Part shown: positions 1 to 64,000 of the stretch, piece by piece
Layout: each line of letters begins with the position of its first letter
Position numbering within the stretch: position 1 is the stretch's first letter
Assembly (NCBI RefSeq): GCF_014196455.1
Contig: NZ_JACIDS010000004.1
Span: forward strand, 744,001 to 808,000
Reading direction: 5' to 3'
DNA length: 64,000 nt
From: Kaistia hirudinis
Lineage (GTDB): Bacteria; Pseudomonadota; Alphaproteobacteria; Rhizobiales; Kaistiaceae
Notes under the pieces: model-generated
Databases searched by the model: none
Told to the model about the DNA's origin: nothing
Seen by the model: the letters and a program-made list of their open reading frames with translations, nothing else
Translations under genes and position numbers: made by a program

Positions 1-323
1 CCTGCGCCATCGCCGGCGCCTGCGCCGGTCTCGCCGGCTTCTTCGAGGTCGCGGCGGTCCAGGGCCGCGCCAATGCCTCGCTCGCCGCAGGTTACGGTTT
101 CACCGGCATTCTGGTCGCCTTCCTCGCCCGGCAGAATGCGCTCGCCATCATCCCGGTCTCGATCCTGCTCGGCGGCATCGCCGCGGCCGGCGGCCTGATC
201 CAGCGCCGCATGGGCATGCCGGATGCCACGGTGCTGGTGCTGCAGGGCCTGATGTTCGTGGTGCTCCTCGTCAGCGAGACGCTTTACGGGCGGTTCGCCT
301 TCTTCCGTCCCAAGGGAAACTAG
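1..323 (+). CDS. ABC transporter permease, BMP/nucleoside family (5' truncated by window edge)
   Basis: The last 106 residues of a polytopic membrane protein, read in frame from base 3 and ending at a TAG at 321-323. The fragment is almost all hydrophobic helices with short charged loops and ends in a short Arg/Phe-rich tail. It lies 2 bp upstream of a second permease of the BPD_transp_2 class. Together with the double ATPase at 4156 this fits the first permease (NupP/YufP-like) of a BMP-type importer for nucleosides, purines or similar N-heterocycles. The periplasmic binding protein is not in the window and may lie just upstream. The assignment rests mostly on context. Confidence 0.7.
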   Translation, partial: CAIAGACAGLAGFFEVAAVQGRANASLAAGYGFTGILVAFLARQNALAIIPVSILLGGIAAAGGLIQRRMGMPDATVLVLQGLMFVVLLVSETLYGRFAFFRPKGN

Positions 324-325
324 CC

Positions 326-1252
326 ATGAACGAGACCGATATCGGCTTCTGGGGCGTCCCGCTCGCAATGTTCGCCGGCGCCATCCGCGTCTCGACGCCC
401 TTCCTCTTCGTCTCGCTCGGCGAATGCCTGACCGAGAAGTCGGGCCGCATCAATCTCGGCCTCGAGGGCACGCTCGTCTTCGGCGCCATGTCTGGCTATG
501 CCGTCGCTTATCTCACCGGCTCGCCCTGGTTCGGCGTGTTCTGCGCCGGCCTCTCCGGCTGCTTCTTCGGCGCGATCCACGGCTATATCTGCAAGCTGCC
601 CAAGGTGAATGACATCGCGATCGGCATCGCCATGATGCTGTTCGGCACCGGCCTTGCCTTCTTCTTCGGCAAGCCCTTCATCCAGCCACAGGCGCCGCAT
701 CTGCCCTCGATCTCGCTCGGCGGCTGGTCGTCGTTGCCGCAGGTCCGCTCGGCGCTGGAGATCAACCCGCTGTTCTTCATCGGCATCGCGCTCGCCGTGT
801 TCATGTGGTGGGCGTTCAAGAACACGCGCTGGGGCCTCATCGTGCGCATGACCGGCGACAGCGCGCCGGCAGCGCTCGCCATGGGCTATTCGGTGGATTG
901 GGTGCGCTTCCTCGCGACGACGGTCGGCGGCTTCTTCGCCGGTGTCGGCGGCGCTTTCCTGTCGCTCTATTATCCCGGCGCCTGGAGCGAGGGCCTTTCC
1001 TCCGGCCAGGGCCTGATGGCGGTCGCCCTCGTCATCTTCGCGCGCTGGAATCCGCTCGCCTGCTTCGGCGCGGCGCTGCTGTTCGGCGCGGCCGGCGCGC
1101 TCGGCCCGGCACTGCAATCCGTCGGCATCACGCAGGGCTACTACTTCTTCAACGCCGCGCCCTACCTGCTGACGCTCTTCATCATGATCGCCTCGGTCTC
1201 GCCGAAGCGCTCGCTGAAGGGCGCGCCCGGCGAACTGTCGATCACCAAGTGA
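326..1252 (+). CDS. ABC transporter permease, BMP/nucleoside family (NupQ/YufQ-like)
   Basis: A 308-residue inner-membrane protein with about eight hydrophobic helices. The N-terminal part (around residues 28-50) carries the family signature LTEKSGRINLGLEG, typical of the second permease in BMP-type nucleoside importers. The start ATG follows the upstream permease stop by 2 bp and the stop precedes amiF by 7 bp, so all are one transcription unit. The substrate cannot be read from the permease. Given the neighbouring hydrolases it is likely a small cyclic or linear ureide or imide such as cyanurate, biuret or a pyrimidine breakdown product (inference). Confidence 0.85.
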   Translation: MNETDIGFWGVPLAMFAGAIRVSTPFLFVSLGECLTEKSGRINLGLEGTLVFGAMSGYAVAYLTGSPWFGVFCAGLSGCFFGAIHGYICKLPKVNDIAIGIAMMLFGTGLAFFFGKPFIQPQAPHLPSISLGGWSSLPQVRSALEINPLFFIGIALAVFMWWAFKNTRWGLIVRMTGDSAPAALAMGYSVDWVRFLATTVGGFFAGVGGAFLSLYYPGAWSEGLSSGQGLMAVALVIFARWNPLACFGAALLFGAAGALGPALQSVGITQGYYFFNAAPYLLTLFIMIASVSPKRSLKGAPGELSITK

Positions 1253-1259
1253 GTGAGAA

Positions 1260-2276
1260 ATGAACGGTCTCGGAGGTCTCAACAAATCGCCAAACGGCGT
1301 CGTCATCGGGCTGGTGCAGTTGCAGCTTCCGGTCACGGTGACGCCGGCCGATCTCGCCCGTCAGACCGCGCGCATCGTGGAACTGGTCGGCAAGGCGCGG
1401 CGCAACAATGCCGGCATGGATCTGGTCGTCTTTCCGGAATATGCGCTGCACGGCCTGTCGATGGACACCAATCCGGCGATCATGTGCTCGCTGGACGGGC
1501 CGGAGATCGCCGCCTTCAAGGCCGCCTGCAAGGAGCACCGGATCTGGGGCTGCTTCTCCATCATGGAGTATAACCCCGGCGGCAATCCCTATAATTCCGG
1601 CGTCATCATCGACGATCAGGGCGCGCTGAAACTCTACTATCGCAAGCTCCATCCCTGGGTCCCCGTCGAGCCCTGGGAGCCGGGCGATCTCGGCATTCCC
1701 GTGATCGACGGGCCGAAGGGCTGCAAGCTCGGCCTCATCATCTGCCATGACGGCATGTTCCCGGAGATGGCGCGCGAGGCGGCCTATAAGGGCGCGGAGA
1801 TCATGATCCGCACGGCCGGCTATACCGCGCCGATCCGCGAGAGCTGGCGCTTCACCAACCAGTCCAACTCCTTCTGCAACCTCATGGTGACGGCGAATGT
1901 GTGCATGTCGGGGTCCGACGGCACCTTCGATTCCATGGGCGAGGGGATGATCGTCAATTTCGACGGCTCGATCATCGCGCATGGCACGAACGGGCGGCCG
2001 GACGAGATCATCACGGCCGAGGTGCGTCCGGATCTGGTGCGCGAGGCCCGCATCAACTGGGGCGTCGAGAACAATATCTATCAGTTCGGTCACCGCGCCT
2101 ATGTCGCGGTCAAGGGCGGGGCGCAGGACTGCCCCTACACCTACATGACCGACCTCGCTGCCGGGACATACCGCCTGCCCTGGGAGGACCAGATCGTCGT
2201 CACCGACGGCACGTCCTGCGGCTTCCCGGCGCCGACGCGCCTCTATGGCGAAAAGCGCGCCGAAGCGGCGGAATAG
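1260..2276 (+). CDS. amiF: Formamidase AmiF-type nitrilase-superfamily amidase
   Basis: 338 residues, the usual AmiF length, matching the Helicobacter formamidase family along its whole length: SIMEYNP, YRKLHPW, EPWEPGDLG, ICHDGM and YKGAEI are all present. The nitrilase-fold triad is visible as Glu60 (FPEY), Lys129 (YRKL) and Cys162 (ICHDG). The family hydrolyses formamide to formate and ammonia in the cytoplasm; related enzymes act on other short amides. It sits between the importer permeases and biuH, spaced 7 and 12 bp. In this operon it may release ammonia from a small amide produced by ring breakdown, but the true substrate is not evident from sequence. Confidence 0.88.
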   Translation: MNGLGGLNKSPNGVVIGLVQLQLPVTVTPADLARQTARIVELVGKARRNNAGMDLVVFPEYALHGLSMDTNPAIMCSLDGPEIAAFKAACKEHRIWGCFSIMEYNPGGNPYNSGVIIDDQGALKLYYRKLHPWVPVEPWEPGDLGIPVIDGPKGCKLGLIICHDGMFPEMAREAAYKGAEIMIRTAGYTAPIRESWRFTNQSNSFCNLMVTANVCMSGSDGTFDSMGEGMIVNFDGSIIAHGTNGRPDEIITAEVRPDLVREARINWGVENNIYQFGHRAYVAVKGGAQDCPYTYMTDLAAGTYRLPWEDQIVVTDGTSCGFPAPTRLYGEKRAEAAE

Positions 2277-2288
2277 GAGAGCGTAGCC

Positions 2289-3017
2289 ATGAGTTCGCAA
2301 ACCCTCGACGAGCGCATCGACGGCGTTCAGGTTGCCGGCGGCCGCACGATCGCGTCGGAGCCCTATGCGTGGCCGTTCGACGGCGATCTGCGGCCCGAGA
2401 ACACGGCGCTGGTCGTCATCGACATGCAGACCGATTTCTGCGGCGTCGGCGGCTATGTCGACAGCATGGGCTACGACATCTCGCTGACGCGGGCGCCGAT
2501 CGAGCCGATCCGCCGCCTGCTCGCCGCGATGCGGGCCAAGGGCTATCACATCATCCACACGCGCGAGGGCCACAGGCCGGACCTCTCGGACCTGCCGGCC
2601 AACAAGCGCTGGCGCTCGCAACGCATCGGCGCCGGTATCGGCGATCAGGGCCCGCAGGGGCGCATCCTCGTGCGCGGCGAGCCGGGCTGGGAAATCATCC
2701 CGGAGCTTGCGCCCGAGCCGGGCGAACCGGTGATCGACAAGCCGGGCAAGGGCACGTTCTGCGCCACCGATTTCGAACTCGTGCTCCGGATGCGCGGTAT
2801 CCGCAACATCGTGCTCACCGGCATCACGACCGATGTGTGCGTGCACACGACCATGCGCGAGGCGAATGATCGCGGCTTCGAGTGCCTGATCCTTTCGGAT
2901 TGTTGCGGCGCGACCAGGCACGAGAACCATCTGGCCGCGCTCGACATGGTCAAGATGCAGGGCGGCGTGTTCGGTGCCGTCGCCACGTCGGACGCGCTGC
3001 TCGCGGTGCTGCCATGA
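2289..3017 (+). CDS. biuH: Biuret amidohydrolase BiuH (isochorismatase-like cysteine hydrolase)
   Basis: 242 residues of the isochorismatase-like fold. The triad is Asp45 (VVIDMQTDF), Lys151 (IDKPGKG) and Cys184 (TTDVCV), with 106- and 33-residue spacing that matches the characterised rhizobial biuret hydrolase. Other BiuH hallmarks are [23 protein letters not shown] and [15 protein letters not shown]. BiuH converts biuret to allophanate and ammonia. An AGGAG ribosome site overlaps the amiF stop. The stop overlaps the start of the ring-opening hydrolase (ATGA at 3014), so the two are translationally coupled. This supports a role directly after ring opening: carboxybiuret loses CO2 to give biuret, which this enzyme hydrolyses. 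Confidence 0.87.
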
Positions 3018-4159
3018 CGCGCCGCAGCGCCTTCGTCCATCGTTTCCCTGCTCGCGCGCCCGATGACGTCGCGCCGATCGAGGAGGCGATCCGCAGCGGC
3101 CTGCTGCGCCCCGAGGGCATTGTCGCGGTGCTCGGCAAGACCGAGGGCAATGGCAATGTCAACGACTTCACCCGCGCCTTCGCGGTGCGCGCGGTGAAGG
3201 ATGCCCTCCGCCCGCATCTTGTGCCCCAGGCGGTCGAACGGATCTCCTATGTCATGTCGGGCGGCACCGAGGGCGCGCTCGCGCCGCACTGGATCGTGCT
3301 CGGCCGCACTGAAGCGCCTGCGGGCGAGAGCGTCTCGCCCGCGCTTGCGGTGGGCGGCGCGCATACGCCGCCGCTCGCCTTCGAGGATCTCGGCCGCATG
3401 GGCCAGGTCCGCCTCGTCGCCGAGGGCGTGCGCGCGGCGATGCGCGACGCCGGCATCGACGATCCGGCCGACGTGCATTTCGTGCAGATCAAGTGCCCGC
3501 TGCTGACGGCCGAGCGCATCGCCGCCGTCGCGGCGCGCGGCAAGAGTGTTGCCGTGCGCGAGACGCTGAAATCCATGGGCCTTTCACGCGGCGCCTCGGC
3601 GCTCGGCGTGGCGCTGGCGCTTGGCGAGATCACCGAGGCGGAGATCGGCGACGACGCGATCGGTCGCGACACGGCGCTCTATTCGGGCCGCGCCTCGACC
3701 TCGGCTGGCGTCGAGCTGGAGAACCACGAGATCGTCGTGCTCGGCATGAGCAATCGCTGGGCCGGTCCGCTTGCCATCGACCACGCCGTGATGAACGATT
3801 CGATCGATGTCGAGCCGGTTCGCGCGGCGCTGAAGCGGCTCGGCTTCCGGGCGAGCGGCCAGCTCGTGCCGGAGGAGCGGCCCGGCCTCGTCGCGCTGCT
3901 CGCCAAGGCCGAGGCCGGCACCACGGGGCGGCTGCGCGGCCGTCGCCACACCATGCTGGACGATTCCGACATCTCGTCGACCCGCCATGCGCGCGCCTTC
4001 GTCGCCGGGGCGCTCGCCGCGCTCGTCGGCCATGCCGAGATCTTCGTCTCCGGCGGCGCCGAGCATCAGGGCCCCGATGGCGGCGGTCCCGTCGCCCTCA
4101 TCGCCAGCACCGAGCTGATCCCGCATCCGACGTCCAGCCGAGGAGACCTTGTCTCATGA
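3014..4159 (+). CDS. atzD: Ring-opening amidohydrolase, probable cyanuric acid amidohydrolase (AtzD/barbiturase family)
   Basis: 381 residues of the three-fold symmetric AtzD/TrzD/barbiturase family. The three Lys-Ser pairs expected of the three repeats are visible: Lys42 (GKTEGNG) with Ser82 (MSGGTEG), Lys160 (VQIKCPLL) with Ser230 (ASTSAG), and Lys298 (AKAEAG) with Ser346 ([10 protein letters not shown]). The family opens cyanuric acid to carboxybiuret, or barbiturate to ureidomalonate. Text such as [12 protein letters not shown] and [16 protein letters not shown] is closer to cyanuric acid hydrolases than to Rhodococcus barbiturase as I remember them, and the adjacent biuH and atzGEH homologues favour cyanurate. 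Its ATGA overlaps tie it to biuH upstream and to the ATPase downstream. Confidence 0.85.
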
Positions 4160-5691
4160 GCGCCGTTCCCGCCCCGCATCCGCGCCGCGCCGTCGAATTG
4201 CAGACGATCGGCATGACCAAGATCTTCGGCTCGCTCATCGCGCTGGAGGACGTGTCGATCCATGTGCGGCCCGGCACACTGCATGCGCTGCTCGGCGAGA
4301 ACGGGGCCGGCAAGTCGACCCTGGTCAAATGCATCATGGGCTTCTACCAGCCGACCCGCGGCGAGGTGCTGGTCGACGGCAAGGAGGCGGTGATCGCCTC
4401 GCCGCGCGACGCGCATGCCCATGGCATCGGCATGGTCTACCAGCATTTCACGCTGGTGCCCTCGCTAACCGCGGCCGAGAATCTCGTCATCTCGCGCGCG
4501 CATCCGCCCGCCGTCATCGACTGGAAGAAGGAGATCGCGGGACTGGAGGAATTCCTCTCCCGCATGCCGTTCAAGGTGCCGCTGACCGTGCCGGTCTCCG
4601 GCCTTTCGGCCGGTGAGAAGCAGAAGCTCGAGATCCTGAAGCAGCTCTATCTCGACCAGCGCCTGCTAATCCTCGACGAACCGACCTCGGTGCTCACGCC
4701 CGGCGAGGCCGACGAGGTGCTCGGCCTGCTGCGCGGCATGACGGAAGCCGGCGACCTGACGATCCTCATGATCAGCCACAAGTTCCGCGAGGTCACGGCC
4801 TATGCGGACGACGTGACGGTGCTGCGCCGCGGGCGGATGGTCGGCGGCGGCCGCGTCGGCGAACTCTCCGTCGACGATATGAGCCACATGATGATCGGCG
4901 ACACCAAGATCCGCGAGCGGGCGGCGCGCAAGGAATTCAGCGGCGAGCCGGTCGTGCTGGAACTTGCCGGCATCTTCTCCGATGACGACACCGGCCTGCC
5001 GGCGGTGAAGGGCGTCAATCTCAAGATCCATGCCGGCGAGATCGTGGGCATCGCCGGTGTCTCCGGCAACGGCCAGTCGACGCTGATCGAGGTCCTGTCG
5101 GGCCAGCGCGAGATGAGCGACGGGCGGCTGTTCATCCACGGCAAGCCGTTCGAGCCGACGCGGCAGAAGATGGCGGAATTCAAGGTGTTCGGCCTGCCGG
5201 AGGAGCCGCTGAAGAATGCGGCGGTGCGGCGCATGAGCGTCGCCGAGAACATCGCCTTCCGCTCCTTCGACAAGCCGCCGATCGCCGGCCGCTTCGGCTT
5301 CATGTCGCCGAAGCCGATGCGCCAGAAGGCGCGCGAGCTGATCGCGCAATACCGCGTCAAGACGCCGTCGCCCGAGGAGCCGATCGAGAATCTCTCCGGC
5401 GGCAATGTCCAGCGCGCGATCCTGGCGCGCGAACTCTCCGGCGAGGTCGAGGTGCTGGTCGTCGCCAATCCCTGCTTCGGCCTCGACTTTGCCTCGGTAT
5501 CGGAGATCCGCTCGCAGATCATGGACCAGCGCAACCGCGGCGCCGCGGTGCTGCTCGTCTCCGAGGATCTCGACGAGATCCTCGAGCTGTCGGACCGCGT
5601 CGCGGTCATGTCGGGCGGCGCCATCCATTATGTCGTCCCGATCGCGGAAGCCGACCGCAACTCGATCGGCAAGGCCATGGCGGGACATTGA
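4156..5691 (+). CDS. ABC transporter double ATP-binding protein, BMP/nucleoside family (NupO/YufO-like)
   Basis: 511 residues with two fused nucleotide-binding domains. Domain 1 (about residues 16-250) has Walker [10 protein letters not shown], signature LSAGEKQ and Walker B LLILDEPT. Domain 2 (about 265-505) has the degenerate Walker [10 protein letters not shown] without Lys and signature LSGGNVQ, as is normal for the second half of this class. It energises uptake through the permeases at 1-1252. Its placement after three hydrolases, with an ATGA overlap to the ring-opening enzyme at 4156, binds transport and catabolism into one operon. It is followed by a 170-bp gap holding a paired inverted repeat. 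Confidence 0.92.
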
Positions 5692-5725
5692 GCGATGCCT
5701 GCCGCGTTTCATCTCTATCGGACAA

Positions 5726-5837
5726 CCCCCCTCTCCAGCTCTCCCCCACAAGGGGGGGAGAGGCGGTCCGGTTCCTTCATCGGCAACGCGCTCCTTCTTC
5801 TCCCTCCCCCCTTGTGGGGGAGGGCCGGGGAGGGGGG
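5726..5837. repeat. Paired inverted palindromic element (REPIN-like), copy 1
   Basis: Two arms, 5726-5763 and 5801-5837, are near-exact reverse complements of each other. Each contains a smaller hairpin around CCCCCACAAGGGGG (or its complement). They fill the only sizeable gap inside the amidohydrolase operon, between the ATPase and the second cysteine hydrolase. The same architecture recurs at four other intergenic sites in this window. It could form a large cruciform or hairpin in RNA and partly uncouple expression of the genes on either side. Confidence 0.8.
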
Positions 5838-5861
5838 CCTTCGTCACGCCAGGTGCGCATC

Positions 5862-6539
5862 ATGATCACCGTTCCCGCCGATCCCTTTCCCTATGCCTTC
5901 CCGCCCGGCAAGGTCGCGCTCATCGTGATCGACATGCAGCGCGATTTCGTCGAGCCCGGCGGCTTCGGCGAGTCGCTCGGCAATGACGTCTCGCTGCTGC
6001 GGGCGATCATCCCGACGGTCGCGGAGCTGATCGCGCTGTTCCGCCGCGAAGGCTGGCCGGTGATCCATACGCGCGAAGGGCATCTGGCCGATCTTTCCGA
6101 TTGCCCGCCGAGCAAGATCCGGCGCGGCAAGCCGTCCCTGCGCATCGGCGATGCCGGGCCGATGGGCCGCATCATGGTGCGGGGCGAGCCCGGCAACGCG
6201 ATCATCCCGGAGCTTGCGCCGATCGAGGGCGAGATCGTCATCGACAAGCCGGGCAAGGGCGCGTTCTACGCCACCTCGCTCGGGGCGGATCTCGAACGGC
6301 TCGGCATTACCCATCTCGTCTTCGCGGGCGTCACCACGGAGGTCTGCGTGCAGACGACCATGCGTGAGGCCAATGATCGCGGCTATGACTGCCTGCTGAT
6401 CGAGGATGCGACCGAGAGCTATTTCCCGTCCTACAAGGCCGCGACGGTCTCGATGATCGCCGCGCAGGGCGCCATTGTCGGCTGCGTGGCGCCGCTTGCC
6501 GCGCTCAGCACGGCGGTCGAAAAGTCGGAGGCGGCGTGA
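5862..6539 (+). CDS. Isochorismatase-like cysteine hydrolase, paralogue of BiuH, substrate unknown
   Basis: 225 residues from the ATG at 5862, preceded by AGGTG; the frame stays open upstream but through the palindromic repeat, so the longer start is unlikely. The triad is Asp24 (VIDMQRDF), Lys129 (IDKPGKG) and Cys162 (TTEVCV). It shares long conserved stretches with the BiuH homologue at 2289 ([32 protein letters not shown]), so the two are operon paralogues. The BiuH segment RWRSQRIG is replaced by [11 protein letters not shown] and the C-terminal CCGA by an Ala-Thr-Glu segment, suggesting a different substrate. Plausible substrates are ureidomalonate, another ureide or an N-carbamoyl acid; none is proven. 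The stop overlaps the atzG GTG start. Confidence 0.85.
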
Positions 6540-6730
6540 ACATGGCCGAACGTGAATTCGATGCCGAGGCGCATGTCGCGCATATGGCGAGCGTGATGGG
6601 CCTCACCATCCGGCCGGAATGGCGCGAGGGCGTCGTCGCCAATATGAAGGCCACCGCGCGTGCCGCCGGCCTGGTCACGGAGTTCAGGCTCGAGGAGCAT
6701 GTCGAGCCGGCGCCGGTGTTCGAGCCGTGA
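6536..6730 (+). CDS. atzG: AtzG-like small subunit (DUF4089, GatC-like)
   Basis: 64 residues from a GTG at 6536 that overlaps the upstream stop (GTGA), or 62 from the ATG at 6542. It shows the compact helical pattern of AtzG/DUF4089: a His-Met-rich first helix, then [13 protein letters not shown], then a conserved C-terminal [13 protein letters not shown] tail. In the Pseudomonas sp. ADP system AtzG is an obligate partner that keeps the AtzE amidase soluble and active, as GatC does for GatA. Here its GTGA overlap with the amidase at 6727 implies coupled 1:1 synthesis, supporting a working AtzEG heterotetramer. Confidence 0.85.
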
Positions 6731-8142
6731 GCGATTTTGCCGATATCCTGCACCGGCCTGGCCACGAGATCGTGGCCGATGTCGCCGCGCGCCGCCTTTC
6801 CGCCCGCGAGGTGGCCGAGGCCGCGCTCGACGCGATCGAGGCCGGCAATCCGAAGCTGAACGCCTTCACCGATGTGACGCATGAGCGCGCGGTGCGCGAG
6901 GCCGACCGTGTCGATGATCTGGTGCGGCGGGGTACGCCGCCGCCGCTCGCCGGGCTGCCCTATTCGGTCAAGAACCTCTTCGATGTCGAGGGCGTGGTCA
7001 CGCGGGCCGGCTCGAAGATCAACCGCGACAACCCGCCTGCGCCGCGCGATGCCGGCCTCGTCGAGCGGATGACGGCCTCGGGCGGCGTGCTGCTCGGCGC
7101 GGTCAACATGGGCGAATATGCTTATGATTTCACGGGCGAGAACGCGCATGACGGCGCCTCGCTCAACCCGCATGACCCCTCGCGCATGTCGGGCGGCTCC
7201 TCCGGCGGCTCCGGCACTTCGGTCGCGGCCGGCATGGTGGCGGCCTCGCTCGGCTCCGACACCAACGGCTCGATCCGCGTGCCGTCGTCCTTCTGCGGCC
7301 TTTATGGTCTCAAGCCGACCTTCGGCCGGCTCAGCCGCTCGCGCACCTTCCCCTTCGTGGCGAGCCTCGATCATCTCGGGCCGATCGCCCGCTCGCCGCG
7401 CGATCTTGCCCTTCTCTTCGACGCGCTGCAGGGCACCGACGCCGACGATCCCGCCCAGATCGAGCGGTCGCCGATCGCCGCCGGCGCGACGCTGGAGGGT
7501 GGAATCGACGGATTGCGGATCGCTGTCGCTGGCGGCTATTTCCGCCGCCAGGCCATGCCCGAGGCGCTGGCGGGCGTCGATCATGTCGCCAAGGCGCTCG
7601 GCGTGAGCCGGGAGGTTGAACTGTTCGAGGCGCATCGCGCCCGCGCAGCGGCCTATCTGATCACGACGAGCGAATCCTCGGCGCAGCATTGGCCGCGTCT
7701 CGTGGAGCGCGCGGCGGATTTCGATCCGGACACGCGCGATCGCTTTCTGTCCGGCGCGATGGTGCCGGCCGCCTGGTACATCGCCGCGCAGCGCTTCCGC
7801 GCGCTGTTCCGCGCCGAAATGCGCAAGCTGTTCGAGACGGTCGACGTCATCCTCGCGCCGGCGACGCCGTTCCGTGCGCTACCCTCGGGCACCAAAACGG
7901 TCGAACTCGACGGCGTAACCCTTCCGGCGCGGCCGAATATCGGCCTCTTCGCCCAGCCCATCTCCTTTATCGGCCTGCCGGTCGTCGCCGTGCCGGTCTG
8001 GCTTCCCGGCGCGACGCTGCCGATCGGCGTTCAGGTGATCGCGCCGGCCTGGCGCGAGCACGTTGCGCTGCGCGTCGCGCACGTGTTGCATGCAACCGGT
8101 GCAACGTCTGCGCCGGTTGCGGCGTTGATTCGAGACGAGTGA
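6727..8142 (+). CDS. atzE: AtzE-type amidase, probable 1-carboxybiuret hydrolase
   Basis: 471 residues of the amidase-signature family, starting at the GTG overlapping the atzG stop. The Ser-cisSer-Lys triad is readable as Lys82 (YSVKNLFDV), Ser158 (in GGSSGGSGTS) and Ser182 (GSDTNGSIRVPSS). The 24-residue gap between the two Ser residues is normal for GatA-like enzymes. AtzE removes an amino group from 1-carboxybiuret to give 1,3-dicarboxyurea. The immediate atzG-atzE-atzH order identifies this as the AtzE branch rather than GatA. AtzGEH clusters are also known without atzD, so other ureide substrates remain possible, but the atzD homologue in the same operon supports the s-triazine role. 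Confidence 0.87.
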   Translation: MSDFADILHRPGHEIVADVAARRLSAREVAEAALDAIEAGNPKLNAFTDVTHERAVREADRVDDLVRRGTPPPLAGLPYSVKNLFDVEGVVTRAGSKINRDNPPAPRDAGLVERMTASGGVLLGAVNMGEYAYDFTGENAHDGASLNPHDPSRMSGGSSGGSGTSVAAGMVAASLGSDTNGSIRVPSSFCGLYGLKPTFGRLSRSRTFPFVASLDHLGPIARSPRDLALLFDALQGTDADDPAQIERSPIAAGATLEGGIDGLRIAVAGGYFRRQAMPEALAGVDHVAKALGVSREVELFEAHRARAAAYLITTSESSAQHWPRLVERAADFDPDTRDRFLSGAMVPAAWYIAAQRFRALFRAEMRKLFETVDVILAPATPFRALPSGTKTVELDGVTLPARPNIGLFAQPISFIGLPVVAVPVWLPGATLPIGVQVIAPAWREHVALRVAHVLHATGATSAPVAALIRDE

Positions 8143-8550
8143 ATGATGGAAATCGATATTCCCGAGGTGAAGGCGGAGCTGGAGGCGGCGTTCGCGGCCT
8201 ATGAGACGGCGCTGACCACGAACGATGTCGACGTGCTCGACGCGCTGTTCCTGGATGCGCCGACCACCATCCGCTATGGCGGTGGGGAGAACCTTTATGG
8301 CTATCAGGAAATCGCGGCCTTCCGCGCCGGCCGTTCGCCGGCCGGGCTCATGCGCGCGCTTGAGCGCACCGTGATCACCACCTATGGGCGCGATTTCGGC
8401 GTCGCCTCGACGCTGTTCCGCCGCGACAGCGCGGCCGGCAAGATCGGCCGCCAGATGCAGACATGGCTCCGCACCGATGCGGGCTGGCGGGTCGTCGCGG
8501 CGCATGTCTCGATCATCGCCGATCCGGATTCCGGGGGAGGCGGGCGGTGA
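8143..8550 (+). CDS. atzH: AtzH-like DUF3225 protein (SnoaL/NTF2-like), probable 1,3-dicarboxyurea amidase
   Basis: 135 residues (133 from the second Met) of the NTF2-like fold. Tyr20 (FAAYETAL) and Arg44 (TTIRYGGGE) occupy, with a shift of two, the positions of Tyr22 and Arg46 reported as essential in Pseudomonas AtzH, and the [14 protein letters not shown] segment is typical of DUF3225. AtzH is proposed to convert 1,3-dicarboxyurea, the AtzE product, to allophanate. The start is directly after the atzE stop and the stop overlaps the GntR gene start (GTGA), so it is part of the same operon. Confidence 0.85.
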
Positions 8551-9224
8551 GCGTCCAGCACAGCGAGGAGGGCGAAGTTCCTGTCCGTCGTACCCGGACG
8601 GAGGATCTGCGGCTCCAGCTCGCCGACGACATCGTGCGCGGCGTCTTCGCGCCGGGCGACCCCTTGGACGAGATCGGGCTGGCGACGCGCTACGGCGTCT
8701 CGCGCACGCCGGTTCGCGAAGCCCTGCGGCAGCTTGCCGCCAGCGGCCTGGTCGAGATCCGCCCGCATCGCGGCGCCATCGTCACGCGGCCGTCCGAGAA
8801 GCGCCTCTTCGAGATGTTTCTCGTGATGGCGGAGCTCGAAGGCCTCTGCGCCGGCCTTGCCGCTGAGGCGATGTCGATCCTGGAGCGGCGCGAACTCGCC
8901 AAGCTGCATGCCTCGCTCGGCGATCTGGTCGAGACCGGGGATCCGGCGCGCTATGCGCTCGCCAATGAAGGCTTCCACGGCGCCATCTATGCCGGCTCGC
9001 ACAATGAATATCTCGGCGAAATGACGCAGGCGACGCGTGCGCGCCTCGCCCCGTTCCGCCGGGCGCAGTTCCGCCAGAGCGGCCGCCTCGCCGAATCCTT
9101 CCACGAGCACGACCGCATCGTGCAGGCGATCCTGGCCGGCGACCGCGACCGGGCGACGCGCGAGATGCGCGATCACATCGGCACCGTGAAGGAAGCCTTC
9201 GATCGCTATATCGGCGGCCGGTGA
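8547..9224 (+). CDS. GntR-family transcriptional regulator, FadR subfamily (FCD domain)
   Basis: 225 residues from the GTG at 8547 overlapping the atzH stop. The N-terminal winged helix (about residues 14-80) includes [12 protein letters not shown], the GntR recognition-helix motif. The rest is an all-helical FCD ligand-binding domain with FHGAIY and HNEYL, which usually supply metal-binding His residues. As the last gene of the operon it is probably an autoregulated repressor released by a pathway intermediate such as biuret, allophanate or the ring substrate (inference). The operon promoter lies outside the window, so its operator cannot be inspected. Confidence 0.88.
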
Positions 9225-9342
9225 CGGGCTGGCGATACAAAACGTAACAACACCGCGCTTTCGGGCAATCGACGCGCAAAGTCCAAGGACGATGGTCGAT
9301 CTCGGGAAGGGGCCGCTCACGGAGCCACTTCAGGAGACCATC

Positions 9343-9762
9343 ATGCGCATTGCTGCTACCAGCCTTATCTTCGCCTCCCTCAGCCTCGTCGCGGCCGATG
9401 CCTCGGCGGCGGAGCGGAACGGAACCACGTCCATCGAGTTCGACGGGCGGAAGATCGTCCAGTCGTTCAGGACGAGCTTCGACCCCGCCACGGGCGAACT
9501 GCGGCGTTCGGCAACGATCACGCTGCCGACCGGCCGCCAGGCGGCCTACACGATCACCGGGACGTGCCACCGCGAGACGCATAGCTGCGACCTTTCGGGC
9601 AGCGGCGTCGGTCCGCTCGGCAATCAATGGACGGGAACGGGCCTCGCGCGGCGCGAAGGCACGCGCACCTCGATCACCGCGACGCTCGTCGGACCCGGCG
9701 GGCGAACGGTAAAGATCAATCGGGAGGTTGACGGCGACAGCATCTTGCCCAGTGATCTCTGA
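9343..9762 (+). CDS. Small secreted protein, function unknown
   Basis: 139 residues from the ATG at 9343, which has an AGGAG 6 bases upstream; the frame is open further upstream but without a ribosome site. A clear signal peptide runs to about residue 22 (cleavage near ASAAE). The mature part is beta-rich, has a Cys pair (GTCHRETHSCDLSG) that could form a disulfide, and resembles no family I recognise. It is followed 24 bp later by a secreted SH3 protein, with which it may be co-transcribed. The 118-bp gap before it holds no obvious gene. Confidence 0.7.
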   Translation: MRIAATSLIFASLSLVAADASAAERNGTTSIEFDGRKIVQSFRTSFDPATGELRRSATITLPTGRQAAYTITGTCHRETHSCDLSGSGVGPLGNQWTGTGLARREGTRTSITATLVGPGGRTVKINREVDGDSILPSDL

Positions 9763-9778
9763 GATCAAATCCACTGGG
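9748..9778 (+). promoter_or_regulatory. Hairpin spanning a stop codon and the next gene's ribosome site
   Basis: CCCAGTG (9748-9754) can pair with CACTGGG (9772-9778). The second arm takes in the GGG of the GGGAGG ribosome site of the gene at 9787, and the loop holds the TGA of the upstream gene plus the palindrome TGATCTC-T-GAGATCA. Ribosomes finishing the upstream gene would melt it, giving translational coupling. Confidence 0.45.
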
Positions 9779-9786
9779 AGGCCCCG

Positions 9787-10308
9787 ATGATCCGATCCAT
9801 GTTCCTCGCCCTGTTCGGGCTCGCCGCTGTCGCCGTGCTCGCGCCGGCCGATGCGTCGGCGGCGCAGCCCGCCGTCACGACGTCCAAGGTCAATCTGCGC
9901 GCCGGTCCGAGCACCAGCTACCCCGCGGTGGCCGTCATGCCCGCCGGTTCGGCGGTCACCACCTATGGCTGCCTCGCCGATTATTCCTGGTGCGATGTTG
10001 CCTGGGGCGGGGCGCGCGGCTGGGTCGCGGCCTCCTATATCAAGGTCGTCTATAACGGCCAGCCGGTCGTGCTGACGCCAGCGCTTGCGCCGGCTGTCGG
10101 CCTGACGGTCGTGGCGTTCAACCGCGCCTATTGGGACCGCTATTATGTCGGCCGGCCCTGGTATGGCAGCTGGAACAATTACTATCGCGGCGGCGTCAGC
10201 ACGAGCGGTGCGGTCGCCTGCGGCCAGCGCGGCTGCGCCGGCGCGCGCAGCGTCACCGGTCCGCGCGGCAACACCGCGGTCCGCGGCGGCGCTGTCCGGC
10301 GCTACTGA
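9787..10308 (+). CDS. Secreted bacterial SH3-domain protein
   Basis: 173 residues with a signal peptide (about 1-24, ending ASAAQ), then a bacterial SH3 domain (about residues 28-90: KVNLRAGPSTSYPAV and WGGARGWVAASYI). The tail of about 70 residues is Tyr/Trp/Gly/Arg-rich with no recognised domain. Such proteins are exported and are thought to bind peptidoglycan. A GGGAGG ribosome site lies 5 bases before the ATG and overlaps a possible hairpin. It is convergent with mtgA; the shared wall location may be coincidental. Confidence 0.8.
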   Translation: MIRSMFLALFGLAAVAVLAPADASAAQPAVTTSKVNLRAGPSTSYPAVAVMPAGSAVTTYGCLADYSWCDVAWGGARGWVAASYIKVVYNGQPVVLTPALAPAVGLTVVAFNRAYWDRYYVGRPWYGSWNNYYRGGVSTSGAVACGQRGCAGARSVTGPRGNTAVRGGAVRRY

Positions 10309-10331
10309 TCGGGAACCGTCACGCTGCTGGT

Positions 10332-10353
10332 GGCGCGCGTTTAGCCGCGCGCC
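10332..10353. terminator. Hairpin between convergent genes
   Basis: GGCGCGCG (10332-10339) and CGCGCGCC (10346-10353) form an 8-bp GC stem with a 6-base loop, between the convergent SH3-protein gene and mtgA. It lacks a clear T run, so intrinsic termination is only possible. Confidence 0.4.
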
Positions 10354-10362
10354 GCCGCCCCT

Positions 10363-11064
10363 CTAGAGGCAGTCATTGTAGCCGCCGGCCTGGCGGGCGA
10401 GCTGCTCGATCGTGCGGGCGCGCGATTGCATGGCGCGCGTGGGCTTGGCCGGATTGCGCAGGATCGGGTTGGGCAGCGCCGCGGTGAGCAACGCCGCCTG
10501 GCGCGGCGTCAGATCCTTGGCGGATTTGTTGAAATAGCGCCGCGACGCGGCCTCGACGCCGAAGAGGCCGGGGCCCCATTCGGCGATGTTCAGGTAGATC
10601 GTCATGATCCGCCGCTTGGAGAGCACGAAGTCGGCGTAATAGGCGAGCGGGATCTCGAGGCCCTTGCGGATATAGCTGCGCGACTGCCACAGGAAGAGGT
10701 TCTTCACCGTCTGCATCGGGATGGTGCTGGCGCCGCGAGACGGGCCCTTCTTCGAATCGAGCACGAGATTGAGCTGCTGCCAGTCGACGCCATTGTGCTG
10801 ACAGAAGCGGCCATCCTCCGACATGATCACCGAATTCACCATCACCGGCGCGATCTCGTCGAATGAGACCCAGTCGCGCTCCATGCCCTGGAAGGTGATC
10901 GCCGACCACAGCATCAGCGTCGAGACGGGCGGAACGACGGCATAGAGCGGCGTCAGCACGACGGGCAGCGCCGCAATGGCCAGAAACACCTTAAGTACTC
11001 CCATGACGAGCCCGCGGCGGTCGGAGAAGGCGCCCGACAGGGCCGTGGGCCAGGCGATGCTCAT
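10363..11064 (-). CDS. mtgA: Monofunctional peptidoglycan glycosyltransferase MtgA (GT51)
   Basis: 233 residues: one N-terminal transmembrane helix (about 22-45), then a GT51 domain. The catalytic Glu83 lies in EDGRFCQHNG, and the family motifs GASTIPMQ and KRRIMTIYLNIAEWG are present. The enzyme polymerises lipid II into glycan strands at the periplasmic face and has no transpeptidase domain. The start chosen overlaps the oxyR stop by ATGA, which implies coupled translation; an internal Met at residue 21 is a possible alternative. Coupling of a wall polymerase to a peroxide sensor is unusual. Confidence 0.92.
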   Translation of the reverse strand: MSIAWPTALSGAFSDRRGLVMGVLKVFLAIAALPVVLTPLYAVVPPVSTLMLWSAITFQGMERDWVSFDEIAPVMVNSVIMSEDGRFCQHNGVDWQQLNLVLDSKKGPSRGASTIPMQTVKNLFLWQSRSYIRKGLEIPLAYYADFVLSKRRIMTIYLNIAEWGPGLFGVEAASRRYFNKSAKDLTPRQAALLTAALPNPILRNPAKPTRAMQSRARTIEQLARQAGGYNDCL

Positions 11065-11978
11065 GCGGCCGCCTTGGCGGGCTCGAGCGCGAAGCGGCGC
11101 AGGAAATGCGCGAGCAGGCGGAAATCGCCCTCGCGGCTCGATCCCTTGCGCCAGACGAGGCCGAGCGAGCGGCGGGCCGGCCGCGCCTCGATCTCGCAGA
11201 GCGATATGTCCGTGCCGGAGAGGATGCCGGCCTCGACGGCGATGCGCGGCACGAAGGTGACGCCGAGCGCATTGTCGACCATCTGCACCAGCGTGGTGAG
11301 GCTGGACGCGCGGATCTCCTCGCTCTGGTGCTCGACCAGCTCGGGCGCGGCGGCGCGCACATGGTCGGACAGGCAGTGCCCGTCCTCCAGCAGGAGCAGC
11401 GTCTCGCCCGACAATTCCGCCGGACGGACCGAGCGGCGGCCCGCCAGGCGGTGATCCCCGTCGACGGCGAGAAGCAGGCTGTCCTCGGCGATGATCTCGT
11501 GCACCAGACCCTCTGTGGCGATCGGAAACGCGATCAGCACGGTATCGAGCCGGCCAGCGCGCAGGTCCTCCAGCATGACGCGGGTCAGGTCCTCACGCAA
11601 ATGCAGCTTGAGATCGGGATAGGCGCGCCGCAGATGCGGCAGCGTCCGCGGCAGGAAGAACGGTGCGATCGAGGGGATCACGCCGAGCCGCAGCCGGCCG
11701 TTGAGCGGGGCGTGGCCGGCCCGGACCGCGTCGACCATGTCGCGCGCATCGACCAGCAGCGCCTTCATGCGCGCGAGCGCCGTCTCGCCGGCCGGCGTGA
11801 GGCTCGCGATTCGGTTGGAGCGGTCGACGAGACCGATGCCGAGCGTCTCCTCGAGCTGGCGGATCGCGTCGGACAGCGTCGATTGCGTCACGTTGCTGGC
11901 GCTCGCCGCGCGGCTGAACGAGCCGGTCTCGGCGAGCGCCACGAAGTACTGCATCTGGCGAAGGGTCGGGAGTTGCAT
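11061..11978 (-). CDS. oxyR: OxyR-type LysR-family regulator with a single regulatory cysteine
   Basis: 305 residues starting at MQLPTLRQMQYF; longer upstream frames are not family-like. The N-terminal LysR helix-turn-helix (about 4-62) is followed by a substrate domain containing LLLEDGHCLSDH. Cys202 matches the peroxidatic Cys199 of E. coli OxyR. The position nine residues on, where the second Cys should be, is Ala211, so the classical disulfide cannot form. It is divergent from ahpC-ahpD, the standard OxyR target, with inverted repeats in between. Together with the target genes this makes the OxyR call firm, but the switching chemistry must differ. Confidence 0.85.
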   Translation of the reverse strand: MQLPTLRQMQYFVALAETGSFSRAASASNVTQSTLSDAIRQLEETLGIGLVDRSNRIASLTPAGETALARMKALLVDARDMVDAVRAGHAPLNGRLRLGVIPSIAPFFLPRTLPHLRRAYPDLKLHLREDLTRVMLEDLRAGRLDTVLIAFPIATEGLVHEIIAEDSLLLAVDGDHRLAGRRSVRPAELSGETLLLLEDGHCLSDHVRAAAPELVEHQSEEIRASSLTTLVQMVDNALGVTFVPRIAVEAGILSGTDISLCEIEARPARRSLGLVWRKGSSREGDFRLLAHFLRRFALEPAKAAA

Positions 11979-12034
11979 GGGCTGTCCGCTCGTGGGGGGA
12001 GGGGCTTTTGTCCAGGGGCGCGGCAGGTCGCCGC

Positions 12035-12067
12035 ATCGATAATATCGATCGTTCCGTTCGGATATTA
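12035..12067. promoter_or_regulatory. Candidate OxyR operator in the oxyR-ahpC intergenic region
   Basis: The palindrome ATCGATAATATCGAT (12035-12049) overlaps a wider inverted repeat, TAATATC (12040-12046) with GATATTA (12061-12067). The position, between divergent oxyR and ahpC, and the dyad form fit LysR-type binding. It is not a clean match to the E. coli ATAG-N7-CTAT tetramer. Confidence 0.45.
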
Positions 12068-12182
12068 CGGTTTGACCGATCGAAAGACGCGTGTCATTTC
12101 TTCGCACATGCACCAGTGGCGCGCGAGTAGCGCGTGCACTGCGTCAATGGCCTCTTTCGACCACCCTGAACAGGAGATCACC

Positions 12183-12734
12183 ATGCTCGGTATCGGCGAC
12201 AAGCTGCCTGCCTTTTCCGTGACCGGCGTCAAACCCGGCTTCAACCGCCACGAGGAGAACGGCGAGAGCGCCTTCGAGGCCGTGACGGAGACGAGCTTCC
12301 CGGGCAAGTGGAAGGTCATCTTCTTCTACCCGAAGGACTTCACCTTCGTCTGCCCGACCGAGATCGCCGAGTTCGCCCGCCTCGCCAGCGAGTTCGAGGA
12401 TCGCGACACGGTTGTGCTCGGCGGCTCGACCGACAACGAGTTCGTGAAGCTCGCCTGGCGGCGTGACCACAAGGATCTCGACCGGCTGCCGATCTGGTCG
12501 TTCGCCGACACCAATGGTTCGCTCGTCGACGGCCTTGGCGTGCGCTCGCCCGACGGCGTCGCCTATCGCGTGACCTTCATCGTCGATCCGGAAGGCACGA
12601 TCCAGCACGTCTACGCGACCAACCTCAATGTCGGCCGCAACCCGAAGGACACGCTCCGCGTCCTCGACGCGCTGCAGACGGACGAGCTGTGCGCCTGCAA
12701 CCGCGAAGTCGGCGGCGAGACGCTGGCGGCGTAA
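12183..12734 (+). CDS. ahpC: Alkyl hydroperoxide reductase AhpC (actinobacterial-type 2-Cys peroxiredoxin)
   Basis: 183 residues with a peroxiredoxin core. Peroxidatic Cys57 is in DFTFVCPTEI, and the C-terminal pair Cys170 and Cys172 is in DELCACN. This three-Cys layout matches Mycobacterium AhpC, which is re-reduced by AhpD rather than AhpF. The start is ATG 12183, preceded by AGGAG. It detoxifies H2O2, organic peroxides and peroxynitrite in the cytosol. It is divergent from oxyR and followed after a repeat-filled 165-bp gap by ahpD, its expected reducing partner. Confidence 0.95.
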   Translation: MLGIGDKLPAFSVTGVKPGFNRHEENGESAFEAVTETSFPGKWKVIFFYPKDFTFVCPTEIAEFARLASEFEDRDTVVLGGSTDNEFVKLAWRRDHKDLDRLPIWSFADTNGSLVDGLGVRSPDGVAYRVTFIVDPEGTIQHVYATNLNVGRNPKDTLRVLDALQTDELCACNREVGGETLAA

Positions 12735-12761
12735 TCCTGTCAGGACGGCCGTGAACCCTTC

Positions 12762-12883
12762 CACCTCTCCCTGAGGGAGAGGTCGGCCCGCAAGGGCCGG
12801 GAGAGGGTTTACGGCCCGTCCTGATCGTTCCCTAAACCCTCTCCCGACGGCTCCGCCGTCGACCTCCCCCTCAGGGGGAGGTG
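12762..12883. repeat. Paired inverted palindromic element (REPIN-like), copy 2
   Basis: Arm 12762-12811 and arm 12833-12883 are inverted copies of a unit running CACCTC-CCCTGAGGG-GAGGTCG, a variable small hairpin, then GGGAGAGGGTTTA. They fill the ahpC-ahpD gap. The same unit, including the GGGTTTA end, recurs at 32098-32146. Confidence 0.85.
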
Positions 12884-12899
12884 AAAAGCCGAGGCACCC

Positions 12900-13427
12900 A
12901 TGTCGATCGATAGCCTGAAGTCCCGCATTCCGGATTTTGCCAAGGACGTCCGGCTCAATCTCTCTGCGCTCGCCTCCGACGAGACGCTGACGCCGCAGCA
13001 GAAATACGGCCTGATCGTCGCCTGCGGCATTGCGAGCCGCAACAAGGAAGTGCGCACCGCGATGGAGCTCGAGGCGGCGCCGCATCTGACGCCCGCCGCG
13101 CTCGCCGCCGCCAAGGCCGCCGCGACGATCATGGGCATGAACAACGTCTATTACCGCTTCACCCATCTCGTCTCGAACGACGAATACCGCACGCTGCCGG
13201 CCAAGCTGCGCATGAACGTCATCGGCAATCCGGGCGTCGACAAGGTCGATTTCGAGCTCTGGGCGCTGGCCGTCTCGGCGATCAATGGCTGCGGCGCCTG
13301 CATGGACAGCCATGAGGCGGTGGCCCGCAAGGCCAACCTCTCCGTCGAGGCGATCCAGGCCGCCGTCCGCTTCGCCGCGATCATCCAGTCGGCCGCGATC
13401 GCGCTGGAGGCTGCCGAAGCCGCTTGA
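12900..13427 (+). CDS. ahpD: Alkyl hydroperoxidase AhpD
   Basis: 175 all-helical residues with the AhpD active site Cys131-Gly-Ala-Cys134 and His138 ([10 protein letters not shown]), plus Glu119, the same layout as the mycobacterial enzyme. AhpD uses lipoyl carriers such as dihydrolipoamide succinyltransferase to recycle oxidised AhpC, and has weak peroxidase activity itself. It lies downstream of ahpC on the same strand. A paired inverted repeat between the genes may let AhpC be made in excess over AhpD. Confidence 0.95.
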
Positions 13428-13475
13428 CGGAAGCGCGGCGGGCTGCGAACTGCGGTTCGATCCGGAGTTCGTATC

Positions 13476-14393
13476 GTGCCAGATTTCGCCACCCGCCCCT
13501 TCGCGACCCGTCTCGTCGAGACCGCCGATGCGGTCGAGCATCTCCTCGACCGCCTGCTTTCGCCCGATCCCGGCGAGGGTGAGATCGCGCGGCCGGCGCG
13601 TCTCCTCGCCGCCATGCGCCACGCCGCGCTCGGCGGCGGCAAGCGGCTCCGCCCGTCGCTGCTCGTCGAGACGGCGGCGCTTTTCGGGCGCGCGGGTGAC
13701 GGCGTGCTGCGCGCCGCCGCTGCCGTCGAGTGCCTCCATTGCTACAGCCTCGTGCATGACGACCTTCCGGCCATGGACGACGATGACCTCCGTCGCGGCC
13801 GGCCGACCGTCCACAAGGCCTTCGACGAGGCGACGGCGATCCTCGCCGGCGACGCGCTGCAGACCCTCGCCTTCGATGTTCTGGCCGATCCGCTGACGGA
13901 CGGCGATCCCGCGATCCGCGCCACGCTCGTGCTCGGCCTCGCCCGCGCCTCGGGGATCGGCGGCATGGCGGGCGGGCAGATGCTCGATCTCGACGCCGAG
14001 CGCGACCCACCCGACGAGGCCGGCATACGCCGGCTGCAGGCGATGAAGACCGGCGCGCTGATCCGCTTCTCCTGCGAGGCCGGCGCGATCCTCGGCCGCG
14101 CCGATCCCGCCGCGCTCGCCGCCATCCGCCGCTATGGCGAGATCATCGGCCTCGCCTTCCAGCTCGCCGACGACCTCCTCGACGCGACCGCGACCACCGA
14201 GGCGATGGGCAAGGCGACGGCGAAAGACGCCGCCCGCGGCAAGGGCACGCTCGTCGCGCTGCACGGCATCAGCGCGACGCAAAAGGCTCTCGGCGAGCTC
14301 ATCGCCGAGGCCGAAGCCGTGCTGAAGCCATTCGGAGACCGCAGCGCGACGCTGATCGAGGCGGCGCGCTTCGTCGCGGCGCGGCAGAAGTGA
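13476..14393 (+). CDS. ispA: Farnesyl-diphosphate-type polyprenyl synthase IspA
   Basis: 305 residues, the length of short-chain trans-prenyl synthases. The first Asp-rich motif is DDLPAMD at residues 95-101 followed by RRGRPTVHK; the second, LADDLLDAT, is near residue 230. GGGKRLRP around residue 53 binds diphosphate. It condenses isopentenyl diphosphate with allylic diphosphates to give farnesyl (possibly geranylgeranyl) diphosphate for undecaprenol, quinones or hopanoids. It stands alone here, 48 bp after ahpD; no dxs gene is adjacent. Confidence 0.92.
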   Translation: MPDFATRPFATRLVETADAVEHLLDRLLSPDPGEGEIARPARLLAAMRHAALGGGKRLRPSLLVETAALFGRAGDGVLRAAAAVECLHCYSLVHDDLPAMDDDDLRRGRPTVHKAFDEATAILAGDALQTLAFDVLADPLTDGDPAIRATLVLGLARASGIGGMAGGQMLDLDAERDPPDEAGIRRLQAMKTGALIRFSCEAGAILGRADPAALAAIRRYGEIIGLAFQLADDLLDATATTEAMGKATAKDAARGKGTLVALHGISATQKALGELIAEAEAVLKPFGDRSATLIEAARFVAARQK

Positions 14394-14435
14394 GGCGGCG
14401 CCCCGCAAGAACGCTTCGGCTGTCGCCGAAGCTGG

Positions 14436-14626
14436 CCCCTCCCCGAAAGTGCTGACGCACTTTCGACCCTCCCTCAAGGGGAGGGTTCAAGCGGAGACGG
14501 TCCGTGTCGCTTCTGGAAATGTCGTCATCGGCCGGCGCGATCCTGGCGTGATGGTAGGGGCTGCCTCCTCTTGAGCCCTCCCCTTGAGGGAGGGCCGAAG
14601 GCGCGGAGCGGCTTCGGGGAGGGGTA
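14436..14626. repeat. Paired inverted palindromic element (REPIN-like), copy 3, in a 320-bp convergent gap
   Basis: Arms 14436-14491 and 14570-14626 are inverted copies of a unit with CCCCTCCCCGAAG and CCCTCCCTCAAGGGGAGGG halves around a variable internal hairpin. They occupy most of the gap between convergent ispA and the DUF1176 gene; I see no gene in the remainder. It may also act as a bidirectional terminator. Confidence 0.8.
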
Positions 14627-14713
14627 GCGATGCCGATGCAGTGCGCCGGCCCGTCCTCCCCTTAGTTTGCGGGCAAAGGCGGAGAGGCCCGGCCTTGCCG
14701 CGCGCCTCCCGCT

Positions 14714-15802
14714 CTACTTCACCTCGGCCCGATACAGCACCGGCCAGCCTTCCGAAGGAACGCCCTCGCATTCCCCCATCGCGCTCATGTGCGAGAGTTG
14801 AAACGCCTCGCCGTCCCAGACCCATTCCTGCGCCTCGCCGCAATCGCCGATGCCGCGGCCCTTGGCGAAGGCGACGAGGGTCATGGTCTTCTCGTCGAAG
14901 AAGGGATTGATCAGGATGCCCTGTTCCTCGAGGCCGCCGCCTTCGTCGTCGTTCGATGCCAGGGCGGGCGGCAGGATGAAGCGGGCGGTTTCCGGCGCGC
15001 CCCCATTGCGGGTCATCCAGAACTGGGCGGCGAAATTATACGCGCCGGCGCCGCACAGCGCGCCGTAGAGCCGCCGCCCGCCGCCGAGATCCGCGACGAT
15101 CGGCTCGATCGCGTCCATGCTGTCGGCGCAGTCGCCGTTCTTCGCGAGATCGAGCACCGCGGCAGGGAGCGTCTGCGGGACTTCGGCGGTCGGCGCGGCG
15201 GCGTGGATGACCGGGAGCGGCGGCACCGGCGGCACGGCAGTGGCCGGCTTCCGTCCTTTCTTCGCCAGCGCCGTTACGGTGCCGAGGCGCTTCTGCTGGT
15301 CGTCGAGCCAGAGCAATGTCGCGCTCGCGCCGTCCAGCGACAGGGTCGCTGCGAGTGGCCCGCCGGAACTCTTGTCGACGCTCAACGCCAGGATATCGTC
15401 CTTGCGCAGTAGAGCGAGGATCGCCGGCACGTCGGCGCCGGGCACCGCAGCGGCGAAGAACCGATCCCGTTCTTCGACGCGATAGGGACCGAAGTGCTTC
15501 CCGCCTGTCGCCGTCAGGCTCAGCGATTGCGGCGTGTCGTCGCCGCCATCGGCGAGGCTGAAGGCGAGCGTCAGTTCCGGCGCGGCGTCGGGCGCGCCGC
15601 TGCGGTCGAGCCGGATCCAGGCGCCGATCATGATCTCGTCGAGAAAGGTCGCGAAGCCATAGGCGCTGCAGGCGCGCTGGTTGTCGCAGGCGGCGGTCCA
15701 GTGGCGGATCGTGTTGCGCGACGGCAGCTCGGCACGCGCGGGATCGATCGCGGCCAGGCCGAAGGCGGCAAGCAGCAGGACGAGAGCGGGCAGGCGACGC
15801 AT
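14714..15802 (-). CDS. DUF1176 family secreted protein
   Basis: 362 residues with a signal peptide (about 1-24, ending ARAE). The body fits DUF1176: RHWTAACDNQRACSAYGFA near the N-terminus, a run of beta segments, a Pro-rich linker near residue 195, and a C-terminal YNFAAQFW, IGDCGEAQEWVWDGEAF and MGECEGV region with paired Cys. The family is periplasmic and of unknown function. It is monocistronic and divergent from the aspartic protease at 16001 across a 198-bp gap with no visible gene. Confidence 0.85.
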   Translation of the reverse strand: MRRLPALVLLLAAFGLAAIDPARAELPSRNTIRHWTAACDNQRACSAYGFATFLDEIMIGAWIRLDRSGAPDAAPELTLAFSLADGGDDTPQSLSLTATGGKHFGPYRVEERDRFFAAAVPGADVPAILALLRKDDILALSVDKSSGGPLAATLSLDGASATLLWLDDQQKRLGTVTALAKKGRKPATAVPPVPPLPVIHAAAPTAEVPQTLPAAVLDLAKNGDCADSMDAIEPIVADLGGGRRLYGALCGAGAYNFAAQFWMTRNGGAPETARFILPPALASNDDEGGGLEEQGILINPFFDEKTMTLVAFAKGRGIGDCGEAQEWVWDGEAFQLSHMSAMGECEGVPSEGWPVLYRAEVK

Positions 15803-16000
15803 GGCGGTGACCTCGGGGCCGGGAGCGGACGGTCTAGCCGGAATCGGTCCGGCCTCCAGTGATCGCGATCACCGGCATGCTATTCCCGCGCAGCGCGACG
15901 TTAGTCCCGCATTGACGATGATGCGATCCCGAAGGGTTGCCTTCATGCGCCGTTAGCGCGTTGTCTGCGATGGGCGGAGACCCAGTCGGTCCGGCCTCCC

Positions 16001-16507
16001 ATGTTGATGCGCTTCACCCTTCTCGCGGCTCTCGTCATGCTGGCCGTCGGCGTCGCCGCCCAGACCGGGTTCTTCGAGCGCTTCGCGACGCCCATGGCGG
16101 TCAATGTCATCGCGGCCAACCCGCGGCCGACGCCCTCGGGGCCTGTTGTGCTCGATGCCGGGCCGGGCGGCCATTTCTTCGTCGATGCCGCGGTGGCCGG
16201 CCGCTCCGTCCGTTTCATGGTGGATACGGGCGCGAGCCTCGTCGTGCTCTCCGCCGAGACCGCGCGCCGGCTCGACATCCGCCCGACGGCGGCCGATTTC
16301 AGCGGCGTCAGCCGCACCGCCAATGGCACGGTGCGGTTCGCACCGGTTCGCCTCGCCGATATCCGCGTCGGCGCGATCCGGATCATGGGCGTCGACGCGG
16401 CCGTCCTGCCGGACGGGGCGAGCGACACCGACCTGCTGGGCATGAGCTTTCTCGGCCGGCTCGGCGGCTTCCGTTCGGATGGGCGGACCATGGTGCTCGC
16501 GCCATGA
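16001..16507 (+). CDS. Membrane-anchored retropepsin-like aspartic protease (TIGR02281 clan AA)
   Basis: 168 residues with an N-terminal signal or anchor helix (about 4-21). The retroviral-type active site is Asp75-Thr-Gly in RFMVDTGASLVVLS, and the family C-terminal block DLLGMSFLGRLGGF is present. These single-domain enzymes dimerise like retropepsins; in alphaproteobacteria they face the periplasm and their substrates are unknown. A second Met at residue 3 is an alternative start. The 132-bp gap before the phosphohexomutase holds no gene. Confidence 0.85.
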   Translation: MLMRFTLLAALVMLAVGVAAQTGFFERFATPMAVNVIAANPRPTPSGPVVLDAGPGGHFFVDAAVAGRSVRFMVDTGASLVVLSAETARRLDIRPTAADFSGVSRTANGTVRFAPVRLADIRVGAIRIMGVDAAVLPDGASDTDLLGMSFLGRLGGFRSDGRTMVLAP

Positions 16508-16639
16508 TCGCGCGCCGCGAGCCGCTCCGTCGTCAGGACGACACCACCCGTCCGTATCGCCTCGCCAAGGCGGCAGTTGCTTTGGCGGCCGCTTCAGCGC
16601 AAATCTCTCCTGCACCGATCCAGAACCGGAGTATCCCGC

Positions 16640-18139
16640 ATGTTCCCGACGCCGGCCCCGAAGCTGTTCAAGAACACCTACGACTTCGAATCGAAGCCGA
16701 TGGTGAAGCCGACGGGCTTCCGAGAATATGATGCGCGCTGGCTGTTCGGCGACGAGATCAACCTGATGGGCGTGCAGGCCCTCGGCATGGGCCTCGGCAC
16801 GCTGCTCGGCGAGATGGGCGTCAAGCGCGAGATCGTCACCGGCCACGACTATCGCTCCTATTCCTCCTCGATCAAGCTGGCGCTGGCGACCGGCCTGATG
16901 GCGGCGGGCTGCAAGGTGCACGACATCGGCCTCGCCGTGACGCCGATGGCCTATTTCGCGCAATTCGATCTCGACGTGCCGGCCGTCGCCATGGTCACCG
17001 CCTCGCACAACGAGAATGGCTGGACGGGCGTCAAGATGGGCGCGGCGCGGCCGCTGACCTTCGGGCCGGACGAGATGACCCGCCTCAAGGAGATCGTGCT
17101 GAAGGCCGCCTTCGATCTTTCGGGCGGCGGCTCCTATGTCTTCCACGAGAACTTCCCGGCGCGCTACATCGCCGACATGACCAACCGGCCGAAGCTCTCG
17201 CGGCCGATCAAGGTCATCGCCGCCTGCGGCAATGGCACGGCCGGCGCGTTTGCGCCGAAGGTGCTGGAGCTGATCGGCGCCGACGTCATCCCGATGGATG
17301 CCGAGCTCGACTACACCTTCCCGCGCTACAATCCGAACCCGGAAGATCTGAAGATGCTGCACGCGATCCGCGATGCGGTGCTGGAGCACGGCGCGGAAGT
17401 CGGCCTCGGCTTCGACGGCGACGGCGACCGTTGCGGCGTGGTCGACGATACCGGCGACGAGATCTTCGCGGACAAGGTCGGCGTCATGCTGGCGCGCGAT
17501 CTCTCGGCGCTGCATCCCGGCTCGACGTTCGTCGTCGACGTGAAGTCGACCGGCCTCTTCGCCACCGATCCGGTGCTGATCGCCAATGGCGTCAAGGCGG
17601 ATTACTGGAAGACGGGCCATTCCTACATCAAGCGCCGCGTCAACGCGCTCTCGGCGCTCGCCGGCTTCGAGAAGTCGGGCCATTATTTCTTCAACGCCCC
17701 CATCGGCCGCGGCTATGACGACGGCCTCGTATCGGCGCTCGCCATCCTCGACATGCTCGACCGCAATCCCGGGAAGAAGATGTCGGAGCTGAAGCTGGCG
17801 CTGCCCAAGACCTGGGGCTCGCCGACCATGTCGCCGCATTGCGACGACGAGGTGAAGTACGGCGTCATCGACAAGGTGGTGAAGCGGTTCGAGGACAAGA
17901 AGGCGAAGGGCGAGGCGCTCGATGGCCATGCGATCATCGATCTCGTGACGGTCAATGGCGTGCGCGTCGTCACCGATGACGGCACCTGGGGCCTGGTGCG
18001 CGCGTCCTCAAACAAGCCGGAGCTCGTCGTCGTCGTCGAGAGCCCCGTTTCCGAGGCGCGCATGCGCGAGATGTTCCACGCGGTCGATGGCGTGCTGCGC
18101 GAGAACCCTGAGGTGGGTGCCTACAACCAGACGATCTGA
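16640..18139 (+). CDS. Phosphomannomutase/phosphoglucomutase family protein
   Basis: 499 residues of the alpha-D-phosphohexomutase superfamily. Phospho-Ser122 is in MVTASHNENGWTGVK, the Mg loop is FDGDGDRCG near residue 255, and a C-terminal phosphate-binding domain holds RASSNKPELVV. The N-terminus includes the GFREYDARW substrate start seen in family members. It interconverts hexose 1- and 6-phosphates for surface polysaccharide sugars or glycogen. Start ATG 16640 is chosen because the upstream extension is not conserved-looking. The next gene, galM, is also sugar-related. Confidence 0.9.
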   Translation: MFPTPAPKLFKNTYDFESKPMVKPTGFREYDARWLFGDEINLMGVQALGMGLGTLLGEMGVKREIVTGHDYRSYSSSIKLALATGLMAAGCKVHDIGLAVTPMAYFAQFDLDVPAVAMVTASHNENGWTGVKMGAARPLTFGPDEMTRLKEIVLKAAFDLSGGGSYVFHENFPARYIADMTNRPKLSRPIKVIAACGNGTAGAFAPKVLELIGADVIPMDAELDYTFPRYNPNPEDLKMLHAIRDAVLEHGAEVGLGFDGDGDRCGVVDDTGDEIFADKVGVMLARDLSALHPGSTFVVDVKSTGLFATDPVLIANGVKADYWKTGHSYIKRRVNALSALAGFEKSGHYFFNAPIGRGYDDGLVSALAILDMLDRNPGKKMSELKLALPKTWGSPTMSPHCDDEVKYGVIDKVVKRFEDKKAKGEALDGHAIIDLVTVNGVRVVTDDGTWGLVRASSNKPELVVVVESPVSEARMREMFHAVDGVLRENPEVGAYNQTI

Positions 18140-18207
18140 GGCCTCTTCCGTCCTGGCGCTCCAGGCTCTATCGTACGATGAAAAGAGAGCCTGGAGACGC
18201 CCTGACC

Positions 18208-19218
18208 ATGACCGAGACCTCCTTCGGCCGCATGCCGGACGGCACGCCCGTTCGCGCCGTTTCGATCGCCAATGGCGGCCTGCGGGCGACGATCCTGACC
18301 TATGGCGCGGTGGTTCAGGACATCCGCCTCGACGGTGTCGATCATCCGCTGGTGCTCGGCTTCGATTCGATCGAGGGCTATCTGCGCAATCCCGAATATT
18401 TCGGCGCGGTCGCCGGCCGCTTCGCGAACCGCATCGCCAAGGGTCGCTTCACGCTCGACGGCGCGACCTACCAATTGTCGCAGAACGAGGGCGCGAACCA
18501 TCTGCATGGCGGTGCGGACGGCTTCGGCACCCGCGTCTGGGATCTGGTGGGCTCCACGCCGTCCAGCGTCACGCTCGCCATCGTCGGCGAGGATGGCGAA
18601 AATGGCTATCCCGGCCGGCTTGCCGTCGAACTCACCTATTCGATCGAGGCGCCGGCGACGCTCAGGACCAGCATCCGTGCCACGACCGACCGCGCCACGA
18701 TCGTGAACCTTGCCCAGCACGCTTATTTCAACCTCGACGGAACCGGCACGATCGTCGACCACGAGCTGACCATTCCCGCCGAGACCTATCTGCCGGTCGA
18801 TGCCGAGACGATGCCGACCGGCGTGTTCGAGCCGGTCGCCGGCAGCGTCTTCGATTTCCGCTCCGGCCGGCGGATCGGCGAGGGCCATGCGGGCGTGGTC
18901 GAGAGCTACGACCATAATTTCGTGGTGAAACGGCAGAAATCCGCCGTTCCGCACCTGCTCGCGCATCTCGTATCGCGCAACAGCGGCGTCGCCCTCGACG
19001 TGCTTTCGACCGAGCCGGGCGTGCAGTTCTATGGCGGGCACATGGTGCACAGCCATGATCCCGGCACCAATGGCGAGGTCTTCGGCCCCAATGCCGGCCT
19101 CTGCCTCGAGGCGCAGCTCTTCCCCGACGCGCCGAACCAGCCCGCCTTCCCGAGCGCCGTGCTGCGTCCCGGCGAGACCTATGCCCAGGAAACGCTGTTC
19201 GCGTTCGCCCGGATCTGA
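18208..19218 (+). CDS. galM: Aldose 1-epimerase GalM
   Basis: 336 residues from ATG 18208, with GGAGA about 12 bases upstream; an in-frame ATG at 18178 would add 10 residues but has no ribosome site. Mutarotase hallmarks are the NRIAKGRF and NEGANHLHGG substrate loop, the catalytic His in LAQHAYFNLDG, and a C-terminal catalytic Glu in CLEAQLFPDAPNQP. It interconverts alpha and beta anomers of aldoses such as galactose or glucose. It follows the phosphohexomutase by 68 bp and converges on the SDR gene. Confidence 0.92.
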   Translation: MTETSFGRMPDGTPVRAVSIANGGLRATILTYGAVVQDIRLDGVDHPLVLGFDSIEGYLRNPEYFGAVAGRFANRIAKGRFTLDGATYQLSQNEGANHLHGGADGFGTRVWDLVGSTPSSVTLAIVGEDGENGYPGRLAVELTYSIEAPATLRTSIRATTDRATIVNLAQHAYFNLDGTGTIVDHELTIPAETYLPVDAETMPTGVFEPVAGSVFDFRSGRRIGEGHAGVVESYDHNFVVKRQKSAVPHLLAHLVSRNSGVALDVLSTEPGVQFYGGHMVHSHDPGTNGEVFGPNAGLCLEAQLFPDAPNQPAFPSAVLRPGETYAQETLFAFARI

Positions 19219-19233
19219 TCGCTCCGGCCTTGC

Positions 19234-20553
19234 CTAGCGCTCGTCCATCACCGCCAGCGTGATCAGGGCGAGCAGGGCGGCCGGGATCGTCTTGAGGAGA
19301 GGCCCAAGCGGGTCGAGCCAGAGCGTCGGCGCGATGAGACTTGCGGCGACGAGGTAGAGGATCGTCAGCAGCACCATGGCGCGGAGCGCAAGCGTGCTGC
19401 GCCGCCGGACGAGCACCATGGCGCCGAGCAGGATGTCGAGCAGCGAGCCGGCGATCACCGCAGCGGTGCCAAGCAGCGGCGGCCAGTTGGCGGCGAGGGA
19501 AAGCTCGGCCGCGCGCTCATGGCCGACGAGCCCGAATACGCCCGACGCCATCCAGAACAGCGCCAGCGTCAGAATGGCCAGCGGCTTCAGGAAATAGAGC
19601 CGGGCGAACCAGCGCTCCTGCACGCCGGAGGGCCAGGCGGTGAGCATGGAGGCGAGGTCGCGCGGCTTGATGCCGAGCACGCGCTGCGCGCTGTCGCTGT
19701 CGCCCGCAATGCCGCTCTTCATCTGGCGCAGCGTCGTCGTGCGCATCGGGCTGCGCCAGCCCAGGCGGCCGGCGAGATTGGCGACGAGCGCGAACGGCCA
19801 GGCGATCGCCGCGGGAATCCTGAGGATACGGGCGGGCGGCAGGCCGAGCCAGCCGCGCATCGCGACCAGCAGGTCGGCCAGCGTCGTCTTGTCGGGGGCG
19901 ACGAGATCGATCGAGACGCGGGCGTGGCGCCAGGCCTCGGCCGCGCGCGCAACGGCCTCGGCGACGTCCTCGACGGAAACCGGCTGCACGACGCTGCGGC
20001 TGTGCACGGCCGGGATCACAAGCGGAAAGGCGGCGAGGCCGCGCAGCAGCGCCGACCCGCCATAGGCGGTGGGGGCGAGGACGAAACCGGGGCGCAGGAT
20101 CAGCCAGTCGAGATCGAGGGCCTTGAGACCCTCCTCGGCGGCGAGCTTGGTGCGGCTGAAAGGCGTCGGGCGGCCGGCCGCGATGCCCGCCGCCGAGACA
20201 TGCACGACGCGGCGCACGCCGGCGGCCGCGCAGGCCTTGTAGAGCGCCAGCGTTCCCTCGACATGGACTGCCTCGAGATCGTCCCTGGGACCGTCCAGAA
20301 GCGCGCCCGCACAGTTCACGACGGCATCGACGCCGGCGATCGCCGCGTTCCAGTCCTCGGGCTTCGTCATGGTCGCCATGTCGCCGGCGATCCACTGCGC
20401 ATAGGGGAAGCGCCGGGCGGCGACCTCGATGTCCCGTCCGAATGCGACGACGTCGATGCGGCGTGCTTGCAGGCGCGCGAGCACATACGCACCTATGAGA
20501 CCGTACGCTCCCACGACGAGAATGCGCCGCCGCCTTTGCGGTTCGGATTCCAT
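19234..20553 (-). CDS. SDR-family NAD(P)-binding protein fused to a DoxX-like membrane domain
   Basis: 439 residues. The N-terminal half (about 10-290) is an atypical short-chain dehydrogenase: Rossmann motif VVGAYGLIGAYV, then CAGALLDG and HVSAAGI, without the usual Tyr-x-x-x-Lys. The C-terminal 130 residues contain four hydrophobic helices with the spacing of DoxX-like proteins. The protein probably binds NAD(P) on the cytosolic side and is anchored in the membrane; its substrate is unknown. Such fusions occur in other proteobacteria. It is divergent from the URC1 homologue across a 169-bp gap. Confidence 0.8.
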   Translation of the reverse strand: MESEPQRRRRILVVGAYGLIGAYVLARLQARRIDVVAFGRDIEVAARRFPYAQWIAGDMATMTKPEDWNAAIAGVDAVVNCAGALLDGPRDDLEAVHVEGTLALYKACAAAGVRRVVHVSAAGIAAGRPTPFSRTKLAAEEGLKALDLDWLILRPGFVLAPTAYGGSALLRGLAAFPLVIPAVHSRSVVQPVSVEDVAEAVARAAEAWRHARVSIDLVAPDKTTLADLLVAMRGWLGLPPARILRIPAAIAWPFALVANLAGRLGWRSPMRTTTLRQMKSGIAGDSDSAQRVLGIKPRDLASMLTAWPSGVQERWFARLYFLKPLAILTLALFWMASGVFGLVGHERAAELSLAANWPPLLGTAAVIAGSLLDILLGAMVLVRRRSTLALRAMVLLTILYLVAASLIAPTLWLDPLGPLLKTIPAALLALITLAVMDER

Positions 20554-20722
20554 CTCGACTTCCCCCGGACACGGCGCTCCAGATCACCGCGATCGACCCG
20601 GCCATGGTCCTAGGCCGTGGCCGCCACAGTTGCAACAAACCACTTCCATTCCGTGACGGAGCGCCGCATTCTTCTTCAACTTCAAATAAACGTCGGATCA
20701 AACCGGCCCAAGGCTCGAAACC

Positions 20723-21979
20723 ATGAGCACCAACCGTTCCAGCCACATTCGCCTGACGTCCCACCCCGGCGCCCAAGCGCCGGTCCGCTTCCCCATACGC
20801 TGGGGTGAGGCCGATCCGCGGAAGCGCGGCCCGATCATCGGCACGGTCGCGAATGCGGCCGATCGCAACACGATCGGCACGCATGGCGGTTCCTATTCGC
20901 TCTATCGCGCGCTCGCCGTCTCGTCCGGCGCGCTCAACCCGATCCAGCGTCCGGACCTGCGCAATACCTCGCCCGTCGTCACCATCGGACCGCATCCGCA
21001 ATGGTCGGATCCGGCGCGGATCGTGTCGCTCGATCCCTTCGGGCACATGGCCGCCGAGATCTTCGCCAAGGAGATCGCCGAGGGCGTCGATATCCGTCCG
21101 ACCATCGCGATCACCAAGGCCCGGCTCACCATGGCCGAACTGCATGAGGCGATCCGCCTGGAGCGCCTTTCGATCGATGGCGAGATCGTGCGCGAGAATG
21201 GCGACGTCTCGGTGACGAAGGCGGCGATCGATCCGGTCTGGCACATTCCGGGCATCGCGGCCCGCTTCTCGGTTTCGGAGGAGCAGCTTCGCCGCACGCT
21301 GTTCGAGCAGACGGGCGGCATGTATCCCGAACTGGTCACCCGGCCCGATCTCGACGTGTTCCTGCCGCCGATCGGCGGCACGACGATCTACATCTTCGGC
21401 GATCCCGCCGCGCTCTCCGATCCCGGCCGCACGCTCGCCTGCCGCGTCCATGACGAGTGCAACGGCTCGGACGTGTTCGGCTCCGATATCTGCACCTGTC
21501 GGCCCTATCTGATCCAGGGCATCGAGGAAGCGGTGAGGGAGGCGCAGAAGGGCGGTGCCGGCCTCGTGGTCTATAATCGCAAGGAAGGCCGGGCGCTCGG
21601 CGAGGTGACCAAGTTCCTCGTCTACAACGCCCGCAAGCGCCAGGAAGGCGGCGACCAGGCGGCGACCTATTTCGAGCGCACCGAGTGCGTCGCCGGCGTC
21701 CAGGATGCGCGCTTCCAGCAATTGATGCCGGACGTGCTGCATTGGCTCGGCATCCGCCGCATCGACCGCTTCATTTCGATGTCCGACATGAAATACGACG
21801 CGATCACCGGCTCCGGGATCGAGATCGTCGAGCGCGTGCCGATCCCGGAGGAACTGATCCCCTCCGACGCGCGGGTCGAGATCGACGCCAAGAAGGCCGC
21901 CGGCTATTTCTCGCCGACTGCGCGGCCGTCCTCTGACGATCTCACCCGCACGGTGGGACGGTCGCTGGAGAAATACTAA
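20723..21979 (+). CDS. GTP cyclohydrolase II-like protein of the URC1 (uracil catabolism) type
   Basis: 418 residues. The C-terminal half (about 215-405) is a GTP cyclohydrolase II domain with zinc ligands Cys246, Cys257 and Cys259 (RVHDEC, DICTC) and YNRKEGRALGE. The N-terminal 200 residues have no DHBP-synthase motifs and are not found in riboflavin-type RibA. The RibA DxVEANxxLG stretch is also replaced. This pattern, together with the DUF1688/URC4 gene next door, fits URC1 of the fungal and bacterial URC route for uracil use. It is expected to open a uracil nucleotide ring rather than act on GTP. It is not the housekeeping ribA (inference from context). Confidence 0.82.
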   Translation: MSTNRSSHIRLTSHPGAQAPVRFPIRWGEADPRKRGPIIGTVANAADRNTIGTHGGSYSLYRALAVSSGALNPIQRPDLRNTSPVVTIGPHPQWSDPARIVSLDPFGHMAAEIFAKEIAEGVDIRPTIAITKARLTMAELHEAIRLERLSIDGEIVRENGDVSVTKAAIDPVWHIPGIAARFSVSEEQLRRTLFEQTGGMYPELVTRPDLDVFLPPIGGTTIYIFGDPAALSDPGRTLACRVHDECNGSDVFGSDICTCRPYLIQGIEEAVREAQKGGAGLVVYNRKEGRALGEVTKFLVYNARKRQEGGDQAATYFERTECVAGVQDARFQQLMPDVLHWLGIRRIDRFISMSDMKYDAITGSGIEIVERVPIPEELIPSDARVEIDAKKAAGYFSPTARPSSDDLTRTVGRSLEKY

Positions 21980-22066
21980 GCCATCGCGTCGCATTCCGTG
22001 GGAGGCCAACGGGATGCGAAAGCGAGGAGGAGGGGATGCGCGCATGACGACCAGAGGGAGTTACAT

Positions 22067-23287
22067 TTGGCCTCAGCCAGTGAGTTACTGACATCCGCCG
22101 CAGTCCGCGAGCGGGCGCATCGCCTGCTGGCGCTTGGCGTCCGGGGCGAACTCGAGCATTTCAGCGTCGATCTCGCACGCCTGCCGGCGGTTGCCGACTA
22201 TGTCATCGAGACGATGCGCAGTGCCTATCCGGGTGGCGACATCCCGTTTCATTCGCGCTGGCGTCATTTCGAGGCGGGCGGCATCGATCGATGGGGCGGG
22301 CTGGTCGAGGCCGCCGGCATCACGGATCCGCTGGTCTTCGGGCGTGCCGCCTATGATCTCGCGATCGTCTCCGTGCTGCTCGATGCGGGCGCGGGTGCGG
22401 ATTGGAAATTCGTCGAGCCGGCGAGCGGCGAGACCTTCGCCCGCTCGGAGGGGCTCGCGATTGCGAGCTTTGCCATGTTCGCCGCCGGCGTCTTCTCGAG
22501 CCGCCCCGATGATCCGCTGCGCGCTGATGCCGCCGCGCTCGCCGCGCTCACCGTCGAGGAACTTGCTGAAGGGCTTCAGGTCGGCCCCGACAATCCGATC
22601 GTGGGCCTCGAAGGCCGCGTGACGCTGCTGAACGCGCTCGGCCGCGTCGTCGCCGAGCGGATCGACCTCTTCGGCGAGGATGAGGCGCGGCCCGGCGGTC
22701 TGTTCGACGCGGTGGTCGCGCGCGCCGTTGACGGACGGATCGCCGCTCCCGTGGTGCTCGAACTGGTGCTGGACGGGCTCGGCCCGATCTGGCCGAGCCG
22801 CCTCTCGCTCGACGGCGTCGCGCTCGGCGACACCTGGAAACACGGCAAGCTGGTGACGGAGGATGCGACCAGCGGGCTGATGCCGTTCCACAAGCTGTCG
22901 CAATGGCTGACCTATTCGCTGCTCGAGCCGCTTATCTGGACGGGTCTCGAGGTGGTCGATCTCGACGGGCTGACCGGCCTGCCCGAATATCGTAATGGCG
23001 GGCTGTTCATCGATTTCGGCGTGCTCCAGCCCAAGGATCCGAGCGCCTTTCTGAAGCTCTGGAAGGCGGAGAACGAGTTCGTCGTGGAATGGCGTGCCCT
23101 GACCGTGGCGCTGCTTGACGAGACCGCGAAGCTCGTCCGCGAGCGCGCTGGGCTCGACGCGGAGGCGCTGCCGCTCGCCAAGGTGCTCGAAGGCGGAACT
23201 TGGGCGGCCGGCCGGCGGATCGCGCGCGAGAAGCGCGTCGGCGGCGGCCCGCCGCTGCGCCTCGAAATGGACGGGACGGTGTTCTGA
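22067..23287 (+). CDS. URC4/Urg3 family protein (DUF1688), uracil catabolism
   Basis: 406 residues from a TTG at 22067, chosen because AGGGAG lies 7 bases upstream; no in-frame ATG is nearby. The sequence fits DUF1688: VRERAHRLLALG, PFHSRWRHFEAGG, SLLEPLIWTG and LPEYRNGGLFID. URC4 is genetically required for uracil use in yeast with URC1, but its reaction is unknown. It follows the URC1 homologue by 87 bp, so they are probably one operon. The usual partner uracil phosphoribosyltransferase is not seen here. Confidence 0.85.
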   Translation: MASASELLTSAAVRERAHRLLALGVRGELEHFSVDLARLPAVADYVIETMRSAYPGGDIPFHSRWRHFEAGGIDRWGGLVEAAGITDPLVFGRAAYDLAIVSVLLDAGAGADWKFVEPASGETFARSEGLAIASFAMFAAGVFSSRPDDPLRADAAALAALTVEELAEGLQVGPDNPIVGLEGRVTLLNALGRVVAERIDLFGEDEARPGGLFDAVVARAVDGRIAAPVVLELVLDGLGPIWPSRLSLDGVALGDTWKHGKLVTEDATSGLMPFHKLSQWLTYSLLEPLIWTGLEVVDLDGLTGLPEYRNGGLFIDFGVLQPKDPSAFLKLWKAENEFVVEWRALTVALLDETAKLVRERAGLDAEALPLAKVLEGGTWAAGRRIAREKRVGGGPPLRLEMDGTVF

Positions 23288-23305
23288 CGGTCCGGTAAAG
23301 CGCCC

Positions 23306-23812
23306 TCAGGCGGACGCCTTGCGTCCGCCCAGCAAATAGAACCAGCCGAGCAGGATCGGCCCGAGCGTCAGGGCGACGTCGGCGAGATTGAAGACGAAGA
23401 AGCCGCGCGCGCCGAAATGCAGATAGAGGAAATCGACCACATGCCCGAAGCGGACGCGGTCGATCAGATTGCCGAGCGCGCCGCCGACGATCAGCGCGAA
23501 GCCGGCGGCGACGAGGCGGCCGCCATCCTGCGCCGTGCGCCAGAGATAGAGCACGAACAGCGTGATGAGCGCCGTTCCGGCGACGAGCACGAGGCTGCCG
23601 AGATCGTTGCCGAGCGAGAAGGCGACGCCGGTGTTGTGGACGCGCAGCAGCGACAGGATGGGCAGTAGATCGATCGTGCGGCCGAAGTCGAGCGTGCGCT
23701 CGGCGACGAATTTGCTGGCCTGGTCGATGACCAGAACCGCGGCGATGATCGACAGGCCGAAGGCCGAGAGCGGGCCCGGCACGCGCGCGGCCGTCGAGAC
23801 GGATTGCGTCAT
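23306..23812 (-). CDS. lspA: Lipoprotein signal peptidase LspA
   Basis: 168 residues with four transmembrane helices. The family blocks GGALGNLIDR, HVVDFLYLHF and FNLADVALTLG are present, with the catalytic pair Asp127 and Asp145. It cleaves lipoprotein signal peptides after diacylglyceryl transfer in the inner membrane. Its start overlaps the stop of the upstream RNA methyltransferase by ATGA (23809-23812). It converges on the URC4 gene 18 bp away. Confidence 0.95.
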   Translation of the reverse strand: MTQSVSTAARVPGPLSAFGLSIIAAVLVIDQASKFVAERTLDFGRTIDLLPILSLLRVHNTGVAFSLGNDLGSLVLVAGTALITLFVLYLWRTAQDGGRLVAAGFALIVGGALGNLIDRVRFGHVVDFLYLHFGARGFFVFNLADVALTLGPILLGWFYLLGGRKASA

Positions 23813-24648
23813 GTCAGCTTCAATTCGTTCCGCCGGATCTCGAACAGCATGACGCCGGTCGCGATGGCGAGATTGAGCGAATCGGCGCGGCCGGCCTGCG
23901 GGATCTTGACCAGATGGTCGCAGAGCGCGGCGAAGCCGTCGTCTAGGCCGGATTGCTCATTGCCCATGAGGAGCAGCACGGGTTTCGCATAGTCGACGTC
24001 GCGAAAATCCTCGGTGCCCGAGAGATGCGTGCCGACGACGATGCCCGGCCAGGTCTTGCGCCAGGCGGCGAACTCGCCGGTCGTCATGCGGGCGAGCGGC
24101 ACGTGGAAAATCGAGCCCATCGTCGCGCGCACCGCCTCGACGCCGAACGGATCGACCGTATCGCCGACGAGGATCACGCCTTCCGCGCCCGAGGCGTCGA
24201 CCGTGCGGATGATCGTGCCGAGATTGCCGGGGTCCTTGATGCCTTCCAGCGCGACCCAGACGCCGCGCGGGCTCGGGCGGATGGCGGAGGGCGGCATCAG
24301 GCGCTGCTCGAAGACGCCGACGACCATCTGCGGGTTGTCGCGCCGGGTCATCTTGGCGAGGACGGCATCGGTGACTTCCAGCACCTCGCCGCCGCGCGCA
24401 TGGGTCCGCGTCGCGACGCGCCGGACGATCGGATGGTTCGCGACCTTGGCGCCATAGGCGAGGATGCGGATCGGCCAATCCTCTTCGACGGCATCGGCGA
24501 CGAGCTTCATGCCCTCGGTCACGAACAGCCCGCTTTCCTTGCGGTACTTCGGCAAGGCGAGCGCGCGGATCTCCTTGATCGTCGTGTTGTTGAGGCTCGT
24601 AACGGCCCGGATGGCGCCGGGTGCGGAGATCGGCGAATCGTCAGCCAT
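23809..24648 (-). CDS. TrmH/SpoU-family RNA 2'-O-methyltransferase
   Basis: 279 residues from ATG 24648 (MADDSPISAP); an open frame extends upstream but over the neighbouring gene. The N-terminal substrate domain includes SLNNTTIKEIRALA and RKESGLFVTEG. The C-terminal SpoU knot carries motif 1 (NLGTIIRTVDASGAEG), motif 2 (LLLMGNEQSGL) and motif 3 (IPQAGRADSLNLAIATG). It methylates a ribose in rRNA or tRNA; the exact site cannot be read. It overlaps the start of lspA by 4 bp and the end of the RlmI-like gene by 8 bp. Confidence 0.9.
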   Translation of the reverse strand: MADDSPISAPGAIRAVTSLNNTTIKEIRALALPKYRKESGLFVTEGMKLVADAVEEDWPIRILAYGAKVANHPIVRRVATRTHARGGEVLEVTDAVLAKMTRRDNPQMVVGVFEQRLMPPSAIRPSPRGVWVALEGIKDPGNLGTIIRTVDASGAEGVILVGDTVDPFGVEAVRATMGSIFHVPLARMTTGEFAAWRKTWPGIVVGTHLSGTEDFRDVDYAKPVLLLMGNEQSGLDDGFAALCDHLVKIPQAGRADSLNLAIATGVMLFEIRRNELKLT

Positions 24649-25660
24649 GGCGGGACCACCTGGAGAAGAGGGAGGTCGACAGATAGCGCCCGCCGCCTTC
24701 CTCGCGAAGGAGGAGTTCGCCCGATTCGAGCTTGCCCGGCAGGCCGGCGAGCGCCTCGGCGCTGACCTCGTGGATCGCCATGAAGGAGGCACGGATAGAA
24801 TAGGCGGAAAGGCACAGAAAGAGCGCGTCGTCGGAAAGGAGCTGCCGGCAGAGCCGCATCATCTCCGGCAATCTCTCGAAGATGTCCCAGACCTCGCCGT
24901 TCGGGCCGCGGCCGAATTTCGGCGGATCGAGGATGATGCCGTCATAGCGCGAGCCGCGGCGTACCTCGCGCTGCACGAATTTCATCGCGTCCTCGACGAT
25001 CCAGCGCACGGGCAGGTCCGCGATGCCGGACATCTCCTGGTTCTCGCGCGCCCAGCCGATCGCCTTCTTCGACGCGTCGACATGGGTGACCTGCGCGCCG
25101 GCCATGGCGGCGACGAAGGAGGCGATGCCGGTATAGCCGAAGAGATTGAGCACCTTGAGCGGACGGCGCGCATTTGCGCTGATGCCCGCGAACCAGGCCC
25201 AGTGCATTTCCTGCTCGGGGAAGAAGCCGACGTGGCGGAAGGCCGTGAAGCGGCCGAGAAAGCGCACATCCTTCTCGCCGACGGCGCGCGGCAGCGGCCA
25301 GCTCATCGGCCAGGTTTCGCCGATCGGCTTACGATAGCGCCAGCGCCCGTCCGAATCCTCGTCCTTGGCGCCGGTGAAGACCGCGTCGGCCTGCTCCCAT
25401 TCCGCTTCCGAAAGGCGCGGCGTCCACAGCGCCTGCGCTTCCGGGCGGACAATGCGGTAGCGGCCATAGCGCTCGAGCTTGCGGCCATGGCCGCTGTCGA
25501 TCAGCGCATAGTCGCTCCAGCCTTCCGTCTCCAGCATGACTGGCCAGACGGAGGAGGGGGTGTCCTTCGCCGCGGCGGTGCCGCGCGTCTTCGAGGAGGC
25601 GTCCTGCATGGCCGGTTCATAGCGGGCGGCGGGCTGAAAGCCAATCGTCCGCAGCATCAT
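24641..25660 (-). CDS. Class I SAM-dependent methyltransferase, RlmI-like
   Basis: 339 residues. An N-terminal region (about 35-110) is followed by a Rossmann methyltransferase domain with SAM motif LNLFGYTGIASFVAAMAG and the catalytic ILDPPKFGRG, the NPPY-type motif of RNA m5C/m2G enzymes. The 5' ATG at 25660 is preferred because AGAGGG lies upstream; a Met 17 residues later is possible. Probably modifies rRNA. It heads the operon methyltransferase, TrmH, lspA on the minus strand. A 222-bp gap separates it from the CoxG-like gene. Confidence 0.85.
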   Translation of the reverse strand: MMLRTIGFQPAARYEPAMQDASSKTRGTAAAKDTPSSVWPVMLETEGWSDYALIDSGHGRKLERYGRYRIVRPEAQALWTPRLSEAEWEQADAVFTGAKDEDSDGRWRYRKPIGETWPMSWPLPRAVGEKDVRFLGRFTAFRHVGFFPEQEMHWAWFAGISANARRPLKVLNLFGYTGIASFVAAMAGAQVTHVDASKKAIGWARENQEMSGIADLPVRWIVEDAMKFVQREVRRGSRYDGIILDPPKFGRGPNGEVWDIFERLPEMMRLCRQLLSDDALFLCLSAYSIRASFMAIHEVSAEALAGLPGKLESGELLLREEGGGRYLSTSLFSRWSRHG

Positions 25661-25694
25661 GCGGCCCTCTTCTCATAAGCGTCTTGTTCGAGGC

Positions 25695-25732
25695 GCGTCT
25701 TGCTATCGCCTGTGCGTCTTGCCGTCGCCTGT
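25695..25732. repeat. Tandem 19-bp direct repeat
   Basis: Two adjacent 19-bp units (25695-25713 and 25714-25732), each GCGTCTTGC..TCGCCTGT, differ at two positions. They lie upstream of the methyltransferase start in a 222-bp divergent gap with no gene. Function unknown; it might be a regulator site or a slippage product. Confidence 0.6.
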
Positions 25733-25882
25733 GCGGGCATGCGACCATGGGGCGAATATTGACCAATCCCGGATGCGCCCCGTCGCGTCCATCCCAGCAC
25801 GCGGCCGTGAGGGCGCGCGCTTTTCGGCAACAAGACGGACCGGTGACGAACGCCGGCTGTCCGGCACATGGAAGGTACGCCC

Positions 25883-26563
25883 ATGGAGATGACCGGCGAA
25901 TACCGGATCCCGGTCGATCGCGCCGCGGTCTGGAAGGCCCTCAATGATCCGCGGATCCTGACGGAGGCGATTCCCGGCTGCGAGGATCTCGTCCGCAATC
26001 CGGACGGCAGCATGTCCGGCCGCTTCGTCGCGACGTCGGGCCCCGGCACGCCGGCCTTTGCCAGCACCATCGCGCTTGCCAGCGTGGTCGAGGGCCAGAG
26101 CCTCACGATCACTGGCGAAGGCGACGGCGGCAGCGCCGGATCGGTCAAGGGCGTCGCGGATGTCCGTCTCGTCGATGACGGCGCCGGCACGCTGCTGACC
26201 TATGTGCTGCGGACCCAGCTCGGTGGCACGCTGGCGCAGCTCGGCTCGCGCCAGATCGACGCGACGGCGAAGACGATGATCGAAGGCGTCCTCGGCGCGC
26301 TGGCGGGCCGCCTCGGCGACCTGCCCACGATTGCATCGACGCCTTCGCTGGCGACGCCGGGGGGTGACAGCGCCGCGGAGGAGGAACTCATCGACCGCCT
26401 CGAGCATCGCGTTGAGAACTTTGCCGAGAACGTCGCCGAGGCAGCGGAGGAGGTCGAGGAAGAGGTCGAGGTTGCGGCTGGCCGCGGCTTTCTCGGCGGC
26501 CCCTATATGTGGGGGCTCATCGCCCTTCTCATCGTCATCGTGATCCTGGCCGTGCTCCACTGA
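25883..26563 (+). CDS. CoxG-like SRPBCC protein with C-terminal membrane anchor
   Basis: 226 residues from ATG 25883 (GGAAGG 8 bases before it). Residues 1-150 are a CoxG/SRPBCC domain (GEYRIPVDRAAVWKALNDP, ILTEAIPGCEDL). A Glu/Val-rich, probably coiled stretch (about 165-200) leads to a C-terminal transmembrane helix. In CO-dehydrogenase operons CoxG recruits the oxidoreductase to the membrane. Here no cox genes are nearby, so the partner is unknown; it could dock another molybdenum hydroxylase. Confidence 0.82.
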   Translation: MEMTGEYRIPVDRAAVWKALNDPRILTEAIPGCEDLVRNPDGSMSGRFVATSGPGTPAFASTIALASVVEGQSLTITGEGDGGSAGSVKGVADVRLVDDGAGTLLTYVLRTQLGGTLAQLGSRQIDATAKTMIEGVLGALAGRLGDLPTIASTPSLATPGGDSAAEEELIDRLEHRVENFAENVAEAAEEVEEEVEVAAGRGFLGGPYMWGLIALLIVIVILAVLH

Positions 26564-26669
26564 GCCTGCCGGGCCGTCTTCATCGGGGAAGACGGATGCC
26601 TGGCGTCTGGCAAGGCGGCGCATCCGTCCCTATCTTCGCCTAACTCAACAGGATCGCTCAGTCCGGCCG

Positions 26670-26942
26670 ATGATCGTCTGCTCCTGCAATGTCCTCACCA
26701 AGCGCCACGTTCTCGAGGTGGCGGAACAGATTGCGAGCGAGCAGCCCGGCCGGCCGATCACGCCTGCGCGCATCTACCGCGCCCTCGGCGCCAAGGCGCA
26801 ATGCACGCTGTGCTTCGCGCTGGTGCGCAAGCTCATCGCCGAATCCGGCCTGCTGGTGACCTGTCCCGAGCCGCTCGGAACCGTCGGCGAGGACGAGTTC
26901 GATCCGGCGATGCTGTCGGAATCCGCGTCCCGACGGGTTTGA
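26670..26942 (+). CDS. bfd: Bacterioferritin-associated ferredoxin Bfd
   Basis: 90 residues with the four Fe-S ligands Cys4, Cys6, Cys45 and Cys48 (VCSCN, CTLC). The C-terminal tail beyond residue 60 is longer than in the 64-residue E. coli protein. Bfd binds bacterioferritin and passes electrons to its heme to mobilise stored iron. It lies 60 bp upstream of bfr on the same strand, but an Irr-type box sits between them, so bfr can also be expressed on its own. Confidence 0.9.
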   Translation: MIVCSCNVLTKRHVLEVAEQIASEQPGRPITPARIYRALGAKAQCTLCFALVRKLIAESGLLVTCPEPLGTVGEDEFDPAMLSESASRRV

Positions 26943-26971
26943 CCTCGCTCCCCTAAATCCTTACTGTCACA

Positions 26972-26990
26972 GTCTGGAATGGTTCCAGAC
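26972..26990. promoter_or_regulatory. Irr-type iron control element (ICE) upstream of bfr
   Basis: The perfect dyad GTCTGGAA-TGG-TTCCAGAC lies 12 bases before the bfr start. Its core matches the rhizobial ICE/Irr consensus TTTRGAA-N3-TTCYAAA except for one position in each arm. Its location would let Irr block bfr transcription or translation initiation under low iron. Confidence 0.65.
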
Positions 26991-27002
26991 GAGAGGATTC
27001 CC

Positions 27003-27488
27003 ATGAAGGGCGACGCCAAGGTCATCGAGTATCTCAATCACGCGCTCCGCCTTGAGCTGACTGCGGTCAACCAGTACTGGCTGCATTATCGCCTCCTCGA
27101 CGACATGGGCTTCACGAAGCTCGCCAAGAAGGAGCGGGTCGAGTCGATCGAGGAGATGCAGCACGCGGACAATCTGGTCACGCGCATCATCTTCCTCGAG
27201 GGCTTCCCGAACATGCAGGTGCTCGATCCGCTGGAGATCGGGCAGAACATCAAGGAAATCCTCGAGGCGGACCTGCGCGGCGAGTACAAGGCGCGGGCGC
27301 TCTACAAGGATGGACGCGACGTCTGCTTCGAGGCGGGCGACTATGTCTCCATGCAGCTTTTCGAGCAGCTGATGAAAGACGAGGAAGATCACATCGACTT
27401 CCTCGAGACTCAGCTCGACCTGCTCGCCAGCATCGGCCCGGAGCGCTATGCGCTGCTCCAGTCGGGCGCGGCAGACGGCGGCGAATAA
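27003..27488 (+). CDS. bfr: Bacterioferritin (heme-containing iron storage)
   Basis: 161 residues of the ferritin four-helix bundle. Ferroxidase ligands include Glu18 ([10 protein letters not shown]), Glu51 and His54 (EEMQHAD), Glu127 and His130 (DEEDHID). Met52 is in the heme axial ligand position. The start ATG 27003 follows GAGAGG. The 24-mer stores iron as a mineral core in the cytosol and pairs with Bfd upstream. A long perfect palindrome directly after the stop is its terminator. Confidence 0.96.
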
Positions 27489-27504
27489 ACGCTTCGCTTA
27501 TCCG

Positions 27505-27544
27505 CGAACAGGGGCCGCCCGGCATGCCGGGCGGCCCCTGTTCG
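27505..27544. terminator. Bidirectional terminator, 40-bp perfect palindrome
   Basis: A perfect 40-bp palindrome, centred on GGCATGCC with GGGGCCGCCC arms, lies between the convergent bfr and aldehyde dehydrogenase genes. The strength and position indicate a shared transcription stop. T runs are short on both sides. Confidence 0.8.
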
Positions 27545-27545
27545 T

Positions 27546-28997
27546 TCAGGCGTATTTGACCATGACGTGACGGACGACCGAATAGTCGTCCAGCGCATAG
27601 GTCGACAGGTCCTTGCCGTAGCCGGACTGCTTCAGTCCGCCATGCGGCATCTCGTTGACCAGCATGAAATGGCAGTTGATCCAGGTGCAGCCGTAGCGAA
27701 GCTCGGCCGCGGCGGCCATGGCCCGCGAGACGTCGCGCGTCCACACGGACGAGGCGAGGCCATAGTCGGAATCATTGGCCCAGGTCACGGCGTCGGCGAC
27801 ATCATCGAAGCGGGTGACAGAGACGACCGGCCCGAACACCTCGCGGCGGACGATCTCGTCCGACTGCAGCGCGCCGGCGACGACGGTGGGCTCATAGAAG
27901 AAGCCCGCGCCCGCAGCGGGCTTGCCGCCCGTCGTCACCTCGACATGGCTGTTCTCGGCGGCACGCGCCACGAAGCTCGCGACGCGGTCGCGCTGGCGCG
28001 CCGAGATCAGCGGCCCGATGTCGTTCTTGTCGTCATCCGCATGGCCGTAGCCGAGGCTCGATACGGCCGAGGAGAGATCGGCGACGAGCCGGTCGTAGAT
28101 CTTCGCGCCGGCATAGATGCGGCAGGCGGCGGTGCAGTCCTGGCCGGCATTGTAATAGCCGAAGATCTTCACGCCCTCGACCACCGCATCGATGTCGGCG
28201 TCGTCGAACACGATCACCGGCGCCTTGCCGCCGAGTTCCAGATGGGTGCGCTTGACCGATTTGGCGGCTGCGGCGAGCACCTTCTTGCCGGTGGCGATGT
28301 CGCCGGTGAGCGAGATCATCGAGACCTTGGGATGGTGGATCAGCGCGTTGCCGACGCTCTCGCCGCGGCCGACCACGACATTGAGCACGCCTTCGGGCAG
28401 GATGCCGCTCGCGATCTTGGCGAGCTTCAGCGTCGTCAGCGGGGTCTGCTCGGACGGCTTGATGACTACCGTGTTGCCTGCGGCGAGCGCCGGCGCCAGC
28501 TTCCATGCCGCCATCATCAGGGGGTAGTTCCAGGGCGCGATCGAGGCGACCACGCCGATCGGGTCGCGGCGGATCATCGAGGTATGGCCGGCCAGATATT
28601 CGCCCGCGGCGCTGCCGGTCTGGACGCGCGCCGCGCCCGCGAAGAAGCGGAAGCAATCGATCACGGCCGGCAATTCGTCGTTCAGCACGGCGCGATAGGG
28701 CTTGCCGCAATTGAGCGCTTCGAGCGCGGCGAAGGAGGCGGCCTCCGCCTCGATCGCATCGGCGAGCTTGAGCAGCAGGCCGGCGCGGACGCCCGGCGGC
28801 GTTCGCGACCATGAGGCGAACGCCTTCTCCGCTGCGTCGACCGCGCTGTCGATCTGCGACGGCGAGGCCTCGGGCAGATCGAGGATCGTCTCGCCGGTCT
28901 TCGGCGCCAGCACGCGCTCGGCGGTCTCGGTGCCGCCCTCGAAGGACGAGCCGATGAGCATTTCCGTGTCGGTCACGATCGAAAGATCGAGGGACAT
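27546..28997 (-). CDS. patD: Gamma-aminobutyraldehyde dehydrogenase (PatD/YdcW-like)
   Basis: 483 residues of the NAD-dependent aldehyde dehydrogenase family: Asn157 (APWNYP), Glu254 (LELGGKAP) and catalytic Cys288 (NAGQDCTA). [11 protein letters not shown] is typical of the aminobutyraldehyde branch. Start ATG 28997 follows GGGAGG. It is last in an operon with the same content and order as E. coli ydcSTUVW, so it should oxidise 4-aminobutanal from putrescine to GABA. No putrescine aminotransferase or oxidase is in the window. Confidence 0.88.
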
Positions 28998-29017
28998 GGT
29001 GACCTCCCTTTCAGGTT

Positions 29018-29821
29018 TCACTTGCTCGCGCCCTCGACGGCTTCGCCGTCACGGGTAAGGTAATAGGCGGCGAGGATGGGGATGAGCGTGACCGCGATGA
29101 CCATGACGGCGACCACATTGGTGACGGGGCGCTGGCGCGGGCGGATCAGCTCGGAGAACATCCAAATCGGCAGCGTCTGCTGCTGTCCGGCGGTGAAGGT
29201 GGTGACGATCACTTCGTCGAAGGAGAGCGCGAAGGCGAGCATTCCGCCGGCGAGGAGGGCGGTGCCGAGCTGCGGCAGCACGACATGGCGGAAGGTCTGG
29301 AAGCCGTCGGCGCCGAGGTCCATCGAGGCCTCGATGAGCGAGCCTTGCGTACGGCGAAGCCGGGCGACGGCGTTGTTGTAGACCACGACGATGCAGAAGG
29401 TCGCGTGGCCGATGACGATCGTCCAGAACGAGAACGGGATATCCGCGAGATTGAGGGCGGCGCGGAGCGCGATGCCGGTCACGATGCCCGGAAGCGCGAT
29501 CGGCAAGGTGATGAGCAGCGACACCGCCTCGCGGCCGAAGAAGCGATAGCGCGCCATGGCTGCCGCGGCGAGCGTGCCGAGCACGATAGCGAGCGCCGTC
29601 GCGACGGATGCGACGCGCAGCGAGAGGCCGAGCGCCTGCCAGATGTCCGGCCGGTCCCAGGCGACCGCGAACCACTTCAGCGTGAAGCCCGGTGGCGGGA
29701 ACTGGTAGCTCTTCTCCTCCGTCGTCAAGGCGTAGAGGAAGATGAAGGCCAGCGGCAGGTGCAGGAACAGCAGCCCGGCCGCGGCGGCAAGCGTGACGGA
29801 AAGAGGCGGGCGGCTAGGCAT
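29018..29821 (-). CDS. ydcV: Putrescine/spermidine ABC permease (YdcV/PotC-like)
   Basis: 267 residues with six transmembrane helices and the permease EAA-type loop [21 protein letters not shown] (read around residues 165-185). The [14 protein letters not shown] segment is characteristic of PotC/YdcV. With YdcU it forms the membrane channel for polyamine uptake. It lies 20 bp upstream of patD. A 185-bp gap with paired inverted repeats separates it from ydcU, unusual within such operons. Confidence 0.9.
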
Positions 29822-29853
29822 GGGATGCCTCCCTGTCGAGGCGCCGAGGCGCG

Positions 29854-29984
29854 CCCTCTCCCCCCTTGCGGGGGAGAGCGGGAGAGGGGGAACCCTGCCG
29901 GGCATAGCGCATGTCGCGATAGCATGGGCCAAGTGGATGGCGGGGTCCCCCTCCCGGCCTCCCCCGCAAGGGGGGAGGGGAAGG
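29854..29984. repeat. Paired inverted palindromic element (REPIN-like), copy 4
   Basis: Arms at about 29854-29893 and 29942-29984 are inverted copies built around CCCCCTTGCGGGGG with GAGAGGGGG flanks. They lie inside the polyamine operon between ydcU and ydcV. The CTTGCGGGGG core is a variant of the CTTGTGGGGG core in copy 1. Confidence 0.8.
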
Positions 29985-30006
29985 CAGTGCTGGCGCGCTC
30001 TGTTCT

Positions 30007-30951
30007 CTACAGCGCATCGAACGCCCCCATGCGCTTGGCGACCGTCAGGTAGATTCCCATGATGACGATCGGCACGACGGAGAAGGCGGCGGCGAGGGGG
30101 ATGTTTCCGGCGACGCCCTGCTGCGTATAGACCGCCTGGCCGAGAAAGAGGGTCGAGGAGCCGACGATCTGCGGTGTGATGTAATCGCCGAGCGTCAGTG
30201 CGAAGGTGAAGATCGAGCCCGCCACGATGCCCGGCAGTGCCAGCGGGAAGATCACGGTCGAGAAGGTCTTGCGCGCATCGGCGCCGAGATCGCCGGCCGC
30301 CTCGATCAGCGAGCGCGGCACGCGCTCGAGCGAGGCCTGGATCGGCAGGATCATGAAGGGCAGCCAGAGATAGAGGAAAACGAGGAAGGTGCCGGTATAG
30401 CTGATGGACAGCGAGGGGCCGCCGACCACGGGCAGAGAGAGCCAGGCGTCGAGCAGGCCGCGCGTGCCGGTGTGGTCGGCGATGTAGGTGATGACGCCTT
30501 CCTTGGCGAGGATCAGCTTCCAGGCATAGACGCGGACGAGATAGCTCGACCAGAGCGGCAGCATGATCAGGAGATAGAACAGCGCCTTGACGCGGCCCCG
30601 GGCATAGCGCGCCGCGAAATAGGCGATGGGGAAGGCGATCACGCCACCGAACAGCGTCACCAGCGCCGCCATGACGACGGTGCGCACGATGATGTCGAAA
30701 TTGGCGGGCTGCAGCAGTTCGCCATAGGTCTTCAGCGTGAATTCGCGGACGATCAGCCCGGAGAATTCGTCGATCGAAAAGAAGCTCTGGGCGAGCAGGG
30801 CGGCGAGCGAGCCGAGATAGGCGACGCCGAGCCACAGCAGCGGCGGCGTCAGCAGCAGCGCGAGGAAAAGGCGCGGCCGGCGCATGAAGAGGTCGGAGAG
30901 GCGGCGCAGCGGGCCGTCTCTGGTCGGGGCTCCCGGCGCGGCGAGGCTCAT
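30007..30951 (-). CDS. ydcU: Putrescine/spermidine ABC permease (YdcU/PotB-like)
   Basis: 314 residues with six transmembrane helices, a long periplasmic loop after the first, and the EAA loop [34 protein letters not shown] is a PotB/YdcU family block. It lies 3 bp downstream of the ATPase ydcT, so the two are coupled. It forms a heterodimeric channel with YdcV. Confidence 0.9.
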
Positions 30952-30954
30952 CGC

Positions 30955-31956
30955 TCAGCCCTCCAGGCGGGTCGGCGCATCCGCCGGCCAGTCGACATGG
31001 ACGCTCGCGCCCGGGGTGAAGGCCGTCGTGCCCGCCGCCGTGACGACGCTGAGGCGATCCGGGCCCACGGCGACGACATAGCGCCGCTGCGCGCCCTGAT
31101 ATTGCAGGCTCTCGACGCGTCCGAGCGGGCCGTTCCCGGTGGCGGAGAGGGTGATCTTCTCTGGCCGGATGCTCCATGCGCCGGCAGGCAGGCGAAGGCG
31201 CGTCGCGGCCTCCGGCTCGATCACGTTGGAGCCGCCGACGAAATCGGCGACGAAGCGGGTCGCCGGGCGCTCATAGACCTCTTCCGGCCGCCCGACCTGG
31301 ACGATCCGTCCGGCATTGAAGACCGCGACGCGGTCGGCCATGGACAGCGCCTCGCCCTGGTCATGCGTGACGAAGACGAAGGTGATGCCGAGGCTGCGCT
31401 GCAGCGTCTTCAGCTCTACCTGCATCTGTTCGCGCAGTTTGAGATCGAGCGCGCCGAGCGGCTCGTCGAGGAGGAGCACCTTGGGATGATTGATGAGGGC
31501 GCGGGCGAGCGCCACGCGCTGACGCTGGCCGCCGGATAGCTGGGCCGGCTTGCGGGCGCCGAAGTTCGCCAGCTTCACGAGGGCGAGCATCTCATTCGCC
31601 TTGGCGAGGCGCTCCGCCTTGCCGACGCCGCGCACCATGAGTGCATAGGCGACGTTCTCGGCCACCGACATGTGCGGGAAGAGGGCGTAGTCTTGGAAGA
31701 CGGTGTTCACGTTGCGGCGATAGGGCGGCACGCCCTCAGCATGCTCGCCAAAGATCTCGATCGTGCCGGCGGAAGGCTGCTCGAAGCCCGCGATGAGCCG
31801 GAGGCAGGTCGTCTTGCCCGAACCGGACGGCCCGAGCATGGCGAAGAATTCGCCCTCCGCGATGTCGAGATCGACCGAGTCGACCGCGCGGACCTCGCCG
31901 AAATGGCGGGCGACGGCGCGAAAGCGGACGGCGGGTATGGTGGAAGGGGTGGTCAT
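30955..31956 (-). CDS. ydcT: Putrescine/spermidine ABC ATP-binding protein (YdcT/PotA-like)
   Basis: 333 residues from ATG 31956 (MTTPSTIP); the longer frame reads through the repeat. The ATPase domain has Walker [10 protein letters not shown], signature LSGGQRQR and Walker [14 protein letters not shown]-terminal TOBE-like domain (about 250-333) includes SIRPEKITL. It powers polyamine uptake. A 232-bp gap with palindromic repeats lies between it and ydcS. Confidence 0.92.
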
Positions 31957-31992
31957 CCGAAGGCAATTCCCTTGCGGGTTTGGCCGCGTCTT

Positions 31993-32146
31993 CACCTCCC
32001 CCTGAGGGGGAGGTCGACGGCCCAAGGCCGGCGGGAGGGGGGTTAGGGACGGCTCAGGATGAGGCGCCGCGGCGCGGCAACCTCTCCGGATGGCCCGTAA
32101 ACCCTCACCCGGCGCTTCGCGCCGACCTCTCCCTCAGGGAGAGGTG
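31993..32146. repeat. Paired inverted palindromic element (REPIN-like), copy 5
   Basis: Arms 31993-32044 (CACCTCCCCCTGAGGGGGAGG start) and 32098-32146 (ending CCTCTCCCTCAGGGAGAGGTG) are inverted copies of the unit seen at 12762-12883, including the GGGTTA/TAAACCCTC end. They sit between ydcS and ydcT, where a stable hairpin could favour binding-protein mRNA over downstream genes. Confidence 0.85.
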
Positions 32147-32188
32147 AAAGCGCGACGTTCTCGTCGGCCGATGCGAAAGCGAGGTCTC

Positions 32189-33352
32189 CTACCGCCCGCC
32201 GAGAATGGCGATGTAGTCGGTCGCCCAGCGGTAATAGGGGACGCAGGTGCCCTGGCTCGGGCACTTGGAGACCGGCGTGCGCCAGAAATGGATGCGCTCG
32301 AACTCTTCGGCACCATTGGTCTTGCAGCCCTCGTCGCCCAGAAGCGCATTGCCCTTGCACGCGGCCGGTACGGCCGGGACGGAGCCGAACCAGGCGGCGA
32401 GATCACCTTGCACCTTCGGCGCGATCGAGTGCTCCAGCCATTTGTAGGCGCAGTTGGGATGCGGCGCATCCGCATGCAGCATGGTGGTGTCGGCCCAGCC
32501 CGTGGCGCCTTCCTCGGGGATCGTCGAGGCGATCGGTTGCTTGTTGGCGACGAGCAGGTTGACTTGGAACGGCCAGCTCGACGAGGCGACGAAGCCCTCA
32601 TTGGTGAAGTCGTCGATCTGGACCATGGCGTCGTGCCAGTAGCGCGGCACGATCTGGCGCTGTGCCCGCAGCAGTTCGAGCGCGGCCTTGTACTGGTCCT
32701 CGTTCAGCTCATAGGGGTCCTTGATCCCGAGCTCGGGCTTGTGCGCCATCAGGTAGAGCGCCGCGTCGGCGATGTAGATCGGTCCGTCGAAAGCCTGCAC
32801 CCGGTCCTTGTTCGACTTGCCGTCGGGCAGCGTCTGTTCCTCGAAGACGATCGACCAGCTCTTCGGCGCCTCCTTGAACACGTTGGTGTTGTACATGAGG
32901 ACGTTGGAGCCCCACTGATAGGGCACGCCGTAATGGACTCCGTTCACCGTGTGCCAGGGCGCGCTCTGGAGGCGCGGGTCGACCTCCTTCCAGCTCGGGA
33001 TCAGATCGGTGTTGATCGGCTGGACGGTCTTGCCGGCGATGAGACGGAGCGAGGCATCGCCCGAGGCCGTGACGAGGTCGAAGCCGCCTTCGTTCATCAG
33101 CGCGACCATTTCGTCCGACGTGCCCGCCGTCTTCACGGTCACCTTGCAGCCGGTTTCCTTCTCGAAATCCGTGACCCAGTCATAGGCCTTGTCGGTATCG
33201 CCGCGCTCGATATAGCCGGCCCAGGCGACGATGGCGACTTCGCCCTCGCCGGCGCCGATCGCCTTCAGCGGCTCCTGCGCGAAGGCTGCGGTCTGTGAAA
33301 CGATCAAGGCGGCCGTGGCCACGCCGGCGGCAATCCTTCCGATGCTGCGCAT
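32189..33352 (-). CDS. ydcS: Periplasmic putrescine-binding protein (YdcS/PotD-like)
   Basis: 387 residues with a signal peptide (cleavage near AFAQ, residue 25). It is very close to E. coli YdcS across its length: WAGYIERG, YDWVTDFEKETGC, LVTASGDASLRLI, DGPIYIADAALY and TGWADTTMLH. It captures putrescine or another polyamine for the YdcTUV importer. It is first in the operon, preceded by a LysR gene on the same strand after 113 bp. Confidence 0.92.
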   Translation of the reverse strand: MRSIGRIAAGVATAALIVSQTAAFAQEPLKAIGAGEGEVAIVAWAGYIERGDTDKAYDWVTDFEKETGCKVTVKTAGTSDEMVALMNEGGFDLVTASGDASLRLIAGKTVQPINTDLIPSWKEVDPRLQSAPWHTVNGVHYGVPYQWGSNVLMYNTNVFKEAPKSWSIVFEEQTLPDGKSNKDRVQAFDGPIYIADAALYLMAHKPELGIKDPYELNEDQYKAALELLRAQRQIVPRYWHDAMVQIDDFTNEGFVASSSWPFQVNLLVANKQPIASTIPEEGATGWADTTMLHADAPHPNCAYKWLEHSIAPKVQGDLAAWFGSVPAVPAACKGNALLGDEGCKTNGAEEFERIHFWRTPVSKCPSQGTCVPYYRWATDYIAILGGR

Positions 33353-33465
33353 GTCGATCTCCCTGCAAATGAACCCGGGCGATCGCTCTTCTTTGCGGCG
33401 CTCCGTCCCGGCTGAGAACAGAATGCCGCCACAATGGCCGAATTCGCCAATACAAAAATCAGAAC

Positions 33466-34389
33466 CTAACTATCGGAAAATCCGAAATTGCGCCGATCCG
33501 GCCGTTGTGCCCGGCTGAGCGCGATGAAATCCGTGGTTGCGCGGCCCGCATCGGAGCCGCGTCGCCAGACGACGCCGGTCTTGACCGTGGGCAGCGTCTC
33601 GACCGTGGCGCGCGCCTCGATGCGGTCGCCTTCGAGCGACCAGGGGCGATAGACGAGGTCGGGCAGGATGGCGATGCCGGCGCCGGTTCCGACCAGGCTG
33701 CGCACCGCCTCGACGGAACGCGTGCGAAAGGCGACCCGCGGACGAAAGCCGTGCTCGCGCCAGAAGCCGCGCGTCGTCTCCTCGATTTCGTCGATGGAGA
33801 GCATCACATGCGGCTCCTCCGCGAATTCGGCGAGCGGCACCGCCTGAAGCGCCGCAAGGCGATGGCCCTGTGGCAGCCAGACCCGGTAGGGCGTCTCGCC
33901 GAGGATTTCCATCCGCAGTGCCGGGTCGACCGGGCGGTCAGGCATGATCATGACGGCGACGTCGAGCTCGCCATTGATCAGCAGATGTTCGAGATAGTCG
34001 CTCGTATCCTCCATCGCCGCCACATCGACGGCCGGGTGGGCGCGGCGGAAGCGCGCCAGCAGGTCGGAGAGGACATAGCCGGCGACCAGCGCGGTGACGC
34101 CGATCGTCAACCGGCCCGAGACTTCGGCCTCGTCGCCGAGCGAGCGGCGTGCGTCGGCGACGGCTTCGAGAACCCGCTCGGCCCGGCGCAGGAAGAGCTG
34201 GCCGTGGCGCGTCAGCACCATGCCGCGGCCCGACCGCTCGACCAGCACGACGCCGAGATCCGCCTCGAGTTCCTTGACGGCCTCGGTGACCGTGGATTGC
34301 GAAACGGAGAGCTGCTGCGCCGCGCCCGAGATCGAGCCGGTGTCGGCAACCGCGACGAAATATTGGAGCTGGCGGAGCTTGAAGGCCAT
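33466..34389 (-). CDS. LysR-family transcriptional regulator
   Basis: 307 residues: N-terminal winged helix (LRQLQYFVAVADTGSISGAA, residues 5-24; SQSTVTEAVKELE), then a periplasmic-binding-like effector domain ending near residue 295. It has no signature revealing the ligand. It lies upstream of and parallel to ydcS, and divergent from the nucleoside hydrolase across 192 bp without other genes. It may control either; LysR proteins commonly act on the divergent neighbour. Confidence 0.88.
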   Translation of the reverse strand: MAFKLRQLQYFVAVADTGSISGAAQQLSVSQSTVTEAVKELEADLGVVLVERSGRGMVLTRHGQLFLRRAERVLEAVADARRSLGDEAEVSGRLTIGVTALVAGYVLSDLLARFRRAHPAVDVAAMEDTSDYLEHLLINGELDVAVMIMPDRPVDPALRMEILGETPYRVWLPQGHRLAALQAVPLAEFAEEPHVMLSIDEIEETTRGFWREHGFRPRVAFRTRSVEAVRSLVGTGAGIAILPDLVYRPWSLEGDRIEARATVETLPTVKTGVVWRRGSDAGRATTDFIALSRAQRPDRRNFGFSDS

Positions 34390-34581
34390 CGGTGCAAGGC
34401 TGTCGCGGCGCGCGTGTCTCGCCGCCCTGCTGCAGCCTTGCCCAGCGTTGCGCGCGGGTCAACCGCGGGCACGCGTGCGGCATCGCGCATCTCTCCGGCG
34501 CGGTTGCTTGACGCCGCGGCGCCTCGCCTCCTAACCTCCGCCCGCCTCGCAACCGCCTTCCCTCATTCAGGACGCAACTCC

Positions 34582-35547
34582 ATGGCCCAGAAGCTTATTC
34601 TCGACGTCGACACCGGCACGGACGATGCGGTTGCGATCATGCTGGCGGCGCTGCACCCGGCCATCGATCTCGTCGCGGTGACGACGGTCAACGGCAATGT
34701 CGGCGTGCAGCATTGCACCGACAATACGCTGCGCGTCCTCGACCATATCGGCCGTTCGGATATCCGCGTCTATGAGGGGGCCGACCGCCCGTTCGTGCGC
34801 CGCGGCGTTCCGGTCATCAACCGCTATGAGGATGGCGGCGAGAAGTATCATCCCGAGGAGCTGCCGGTTCCCCCCGCGCGTTCGAAGAAGGCCGACAAGA
34901 CCGCGGTCGAGTTTCTGATCGAGACCTATCGCGCCGCGACCGATCCGATCGTGCTGATGCCGACGGGGCCGCTGACCAACATCGCCGCGGCGCTCGCCGC
35001 CGATCCCGCCTTCGTCAAGCGCGTCCCCGAGATCATCATCATGGGCGGCGGCTATGCCTTCGGCAACGTGACCGCCACGGCCGAATTCAATTTCTGGGCC
35101 GATGCCGAGGCTGCGGCTCGCGTGCTCAATGCCGGCTTCGAGAAGCTCACGCTCGTGCCGCTCGACGCGACGCATGAGGCGCTGATGACCTATGCGGATT
35201 GCGACCGCCTCGGCGCGCTCGGCACGCCGGCCGGCAAGGCGACGGCGGATATCGTCGGCTTCCGCATCGGCGTGCACGACAAGTTCCAGAAGATGGGCGA
35301 GCATGGCGGTTCCGCGCCGGTCCATGATGCGGTGTGCGTCGCCTACCTCATCGATCGCTCGGTTCTCTCGACGACGCGCTATTTCGTCGAGGTCGAGACG
35401 GCGAGCCCGCTCACCGTCGGCACCAGCATCGTCGATACGCAGGCGCGCTCGGGCGGGCGGCCGAACACCGACCTCGCGCTCCATGCCGATGCCCGCCGCT
35501 TCGTGGATATCCTCGCCGAGACTTTCGCGCGCCCGCACGGCGCCTGA
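34582..35547 (+). CDS. Inosine-uridine preferring nucleoside hydrolase family protein
   Basis: 321 residues. The calcium-binding DVDTGTDDA at residues 8-16, TGPLTNIAAAL and the VPLDATHEAL and PVHDAV blocks identify the family, which splits ribonucleosides to base and ribose. The start is ATG 34582 with AGGAC upstream. It could feed nucleobases such as uracil to the URC route at 20723-23287, but the specificity is not readable. It converges with the Tad pseudopilin genes. Confidence 0.9.
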   Translation: MAQKLILDVDTGTDDAVAIMLAALHPAIDLVAVTTVNGNVGVQHCTDNTLRVLDHIGRSDIRVYEGADRPFVRRGVPVINRYEDGGEKYHPEELPVPPARSKKADKTAVEFLIETYRAATDPIVLMPTGPLTNIAAALAADPAFVKRVPEIIIMGGGYAFGNVTATAEFNFWADAEAAARVLNAGFEKLTLVPLDATHEALMTYADCDRLGALGTPAGKATADIVGFRIGVHDKFQKMGEHGGSAPVHDAVCVAYLIDRSVLSTTRYFVEVETASPLTVGTSIVDTQARSGGRPNTDLALHADARRFVDILAETFARPHGA

Positions 35548-35551
35548 GTCG

Positions 35552-36151
35552 CTAGCCGCAGGACGGTCCGGTGATCGCCTTGCCGGAACGTGGCGCCTGA
35601 TAGAACCGCTCCTTGAGCGGGATCGTGCCGGTCAGCACATAGCCGAAATCCGGCGTGTAGGCATATTCAGTCGTCACGCGGACCAGGAAGCCGTTGGCGC
35701 TCTGCAGATCGGCAGGAACGGTCACGACGGAACCCTTGGCGGCGCAAGAGCCGCCATTGAAGGTCTGCGACCAGCTCACCGTCGCCTTCTTGCTCGCATC
35801 CATGCTGATGGCGACGACGGACACCTTCAACTTCGAGGTCGTATAGGGCGAGAGAATCGTGGTGCCGGCATTGAAGATGTCCTGCATCTCCGCCGTGCTG
35901 GCGATGGCGGTGTCCTGGGCGACGAGATCGGCGATGGCGCTCGCCGTATGCGAGACCTTGCGCTTCAGCATGAGACCGTCCGTCACCTCGATGCCGCCGA
36001 GATAGAGCACCAGCATCACCGGCAGGATCAGGGCGAATTCCAGCGCCGCGATGCCGGAACTATCCGCGCGGAAGCTGCGAAGTCGGCCGAGGACGCCGTG
36101 CCGGCCATCCGCGGAGGGCTCGACCTCCGGCTGGGAGACGGAGCTCACCAT
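35552..36151 (-). CDS. TadE-like minor pseudopilin (TadG/TadF position)
   Basis: 199 residues. After a 28-residue basic leader, a TadE-type hydrophobic segment contains SGIAALEFALILPVMLVLYLG, with the Glu that follows the cleavage site of type IV pseudopilins. The rest is periplasmic beta-rich sequence with one Cys pair. The start overlaps the stop of the upstream TadE-like gene by 7 bp, so both are co-made. They probably prime the Flp pilus. The ORF is shorter than the von-Willebrand-domain TadG of many species. Confidence 0.85.
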   Translation of the reverse strand: MVSSVSQPEVEPSADGRHGVLGRLRSFRADSSGIAALEFALILPVMLVLYLGGIEVTDGLMLKRKVSHTASAIADLVAQDTAIASTAEMQDIFNAGTTILSPYTTSKLKVSVVAISMDASKKATVSWSQTFNGGSCAAKGSVVTVPADLQSANGFLVRVTTEYAYTPDFGYVLTGTIPLKERFYQAPRSGKAITGPSCG

Positions 36152-36684
36152 GTGAAGGGCTCGTTGCGGAATGCGGTGATCGAGGCGAGCAGATAGGTGC
36201 CGTTGGCCGTGCTGTTCTTCGAAAGCAGGTTCAGCACGGCGGGCCACTCGTAATAGGCGCGCACGACCACGATGTCCTTGCCGTGCCCGGCATCATATTT
36301 GAGCTTGGAGACGTCGACCGTGCCGTCCGCCTTCAGCGGCGGCGACGAACCGGCGCCGGAGAAATCGGCCGATGTGCGCACGTCGATCTTGACCCCGGAG
36401 CAGGCGAGCAGCGGCGTCACGCCGGCACATATCTGATCGCGGAAGGCGGTCGCATCGAACTTCTGTGCCTGCGCCTGCCCGGTGCGGACGAGCCGTGCCG
36501 CGTCATTCGTCGCGGTATCGAGGGCGTTGTCGGCGAGATAGATCAGGCCGGTCTCGAGGATCGCCAACATGACGGCAAAGAACGGCAATGCGATCAGCGC
36601 GAACTCGACCGCGGTCGCCCCGCGCCGGTCGCGACGGAACGCTACCAACGGCGATTGTCCCCGAAAAAGGTTGCGGCTTGGCAT
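36145..36684 (-). CDS. tadE: TadE-family minor pseudopilin
   Basis: 179 residues with RRGATAVEFALIALPFFAVMLAILE near the N-terminus, the standard TadE prepilin-like segment with the conserved Glu at position +5. The periplasmic part carries two Cys near residues 86 and 95. It is cleaved by the CpaA-type peptidase and helps assemble the Tad pilus. A TTAACC (CtrA half-site-like) lies at 36720-36725, 35 bp upstream. Confidence 0.88.
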   Translation of the reverse strand: MPSRNLFRGQSPLVAFRRDRRGATAVEFALIALPFFAVMLAILETGLIYLADNALDTATNDAARLVRTGQAQAQKFDATAFRDQICAGVTPLLACSGVKIDVRTSADFSGAGSSPPLKADGTVDVSKLKYDAGHGKDIVVVRAYYEWPAVLNLLSKNSTANGTYLLASITAFRNEPFTW

Positions 36685-36809
36685 GGCGGCTCCCGGCCGC
36701 CCGAGGCGGCAAATCCGGGTTAACCGCTAGCAAAGAGCCCTTGCGGAATCTTTGTCGGCTTTAGTGAAAATCAGTCGTCTGGCGGAAAGGGCTCGTTAAC
36801 CCTCGCGCC

Positions 36810-37340
36810 TCAGTTCGCGCCCGCCGGTTGCTGCGTCGCGCCCTGGATCACGTCCGAGCGCCCCTGCATCTGGCTCTTCACCGTATCGAACGCTTTCTGC
36901 GTGTCGCCGAGGCCCAGCATGGGCTGGCATTCCGGCGAACAGCTGAAGGAGCGGCGGCTGTCGCCGGCAAAGACCGTGACCACGTCGTCGTCCGACGCCG
37001 AGACCGTCACGAGTTGATCCGCGATCGGGTCACCGGCCTGATCGAGCACGATGAGATTGGTGGTGCCATAGCTGCGGCCCGTGATGATGAGTGTCATCCG
37101 GTCCTGGATCGTCGCGTCGGCGATCGCCGGATTGCCGAGAATGACCGTCGCCGCCGGGCGGGCGATCCGCATCACCTTGGCGCGGTCGAGCTTGACGTCG
37201 AGCGGGTCGCTCGCGCGGGCGATTCCGCTGGCGAAGAGGATCGCGAGAGGAACGGCGGCCGCCAGCAGGACGAGACGCCCGGCGCTGCCGCCCGCGCGAT
37301 CGGCGGCGCTCCGCCGTCCGTTCATCACCATGGGGAGCAC
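36810..37340 (-). CDS. Pilus assembly protein with CpaC-like N-terminal domain only
   Basis: 176 residues (start could also be Met4 or Met6). A signal peptide (cleavage near ARAS, residue 44) is followed by the PF13629-type domain found at the N-terminus of Tad secretins: VMRIARPAATVILGNPAIADA and RSYGTTNLIVLD. There is no secretin domain. The C-terminal part adds a Cys pair in FSCSPEC. It may bind the CpaC secretin or pilus at the outer membrane. It is opposite to the main cpa operon and adjacent to the TadE genes, with TTAACC at 36796. Confidence 0.82.
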   Translation of the reverse strand: MLPMVMNGRRSAADRAGGSAGRLVLLAAAVPLAILFASGIARASDPLDVKLDRAKVMRIARPAATVILGNPAIADATIQDRMTLIITGRSYGTTNLIVLDQAGDPIADQLVTVSASDDDVVTVFAGDSRRSFSCSPECQPMLGLGDTQKAFDTVKSQMQGRSDVIQGATQQPAGAN

Positions 37341-37813
37341 CCCGCATCTCCGTGCCTGAGAATGGCTGAAGAGTGCCCGACGATGGTGAATGAACGTTTA
37401 ATCGAGCCGAGATCGTTAACGTCTGGGGCGCGCGCCGGGTCAGCCGTCCCGGCTCCCCTGCGAATCCGCTTCATCCCATGGACGGTGCGTCGCTGGACGG
37501 GCCGTCCTCCGTCCTCCCGGAGAAAGGGGCACTTCTCGGCTAGGTAAATGAAATCATAAGAAACATGCTTAAGAAATGGTAAATATTAGTACATCGAATT
37601 GAAAAGACATTTATCTGCAATTGCATCGCTTTGGCCGGAGATTTTCTGGTTAATTTTGTGTGAAACGATGCTCAATTTACTCGAATTTTATTTAACTAAG
37701 CCGCAGTGGGTCGTTGCTACATTCACCGTCGTTGGGGGCCACGAAGCAATAAACGGGCTGGCCTCGGGGTAATACAGAGTTCAAGCCAAGCTTTCGCAAT
37801 CTGGAGCAATATA
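37341..37813. other. 473-bp intergenic region, AT-rich in its second half, upstream of flp
   Basis: No gene seen. From about 37545 to 37700 the composition turns strongly AT-rich, unlike the rest of the window. It includes TTAA-N7-TAAA at 37569-37583 (CtrA-like, one mismatch), another TTAA at 37650-37653, and several A/T tracts. It is likely the pilin promoter and 5' leader plus the divergent promoter of the CpaC-N-like gene. Confidence 0.6.
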
Positions 37814-37990
37814 ATGAAGTCTCTCGTCGTTCGTTTCGCCAAGAATGAGTCCGGCGCCACCGCGATCGAATACGGCCTGATCGCTGCCGTGATCGGCTGC
37901 GTCATCATCGTGGGTGCCACCGTCCTCGGCAACGACCTCAGCGATCTCTTCTCGCGCATCGGCGCACGGTTCGCTTCGACCAACGTCTGA
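37814..37990 (+). CDS. flp: Flp/Fap-type major pilin
   Basis: 58 residues. The basic leader is followed by SGATAIEYGLIAAVIG, the Flp prepilin signature: cleavage after Gly, Glu at +5 and Tyr at +6. A single hydrophobic helix and a short polar tail follow. GGAG lies 7 bases upstream of the ATG. The CpaA peptidase encoded next removes the leader. Only one pilin copy is present here. Confidence 0.95.
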   Translation: MKSLVVRFAKNESGATAIEYGLIAAVIGCVIIVGATVLGNDLSDLFSRIGARFASTNV

Positions 37991-38096
37991 TCGCGGCTCA
38001 ATCTTCGCTGCCTCGCGTCGAGGCGGCGGGTTCCCAACGGGCGCACCGCGTCGTCAACGGACGGTGCGGTGCCTCGGTTTCGACGGAGATGGCCGG

Positions 38097-38612
38097 ATGA
38101 TCTCTCTCGCGCAATCGGTTCTCTATCTCGCCTTCCCGGCCGCGATGGCCGGTGCGGCGGTCTCCGATCTCGCCACCATGACCATCCCGAACCGCCTGTC
38201 CCTGGCCCTCGTGGCCCTCTTCATGATTGCCGCTCCGGTCTATGGCCTGACGCTCGTCGATATCGGAGCGCATCTTCTGATCGGCCTCACGGTCCTCGCC
38301 ATCGGCATCGCGCTGTTTGCCCGCGGGTGGATCGGCGGTGGCGATGCGAAGATCGCCGCGGCCGCGGCGCTTTGGCTGGGCCTACCGCAGCTGCTTCCCT
38401 TTCTCAGCTATTCGGCCCTGTTTGGCGGGTTGCTGACGCTGGCCGTTCTTCTCTTCCGCCGGCAGATGCTGCCGGCCTTCGCGTTGGGGCAGGGGTGGCT
38501 GATGCGGCTGCACGACCCGCGCGCGGGCGTTCCCTATGGCGTCGCACTCGCCGCCGGGGCTCTTGTCGCTTTCCCGGACACGCTGTTCGTCAAGATCGCG
38601 TCTGGCGCTTGA
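38097..38612 (+). CDS. cpaA: Prepilin peptidase CpaA/TadV
   Basis: 171 residues with about five transmembrane helices. The aspartyl peptidase motifs are the Asp in AAVSDLATMTIPNRL and the Asp in WIGGGDAKIAAAAALW. It cleaves Flp and TadE-type prepilins at the cytoplasmic face. Start ATG 38097 follows GGAG; it is 106 bp from flp. Confidence 0.93.
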   Translation: MISLAQSVLYLAFPAAMAGAAVSDLATMTIPNRLSLALVALFMIAAPVYGLTLVDIGAHLLIGLTVLAIGIALFARGWIGGGDAKIAAAAALWLGLPQLLPFLSYSALFGGLLTLAVLLFRRQMLPAFALGQGWLMRLHDPRAGVPYGVALAAGALVAFPDTLFVKIASGA

Positions 38613-38657
38613 AAGGCGGCTGTTTACAGTTTGTTAGCCAAGAATTCTCACGTCTTG

Positions 38658-38665
38658 TTAACCAT
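38658..38665 (+). promoter_or_regulatory. CtrA-like TTAACCAT motif upstream of cpaB
   Basis: An exact TTAACCAT, the alphaproteobacterial CtrA half-site, lies 65 bases before the cpaB start in a 118-bp gap. The same 8-mer lies 66 bases before tadD on the other strand. This suggests a separate cell-cycle-controlled promoter for cpaB onward. Confidence 0.5.
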
Positions 38666-38730
38666 ACCTACACGATTGCGTGGCGTGATGGGGCTGGGGT
38701 TTCCAGCCGCAACCGAACGAGATCAAAGCA

Positions 38731-39543
38731 ATGAAGACGGCACGTATCGCCGTGGTCGGTGTTGCCCTCGCGGCCGGACTGGCGGCGGCGCTCCTCGCGC
38801 GCAATCTGACCGCGCCGAAGGTCGAGGCGCCGCAAGAGGCTGCTGCACCGGCGCCGGTCGCTGACACGGCCGATGTGCTCGTCGCTGCCCATGACATCCC
38901 GATGGGGACGACGCTGGATGCCGGCGCCTTCTCCTGGCAGGCCTGGCCGAAGTCCGGCGTCGCCGCATCCTATCTCACGCGCGGCGACAAGCCGGACGCC
39001 GACCAGGCGCTTGCCGGCTCGATCGCGCGCACGAGCTTCGTCGCGGGCGAGCCGATCAACGAGGCGAAGCTGATCCGTTCCGATCGCGGCTTCATGTCGG
39101 CGATCCTGCCCTCGGGCATGCGCGCGGTCGCCACCGCCATCAGCGCCGATACATCGGCCGGCGGCTTCATCCTTCCCAATGACCATGTCGACGTGATCAT
39201 GACGCGCCGCCTGCAGGGCGGCACCGACGGTAACGAGCGCTTCATCACCGAGACGGTGCTCAGCAATGTGCGCGTCCTGGCGATTGACCAGACCATCGGC
39301 GAGAAGAACGGCGAGAAGGTCGTGGTCGGCCAGACCGCGACGCTCGAGCTCTCGGCCGATCAGGCGGAGATCCTCACGGTCGCCCAGCAGATGAGCCAGC
39401 GCCTGACCCTGGCGCTCAGGAGCGTCGCCGATGCCTCGGAGAGCGGCGGTGCGAATGCCGTGCATCTGATCCGCGGCGACAAGGCGAAGGTCGGCGTGAC
39501 GATGGTCAAGAACGGCGTCGCCAAGCAGGTCGAGCTGCAATGA
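38731..39543 (+). CDS. cpaB: Flp pilus assembly protein CpaB/RcpC
   Basis: 270 residues: N-terminal membrane helix (about 5-24), a SAF domain (about 47-115: VLVAAHDIPMGTTLDAG, EPINEAKLI), then a RcpC domain with FILPNDHVDVIMTR. It is a periplasmic protein that stabilises the secretin. The stop overlaps the cpaC start (ATGA at 39540). Confidence 0.93.
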   Translation: MKTARIAVVGVALAAGLAAALLARNLTAPKVEAPQEAAAPAPVADTADVLVAAHDIPMGTTLDAGAFSWQAWPKSGVAASYLTRGDKPDADQALAGSIARTSFVAGEPINEAKLIRSDRGFMSAILPSGMRAVATAISADTSAGGFILPNDHVDVIMTRRLQGGTDGNERFITETVLSNVRVLAIDQTIGEKNGEKVVVGQTATLELSADQAEILTVAQQMSQRLTLALRSVADASESGGANAVHLIRGDKAKVGVTMVKNGVAKQVELQ

Positions 39544-41084
39544 TGAGGTCCGAAATCACGAGCATGAGCCGCCTGTCGCATCGCACCCTCGTCCCGGCGC
39601 TTCGCCGGGGCCTGCGTCTTTCCCTCGCGGTACTCGCACTCGCCTGCGGGACGGTTCCGCTGGCTGCCGCCGCGCCGAGCGGCTCGGTATCGCTCCCCCT
39701 CGGCGCCTCGGAGACGCTCCGCCTCGGCTTCCACAAGTCGAAGATCATCGACCTGCCGCGCAATGCACGCGACGTGATCGTCTCCGATCCGTCGATCGCG
39801 ACCGCGGTGCTGCGGGATTCGCGGCGCATCTTCCTGACGGGCGTCGCGATCGGGCAGGCCGATCTCTTCGTGCTGGACCAGGGCGGCAACCAGATCGTGC
39901 ATCTCGCCTTGCTGGTCGAACGCGACAATTCCGCGCTCGAATCCTCGCTCAGGCGGATGATCCCGGGCGCGAATATCCGCGTCGAGGTCATGAACGACAA
40001 CATCGTGCTGAGCGGCACGGTCAAGAATGCCAGCGATTCCAACAAGGCGCAGCAGATTGCCGAGATGTTCGCCAATGGCGGCCAGAACACTGGCATGTCG
40101 GTGACGGGAACCGGCATCGGCCAGTCGTCCATGTCGGGCGGGATGGGCACTGGCGTTTCCTCGATCTCGGTCGGCGAGGCGCGCAATACCTCCGTGCTCA
40201 ATCTGCTGACGATCGAGGGCGAGGATCAGGTCCAGCTCAAGGTCACCGTCGCGGAGATCAACCGCAACGTCGCCAAGCAGCTCGGCGTCAACATCTCCGC
40301 CGTCGGCGGCTCGATCGCGGCGCTGTCGACCAACAATCCGTTCGCGATCGCCGGACCGCTGTTCGATCCGGTGAACCAGGTGCTCGGCCATGCCAGCAGC
40401 GGCAATTCGTCGATCACCGGCCAGCTCCAGGCCATGGAGCAGGACGGCATGGTGCGCGTCCTCGCCGAGCCAACGCTGACGGCGATCTCGGGCGAGCCCG
40501 CGACGTTCCTCGCCGGCGGCGAGTTCCCGGTGCCGACGGGCTATGACGCGACCAACAACCAGCTCACCGTCACCTACAAGGCCTATGGCGTCTCGCTCGC
40601 CTTCACGCCGGTTGTCCTTTCCGAGGGGCGGATCAGCCTCAAGGTGAAGACCGAGGCGTCGGACATTTCGAACGACGGCGCCGTTTCGATGGGCGACTAC
40701 AAGATCCCGAGCCTCAAGGTGCGCCGCGCGGAAAGCACCATCGAGCTCCCCTCCGGCGGCTCGCTGGTCCTCGGCGGCCTGTTGCAGGACAATATCCAGC
40801 AGGCCCTGACCGGGTTCCCGATGCTGATGGACGTGCCGATCCTCGGCGCGCTGTTCAAGAGCCGTGACTTCAAGCGCGACCAGACCGAGCTCGTGATCAT
40901 CGTCACGCCCTATATGGCGCGGCCGGTGGCCCGGTCCGCCCTGGCACGTCCCGACGACGGCTTCGAGACGCCGAGCGACGCCTCCGTGACCTTCCTCGGC
41001 CGGCTGAACCGCATCTACGGCACGGTCGGCCATCCCGTGCCGCGCGGGACCTATTCCGGCAATTACGGCTTCATCTTTGACTAG
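39540..41084 (+). CDS. cpaC: Flp pilus secretin CpaC/RcpA
   Basis: 514 residues with a signal peptide (through about residue 42). An N-terminal pilus domain (DLPRNARDVIVSDPSIA) is followed by a BON-like or N1 region and the secretin domain (about 250-450), including VRVLAEPTLTAISGEPATFLAGGEFPVP and LGGLLQDN. It forms the outer-membrane pore for the pilus. Gly/Ser/Met-rich residues 175-210 form a flexible linker. Confidence 0.95.
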   Translation: MMRSEITSMSRLSHRTLVPALRRGLRLSLAVLALACGTVPLAAAAPSGSVSLPLGASETLRLGFHKSKIIDLPRNARDVIVSDPSIATAVLRDSRRIFLTGVAIGQADLFVLDQGGNQIVHLALLVERDNSALESSLRRMIPGANIRVEVMNDNIVLSGTVKNASDSNKAQQIAEMFANGGQNTGMSVTGTGIGQSSMSGGMGTGVSSISVGEARNTSVLNLLTIEGEDQVQLKVTVAEINRNVAKQLGVNISAVGGSIAALSTNNPFAIAGPLFDPVNQVLGHASSGNSSITGQLQAMEQDGMVRVLAEPTLTAISGEPATFLAGGEFPVPTGYDATNNQLTVTYKAYGVSLAFTPVVLSEGRISLKVKTEASDISNDGAVSMGDYKIPSLKVRRAESTIELPSGGSLVLGGLLQDNIQQALTGFPMLMDVPILGALFKSRDFKRDQTELVIIVTPYMARPVARSALARPDDGFETPSDASVTFLGRLNRIYGTVGHPVPRGTYSGNYGFIFD

Positions 41085-41100
41085 GGCGGCGGGAAACAGC

Positions 41101-41844
41101 ATGAGAGAGAGTGCCAGAATGCACCGGCCCCTCGCGGCACGCGCGGCCTGCCTCGGCGCGCTGCTGGCCCTGGCGGCGCTCGCGGGCTGCACCGGGCCGA
41201 CCTATGACAAGACCGGCGCGATCCTCGGGCCGGACGATTATCGCTACCGCCATCCGATCCTGATCAACCAGCAGATCGCGACGATGGACCTGCCGGTCGC
41301 GCCTGCTGCGCCGAAGCTCTCGACCCGCATGCGCGGCAACATCACGGGCTTCGCGCAGCAGTACAAGATTGCCGGGGCGACGAAGATGGCGATCGTCGTT
41401 CCCGGCAACGCGCCGGATGCAAAGGTCGCGAACGGCGTCGCGCGCCAGGCTGCCGATGCGCTCGTCGCCGCCGGCGTGCCGCGGCGCCAGATCGAGGTCC
41501 GAACCTATCCCGCCGGCGCCTACGAGACGGAAGCGCCGGTGCGCCTCGCCTTCGCGCGGATCGCCGCCCATGTCGACGGCTGCGGCCAGTGGCCGGCCGA
41601 GGACGGCACGATGTGGATGAAGACCGAGAACCGCAGCTATTACAATTTCGGCTGCGCGACGCAGCAGAACCTCGCCGCCTCCGTCACCGATCCGCTCGAC
41701 TTGCTCTATCCGCGCGGCATGTCGCCGGCCGACGCCACGCGCCGCATGGCAGTGCTCGGCAATTACGAAGCCGGCAAGAACCCGTCCGGGACCTATGAGG
41801 GGCTCGACAAGGTCGACATCGCGACCGGGATCGGAGGCAATTGA
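41101..41844 (+). CDS. cpaD: Pilus assembly lipoprotein CpaD
   Basis: 247 residues from ATG 41101 (an ATG six codons later is possible). The lipobox LAALAGC is near residue 30. The body fits CpaD: RHPILINQQ, then a family C-terminal block with WMKTENRSYYNFGCATQQNLA and LLYPRGMSPADATRR. It assists secretin localisation in the outer membrane. It is 1 bp overlapped with cpaE. Confidence 0.9.
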   Translation: MRESARMHRPLAARAACLGALLALAALAGCTGPTYDKTGAILGPDDYRYRHPILINQQIATMDLPVAPAAPKLSTRMRGNITGFAQQYKIAGATKMAIVVPGNAPDAKVANGVARQAADALVAAGVPRRQIEVRTYPAGAYETEAPVRLAFARIAAHVDGCGQWPAEDGTMWMKTENRSYYNFGCATQQNLAASVTDPLDLLYPRGMSPADATRRMAVLGNYEAGKNPSGTYEGLDKVDIATGIGGN

Positions 41845-43142
41845 TGATCAATCTCGCGCTCGACAGGACGGATGATCGCGCCGAGGGCCGCGACGCCGGC
41901 GCGGCGCGGGTCGATCTCTCGGGCGTGCGGCCAATCCCGCGCGTCTCGATCCAGGCTTTCTGCGAAAGTAGCGACTTCGCCGCCGCGATCGAACGTGCGG
42001 CAGCGGACCGGCGCATGAGCCGCGCACATGTGAAGGCGCAAGCGGGCGGCCTCGCCGCCGCCGCCGAGTTCTATCGCTCGGCACCGACGCCGAACCTCAT
42101 CGTCGTCGAGACGAACCTCTCCGCCGAACGCCTCGTTCCGGAGCTCGATCATCTTGCGGAAGTCTGCGACGCCGGCACCAAGGTGGTGGTGGTCGGGCGC
42201 GCCAATGATGTCGAGCTCTACCGCCAGCTGATCCGCCGCGGCGTCAGCGAATATCTGGTGGCGCCGGTGGATTCGAGCGAGATCATCCGCTCGATCGCCG
42301 ATCTCTATCTTGACAGCGCCAAGGCGCCGCTCGGCCGCAGCATCGCCTTCATCGGCGCCAAGGGCGGGGCCGGCTCGTCCATGGTCGCGCACAATGTGGC
42401 CTGGTCGATCGCGCGCAGCCTCCAGAACGATGTCGTGCTGGCCGATCTCGACGTCGCCTTCGGCACCGCCGGGCTCGATTTCAACCAGGATCCGCCCCAG
42501 GGCGTGGCCGACGCCATCCATGCGCCGGAGCGCCTCGACGACACCTTCCTCGACCGGCTGCTGACGCGTTGCTCGGACCATCTGAGCCTCCTCGCGGCGC
42601 CGGCGACGCTCGACCGCACCTGTGATTTCGACGAGGCGGCGTTCGAGGCGACCATCGAGGTGGCGCAGAGCGGCGTGCCGGCGCTGATCCTCGACGTGCC
42701 GCATGTCTGGACGGGCTGGGTGCGCCGCGTCCTGGCCTCGGCCGACGAGATCGTGCTGACCGCGGAGCCCGATCTCGCCAATCTCCGCAATGCCAAGAAC
42801 CTGCTCGACATGATGCGGACGCTGCGCGCGGGCGATGTCGCGCCGCGGCTCGTCATCAACAAGCAAGGCATGGCGAAGCGGCCGGAGATCCGCGTCGCCG
42901 ATTTCGCCGACGCGCTGGCGATCGAGCCGTCGGCTGTGATCGGCTTCGAGCCGCAGCTGTTCGGCACCGCGTCCAATAATGGCCAGATGATTGCCGAGAC
43001 CGATCCCAAGAGTTCCGCCGCCGCCGCCTTCGAGCAGCTTGCCCAGCTGGTCTGCGGCAAGGCGGAAATTAAGCAGAAGAAGGCCTCGGCGATCGCGCCG
43101 CTGCTCGCGCGGCTGCGCGGGCGCAAGGCCGGAGGCGCCTGA
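41844..43142 (+). CDS. cpaE: CpaE/TadZ pilus localisation ATPase
   Basis: 432 residues from ATG 41844, with GGAGG 6 bases upstream. Residues 35-160 are an atypical receiver-like domain. Residues 165-400 are a ParA/MinD-type ATPase with the variant Walker A GAKGGAGSS, lacking the usual Thr. TadZ proteins mark the pole where the Tad machine is built. It overlaps cpaF by one base. Confidence 0.92.
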   Translation: MINLALDRTDDRAEGRDAGAARVDLSGVRPIPRVSIQAFCESSDFAAAIERAAADRRMSRAHVKAQAGGLAAAAEFYRSAPTPNLIVVETNLSAERLVPELDHLAEVCDAGTKVVVVGRANDVELYRQLIRRGVSEYLVAPVDSSEIIRSIADLYLDSAKAPLGRSIAFIGAKGGAGSSMVAHNVAWSIARSLQNDVVLADLDVAFGTAGLDFNQDPPQGVADAIHAPERLDDTFLDRLLTRCSDHLSLLAAPATLDRTCDFDEAAFEATIEVAQSGVPALILDVPHVWTGWVRRVLASADEIVLTAEPDLANLRNAKNLLDMMRTLRAGDVAPRLVINKQGMAKRPEIRVADFADALAIEPSAVIGFEPQLFGTASNNGQMIAETDPKSSAAAAFEQLAQLVCGKAEIKQKKASAIAPLLARLRGRKAGGA

Positions 43143-44584
43143 TGTTCGGCAGGCGCGGCCAGGCCTCGCAGGAGCCCGCGCGGGCGCCCCAGCCTGCGCC
43201 GTCGCGTCCCGCCGCGCCCGAGCGGCGGGCGAGCGTGTCCGCGGTGCCCACCCTCGTGCAGCAGGATGGGCTGATCCAGCGGCGGTCGGAGGAGTTCTAC
43301 GAGCTCAAGGCGAGCATCTTCGCTGCATTGATCGAGACCATCGACCTGGCGCAGCTCTCGCGGATGGATGTCGAGGCGGCACGCGAGGAAATCCGCGACA
43401 TCGTGTCGGACATCGTCGCGGTGAAGTCGATCGTCATGTCGATCGCCGAGCAGGAGGACATGCTCGACGACATCTGCAACGACGTGCTCGGCTATGGCCC
43501 GCTCGAGCCCCTGCTCGCCCGCGACGATATCACCGACATCATGGTCAATGGCGCCAACACGACCTACATCGAAGTGGGCGGGCGGATGCAGCCGACCTCG
43601 GTGCATTTCCGCGACAATGCGCAGCTGATGAATATCTGCCAGCGGATCGTCAGCCAGGTCGGCCGCCGCGTCGACGAAGCCTCGCCGATCTGCGATGCGC
43701 GCCTCCCGGACGGGAGCCGCGTCAACGTCATCGCGCCGCCGCTGGCGATCGACGGGCCGACCCTCACCATCCGCAAGTTCCGCAAGGACAAGCTGACGCT
43801 GGCGCAACTGGTGAAGTACGGCACGATCACGCCGGAAGGGGCGACCGTGCTGGAGATCATTGGTCGTTCGCGCTGCAACGTGCTGATCTCCGGCGGCACA
43901 GGTTCCGGCAAGACGACGCTGCTCAATTGCCTCACCGCCTTTATCGAACAGAGCGAGCGGATCATCACCTGCGAGGATGCGGCGGAACTGCAATTGCAGC
44001 AGCCGCATGTCGTCCGGCTCGAAACGCGGCCGCCCAATCTGGAGGGGGAGGGCGAGATCACGATGCGCGATCTCGTCCGAAATTGCCTGCGCATGCGGCC
44101 CGAGCGGATCATCGTCGGCGAGGTGCGCGGCCCCGAGGCGTTCGACCTGCTGCAGGCCATGAACACCGGCCATGACGGCTCGATGGGCACTCTGCATTCG
44201 AACAGCCCGCGCGAGGCCATGTCGCGGCTTGAATCGATGATCACCATGGGCGGCTTTTCGCTGCCGTCGAAGACGCTGAAGGAGATGATCGTCAACTCCG
44301 TCGACGTGGTGGTGCAGGTCATGCGCATGCGCGACGGCACGCGCCGGATCACCCACATCACCGAGATCCTCGGCATGGAGGCGGATGTGATCACCATGCA
44401 GGACATCTTCGTCTACGACATACTCGGCGAGGATGCGGATGGCCGCGTGAAGGGTCGCCACCGCTCGACCGGCATCGGACGCCCGCGCTTCTGGGATCGC
44501 GCCCGCTATTTCAACGAGGAGAACCGGCTCGCCGCTGCGCTCGATGCGGCCGAGAAGGGCGAAGCCGCGATGCCGGCAGGGTAG
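43142..44584 (+). CDS. cpaF: CpaF/TadA pilus motor ATPase
   Basis: 480 residues of the secretion ATPase family. Walker A ISGGTGSGKTTLL near residue 250, the Asp box ITCEDAAELQL and Walker B region MRPERIIVGEVRGPEA are present. GHDGSMGTLHSNSPREAMSRLE is the His-box block. A Pro/Ala-rich N-terminus (about 1-45) is typical of CpaF. It drives both pilus extension and retraction in the Tad system. Confidence 0.96.
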   Translation: MFGRRGQASQEPARAPQPAPSRPAAPERRASVSAVPTLVQQDGLIQRRSEEFYELKASIFAALIETIDLAQLSRMDVEAAREEIRDIVSDIVAVKSIVMSIAEQEDMLDDICNDVLGYGPLEPLLARDDITDIMVNGANTTYIEVGGRMQPTSVHFRDNAQLMNICQRIVSQVGRRVDEASPICDARLPDGSRVNVIAPPLAIDGPTLTIRKFRKDKLTLAQLVKYGTITPEGATVLEIIGRSRCNVLISGGTGSGKTTLLNCLTAFIEQSERIITCEDAAELQLQQPHVVRLETRPPNLEGEGEITMRDLVRNCLRMRPERIIVGEVRGPEAFDLLQAMNTGHDGSMGTLHSNSPREAMSRLESMITMGGFSLPSKTLKEMIVNSVDVVVQVMRMRDGTRRITHITEILGMEADVITMQDIFVYDILGEDADGRVKGRHRSTGIGRPRFWDRARYFNEENRLAAALDAAEKGEAAMPAG

Positions 44585-44589
44585 GCGGC

Positions 44590-45591
44590 ATGCTGGGTTC
44601 GAACGCCCTCGTCATCGTCATCGTGCTCTTGTCGACGCTGAGCGCGGGCGCGCTCGCCTATCTCTTGCTCGCCGATCGCATTCGGGACGAAGGCCGGGTC
44701 GACCAGCGACGGATCCAGGTCACGTCGCGGGCAGCCGTCGTGGCCGCGCCGCGCCAGAGCGAACAGAACAAGCGCCGCCGGACGATCCAGGAGACGCTGA
44801 AGGAGATCGAGCAGAAGCAGAAGGCGCGGGCGAAGCAGTCCAAATCGCCGCCGCTGGCGCTTCGCCTGCAGCAGGCCGGCCTCGAATGGTCGCGGCGAAC
44901 CTTCCTGCTGATCAGTTTCGGAAGCGCCGCCTTTGCTGCCTTCCTCGCCTGGATCTTCGGCATCCCGCTCTATGCCGTCGCCGCCGCCGCCATTGTCGGC
45001 GGGCTCGGCGTGCCGCGCTGGATCATCGGCTTCTTTCGCAAGCGCCGCTTCCGCCGCTTCACCAACGAGTTTCCCAACGCCGTCGACGTGATCGTGCGCG
45101 GTATCCGTGCCGGCCTGCCGGTCGGCGACTGCCTCCGCGTCATCGCGACCGAGGCGCGCGAGCCCGTGCGGACCGAGTTCCGCATCATTGTCGATCAGCA
45201 GCAGGGCCTCGGGCTGCCATTGCCGGATGCGGTGGCGCGGCTGCCCGAGCGCGTGCCGCTGGCGGAGGCGAATTTCTTCGCGATCGTCATCACCATCCAG
45301 CAGAGGGCCGGCGGCAACCTTGCGGAGGCGCTCGGCAACCTGTCGCGCATCCTGCGCGAGCGGGCGAAGATGAAGGGCAAGATCAAGGCGATGAGCATGG
45401 AGGCGAAGGCCTCCGCCTGGATCATCGGCGCGCTGCCGGTCTTCGTCATGGCGATCACCTATTTCACCAGCCCGCGCTACATCATGCTGCTGTTCTCCGA
45501 TCCGATCGGCAATGTGATCCTTGCCTGTGCCGGGGTCTGGATGGCGCTCGGCGTCTTCGTCATGCGCCGCATGATCGACTTCAAATATTGA
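44590..45591 (+). CDS. tadB: TadB inner-membrane platform protein
   Basis: 333 residues with an N-terminal helix, a basic cytosolic stretch, two central helices (about 105-145), a GspF-type domain (about 160-280: NAVDVIVRGIRAGLPVGDCLR) and two C-terminal helices. It forms the membrane platform with TadC that the CpaF motor acts on. It follows cpaF by 5 bp. Confidence 0.93.
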   Translation: MLGSNALVIVIVLLSTLSAGALAYLLLADRIRDEGRVDQRRIQVTSRAAVVAAPRQSEQNKRRRTIQETLKEIEQKQKARAKQSKSPPLALRLQQAGLEWSRRTFLLISFGSAAFAAFLAWIFGIPLYAVAAAAIVGGLGVPRWIIGFFRKRRFRRFTNEFPNAVDVIVRGIRAGLPVGDCLRVIATEAREPVRTEFRIIVDQQQGLGLPLPDAVARLPERVPLAEANFFAIVITIQQRAGGNLAEALGNLSRILRERAKMKGKIKAMSMEAKASAWIIGALPVFVMAITYFTSPRYIMLLFSDPIGNVILACAGVWMALGVFVMRRMIDFKY

Positions 45592-45599
45592 GGGCGGGC

Positions 45600-46571
45600 A
45601 TGATCGACACCGTGATGGCGCTCCTTACCGATACGCAGTTCCTGATCGCGACCCTTTCGGCGCTCGCCGTCATTGCGACGATCCTCAGTGTCGCGCTGCC
45701 GATGCTGGAGCGGGACCGTCTGTCGTCCCGGATGAAGGCCGTGGCCATCGAGCGCGAGCGGATTCGGGCGCGCGAGCGGGCGCGGCTCTCCGAGGGCGCG
45801 TCGCTGCGCCGTGAGCCCCGCGCCTATATGAAGCGCGTCGTCGAGGGTCTGAAGCTCCGCGAGGCGCTGGTCGACGAACAGACGCTGAGCCGCATGCGCA
45901 TGGCCGGCTATCGCGGCCAGGCACCGCTGGTCGTCTTCCTGTTCGCGCGCTTCGTGCTGCCGTTCTGCGCCTTCGCGCTCGCGCTCGTCTATTTCTTCTG
46001 GATCGGCAAGTTTGAGCAGCCCTTCGTCTTCAAGCTCGGCGCATCCATCCTCGTCGGGGCGGCCGGCTTTTATCTGCCGATCCTCTATGTCGCCAATGTC
46101 ATTTCCAAGCGCCAGATCTCGATCCGCGCGGCCTGGCCCGATGCGCTCGATCTGATCCTGATCTGTGTCGAATCCGGCATGTCGGTCGAGACGGCCTTCC
46201 GCAAGGTCGCGGAGGAGATCGGCAACCAGTCGCCGCCGCTGGCGGAGGAACTGATGCTGACCACGGCGGAACTGTCCTATCTGCCCGAGCGGCGGCAGGC
46301 CTATGAGAACCTCGCCCAGCGCACGGGTCTGGACACGGTCAAGGGCGTCGTGACGGCGCTGATCCAGGCCGAGCGCTATGGCACGCCGCTCGGCGATGCG
46401 CTGCGCGTGATGGCGCAGGAAAGCCGCGATCTCCGGATGAACGAGGCGGAGAAAAAGGCTGCGGCGCTGCCACCGAAGCTCACCGTGCCGATGATCCTGT
46501 TCTTCCTGCCCGTTCTGTTCGCCGTGATCCTCGGACCCGCGATCATCCAGGTCATCCATATCCGGCAGTAG
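45600..46571 (+). CDS. tadC: TadC inner-membrane platform protein
   Basis: 323 residues of the GspF family: N-terminal helix, Arg/Glu-rich linker (about 40-75), two central helices, the GspF domain ALDLILICVESGMSVETAFRKV, and a final helix. It starts 8 bp after tadB. It converges on tadD with only 15 bp between. Confidence 0.93.
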   Translation: MIDTVMALLTDTQFLIATLSALAVIATILSVALPMLERDRLSSRMKAVAIERERIRARERARLSEGASLRREPRAYMKRVVEGLKLREALVDEQTLSRMRMAGYRGQAPLVVFLFARFVLPFCAFALALVYFFWIGKFEQPFVFKLGASILVGAAGFYLPILYVANVISKRQISIRAAWPDALDLILICVESGMSVETAFRKVAEEIGNQSPPLAEELMLTTAELSYLPERRQAYENLAQRTGLDTVKGVVTALIQAERYGTPLGDALRVMAQESRDLRMNEAEKKAAALPPKLTVPMILFFLPVLFAVILGPAIIQVIHIRQ

Positions 46572-46586
46572 CGGACGGAATGGGGG

Positions 46587-47402
46587 TCAGCCGCTGGCGG
46601 CGGCCTTTTGCTTCTTCGTCGGCAGGGCGGCCTGACGGGTCAGCATCGACTGGAGATAGGCGACATTGGCCTCGGCCTGCTGCGGCGAGAGCTCGGCCTT
46701 GGCGATGGCCTCGGCCTCGTCGAAACGGCCCTGGAGGCCGACCGCGAGCGCGAGATTCTGCCGTACCCGGCTGTCGGCACCGGGCTGGGCGACGGCTAGG
46801 CGGAGCACGCGCTCCGCGTCCGGCAGGTCCTGCGTCAGCACATAGGACATGCCGAGATTGGAGAGCACGGTCGGATCGTTCGGCTTGATCACGAGCGCCT
46901 TGGCATAGAGCTGCCGGGCGGCATCGTTCTGGCCGAGCTGGTCGAGGATCGCGCCCTCGGCGGAGAGCAGACGCCAGTCCGGCTGGTCCGGGGTCTGGGC
47001 ACGGCGCACGGCGTCGAGCGCCTGCTCGAGCTGGCCGTCGGCGGCGAGGGCCTTGCCATAGGCCGCGAGAACCTGGCGATCCGTCGGATAGCGAATCGCG
47101 GTCTTCTGCAGGACCGCGACGGCCTGATCCGTGCTGCCCACGCGCCCGAGCGCCGCGGCATAGCTCATCGCCGTGACCTTGTCGGTCGGATTGCGCGAAT
47201 AGCGTGGGCCCCAATAGCTGACCGACTTCTGGAAGTCATTCGTCGTGACCGGCCGCGAGACCGAGCCCGTCGTGATGGAATCGGTGCCCTTCGATCCCGT
47301 CTGGCAGCCGGTGAGCGCCGTCGCCAGCGCCATCAGGCCGACCAGGGCCAGCCATCGGCGGCCGGCGGAGCGTTCGGATGATGGCGGGAAAAGGACATTC
47401 AT
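46587..47402 (-). CDS. tadD: TadD tetratricopeptide lipoprotein
   Basis: 271 residues with lipobox ALTGC (Cys33). Residues 70-255 form several tetratricopeptide repeats, for example PTDRQVLAAYGKALAADGQ and PNDPTVLSNLGMSYVL. TadD-type lipoproteins assist secretin assembly. It faces the tad operon from the other side and has its own TTAACCAT motif 66 bases upstream. Confidence 0.88.
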   Translation of the reverse strand: MNVLFPPSSERSAGRRWLALVGLMALATALTGCQTGSKGTDSITTGSVSRPVTTNDFQKSVSYWGPRYSRNPTDKVTAMSYAAALGRVGSTDQAVAVLQKTAIRYPTDRQVLAAYGKALAADGQLEQALDAVRRAQTPDQPDWRLLSAEGAILDQLGQNDAARQLYAKALVIKPNDPTVLSNLGMSYVLTQDLPDAERVLRLAVAQPGADSRVRQNLALAVGLQGRFDEAEAIAKAELSPQQAEANVAYLQSMLTRQAALPTKKQKAAASG

Positions 47403-47468
47403 GACGCGTTCCGGCGGCTGCGGGCGAGAAGTCGGCTGCTGAAATCAATAATTGGTTAACCCTAACAG

Positions 47469-47476
47469 ATGGTTAA
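47469..47476 (-). promoter_or_regulatory. CtrA-like TTAACCAT motif upstream of tadD
   Basis: ATGGTTAA on the plus strand reads TTAACCAT on the minus strand, 66 bases before the tadD start. A second TTAACC lies at 47456-47461. This 158-bp gap is also upstream of the divergent aminopeptidase. Confidence 0.5.
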
Positions 47477-47560
47477 GCTGGAGCCGCGCCCATGGGGATC
47501 ATCGCTCCGGATCGATTGCGGGGCAGGGCGCGCCGGTCCATGATCGGGGCCTGTCATACA

Positions 47561-48994
47561 ATGAGGATCGCCGCCTTGAGCGAAAGCCTGATCGAATCTT
47601 CCGACGTCTCCGTGCCGATCTACGCCGTGACCGTCGACGACCTGGACGGGCTGCTCGCAACCCTCTCCGATGTCGAGGCGAGCTGGGCGCGCGCGACTGG
47701 CTTCGACGGCGCGGCCGGCGCGGTGACGGTGATCGCCGACGCGCGCGGCACGATCGGCCGCGTGCTGTTCGGGCTCGGGCGGACCGACGCGCCGGTCGAC
47801 CGGCTGATCAGCGCCAAGCTGCCGATGATCCTGCCGCAGGGCGACTACGAATTCCGCACCAACCTGCCGGATCCGGAACTGGCGACGCTCGGCTGGGCGC
47901 TCGGCAATTACCGCTTCACCCGCTACAAGACGAGCGCTTCCCCGCAGCCGCGCCTGGTCGTGCCGAAGGGCGTCGACATCGCCGCCTCGCGTCGGGCGGC
48001 GCGCGCCATCTACTGGGTCCGCGACCTCGTCAACACGCCGGCGAATGACCTCGGTCCGGCCGAGATTGCCGACGAGATTCACAAGCTCGCCGAGCGCCAC
48101 GAGGCCGAGTTCTCCCAGATCGTCGGCCCGGCGCTTCTCTCAGCGAATTTTCCGCTGATCCACGCCGTCGGCGCGGCTGCCGCCGATGATCGTGCGCCGC
48201 GTATCGTCGATCTCAAATGGGGCGATCCGACCCATCCCAAGATCACGCTCATCGGTAAGGGCGTCGCCTTCGACACCGGCGGCCTCGACATCAAGCCGTC
48301 AAGCGGCATGCTTCTCATGAAGAAGGACATGGGCGGGGCGGCCAACGCCATGGGTCTCGCCGACCTGATCATGACGGCCAAGCTGCCCGTGCGCCTGCGG
48401 CTCATCGTTCCAACGGTGGAAAATGCCATTTCCGCCAAGGCGTTCAGGCCCGGCGACGTGTTCCGCTCGCGCGCAGGCATCACGGTCGAGATCGGCAACA
48501 CCGATGCGGAGGGCCGGTTGATCCTCGCCGATGCGCTGACGCTGGCGGCCGAGGACGAGCCGGACCTGATCGTTGATCTCGCGACGCTGACCGGCGCGGC
48601 GCGCGTGGCGCTCGGCCCCGACATCCCGCCGTTCTATTGCCATGACGACGCGCTCGCGGCGGAGCTCACCCGCCATGCGGACCGGGTCGGCGATCCGCTC
48701 TGGCGGCTGCCGCTCTGGCGTCCCTATGCGTCGATGCTCGATTCGAAGGTCGCCGACATCAACAATGCCGGTTCGGGCGGCTTTGCCGGATCCGTCACGG
48801 CGGCGCTCTTCCTGGATCGTTTCGTACCCAAGACGATCCCCTGGATCCACGCCGACATCTATGCCTGGAACCCGAGCGCGCGGCCCGGTCGGTCCGAGGG
48901 CGGCGAGGCGCAGGCGATCCGCGCCCTGTTCTCGTTGCTCGCGGCGCGCTATCCGGGCAGCACGCCCGTCTCGGTCAAGACCGCGACGCCGTGA
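47561..48994 (+). CDS. Leucyl aminopeptidase family protein (M17)
   Basis: 477 residues from ATG 47561 (MRIAALSE); earlier in-frame starts exist. The N-terminal domain (about 1-150) is poorly conserved. The catalytic domain holds GKGVAFDTGGLDIKPS, MKKDMGGAA and NTDAEGRLILADAL, which provide the two-metal site and catalytic Lys and Arg. It releases N-terminal residues from peptides in the cytosol. It lies upstream of the MarR and NlpC/P60 genes on the same strand. Confidence 0.93.
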   Translation: MRIAALSESLIESSDVSVPIYAVTVDDLDGLLATLSDVEASWARATGFDGAAGAVTVIADARGTIGRVLFGLGRTDAPVDRLISAKLPMILPQGDYEFRTNLPDPELATLGWALGNYRFTRYKTSASPQPRLVVPKGVDIAASRRAARAIYWVRDLVNTPANDLGPAEIADEIHKLAERHEAEFSQIVGPALLSANFPLIHAVGAAAADDRAPRIVDLKWGDPTHPKITLIGKGVAFDTGGLDIKPSSGMLLMKKDMGGAANAMGLADLIMTAKLPVRLRLIVPTVENAISAKAFRPGDVFRSRAGITVEIGNTDAEGRLILADALTLAAEDEPDLIVDLATLTGAARVALGPDIPPFYCHDDALAAELTRHADRVGDPLWRLPLWRPYASMLDSKVADINNAGSGGFAGSVTAALFLDRFVPKTIPWIHADIYAWNPSARPGRSEGGEAQAIRALFSLLAARYPGSTPVSVKTATP

Positions 48995-49077
48995 TGGTAC
49001 TTGCCGGCGGCGCCAGCATGCGGCTAAATGGAACGGTTCCGAAACGAATTCGGTTTGTCGCGTCGCCGGAGCCGTTC

Positions 49078-49428
49078 ATGCCCGCCGAGTTGCGCCCCTC
49101 GCAGGCGCTGCGTCTCTGGCACGATGTCACGCTCGATCTGGTGCGTGACACGGAGCACGACCTATCCGCGCGGCAGATGGCCGTCCTGCTGACCATCTAT
49201 CTCGATCTGCCGCCGCACACCGTGCGCGGGCTGGCCGAGAAGCTCGGCGTGACCAAGCCGGCAATCACGCGGGCGCTGGACACGATGGGCCGTCTCGGGC
49301 TGGTGTCGCGCCACCGCGACCCGGCGGATCGCCGCAACGTCGTCATCCAGCGCACGCTCGCCGGCGCGCTCGCGGTCGAGCGGCTGGGCGACATCGTCAT
49401 CGCGCGCCACAGGGAGTTGCCATTGTGA
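49078..49428 (+). CDS. Small MarR-type winged-helix regulator
   Basis: 116 residues from ATG 49078 with GGAG upstream; the frame stays open to 48991 but that stretch is not conserved-looking. The winged helix is seen in LSARQMAVLLTIYL, VRGLAEKLGVTKPAITRALDTMGRLGLVSRHRDPADRR. It is shorter than usual MarR proteins, lacking the last dimer helix. The GTGA overlap couples it to the NlpC/P60 gene. Confidence 0.85.
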   Translation: MPAELRPSQALRLWHDVTLDLVRDTEHDLSARQMAVLLTIYLDLPPHTVRGLAEKLGVTKPAITRALDTMGRLGLVSRHRDPADRRNVVIQRTLAGALAVERLGDIVIARHRELPL

Positions 49429-50303
49429 GCGAGGCCGCCACGCTGGATCGTCGCATCAACGCCTTCCGGCCGGATCTCGCCGATCGCCGTCTCGAAAGGA
49501 GGGTCGCGGCCGAGCGCTATGTGGATGGCAAGCCGATGCGGGTCACCGTGCCGTCGACGCCGATCCGACGCGCACCGCATCCCGGCAGCGCGATCGACAC
49601 CGAGGCGCTATTGGGCGAGGCGGTCCTTGTGTTCGAGGAGACGATCGAGGGTTGGGCCTGGATCCAACTCCAGACCGACGGCTATGTTGGCTATGTGTCG
49701 TCCGACGCGCTCGGGCCGGAGGGCACGGCGCCGACGCATGGCGTGACGGCGCTGCGGACCTTCCTCTATCCGGGCCCTGACATGAAGCTGCCGCCGCTCG
49801 GCGCGCTGTCGATCGGGGCGCGAATCGCGATTAGCGGGGAAGCGGAGACGCGGGGAGCGTCGTTCGGCCTGCTCGCGGGGGGAGGGGGTGCCGTCGTGCT
49901 CCGCCATGTTGCACCGCTCGATGCGCCGCCGGAGCCCGACTTCGTCGCCGTCGCCGAGCGGTTCCTGAATGTGCCCTATCTCTGGGGCGGGCGGACCAGC
50001 CTTGGCGTGGATTGTTCGGGCCTCGTCCAGCTGGCGCTCGCCGCGGCCGGCCACGCCGTCCAGCGCGATACGGATCAGCAGGCGGCGGCGATCGGCACGA
50101 GCCTCGGACCGGATGCGCTGGATGCGCCCCGGCGCGGCGATCTCGTGTTCTGGAAGGGCCATGTCGGCATCATCAGCGACGCCGACACGCTGCTCCATGC
50201 GAGCGGCTATCAGATGCAGGTTGTCGCCGAGCCGCTGCGCGCGGCGCTGGCCCGGATCGCGGCGAGCGCCGGGCCGCCGGTTGCGGTCCGGCGGATCGGC
50301 TGA
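49425..50303 (+). CDS. NlpC/P60 family cell-wall peptidase with SH3-like domains
   Basis: 292 residues starting at the GTG overlapping the marR stop. Two SH3-like parts (about 38-100 and 105-165) precede the C40 domain: catalytic Cys197 (GVDCSGLVQ) and His246 (WKGHVGII). The class cleaves the D-Glu/mesoDAP bond in wall peptides. No signal peptide is visible, so it probably acts on recycled muropeptides in the cytosol, in line with the co-located aminopeptidase. It converges with ghrA. Confidence 0.92.
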   Translation: MSEAATLDRRINAFRPDLADRRLERRVAAERYVDGKPMRVTVPSTPIRRAPHPGSAIDTEALLGEAVLVFEETIEGWAWIQLQTDGYVGYVSSDALGPEGTAPTHGVTALRTFLYPGPDMKLPPLGALSIGARIAISGEAETRGASFGLLAGGGGAVVLRHVAPLDAPPEPDFVAVAERFLNVPYLWGGRTSLGVDCSGLVQLALAAAGHAVQRDTDQQAAAIGTSLGPDALDAPRRGDLVFWKGHVGIISDADTLLHASGYQMQVVAEPLRAALARIAASAGPPVAVRRIG

Positions 50304-50311
50304 TCCCCGCT

Positions 50312-51271
50312 TCAGTACTGCCGGGCAACGTCGACGAGGTTCGGCAGCGGCCGGCCGGCTTCATAGTTCCGGATGGTGCGGAAGATCCACTCCGCCTGGA
50401 TGTCCGCTTCGCTCGTCGCGGCGACATGCGGCGTGATCACCACTTTCGGATGCAGCCAGAGGCGGCTCGTCGTCGGCAGCGGCTCCGGTTCGAACACGTC
50501 GAGGCTCGCGCCGGCCAGCGTGCCGTTGTCGAGCGCGGCGAGCAGATCCGCCTCGACCTGAAGCCCGCCGCGGCCGCCATTGATCACGACGCCGCCGCCG
50601 AGCGGGCCATTGCGCGCGAGCCGTTCGAACAGCGAGCGATTGAGGATGCCGCGCGTGGCATTCGTCAGCGGCAGCAGCACGACGAGGATGTCGGTGCGCG
50701 CGAGGAAGGATGAGAGGCCCGCCTCGCCCGAGAAGGTCGGGATGTCGGCATCTTCCTTGGGGCTGCGGCTCCAGGCGGCGAGGTTGAAGCCGAGCGGGCG
50801 GAGGACGGATGCGGCGGCGCGTCCGAGTTCGCCATAACCCATGATGCCGACGCGGACTTCCGGCGCGGCGGCCTGCGGGATCTCGCGCCACAGGCTGCTG
50901 GCCTGCTGGCGCGCATAGTCGAGGTGCTGGCGGTGGTGCAGCAGCACCTGCAGCGTGACCCATTCGTTCATGCGCTGGGCGAGATCGCCGCTGACGAGGC
51001 GCACGATCGGCACGTCGGGCAGGTTGGGAACGCCGACGATGTGGTCGACGCCGGCGCCGAGCGAGAAGATGACTTCGAGATTGGGGAGGCCCTCGAAGGC
51101 TTCTTCCGGCGGCTTCCAGGCGAGCAGATAGCGGACGTCGTTTCGGTCGGGCACATCCGGCCAGATCATCAGCGGCCGGTGCGGCTGCTCGCGGCGGAAG
51201 GGAGCCGCCCAATCGTCCGGCGCCCAGGGACCGGATGCGATCAGGACGCCGGGTAGTTCGGATCCGGTCAT
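50312..51271 (-). CDS. ghrA: Glyoxylate/hydroxypyruvate reductase A-type 2-hydroxyacid dehydrogenase
   Basis: 319 residues of the D-2-hydroxyacid dehydrogenase family: NAD(P) motif GYGELGRAAASVL, Arg following, NGGRGGLQVEADLLAAL and catalytic His in WLHPKVVITPHVAATSE. The length and the short N-terminus fit GhrA. It reduces glyoxylate or hydroxypyruvate. The start overlaps the yejF stop by ATGA, so it is carried on the yej operon transcript; the reason for that link is not obvious. Confidence 0.88.
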   Translation of the reverse strand: MTGSELPGVLIASGPWAPDDWAAPFRREQPHRPLMIWPDVPDRNDVRYLLAWKPPEEAFEGLPNLEVIFSLGAGVDHIVGVPNLPDVPIVRLVSGDLAQRMNEWVTLQVLLHHRQHLDYARQQASSLWREIPQAAAPEVRVGIMGYGELGRAAASVLRPLGFNLAAWSRSPKEDADIPTFSGEAGLSSFLARTDILVVLLPLTNATRGILNRSLFERLARNGPLGGGVVINGGRGGLQVEADLLAALDNGTLAGASLDVFEPEPLPTTSRLWLHPKVVITPHVAATSEADIQAEWIFRTIRNYEAGRPLPNLVDVARQY

Positions 51272-52920
51272 TGCGAGACGACCCCCTCGGCAGCGGCTTC
51301 GATCGAGAAGGCGGCGGCGATGAGCGCGCGCGTATAGTCGGTCTGCGGCGCGCCGAAGATCTGCTGCGACGTGCCGTGCTCGACCACCTTGCCGCCGCGC
51401 ATGACGATCACCTCATTGGCGAGCGCCTTCACCACCTTGAGGTCGTGGCTGATGAAGAGATAGGCGAGACCGCGGCGCCGCTGCAGGTCGCGCAGCAGAT
51501 CGACCACCTGCGCCTGCACCGACATGTCGAGCGCCGAGGTCGGCTCGTCGAGCATGACGAAATCCGGCTCCAGCACGATGGCGCGGGCGATCGCGATGCG
51601 CTGGCGCTGGCCGCCCGAGAATTCGTGCGGATAGCGGTGACGATTGACCGGGTCGAGGCCGACCTCTTCCAGCGCCTTGGCGACGCGCCGCTCGCGCTCA
51701 TTCGCGGACATGCCGGGCTCATGCACCTTGAGCCCTTCCTCGATGATCTCGGCGACCGAGAGGCGCGGCGAGAGCGAGCCGAAGGGGTCCTGGAACACGA
51801 TCTGCATATGACGGCGGAGCGGGCGCATGGCGTGGAAGCCGCGCCCGTCGATGCGTTCGCCCTTGAAGCGGATCGCGCCATCGGACGAGATGAGGCGCAT
51901 GATGCCGAGGCCGAGCGTCGTCTTGCCCGAGCCGCTTTCCCCGACCACGCCGAGCGTCTGGCCGCGGCGCACGGTGACATCGACGCCGTCGACGGCCTTC
52001 ACATAATCGACGGTCCGCCGCAGCAGCCCGGCCTTGATCGGAAACCACACCTTGAGCGCATCGGCCGCGACGACGACGGGCGCGGTGTCGTCGGCAGGCG
52101 GCGGATCGCCCTTCGGCTCGGCGGCCAAGAGGTGGCGGGTATAGGCGTGCTCGGGGTGGGCGAAGAGCGCGCGGGTCGGGCCCTGCTCGACGATCTTGCC
52201 CTTGGTCATGACGCAGACACGGTCTGCGATCTTGCGCACGATGCCGAGGTCATGGGTGATGAAGAGCAGCCCCATCCGCCGCCGCTGCTGGATGCTCTTC
52301 AATAGTTCCAGGATCTGCGCCTGCACGGTGACGTCGAGCGCCGTCGTCGGCTCGTCCGCGATCAGCAGTTCCGGCTCATTGGCCAGCGCCATCGCGATCA
52401 TCACGCGCTGGCGCTGTCCGCCGGAAAGCTGATGCGGATACGCCCCGAGCCGCTTCTCGGCGTCGCGTATCCCGACCTCGTTCAGCAGTTCGATGATGCG
52501 CGCGCGCGCCTTCTTGCCGGTCAGGCCGCGATGAACCGAGAGAATCTCGCCGATCTGCCGCTCGACCGTGTGCAGCGGATTGAGCGAGGACATCGGCTCC
52601 TGAAAGATCATGGTGATCTTGTTGCCGCGGACCCGGCGAAGATCCTTCTCATTCGCCTTGAGCAGGTCCAGCCCGCCAAACAGGATGCGGCCGCCTTCGG
52701 GGTGCTCCGCGGACGGGTAGGGCAGGAGCTTCAGGATCGAAAGCGCGGTCACCGACTTGCCCGAGCCGGATTCGCCGACAAGCGCGACGGTCTCGCCGCG
52801 CCCGACGGTGAACGACACGCCGTCGACGGCCACGCTGCGCTTGCCGTCCTGAACGAAATCGACGCGCAGATTCTCGACGGAGAGGAGGGCGTCCGCGGGG
52901 GACGTGCTGGTCGTATCCAT
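51268..52920 (-). CDS. yejF: Peptide ABC transporter double ATP-binding protein YejF
   Basis: 550 residues with two full ATPase domains. Domain 1 (about 12-270) has [17 protein letters not shown] and LLIADEPTTALD; domain 2 (about 285-535) has GESGSGKTT, FSGGQRQR and FVMLDEPTSALD. Fused DppD/DppF-type layout is typical of YejF, which drives import of oligopeptides and, in E. coli, microcin C. The ATG overlaps the yejE stop by one base. Confidence 0.95.
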   Translation of the reverse strand: MDTTSTSPADALLSVENLRVDFVQDGKRSVAVDGVSFTVGRGETVALVGESGSGKSVTALSILKLLPYPSAEHPEGGRILFGGLDLLKANEKDLRRVRGNKITMIFQEPMSSLNPLHTVERQIGEILSVHRGLTGKKARARIIELLNEVGIRDAEKRLGAYPHQLSGGQRQRVMIAMALANEPELLIADEPTTALDVTVQAQILELLKSIQQRRRMGLLFITHDLGIVRKIADRVCVMTKGKIVEQGPTRALFAHPEHAYTRHLLAAEPKGDPPPADDTAPVVVAADALKVWFPIKAGLLRRTVDYVKAVDGVDVTVRRGQTLGVVGESGSGKTTLGLGIMRLISSDGAIRFKGERIDGRGFHAMRPLRRHMQIVFQDPFGSLSPRLSVAEIIEEGLKVHEPGMSANERERRVAKALEEVGLDPVNRHRYPHEFSGGQRQRIAIARAIVLEPDFVMLDEPTSALDMSVQAQVVDLLRDLQRRRGLAYLFISHDLKVVKALANEVIVMRGGKVVEHGTSQQIFGAPQTDYTRALIAAAFSIEAAAEGVVSQ

Positions 52921-54056
52921 CAGCGGAACGTCTTTCGCGGGTCGAATGCGTCGCGGACCGCCTCGCCGATGAAGACGAGGAGGCTGAGGATCAGCGAGAT
53001 CACGATGAACCCCGTGAGGCCGAGCCAAGGCGCCTGCAGATTGTTGCGTCCCTGCGCGAGCAGTTCGCCGAGCGAGGGCGAGCCGGGCGGCAGGCCGAAG
53101 CCGAGGAAATCGAGCGAGGTCAGCGTCGTGATCGAGCCGTTCAGGATGAAAGGCAGGAAGGTCAGCGTCGCGACCATGGCGTTCGGCAGGACATGGCGGA
53201 TGATGATGGTGCGATTGCCGACGCCGAGCGCCCGCGCCGCGCGGACATATTCGAAATTGCGTGCGCGCAGGAACTCCGCCCGCACCAGGCCGACCAGCCT
53301 GACCCAGTTGAAGGCGAGCAGGATCAACAGCAGAATCCAGAAACTCGGGACGAGGATCGAGGCGATGATCAGCAGGATGTAGAGTTCCGGCAGCGAACTC
53401 CATATCTCGATGAAGCGCTGGAAGATCAGGTCGATCCAGCCGCCGAAATAGCCCTGGATGGCTCCGGCGGCGATGCCGATCACGGACGAGAGGACGGTCA
53501 GGATCAGGCCGAACAGGACGGAAATGCGCACGCCATAGAGCAGGCGTGCCACCACGTCGCGGCCCTGATCATCCGTGCCCAGCCAGTTGAAGTTGCCGAG
53601 CGTACAGTTCGGGTCCGCTGCCCCCTGCGGATAGCCGATGCAGCGCTGGTCGGCCGGAATCAGCCACCAGGGCTTTGCCGGCGCCGGCATCGCCATGTCG
53701 TTGTTGACGGTGTTGTAGGAATAGCGGATCGGCGGCCAGATCATCCAGCCATTCGCGTTGATCTCTTCCTGGATATAGGGATCGCGATAATTGGTGGTGG
53801 CGAGAAATCCGCCGAATTTCTCTTCCGGATAGTCGTTGAAGACCGGCAGCAGCAGCTCGCCCTTGTAGGACACGAGCAGAGGCCGATCATTGGCGATGAA
53901 CTCGGAGCAGAGCGTGATCGCGAAGAGCGCCAGGAACAGCCAGAGCGAGCGGTAGCCGCGGCGATGATGGCGGAAGATGCGCCAGCGGCGCTGGCTCATG
54001 GGCGACAGGAACGGGCGCTTCTCGTTCGTGACGACGAAGGCGGTTGCGTCGGTCAT
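52920..54056 (-). CDS. yejE: Peptide ABC transporter permease YejE
   Basis: 378 residues from ATG 54056. One N-terminal helix is followed by a large periplasmic insert (about 50-140: LPVFNDYPEEKFGG, GWMIWPPIRYSYNT) that is a YejE hallmark, then five helices with RAARALGVGNRTIIIRHVLPNA as the EAA loop. It pairs with YejB. Confidence 0.95.
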   Translation of the reverse strand: MTDATAFVVTNEKRPFLSPMSQRRWRIFRHHRRGYRSLWLFLALFAITLCSEFIANDRPLLVSYKGELLLPVFNDYPEEKFGGFLATTNYRDPYIQEEINANGWMIWPPIRYSYNTVNNDMAMPAPAKPWWLIPADQRCIGYPQGAADPNCTLGNFNWLGTDDQGRDVVARLLYGVRISVLFGLILTVLSSVIGIAAGAIQGYFGGWIDLIFQRFIEIWSSLPELYILLIIASILVPSFWILLLILLAFNWVRLVGLVRAEFLRARNFEYVRAARALGVGNRTIIIRHVLPNAMVATLTFLPFILNGSITTLTSLDFLGFGLPPGSPSLGELLAQGRNNLQAPWLGLTGFIVISLILSLLVFIGEAVRDAFDPRKTFR

Positions 54057-54060
54057 CGCG

Positions 54061-55167
54061 TCAGACCTCGCGCCGCTCGAAGTCGATGCGCGGATCGACC
54101 CAGGTGTAGATGAGGTCCGACAGCAGGCCGAGGACGAGGCCGAGCAGCGAGAACACGTAGAGCGTCGCGAAGACCACCGGATAGTCGCGTCCGAGCACGG
54201 ATTCGTAGCCGAGCAGGCCGAGCCCATCGAGCGAGAAGATCTGCTCAATCAGCAGCGATCCGGCGAAGAAAGCCCCGAGGAACGCGCTCGGAAAGCCGGC
54301 GATGACGATCAGCATCGCATTCCTGAACACATGGCCATAGAGCACGCGGTGCTCGGTCAGGCCCTTGGCGCGGGCGGTGACGACATACTGCTTGCGGATC
54401 TCGTCCAGGAACGAGTTCTTGGTGAGCAGCGTCGTCGTGGCGAAGGCCGCGAGCGACATGGCGATGATCGGCAGCGTGATGTGCCAGATATAATCAATCA
54501 CCTTGCCGCCGGGCGACAGGCTCGCCCAATTGTCCGAAACGAGCCCGCGCAGCGGGAACCAGTCGAGGAAGCTGCCGCCGGCGAAGAGGACCAGCAGCAG
54601 GATGGCGAACAGGAAGCCGGGGATGGCGTAGCCGACGATGATGACGGCCGAGGTCCAGACATCGAATTTCGAGCCGTCACGGACGGCCTTCGCCACGCCG
54701 AGCGGGATCGAGATGCCGTAGGACAGCAGCGTCATCCATAGGCCGAGCGAGATCGAGACCGGCAGCTTCTCCTTGATCAGGTCGATGACCGAGATCGAGC
54801 GGAAATAGCTCTGGCCGAAATCGAAGCGCAGATAGTTCCACAGCATCAGCCCGAAGCGCTCGAGCGGCGGCTTGTCGAAGCCGAACTGCTTCTCGAGCTT
54901 GGCGATGAATTCGGGATCGAGGCCTTGCGCGCCGCGATATTTCGAATTAATCGGGCCGCCGCCCATCTGTTCCTGACCGCGGGAGCCGGGATCACCGCCG
55001 CCGCCCGAGAGGCGGTCGGCGCCGGAAATATCGTTGCCCTGAAGCTGCGCGATCACGCGCTCGATCGGGCCGCCCGGCGCAAATTGCACGATGGCGAAGG
55101 TGATGGCCATGATGCCGAAGATGGTCGGGATCATGAGCAGGATACGACGAAGAATATAGGCGCCCAT
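54061..55167 (-). CDS. yejB: Peptide ABC transporter permease YejB
   Basis: 368 residues of the DppB class: N-terminal [14 protein letters not shown], a periplasmic loop with a Gly-rich section (around residue 50-70), and C-terminal EAA loop [21 protein letters not shown]. It lies 2 bp after the binding-protein gene and 4 bp before yejE. Confidence 0.95.
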
Positions 55168-55169
55168 GG

Positions 55170-57047
55170 TCAGTCCGCCTTGCCGATCGCGACGGCCTTT
55201 TCGGCGTCGAACCACCACAGCAGTTCCGGCGAGAAGCCGTAATCGGGCTTCTTCTCCGGCCAGCTGAACATATCCCAGGCCGCGACGCGGTGTTCGCTCG
55301 AGCCCCAGGCCGGAATCCAGATCTGCTCCGCGCGCAATACGCGGTCGAGCGCACGCAGCACGGCAACGAGTTCCTCGCGGCTCTTGACCGTGCCGGCCTT
55401 GCTCACGAGCGCGTCGACGACGGGGCTCTTGAGGCCGGCGATATTGGAACCGCTCGGGAGATCGGCGCTCGCTGAGCCGAAGATCTGGTCGATGCCGTCG
55501 ATCGGGGTTGCGTCGAACATGATGCGATTGGCCATGACATCGAAGTCGAAATCGTTCTTGCGCCGTTGATATTGCGTCGCATCGACGAGGCGCATCGAGG
55601 CCTCGACGCCGATCGCCTTGAGATTGTCGATGAAGGGCGCGAGCACGCGCTCGAAGGCCTGGGTCTGGATCAGGAATTCGACGGTCAGGCGCTGGCCGTC
55701 GTCGCGCACCAGCCCCTTGCCGTCGCGCTTCCAACCGGCCTCGGCGAGCAGCGCGGCGGCGGCGCGCAACTGCTTGCGGTCGCGCCCGCTGCCATCGGCT
55801 TCCGTGGCCGTGAAGGGCGGCTCGGTAAAGATCGCGGGGGCGAGCTGGGCACGGAACGGTTCGAGCAAGGCGAGTTCCCCCGCGTCCGGCAGGCCGCTCG
55901 CGGCGAAGTCCGAGCCATCAAAAAACGAGGTCTGGCGCTCATAGAGCCCATAGAACAGGTTCTTGTTGGTCCAGGGAAAATCGAGCGCCATGCCGATCGC
56001 CTGACGCGTGCGCGGATCGGAGAATTGCCGCCGGCGCAGATTGAAGAACCAGCCATACATGTCGCCGCGTCGCTCGGCGGGGAAAGGCGGGCGCTTGACG
56101 CGGCCATCGGTGGCGGCGGGGAAATTGTAGCGGGTCGCCCAGTTCTTGGACGAGAACTCCTCGCGCCAGGTGATGGCGCCCTTGGCGAACGCTTCGAACT
56201 CGACGTCCTCGTCCTGGTAGAACTCGACGCGGATGCGGCCGAAATTGCCGGTACCCATGGCGACCGGCAGGTCCTTGCCCCAATAGTCGGCGACGCGCTC
56301 ATAGACGATATAGCGGCCGGCATTGACGTCGGCGACGCGATAGGGGCCGGAGCCGAGCGGCGGCTCGAGGGAGGAGGCCTCGAAGTCGCGCGTCCCGTAA
56401 TAGGCCTTCGAGAAGATCGGCAGCGTTCCGGCGACGATCAGCGGCGCCTTGGCGTTCTGCTTGCCGGAGAAGCGGATCTCGACCTCGTGCGGACCGATGA
56501 CGACGGCATCCGTCATCTCCTTGAGCGATTGCGCGATGTCGGGATGTCCCTTTTCCTTCAGCAGCTTGAACGAGAAGACCACATCGTCCGCCGTCAGCGG
56601 CGAGCCGTCATGGAAGCGCGCGGCGTTGCGGAGGCGGAAGAGATAGCTGTTGCCGTCGGGCGAGGCGGTCACGCTCTCTGCAACGAGGCCGTAGAGCGAA
56701 TCGGGCTCGTCCAGCGCCGAGGTCATCAGCGTGTCGAAAGTGAGCTCCAGGCGCGGCGGCGCGTCGCCCTTGAAGGTGTAGCCGTTCAGCGTGTTGAAGG
56801 TGTTCGGATTCTGGTTGTAGTACCAGTTCGGCGCCGAGAAGATGATCGTGCCGCCTTTTGGCGCATCCGGCCGGACATAGTCGAAATGCTTGAAATCAGC
56901 CGGATATTTGAGCGCGCCGAAGACCGAGAGCCCATGGCGCGGCGCCTCCTCCGCGGCGTGCGCGGCGGTGCGGGGGAGGAGGGGCGCCAGCGCGAGCGCG
57001 GCGCCGCCCGCGAGGAAACGGCGTCGTGTCGTCGTGAACTGCCTCAA
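55170..57047 (-). CDS. yejA: YejA-family peptide-binding protein, second copy, Tat-type signal
   Basis: 625 residues from a TTG at 57047 that overlaps the upstream stop (TTGA). A twin-arginine-like leader [17 protein letters not shown] is followed by an SBP_bac_5 body: [52 protein letters not shown]. Substrate is probably oligopeptide. It is a diverged paralogue of the gene at 57044. Two binding proteins with one YejBEF may widen the peptide range. Confidence 0.9.
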
Positions 57048-58906
57048 GGCTTCGCCCCCAGCGCCTTCTCCTTGGCCGGATCGATCCACCAGGAATCCGT
57101 GTCGATGCCGATATAATCCGGCTGCTTGTCGGGTATGCCGAACTTGTTCCAATAGGCGATGTGGATCTCGTCGCTGAACCATTGCGGCACGACATAATAG
57201 TTCCACAGCAGAACGCGATCGAGCGCCTTCGTGGCGGCGACGAGTTCGTCCCGATCCTTGGCGTAGAGAACGCGCTCGATCAGCTTGTCGATGGCCGGGT
57301 TCTTGATGCCGGCATAGTTGCGGCTGCCCTTCTGGTCGGCCGAGGCCGCGCTCCACATCTCGCGCTGCTCATTGCCGGGGGACTGAGACTGCGGGATGAC
57401 GGACGAGACCACGTCAAAGTCGAAATTGTTGACGCGCTCGACATACTGCGTCGAGTCGACGACGCGCAGGCGCGCATCGATGCCCACCCGCTTCAGATTG
57501 GCGATATAGGGGTTCACCACCCGTTCATAGGAGGGATCGCTCTCCAGGAATTCGATCGTGAACTGCTCGCCGGTCTTGGCATTGACGAGCTTGTTGTTCT
57601 GGAACTCCCAGCCGGCCTGCTTGAACAGGTCCACGGCCTTGCGGAGATTGTCGCGGAAGGCTTGGGGCGTACCGTTGACCGGCGCCTTGAACGGCGTCGT
57701 AAACACTTCGGGCGGCACCGAATCCCGCACGGTTTCGAGAATCTCCAGTTCCTTGCCCTCGGGCAATCCGCTGGAGGCGAGGTCGATGCCGGCGAAATAG
57801 CTGTTGATCCGCTGATATTTGTCGAAGAACAGCGTGCGGTTCATCGTCTCGAAATCGAAGACATAGTTCAACGCTTCGCGCACGCGCGGGTCGGCGAACT
57901 TGTCTTTGCGCGTATTCAGGAAATAGCCCTGCATGCGTCCGGACGCATGATAGGGAAAATCCGCCTTGATCACGTCGCCCTTCACGACGGCCGGGAAGGT
58001 GTATTCGGTCATCCAGCGGCCGATGCGATTTTCGACGCGGTAGTCTTCGAGCCCGCCCTTCTGGAAGGCCTGCCACTCCGCATTCGAGTCGCGATAATAG
58101 TCGATCACCAGGCGGTCGAAATTGTTGCGACCGACCCGCGTCGGCAGATCGGCGCCCCAGTAGTCGGGGACGCGCGACCAGACGATCTGTCGGCCGGGGT
58201 TCACCGATTCTATGCGGTACGGCCCGGATCCGAGCGGCGGCTCCAGCGTCGTCTTGGTGATGTCGCGCTTCTTGCCGCTTGCATCCGTGCCCTCCCACCA
58301 GTGCTTCGGCAGGACGGGCAGATCGCCCATGATGTTCGGAAGCTCGCGGTTTCCGGCCTGGTCGAAGGTGAACGTCACCTCGCGGTCGCCGGTCACCTCG
58401 GCCTTGGTCACGTGGCTGTAGTACTTGTTGTAGGTCGGGCTCTGGGCCTTCAGCGTGTCGAAGGTCCACACGACGTCTTCGGGCGTGATCGGCTGGCCGT
58501 CATGCCACTTCGCCTTGGGATTCAGTCGGAATTTCGCAAAGGAGAAATCGTCGGGATAGCTCACCGCCTCGGCGACGAGCGCGTAGTTCGTGCCGGCCTG
58601 GTCGGTCGCCTGCTCCATCAGTGTGTCGTAGAGATTGCCGCCGCCGAAATAGGCGAGGCCCGCCGCGGGCACCCCTTGGACAATATACGGGTTCAGGCTG
58701 TCGAAGGTGCCGACCGCCGCTCGATGCAGCGTGCCGCCCTTCGGCGCGTCGGGGTTCACATAGTCGTAGTGCTTGAACCCTTCGGAATATTTCGGTTCGC
58801 CGATCAGCGAGGTCGCGTGGCGCCAGGGGGCATCGGCTGCGAGGGTCGCGCTCACAGGCGCGAGCAGCGACAGGGTCGTCAGGACGGCCAGGGCGGCGGC
58901 TCTCAT
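57044..58906 (-). CDS. yejA: YejA-family peptide-binding protein, first copy
   Basis: 620 residues with a Sec signal peptide (cleavage near TLAAD, residue 24). SBP_bac_5 body: [60 protein letters not shown]. It heads the operon yejA-yejA-yejB-yejE-yejF-ghrA. The stop overlaps the TTG of the second copy, so the second is probably made by translational coupling at a lower level. Confidence 0.92.
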   Translation of the reverse strand: MRAAALAVLTTLSLLAPVSATLAADAPWRHATSLIGEPKYSEGFKHYDYVNPDAPKGGTLHRAAVGTFDSLNPYIVQGVPAAGLAYFGGGNLYDTLMEQATDQAGTNYALVAEAVSYPDDFSFAKFRLNPKAKWHDGQPITPEDVVWTFDTLKAQSPTYNKYYSHVTKAEVTGDREVTFTFDQAGNRELPNIMGDLPVLPKHWWEGTDASGKKRDITKTTLEPPLGSGPYRIESVNPGRQIVWSRVPDYWGADLPTRVGRNNFDRLVIDYYRDSNAEWQAFQKGGLEDYRVENRIGRWMTEYTFPAVVKGDVIKADFPYHASGRMQGYFLNTRKDKFADPRVREALNYVFDFETMNRTLFFDKYQRINSYFAGIDLASSGLPEGKELEILETVRDSVPPEVFTTPFKAPVNGTPQAFRDNLRKAVDLFKQAGWEFQNNKLVNAKTGEQFTIEFLESDPSYERVVNPYIANLKRVGIDARLRVVDSTQYVERVNNFDFDVVSSVIPQSQSPGNEQREMWSAASADQKGSRNYAGIKNPAIDKLIERVLYAKDRDELVAATKALDRVLLWNYYVVPQWFSDEIHIAYWNKFGIPDKQPDYIGIDTDSWWIDPAKEKALGAKP

Positions 58907-59003
58907 CGGGCGTGATTCTCCGTCGGCAATTCGGTCAGTCTCAAGGGCGGTCGTCGATCGGACAATCGACTATGCCTTAAGCCGCCGAGAATCGAGGCAT
59001 GAA

Positions 59004-59031
59004 AAAGGCCGGAGGGTGACCTCCGGCCTTT
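59004..59031 (-). terminator. Rho-independent terminator after the cytochrome c gene
   Basis: AAAGGCCGGAGG (59004-59015) pairs with CCTCCGGCCTTT (59020-59031) around a 4-base loop; on the minus strand the stem is followed by a T run. It lies 29 bp past the cytochrome c stop. Confidence 0.9.
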
Positions 59032-59059
59032 CCTTTCCAAGATTTAATCCAGCCGGCCC

Positions 59060-59875
59060 TCAGGGGTTGGCCGGGGCCGCCGGTGCGGGCGCCGGAGCAG
59101 CCGGTGCCGGGGCAGGCGCCGCCGGAGCGGTTTCCGCAGGAGCCGGAGCCGGCGCGGCCGGAGTGGTTTCGGCCGGGGCAGGGGCTGCCGGAGCAGGCGT
59201 CGCCGCAGGGGCAGGCGCAGGCGCCGGAGCAGGCTCTGCGGCAGCCGGAGCTGGTGCGGCAGCAGGCGCCGCGGCCGGAGCGGCCTCTGCAGGCGCAGCA
59301 GCCGGGGCTGCATCGGCCGCCGGCGGCGGGGGCAGCGGAGCCGGCGTCGCAGCCAGCGTGCGGAGATAGGCGATCACGTTGGCGCGGTCTTCCGGCTTGG
59401 CGAGACCCGCAAAGCCCATCGCCGTGCCGGGCATGTCGGCGCTCGGCTTCTTCAGGAAGTGGTAGAGGTGCTCATAGGTCCACTTGTCGCCCGCCTCATG
59501 CGCCTTCTGGAGCGCGGCGGAGTACTTGAAGCCCTGTGCCTCGCCGATCGGGCGATCGATGACGCCATAGAGGTCCGGACCGACCTTGGCGCCGGCGCCC
59601 TCGACGAAATTGTGGCAGGCGGCGCACTTCTTGGCGACCGTCTGGCCCGCCTCGACATTCGCCGTCTGGAGGAGCAGCGCGATCGGCGGGTCCTCGGCGG
59701 CAGCCGGAGCGGCCGCGCCGCCAGAGCTCGCCTCTTCCGCGACCTCGATCACGAAGCCGGGCTTCTCGGGATGTCCCGGCGCATAGATCGCGCCTGCGAC
59801 GATGCCGAGCGACATCACCAGCAAGAGCGTGCCGAGGACTGCCCCGAGAATCTTGTTGAGTTCGTAAGAATCCAT
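59060..59875 (-). CDS. Membrane-anchored cytochrome c (CycM-like) with Pro/Ala-rich tail
   Basis: 271 residues from ATG 59875. An N-terminal helix (about 9-30) anchors a class I cytochrome c (about 72-177): heme site Cys84-Ala-Ala-Cys87-His88 and Met ligand in PGTAMGFAGL (residue 153). The last 94 residues are almost only Pro, Ala and Glu. CycM-type proteins carry electrons from bc1 to the aa3 oxidase. Such a long tail is beyond the ~185-residue CycM core. It is divergent from kdsB (173-bp gap, no gene). Confidence 0.9.
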   Translation of the reverse strand: MDSYELNKILGAVLGTLLLVMSLGIVAGAIYAPGHPEKPGFVIEVAEEASSGGAAAPAAAEDPPIALLLQTANVEAGQTVAKKCAACHNFVEGAGAKVGPDLYGVIDRPIGEAQGFKYSAALQKAHEAGDKWTYEHLYHFLKKPSADMPGTAMGFAGLAKPEDRANVIAYLRTLAATPAPLPPPPAADAAPAAAPAEAAPAAAPAAAPAPAAAEPAPAPAPAPAATPAPAAPAPAETTPAAPAPAPAETAPAAPAPAPAAPAPAPAAPANP

Positions 59876-60048
59876 CGAATAGCCCCGGCCTGCGACACTC
59901 CCGCGACATTGGGGACTGCAAGCCCCTCCCTCGTCGCATATGGCGCGGAAACTACAAGCTTTCGCCGCCGGGGCGCAATACGTATGAACACGCCTTTGTT
60001 GAGACCTTTTGACACCCGGTGCCGATCCGAATGCAGAAAACCCGTCCG

Positions 60049-60861
60049 ATGACCCATCCGAACCGCGCCATCGTGCTCGTTCCGGCGCGCATGGCATCGA
60101 CCCGCCTGCCGGGCAAGCCGCTCGCCGATATCCACGGCGAACCGATGATCGTCCATGTCTGGCGGCGGGCCTGCGAGGCCGAGATCGGCCCGGTCGTGGT
60201 CGCCACGGACGACGAGGATATTGCCAGCGCCGTGCGCGCCGCGGGCGGCGAAGCGGTCATGACGCGGGCCGATCATCCCAATGGTTCGTCGCGAATCCAC
60301 GAGGCTGTCGGTCTCGTCGATCCCGGCCGTGCCTTCGAAGTCGTCGTGAACGTGCAGGGCGACCTCCCGACCATCGAGCCTGATTCGGTGCGCGCCGCTT
60401 TCCGCCCGCTCGCCGACCCCGTTGTGGATATCGGAACCATCGCCGCCTTCATCGAGGATGCGGCGGAGCGCACCAATGAGAGCGTGGTGAAGATCGTCGG
60501 CTCGCCGAAGCCCGTCGGCGGCGTTCTGTCGGAGCGCCAGCTGCGGGCACTCTATTTCACGCGCGCGACCGCGCCCTGGGGCGAGGGCCCGCTCTATCAC
60601 CACATCGGGCTTTACGCCTATCGGCGGGCTGCGCTCGATCGCTATGTCGGTCTGCTGCCGTCGGTGCTCGAAACCCGCGAGCGGCTGGAGCAGCTTCGCG
60701 CGCTGGAGGCCGGCATGCGGATCGATGTTGAGGTCGTTGACGCCGTGCCGCTCGGCGTCGATACTCCGGCCGACCTCGAAAAGGCCCGCCTTCTCCTCGA
60801 TCCCCGCGCGCCGAAGCGCGCAGCCGGGTCGTCATCCAGCCAAGAAAAGCCGTCCCCATGA
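60049..60861 (+). CDS. kdsB: 3-deoxy-manno-octulosonate cytidylyltransferase KdsB
   Basis: 270 residues from ATG 60049; earlier in-frame GTG/ATG codons at 60019 and 60031 are possible. The nucleotide-binding [19 protein letters not shown] and VNVQGDLP (Mg site) are present. It makes CMP-Kdo for lipid A-core assembly. The tail beyond residue 250 is polar. It overlaps pheA by ATGA. Confidence 0.95.
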
Positions 60862-61706
60862 AGAAAGTTGTGTTCCAGGGCGAGCCGGGAGCCAATTCCC
60901 ATATCGCCTGCGCCAATGTCCTGCCCGACTACGAAGCCGTGCCGGCGCCGACCTTCGAGGATTGCTTCCAGGCGATGGCCCGCGGCGACGTCGATCTGGC
61001 GATGATCCCGATCGAGAATTCGCTCGCCGGCCGCGTCGCCGATATCCATCACCTGCTGCCGGATTCGGGGCTGCACATCATCGGCGAATATTTCCTGCCG
61101 ATCCGCTTCCAGCTGATGGCGCTGCATGGTGCGACGCTCGCCACGATCCGCACGGTCGAAAGTCATGTGCACGCGCTCGGCCAGTGCCGGCGGATCCTGC
61201 GCGAGCATGGCTGGCAGGCGATCGTGGCCGGCGATACGGCCGGCGCAGCGCGGATCATCTCTGAGTCCGGCGACATCACGCGCGCCGCCCTCGCGCCGCG
61301 CTTCGCCGCCGAGATCTATGGCCTCGATATCCTCGCGGAGAACGTCGAGGACGCCGAACACAATACGACGCGCTTCGTCATTCTCTCGCGTGAGCCAGCC
61401 CATGCCCCGTCCGGCAATGGTCCGGTCATTACGAGCTTCGTCTTCCGCGTCCGCAACATTCCGGCGGCGCTCTACAAGGCGCTCGGCGGCTTCGCGACCA
61501 ATGGCATCAACATGACCAAGCTGGAGAGCTACCAGCTCGGTGGACGCTTCGTCGCGACGCGGTTCTATGCCGATGTCGAAGGCCATCCCGACGACAGCGG
61601 TCTCGCCCTCGCGCTCAATGAGCTCGCGTTCTTCTCCGATGAAGTCAGGATCCTTGGCGTCTATCCCGCGTCGCCGTTCCGCGCCGGCGTGCCGGAACTG
61701 CGCTGA
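60858..61706 (+). CDS. pheA: Prephenate dehydratase PheA (monofunctional, with ACT domain)
   Basis: 282 residues. The catalytic domain (about 4-180) has [22 protein letters not shown] and the NTTRFVIL motif. The ACT domain (about 195-275) has [10 protein letters not shown] where other families show the Phe-binding ESRP. It converts prephenate to phenylpyruvate. The kdsB-pheA pair is a typical Hyphomicrobiales arrangement. Confidence 0.95.
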
Positions 61707-61721
61707 GGCGCATCGCGCGCT

Positions 61722-62549
61722 TCAGGCGCTCTTGGCGAGAACCTGGATGTCGGAATCCGCGTGGCTGTTCGGTCCGAGGACGAGCGGCGGGTAGCACGCG
61801 ATCACATCCAGCTCCCGCTTCTGCAGCGCGAGATTGATCATGCCGTCGAGGCCATAGGGCAGGATCGCGCGGCCCTCGGTCACGATGTCGATCGATTCGC
61901 GCGAGGCCAGCGGGAAGCATCCCTTGAGCAGCGCCCGCGCGCCGGCAGGCGTGATCGCATAGGCGAGCGTGCCCCAGAATTGCAGGCACTGGAAAAGCTG
62001 CGGGCTCGCATCCGTCAGCTTGGCAAAGGCGGAAAAATAGTCGGGACGGTGCTTGATCGAGTCGTCGAACCGGATGGCGGAGACGAATCCATCCGAACTG
62101 CGCAGCGCCGTGACGCAATCGGTATTGAAGCCGAAGACGATCATGTGATGGGCGGAGAGGTAGCGCTCCATCATGGGCCTGGCGTGGCGCCAGAAATCAC
62201 CGCGCAGGCACGCATCGTCCTCGAAGATCAGGAATGGCTCGCGTCCGGCCGCGCAGGCCTGCCACAGCGCGTGTTGGGACAGAGCATTGCCGAGCGCCCC
62301 GCCATTGAAGCGGCTGTCCTGCCCGTCGAGCAGCCCGCTCGCCACGAGCTTGGCGCGATCGATCTGCCGGCCGTCTGCGGCGGCGAAGAATTCGAAGCGG
62401 ACGGGCTGCCGCCCGTTCCACTCGATGAAGCGCTGGCGACGATCTGGACGGCGTTCCAGATTGATGACGATGACGCGCAAGGACCGGTTCCCCGTCGACC
62501 CGATTGAGCCGGTCTCGCCGGCCACCCCCGATTGCGGGTTTTCCCGCAA
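61722..62549 (-). CDS. Glycosyltransferase family 25 (LPS-type)
   Basis: 275 residues. The GT25 N-terminal VIVINLERRPDRRQRF and the metal-binding FEDDACL are present. The first 25 residues are polar, so the start might be later (Arg-Val-Ile region has no Met nearby). The family transfers sugars to LPS or protein. It lies between pheA (convergent) and nudC in an otherwise conserved block, so it may be an insertion. The 96-bp upstream gap holds its promoter. Confidence 0.88.
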   Translation of the reverse strand: MRENPQSGVAGETGSIGSTGNRSLRVIVINLERRPDRRQRFIEWNGRQPVRFEFFAAADGRQIDRAKLVASGLLDGQDSRFNGGALGNALSQHALWQACAAGREPFLIFEDDACLRGDFWRHARPMMERYLSAHHMIVFGFNTDCVTALRSSDGFVSAIRFDDSIKHRPDYFSAFAKLTDASPQLFQCLQFWGTLAYAITPAGARALLKGCFPLASRESIDIVTEGRAILPYGLDGMINLALQKRELDVIACYPPLVLGPNSHADSDIQVLAKSA

Positions 62550-62645
62550 CAGGAGCTTCCAATGGGCTGCGCGTCTCGTCTGTGAGAAATTTGTAGAGAA
62601 GTGTATCCGTCGGTTTCTGGAACGTGGCCGATTTGCGGCGATGCC

Positions 62646-63614
62646 TCAGATTCGCTGCTCTGCCCAGGCGCGGATCAGCGTGTGCGCAATCGCCATGCGC
62701 GGCGGCGTGGCGAGGCCGCCGGGATGCGTCCCCTCCAGCATGGCCAGCGTTTCCTCGCGCGTGAACCAGCGGCAATCCTCGAGTTCATCGGTATCGGGCA
62801 CGATGTCGGTCGACGTCGCTTCAGCGAAGCAGCCGATCATCAGCGACATCGGGAACGGCCAGGGCTGGCTCGCGTGATAGCCGACGCGGCCGATGCGGAT
62901 GCCGGCCTCCTCGCTGATCTCGCGGCGCACGGCGTCCTCGATCGTCTCGCCCGGCTCGACGAAGCCGGCGAGGCAAGAATAGGTGCCGGGCGCGAAGCGC
63001 GCCTGCCGGCCCATGAGGCAGCGCTCGCCGTCGATCGCGAGCATGATCGCGACCGGATCGGTGCGGGGAAAATAGAGGGCGTTGCAGTTGGGGCAGTCCC
63101 GGCGATACCCGCCCTGCGCCATCGTCGTGCGCGTGCCGCAGCGGCCGCAGAAGCGGCAGGATGCGTGCCAGTGCAAGAGCGCGCGGGCCTGTGCCAGCGC
63201 GCCGAGCGCCGCCGGATCCACCGTATCGGCGAGGAGGCCGCCGGCCGCGCCCGCGATCGCCAGCGAGCGCATCGAGACGGTGCGGAACATGTCGACGTCG
63301 AAGGAGAGCTCGCTGGTCAGCGTCGTGGCCAGCCGGGGGGCCGAGCCGTCCCAGCCGAGCAGGATGACGTCGTCCATCGCGGCGCCCACCACCTCCGATT
63401 CGCGCAGCGTGAACAGCGCCTCCGCCGCCTCGCCGCTTCGGAGCAGGGCGTCGTCGCCGCGCAGCAGATAGATCCGGGCCGAAGGATCGGCGAGCGCGGC
63501 GGCGAGCGTCGCCTCGTTGCGCGATTCGCTGCGGCGATCGAGCGTGTTGCCGGAAAAGCCGGTGAGCGTGCTCGGCTCGGGCTGCGGGAGGCGGGAAAAA
63601 AGGGTGCGGGTCAT
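62646..63614 (-). CDS. nudC: NAD+ diphosphatase NudC
   Basis: 322 residues from ATG 63614. The four-Cys zinc ribbon (CRFCGRCG, CPNC) lies near residues 153-180, then the Nudix box GFVEPGETIEDAVRREISEEAGI and the C-terminal NudC array ASQPWPFPMSLMIG (SQPWPFPxS). It hydrolyses NADH/NAD+ and removes NAD caps from RNA. Its frame stays open upstream across the SRP RNA, but the chosen start is family-like. Confidence 0.95.
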   Translation of the reverse strand: MTRTLFSRLPQPEPSTLTGFSGNTLDRRSESRNEATLAAALADPSARIYLLRGDDALLRSGEAAEALFTLRESEVVGAAMDDVILLGWDGSAPRLATTLTSELSFDVDMFRTVSMRSLAIAGAAGGLLADTVDPAALGALAQARALLHWHASCRFCGRCGTRTTMAQGGYRRDCPNCNALYFPRTDPVAIMLAIDGERCLMGRQARFAPGTYSCLAGFVEPGETIEDAVRREISEEAGIRIGRVGYHASQPWPFPMSLMIGCFAEATSTDIVPDTDELEDCRWFTREETLAMLEGTHPGGLATPPRMAIAHTLIRAWAEQRI

Positions 63615-63706
63615 GGGGCGTGGTGGCGAGAGGGCGGGACCGCCCGGGGCTGAGAACGGCTCCCGGCCGGGCTCCCGCATTACGCCACAGAGCGCCCGAT
63701 GGCGAT

Positions 63707-63745
63707 AGTCCCGCGAAAGGGACTTCAGTCCTGCGGAAAGGGACT
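63707..63745. promoter_or_regulatory. Tandem GGGACT/AGTCCC half-sites between nudC and ffs
   Basis: Four half-sites alternate in 39 bp: AGTCCC (63707), GGGACT (63719), AGTCC (63727) and GGGACT (63740). The central GGGACTTCAGTCCT resembles the DevR/DosR-type GGGACTWWAGTCCC box with two mismatches. It is about 93 bp upstream of nudC and 36 bp upstream of ffs. Confidence 0.4.
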
Positions 63746-63780
63746 TGCCATCGGCGCGTCGAGAGACGATATGTGGCGCC

Positions 63781-63876
63781 GGGAGGTTGGTGGTGGACGA
63801 GCCACTCGCCAACCGGGTCAGGTCCGGAAGGAAGCAGCCCCAACGAGCCACGGCACGGGTCGCGTGCCAGCCTCCC
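63781..63876 (+). ncRNA. ffs: Signal recognition particle RNA (4.5S, small type)
   Basis: The conserved SRP core GTCAGGTCCGGAAGGAAGCAG is present (GGTCAGGTCCGG at 63817 on). The ends pair as GGGAGGTTGG with CCAGCCTCCC, giving a ~96-nt hairpin typical of alphaproteobacteria. TTTT follows. It binds Ffh and targets membrane proteins. The remaining 124 bp to the window end show no gene start; dnaX often follows in related genomes. Confidence 0.93.
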
Positions 63877-64000
63877 ACTTTTCCCCAATCGTCTCCGCGC
63901 GTTCCGTCCATCCGGGCGGGCTTTGCCGTATCAGAGGATTTCTCCTCGCGCTTTGCGGCCGATCGCGGATATATCCATCTGCGAACAGGGCGACGGACCG

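Follow-up and report, generated by a model that had tools for sequence, protein, structure and literature searches.

A gene cluster encoding an importer, a cyanuric acid hydrolase-type AtzD, a biuret hydrolase (BiuH), a triuret hydrolase-like enzyme (TrtA), AtzG, AtzE and AtzH was analysed in the window, the whole 64,000-nucleotide stretch of Kaistia hirudinis DNA (contig NZ_JACIDS010000004.1, positions 744,001 to 808,000). Judged from gene content and residue signatures, it is likely that AtzGE and AtzH consume the carboxybiuret supplied by AtzD and TrtA, in place of a cupin step, while BiuH would clear biuret. The following features were assigned (window coordinates).

1..323, + strand: 3' end of ABC permease 1; gene start ~790 bases upstream of the window, homologues at the same place in relatives
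326..1252, + strand: ABC permease 2 (BPD_transp_2; PF02653, 123 bits)
1260..2276, + strand: amiF, formamidase-like C-N hydrolase (NF009803, 572 bits, cut-off 406)
2289..3017, + strand: biuH, biuret hydrolase (NF050097, 423 bits, cut-off 370; BiuH 6azo, 407 bits; Y/Y/D/Q/V signature)
3014..4159, + strand: atzD, cyanuric acid hydrolase type (NF052395, 554 bits, cut-off 360; 4nq3, 428 bits)
4156..5691, + strand: ABC transporter ATPase (abc) with two ABC stretches (PF00005)
5692..5861, + strand: dispersed palindromic repeat between abc and trtA (genome matches, fold)
5862..6539, + strand: trtA, triuret hydrolase type (TrtA 6xix, 318 bits; F35/N41/E160/Q202/I205)
6536..6730, + strand: atzG, small subunit (PF13318, 62 bits)
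6727..8142, + strand: atzE, 1-carboxybiuret hydrolase-type large subunit (TIGR02715, 635 bits, cut-off 426; strain ADP AtzE 6c62, 468 bits)
8143..8550, + strand: atzH, predicted dicarboxyurea decarboxylase (PF11533, 187 bits; NCBIfam HpxZ, 194 bits, cut-off 135)
8332..8334, + strand: codon of the pocket arginine corresponding to Arg66 of strain ADP AtzH (residue 64 here)
8547..9224, + strand: gntR, FCD-type GntR regulator (PF00392 and PF07729), overlapping atzH by 4 bases

The genes named in an earlier sequence-only reading (amiF, biuH, an AtzD/barbiturase-family gene, a second cysteine hydrolase gene, atzG, atzE and atzH) were all found on the + strand close to where it had placed them. The ABC importer and GntR regulator that it had put with the cluster were recovered as the permeases, the ABC ATPase and gntR, and the gene set amiF-biuH-atzD-abc-trtA-atzGEH-gntR was confirmed. 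The importer runs on upstream, permease 1 being preceded by a gene for a BMP binding protein (locus L002); among solved structures this protein is closest to AtzT of strain ADP (156 bits), followed by 3s99 (153 bits). Linkage by stop/start overlaps held for five junctions of 4 bases (biuH/atzD, atzD/abc, trtA/atzG, atzG/atzE and atzH/gntR), but a 170-base gap separates abc from trtA; atzE and atzH are separated by 0 bases, and 7 and 12 bases lie on either side of amiF. Other genera show the cluster's gene order and neighbours too, so it is not a chance assembly. The atzF gene lies outside the operon on another contig (G000:C1:600421-602091, the sole genome match over the cut-off); a second atzF-type match of 487 bits falls slightly below it.

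The second cysteine hydrolase (5862..6539), recorded in the sequence-only reading without its triuret hydrolase-like identity, is TrtA-like by its sequence, matching TrtA 6xix at 318 bits, whereas no BiuH structure scores above 220 bits. Using the diagnostic residues at positions 35/41/160/202/205 (PMC7948467), the Asp-Lys-Cys triad and Phe35/Asn41/Glu160/Gln202/Ile205 were all found in the window TrtA, and the triad with Tyr/Tyr/Asp/Gln/Val at the corresponding TrtA positions in the window BiuH. The TrtA signature fitted 49 of 49 sequences and the BiuH signature 50 of 50. With a triuret hydrolase-like enzyme present, two substrates would thus converge on carboxybiuret.

For comparison, sample A comprised 47 clusters: the window, 41 loci from the best 80 of 549 confirmed AtzD-alignment relatives, three order genomes and two plasmids. 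Loci L039 and L042 were removed as copies of L080 and L081, and several of the Rhizobium rows nearly duplicate one another. Sample B comprised 12 clusters, taken from 29 stretches (28 genomes) around TrtA matches. Such matches were present in 37 of 398 genomes, the window's own included; eight were left out, among them G034, which is L040 of sample A. Four further plasmid clusters, one from the cupin query (L160) and three from the AtzH query (L302, L304 and L305), are class-biased, having been chosen among matches to these queries. Cupins were scored at a threshold, set by us, of at least 45% identity; no cupin of 20%-45% was found in any cluster at E 1e-3.

The 29 stretches carried BiuH+TrtA+cupin (seven), BiuH+TrtA+AtzE+AtzH (two), BiuH+TrtA+AtzH (three), TrtA+AtzE+AtzH (three), TrtA alone (12) or BiuH alone (two). 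Because a TrtA-signature gene stands without BiuH, cupin, AtzE or AtzH in 12/29, the signature alone is no proof of the pathway. At three loci (L224, L225 and L227), the examined stretch combines a TrtA-signature gene with AtzGE and AtzH but lacks BiuH; the L224 genome holds, outside that stretch and ~18 kb from its TrtA gene, a 52% match to TrtA, which is in the BiuH range. In the two BiuH proteins without TrtA, Ile replaces Val at the final signature position.

Among the 63 BiuH+TrtA clusters, 33 contain the cupin gene, 29 an AtzE and/or AtzH-family gene, and none both. The remaining one (L122) was scored neither; its stretch stops at a contig end, and AtzE and AtzH are on another contig of the same genome. 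AtzE occurs in 20/63 clusters, with AtzH in the locus for 17 of these, and an AtzH-family gene without AtzE in nine. The co-occurrence of biuH and atzGEH, for which a genome search had been proposed, is therefore recurrent and not unique to this genome. For a Paenarthrobacter strain, the excerpt of PMC11945447 describes both routes as proposed side by side, with GatCA instead of AtzEG and no operon. In the phylum sample, 46 of 398 genomes gave any AtzH-family match; none of the seven cupin-type genomes was among them (six are listed with 0), and all five other BiuH+TrtA genomes were. The window genome yielded one weak cupin match only (31%, 22.5 bits).

A quick tree of BiuH+AtzD+TrtA from the 47 clusters required four cupin/no-cupin changes, all forced by starred branches. 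The careful tree required three (bootstrap range 3-4), and the quick tree without the long rows L040, L126 and L123 required two, one of them forced by starred branches. Switches between modules thus number two to four on the trees and may be as few as two. On this distribution, a cluster seems to carry one module or the other to deal with a single unstable intermediate, and from its gene position the cupin is probably a decarboxylase. A 5-formyltetrahydrofolate-cyclo-ligase-like gene near atzE/atzH of relatives was also considered as the missing decarboxylase (nine of 17 AtzE+AtzH clusters, none of 33 cupin clusters). It was not adopted, given these counts, a top match in the window genome that reaches 35% identity and lies elsewhere, and the gene's occurrence beside BMP transporters alone. 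Neither a cupin nor a cyclo-ligase was found in the biuret/triuret literature searched; nor was the protein family of TrtB, its original naming paper lying outside that literature.

The window AtzE contains the lysine motif and two serine motifs, with an AtzG-like small subunit encoded beside it. Similarly, the window AtzH keeps nine of the nine pocket residues given for strain ADP AtzH in the excerpt of PMC6219798 (Tyr22, Arg46, Arg63, Arg66, Arg73, Phe94, Arg96, Gln106 and Gln108). Arg66 is present in all 63 AtzH-family proteins from outside BiuH clusters lacking AtzE and missing in 10/10 from within such clusters (7/7 without the AtzH-query plasmids L302, L304 and L305), being replaced by Cys, Gln or Leu through three changes on the best tree. 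This pattern suggests a second kind of AtzH; by docking, Arg66 lies in the pocket expected to receive the dicarboxylate.

A wider proposal, held tentatively and a little short of probable, is that the carboxybiuret fork is filled by three interchangeable modules: the cupin (Rhizobium, Jiella and others), AtzGE with an Arg66 AtzH (Kaistia and others), or an Arg66-less AtzH without AtzGE. Loss of Arg66 would then go along with a change in the substrate that AtzH decarboxylates, from dicarboxyurea to carboxybiuret. Carboxybiuret would thus have two unrelated decarboxylases, the cupin and an AtzH without Arg66, one of them perhaps the TrtB of Herbaspirillum. Counting against this, Arg66 variants are absent from those reported impaired for strain ADP AtzH in the excerpt of PMC6219798.

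Alternatively, AtzGEH could be an oxalurate (HpxXYZ-type) module riding with the triuret/cyanurate/biuret operon, carboxybiuret decarboxylating by itself and BiuH doing everything, which we consider unlikely. Oxalurate is a product of uric acid oxidation, and oxalurate, triuret, cyanurate and biuret may share that source. The NCBIfam name of the AtzH protein is indeed HpxZ (194 bits, cut-off 135), family members carry oxalurate-protein annotation in the plasmid records examined, and AtzE is related to HpxY (PMC12625717, excerpt). Such a passenger module should, however, be found together with the cupin, a combination seen in 0/63 clusters. Moreover, in an AtzE tree (52 rows; quick, simple model), strain ADP AtzE pairs with a biuH-trtA-adjacent AtzE (L213; SH-aLRT 100), apart from the separate group of rows taken as the enterobacterial type (family f92), whose examined stretches lack BiuH, TrtA and AtzD.

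It is quite unlikely that the cluster forms two adjoining transcription units, importer-amiF-biuH-atzD-abc and trtA-atzGEH-gntR, used in different conditions, so that the branches never meet in the same cell state. The dividing element would be the 170-base gap between abc and trtA, a palindromic repeat whose fold is very stable (-105 kcal/mol, z -7.7); it weakens the case for a single uninterrupted operon and leaves one transcript over abc and trtA only putative. This repeat is dispersed, with 42 genome matches at E 0.001 (its own and arm matches on both strands included) and three other genomic places matching over ~113-122 bases. Gaps at this junction are 2-25 bases in 10 of 14 AtzE-type loci and at least 170 in four, the window included; of the 13 others, three exceed 200 bases, whereas the 10 short ones include the nearest tree relatives L079, L080 and L081. 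Given its dispersal and these short gaps, the repeat looks like a late insertion.

That the operon serves a pyrimidine or other imide, its AtzD-family enzyme being a barbiturase and the downstream amidases acting on ureidomalonate-like products, is very improbable: although barbiturases and cyanuric acid hydrolases are homologous (PMC4051656, excerpt) and barbiturase 5hwe is matched at 257 bits, the window AtzD scores 428 bits to cyanuric acid hydrolase 4nq3 and 554 bits (cut-off 360) in the cyanuric acid equivalog NF052395, retains three Ser-Lys dyads, Arg52, Arg188 (Gln in the barbiturase subgroup; PMC4051656, excerpt) and Glu230 (Azorhizobium numbering; all identical), and stands alongside TrtA- and BiuH-type genes. 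On family scores and Arg188, a barbiturase/pyrimidine operon was rejected; by sequence, AtzD belongs to the cyanuric acid type, and the suggestion of a related imide or pyrimidine substrate in the sequence-only reading found no support.

Compared with known systems, Rhizobium leguminosarum WSM1325 (pR132505; BMP-perm-perm-amiF-biuH-atzD-abc-trtA-cupin) is identical in order from binding protein to trtA. There, a 117-residue cupin protein follows trtA and gntR is upstream and divergent, whereas in the window trtA is followed by atzG-atzE-atzH and gntR is last. Pseudomonas sp. ADP (atzDGEHF) shares AtzD, AtzG, AtzE and AtzH homologues, an AtzT-like binding protein and the order atzG-atzE-atzH, but its operon includes atzF and the strain cannot degrade biuret (PMC6219798, excerpt); in the window, biuH and trtA are part of the operon and atzF is not. 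The TrtA and BiuH signatures of Herbaspirillum TrtA-TrtB-BiuH-AtzF match those of the window, which has AtzGEH instead of the carboxybiuret decarboxylase TrtB (PMC7948467). Enterobacterial ggt-atzG-atzE-atzH (hpxWXYZ-type) clusters have the AtzG-AtzE-AtzH trio in common with the window (PMC6219798, excerpt).

In the preferred reading, the operon would import and degrade cyanuric acid, triuret and biuret as a nitrogen source. AtzD would open cyanurate and TrtA deaminate triuret, either giving 1-carboxybiuret, which loses CO2 spontaneously with a half-life of ~20 minutes. In the cupin-type relatives (33/63), the cupin would act at this point, followed by BiuH. In the window, AtzGE would deaminate carboxybiuret to 1,3-dicarboxyurea and AtzH remove one carboxyl group to give allophanate; AtzGEH would thus substitute for the cupin step and not for BiuH. 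BiuH would convert biuret, spontaneously formed or imported, to allophanate, and AtzF would complete its breakdown. Of the two timings first proposed for the second branch, before or after decarboxylation, the sequence favours the former: AtzGEH most likely takes carboxybiuret, and BiuH what has become biuret.

If true, BiuH and AtzGEH are kept together as acting on two forms of a self-decaying intermediate, and the capture of carboxybiuret is the main point in which the operon departs from its relatives. Residue 66 would serve as a sequence mark to split two likely functions within the AtzH/HpxZ family. The three genes of AtzGEH were first known as a module of the atrazine plasmid; the sampled AtzE nearest to the plasmid's adjoins a biuret/triuret cluster, which hints that the plasmid module could come from such clusters.

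From position 326 to 9224, genes for a permease, AmiF, BiuH, AtzD, an ABC ATPase, TrtA, AtzG, AtzE, AtzH and a GntR regulator all lie on the + strand of this 5.26-Mb genome; the first permease and the BMP binding protein are located upstream of the window. The genes had been read as linked by stop/start overlaps. Overlaps of 4 bases were found at five junctions, but abc and trtA are separated by 170 bases, which hold the following feature:
5692-5861, + strand: dispersed palindromic repeat in the abc-trtA gap, characterized by genome matches and fold
The repeat has 42 matches in the genome (its own copy and arm matches on both strands counted) and a fold z-score of −7.7. The same gap measures 2-25 bases in 10 of 13 other AtzE-type loci, the nearest relatives included, so that the repeat resembles a late insertion; in the other three it exceeds 200 bases, and a long gap is thus not peculiar to the window. 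Possibly, the repeat is an RNA-processing or attenuation site.

The AtzD homologue cleared the 360-bit cut-off of the cyanuric acid equivalog with 554 bits, and scored 428 bits to the Azorhizobium cyanuric acid hydrolase versus 257 to barbiturase. Three Ser-Lys dyads, Arg52 and Arg188 are retained; according to the text of PMC4051656, position 188 is occupied by Gln in the barbiturase subgroup, and neither enzyme takes the other's substrate. The first cysteine hydrolase was identified as BiuH on score and residue signature. The second (5862-6539) reached 256 bits against the BiuH profile, below the cut-off of 370; its top structure match was TrtA, with 318 bits versus at most 220 for BiuH structures, and it carries Phe35, Asn41, Glu160, Gln202 and Ile205, residues discussed as separating TrtA from BiuH (PMC7948467). 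By score and signature it is predicted to be of the TrtA type, not a BiuH. In the first signature set, 49/49 TrtA and 50/50 BiuH sequences carried their own signature; in a later sample, Ile occupied the last signature place in two BiuH genes without TrtA (loci L231 and L232).

AtzE scored 635 bits in its family, with lysine and serine motifs retained, and all nine AtzH pocket residues given in PMC6219798 are kept. The sole over-cut-off match to allophanate hydrolase in the genome sits on a different contig. Among solved structures, AtzT of Pseudomonas ADP comes closest to the BMP binding protein, at 156 bits, with 3s99 nearly equal at 153; the tightest ligand of AtzT is guanine, and 2-hydroxyatrazine is bound as well (PMC6834077). 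Just upstream of the window, a 2-oxoglutarate dioxygenase related to ethylene-forming enzyme and thymine dioxygenase is encoded at L002:8746-9705, and homologues lie near 7 of the 63 clusters described below, the window's counted. Also upstream is a deaminase-like amidohydrolase (L002:1445-2848, − strand; 'guanine deaminase' by eye only), with a homologue also upstream in Kaistia soli (L081). At 11061-13427 of the window, a LysR-family gene is divergent from peroxiredoxin-like and AhpD-like genes, an ordinary arrangement by eye.

Gene order in Rhizobium leguminosarum WSM1325 (binding protein, two permeases, formamidase, biuH, atzD, ABC ATPase, trtA) matches that of the window up to trtA, after which WSM1325 has a gene for a 117-residue cupin, whereas the window continues with atzG-atzE-atzH-gntR. 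Clusters with BiuH and TrtA (n = 63) were compiled from sample A (47, mostly by AtzD similarity, two duplicates dropped), sample B (12, located through matches to TrtA across 398 phylum genomes) and annotated plasmids (4). With sample A taken mostly from among the best 80 of 549 AtzD relatives, cupin was found in 33 clusters, AtzE in 20, an AtzH-family gene with AtzE absent from the locus in nine, none of these in one (L122, cut by a contig end), and cupin together with AtzE or AtzH in 0 of 63. For sample A only (mostly from the best 80 of 549), the counts were cupin 25, AtzE 18, AtzH without AtzE 3, neither 1 and both 0. The combination of biuH with atzGEH, which the sequence-only reading had thought undescribed, thus recurs, with AtzE in 20 clusters, and is not confined to the window; no published description of both in one operon was found by searching titles and starts of abstracts. 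For a Paenarthrobacter strain, both routes were proposed side by side, GatCA replacing AtzEG (PMC11945447).

On BiuH+AtzD+TrtA trees, where K. dalseonensis and K. soli are nearest to the window cluster, four changes between cupin and no cupin were counted with a quick method and three with a careful one (bootstrap range 3-4). With three long rows removed, two changes remained, only one being forced by starred branches. Exclusivity was therefore held through few switches (two to four) in sample A. It recurs in sample B. At the level of whole genomes, 46 of 398 contain an AtzH-family match of any kind; none of the seven cupin-type genomes of sample B belongs to these (six appear with 0 matches, the seventh falls outside the listed part), and the five others all do. 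The window genome has a single weak cupin match (31%, 22.5 bits).

TrtA converts triuret to carboxybiuret, which decarboxylates with a half-life of ~20 minutes and is also hydrolysed by AtzEG (PMC7948467). AtzD and TrtA would converge on this compound, and the alternation of cupin and AtzGEH suggests that both do one job, its controlled removal. With an unrelated substrate, oxalurate for instance, AtzGEH would be free to occur together with cupin. AtzGE would remove carboxybiuret by deamination, the route given for Pseudomonas sp. ADP (PMC6219798). The cupin would decarboxylate it to biuret, the substrate of BiuH, as judged from its position beside biuH and atzF: one Rhizobium plasmid carries biuH, a 45% cupin and atzF together, with a divergent atzD-family gene, and Mesorhizobium has biuH-abc-trtA-cupin-atzF. 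A carboxybiuret decarboxylase of Herbaspirillum was reportedly named TrtB in the original study. BiuH would be useful in both cluster types, since some of the carboxybiuret turns into biuret by decay and biuret may also be taken up as such. At three loci (L224, L225, L227), AtzGE and AtzH accompany a TrtA-signature gene, with no BiuH within 19.5 kb, the layout expected if AtzGE takes the product of TrtA; but the L224 genome has a possible BiuH (52% match to TrtA) ~18 kb away. In 12 further fetched stretches, a TrtA-signature gene occurs without BiuH, cupin, AtzE or AtzH.

In a quick, simple-model AtzE tree of 52 rows, the strain ADP protein pairs with that of locus L213 (SH-aLRT 100), which adjoins a biuH-trtA cluster; given the small sample, this is only a hint at where the module originated. 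At L038:17249-18094, an AtzH domain (PF11533) is fused to a C-terminal domain of allophanate hydrolase (PF21986), tying AtzH to allophanate breakdown. The window genome encodes another AtzH-family protein at L300 (G000:C6:120000-134000), with Asn at 63 and Arg at 66; its gene adjoins amidase-like matches. Near atzE/atzH in 9 of 17 AtzE+AtzH clusters, a 5-formyltetrahydrofolate-cyclo-ligase-family gene was seen, among others at:
L042:4797-5576, − strand
L039:14386-15150
L033:4333-5091
None was found in the window or at the K. dalseonensis locus (L079); on marine plasmids, it occurs with a LysR gene and BMP transporter alone.

AtzE was sought further, in genomes or plasmid, for six of the nine clusters that hold or adjoin an AtzH-family gene and lack AtzE in the locus. 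No match exceeded the 426-bit cut-off in the genomes of L110, from Rhizobium oryzicola, and L114 (the latter has a 368-bit match) or on the L073 plasmid, where the plasmid only was searched, and none was found at E 1e-100 in the genomes of L206, L208 and L210. Residue 66 was compared across 73 AtzH-family sequences, that of strain ADP counted. It is Arg in 63/63 proteins outside BiuH clusters without AtzE (17 from BiuH clusters with AtzE, 34 with AtzE without BiuH, and 12 whose fetched stretch contains neither). In BiuH clusters without AtzE, it is another residue in 10/10 (Cys 6, Gln 3, Leu 1), of which three came via a query biased towards such proteins and one (L299) has BiuH and no TrtA. 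The AtzH tree, built on few columns, gives three changes at residue 66, one forced by starred branches; the three different replacements suggest that Arg66 was lost repeatedly. In strain ADP, docking of 1,3-dicarboxyurea predicted an arginine-rich pocket that includes Arg66 (PMC6219798). Neither Arg66 variant is among the five impaired AtzH variants that this source lists in the part concerned, which lessens the weight of Arg66. Beside an AtzE-type amidase, AtzH would act on a dicarboxylate; without AtzE, in BiuH clusters, it would meet carboxybiuret, bearing one carboxylate. From these sequence comparisons, the AtzH family is predicted to have two substrates, split according to residue 66 and the AtzE partner.
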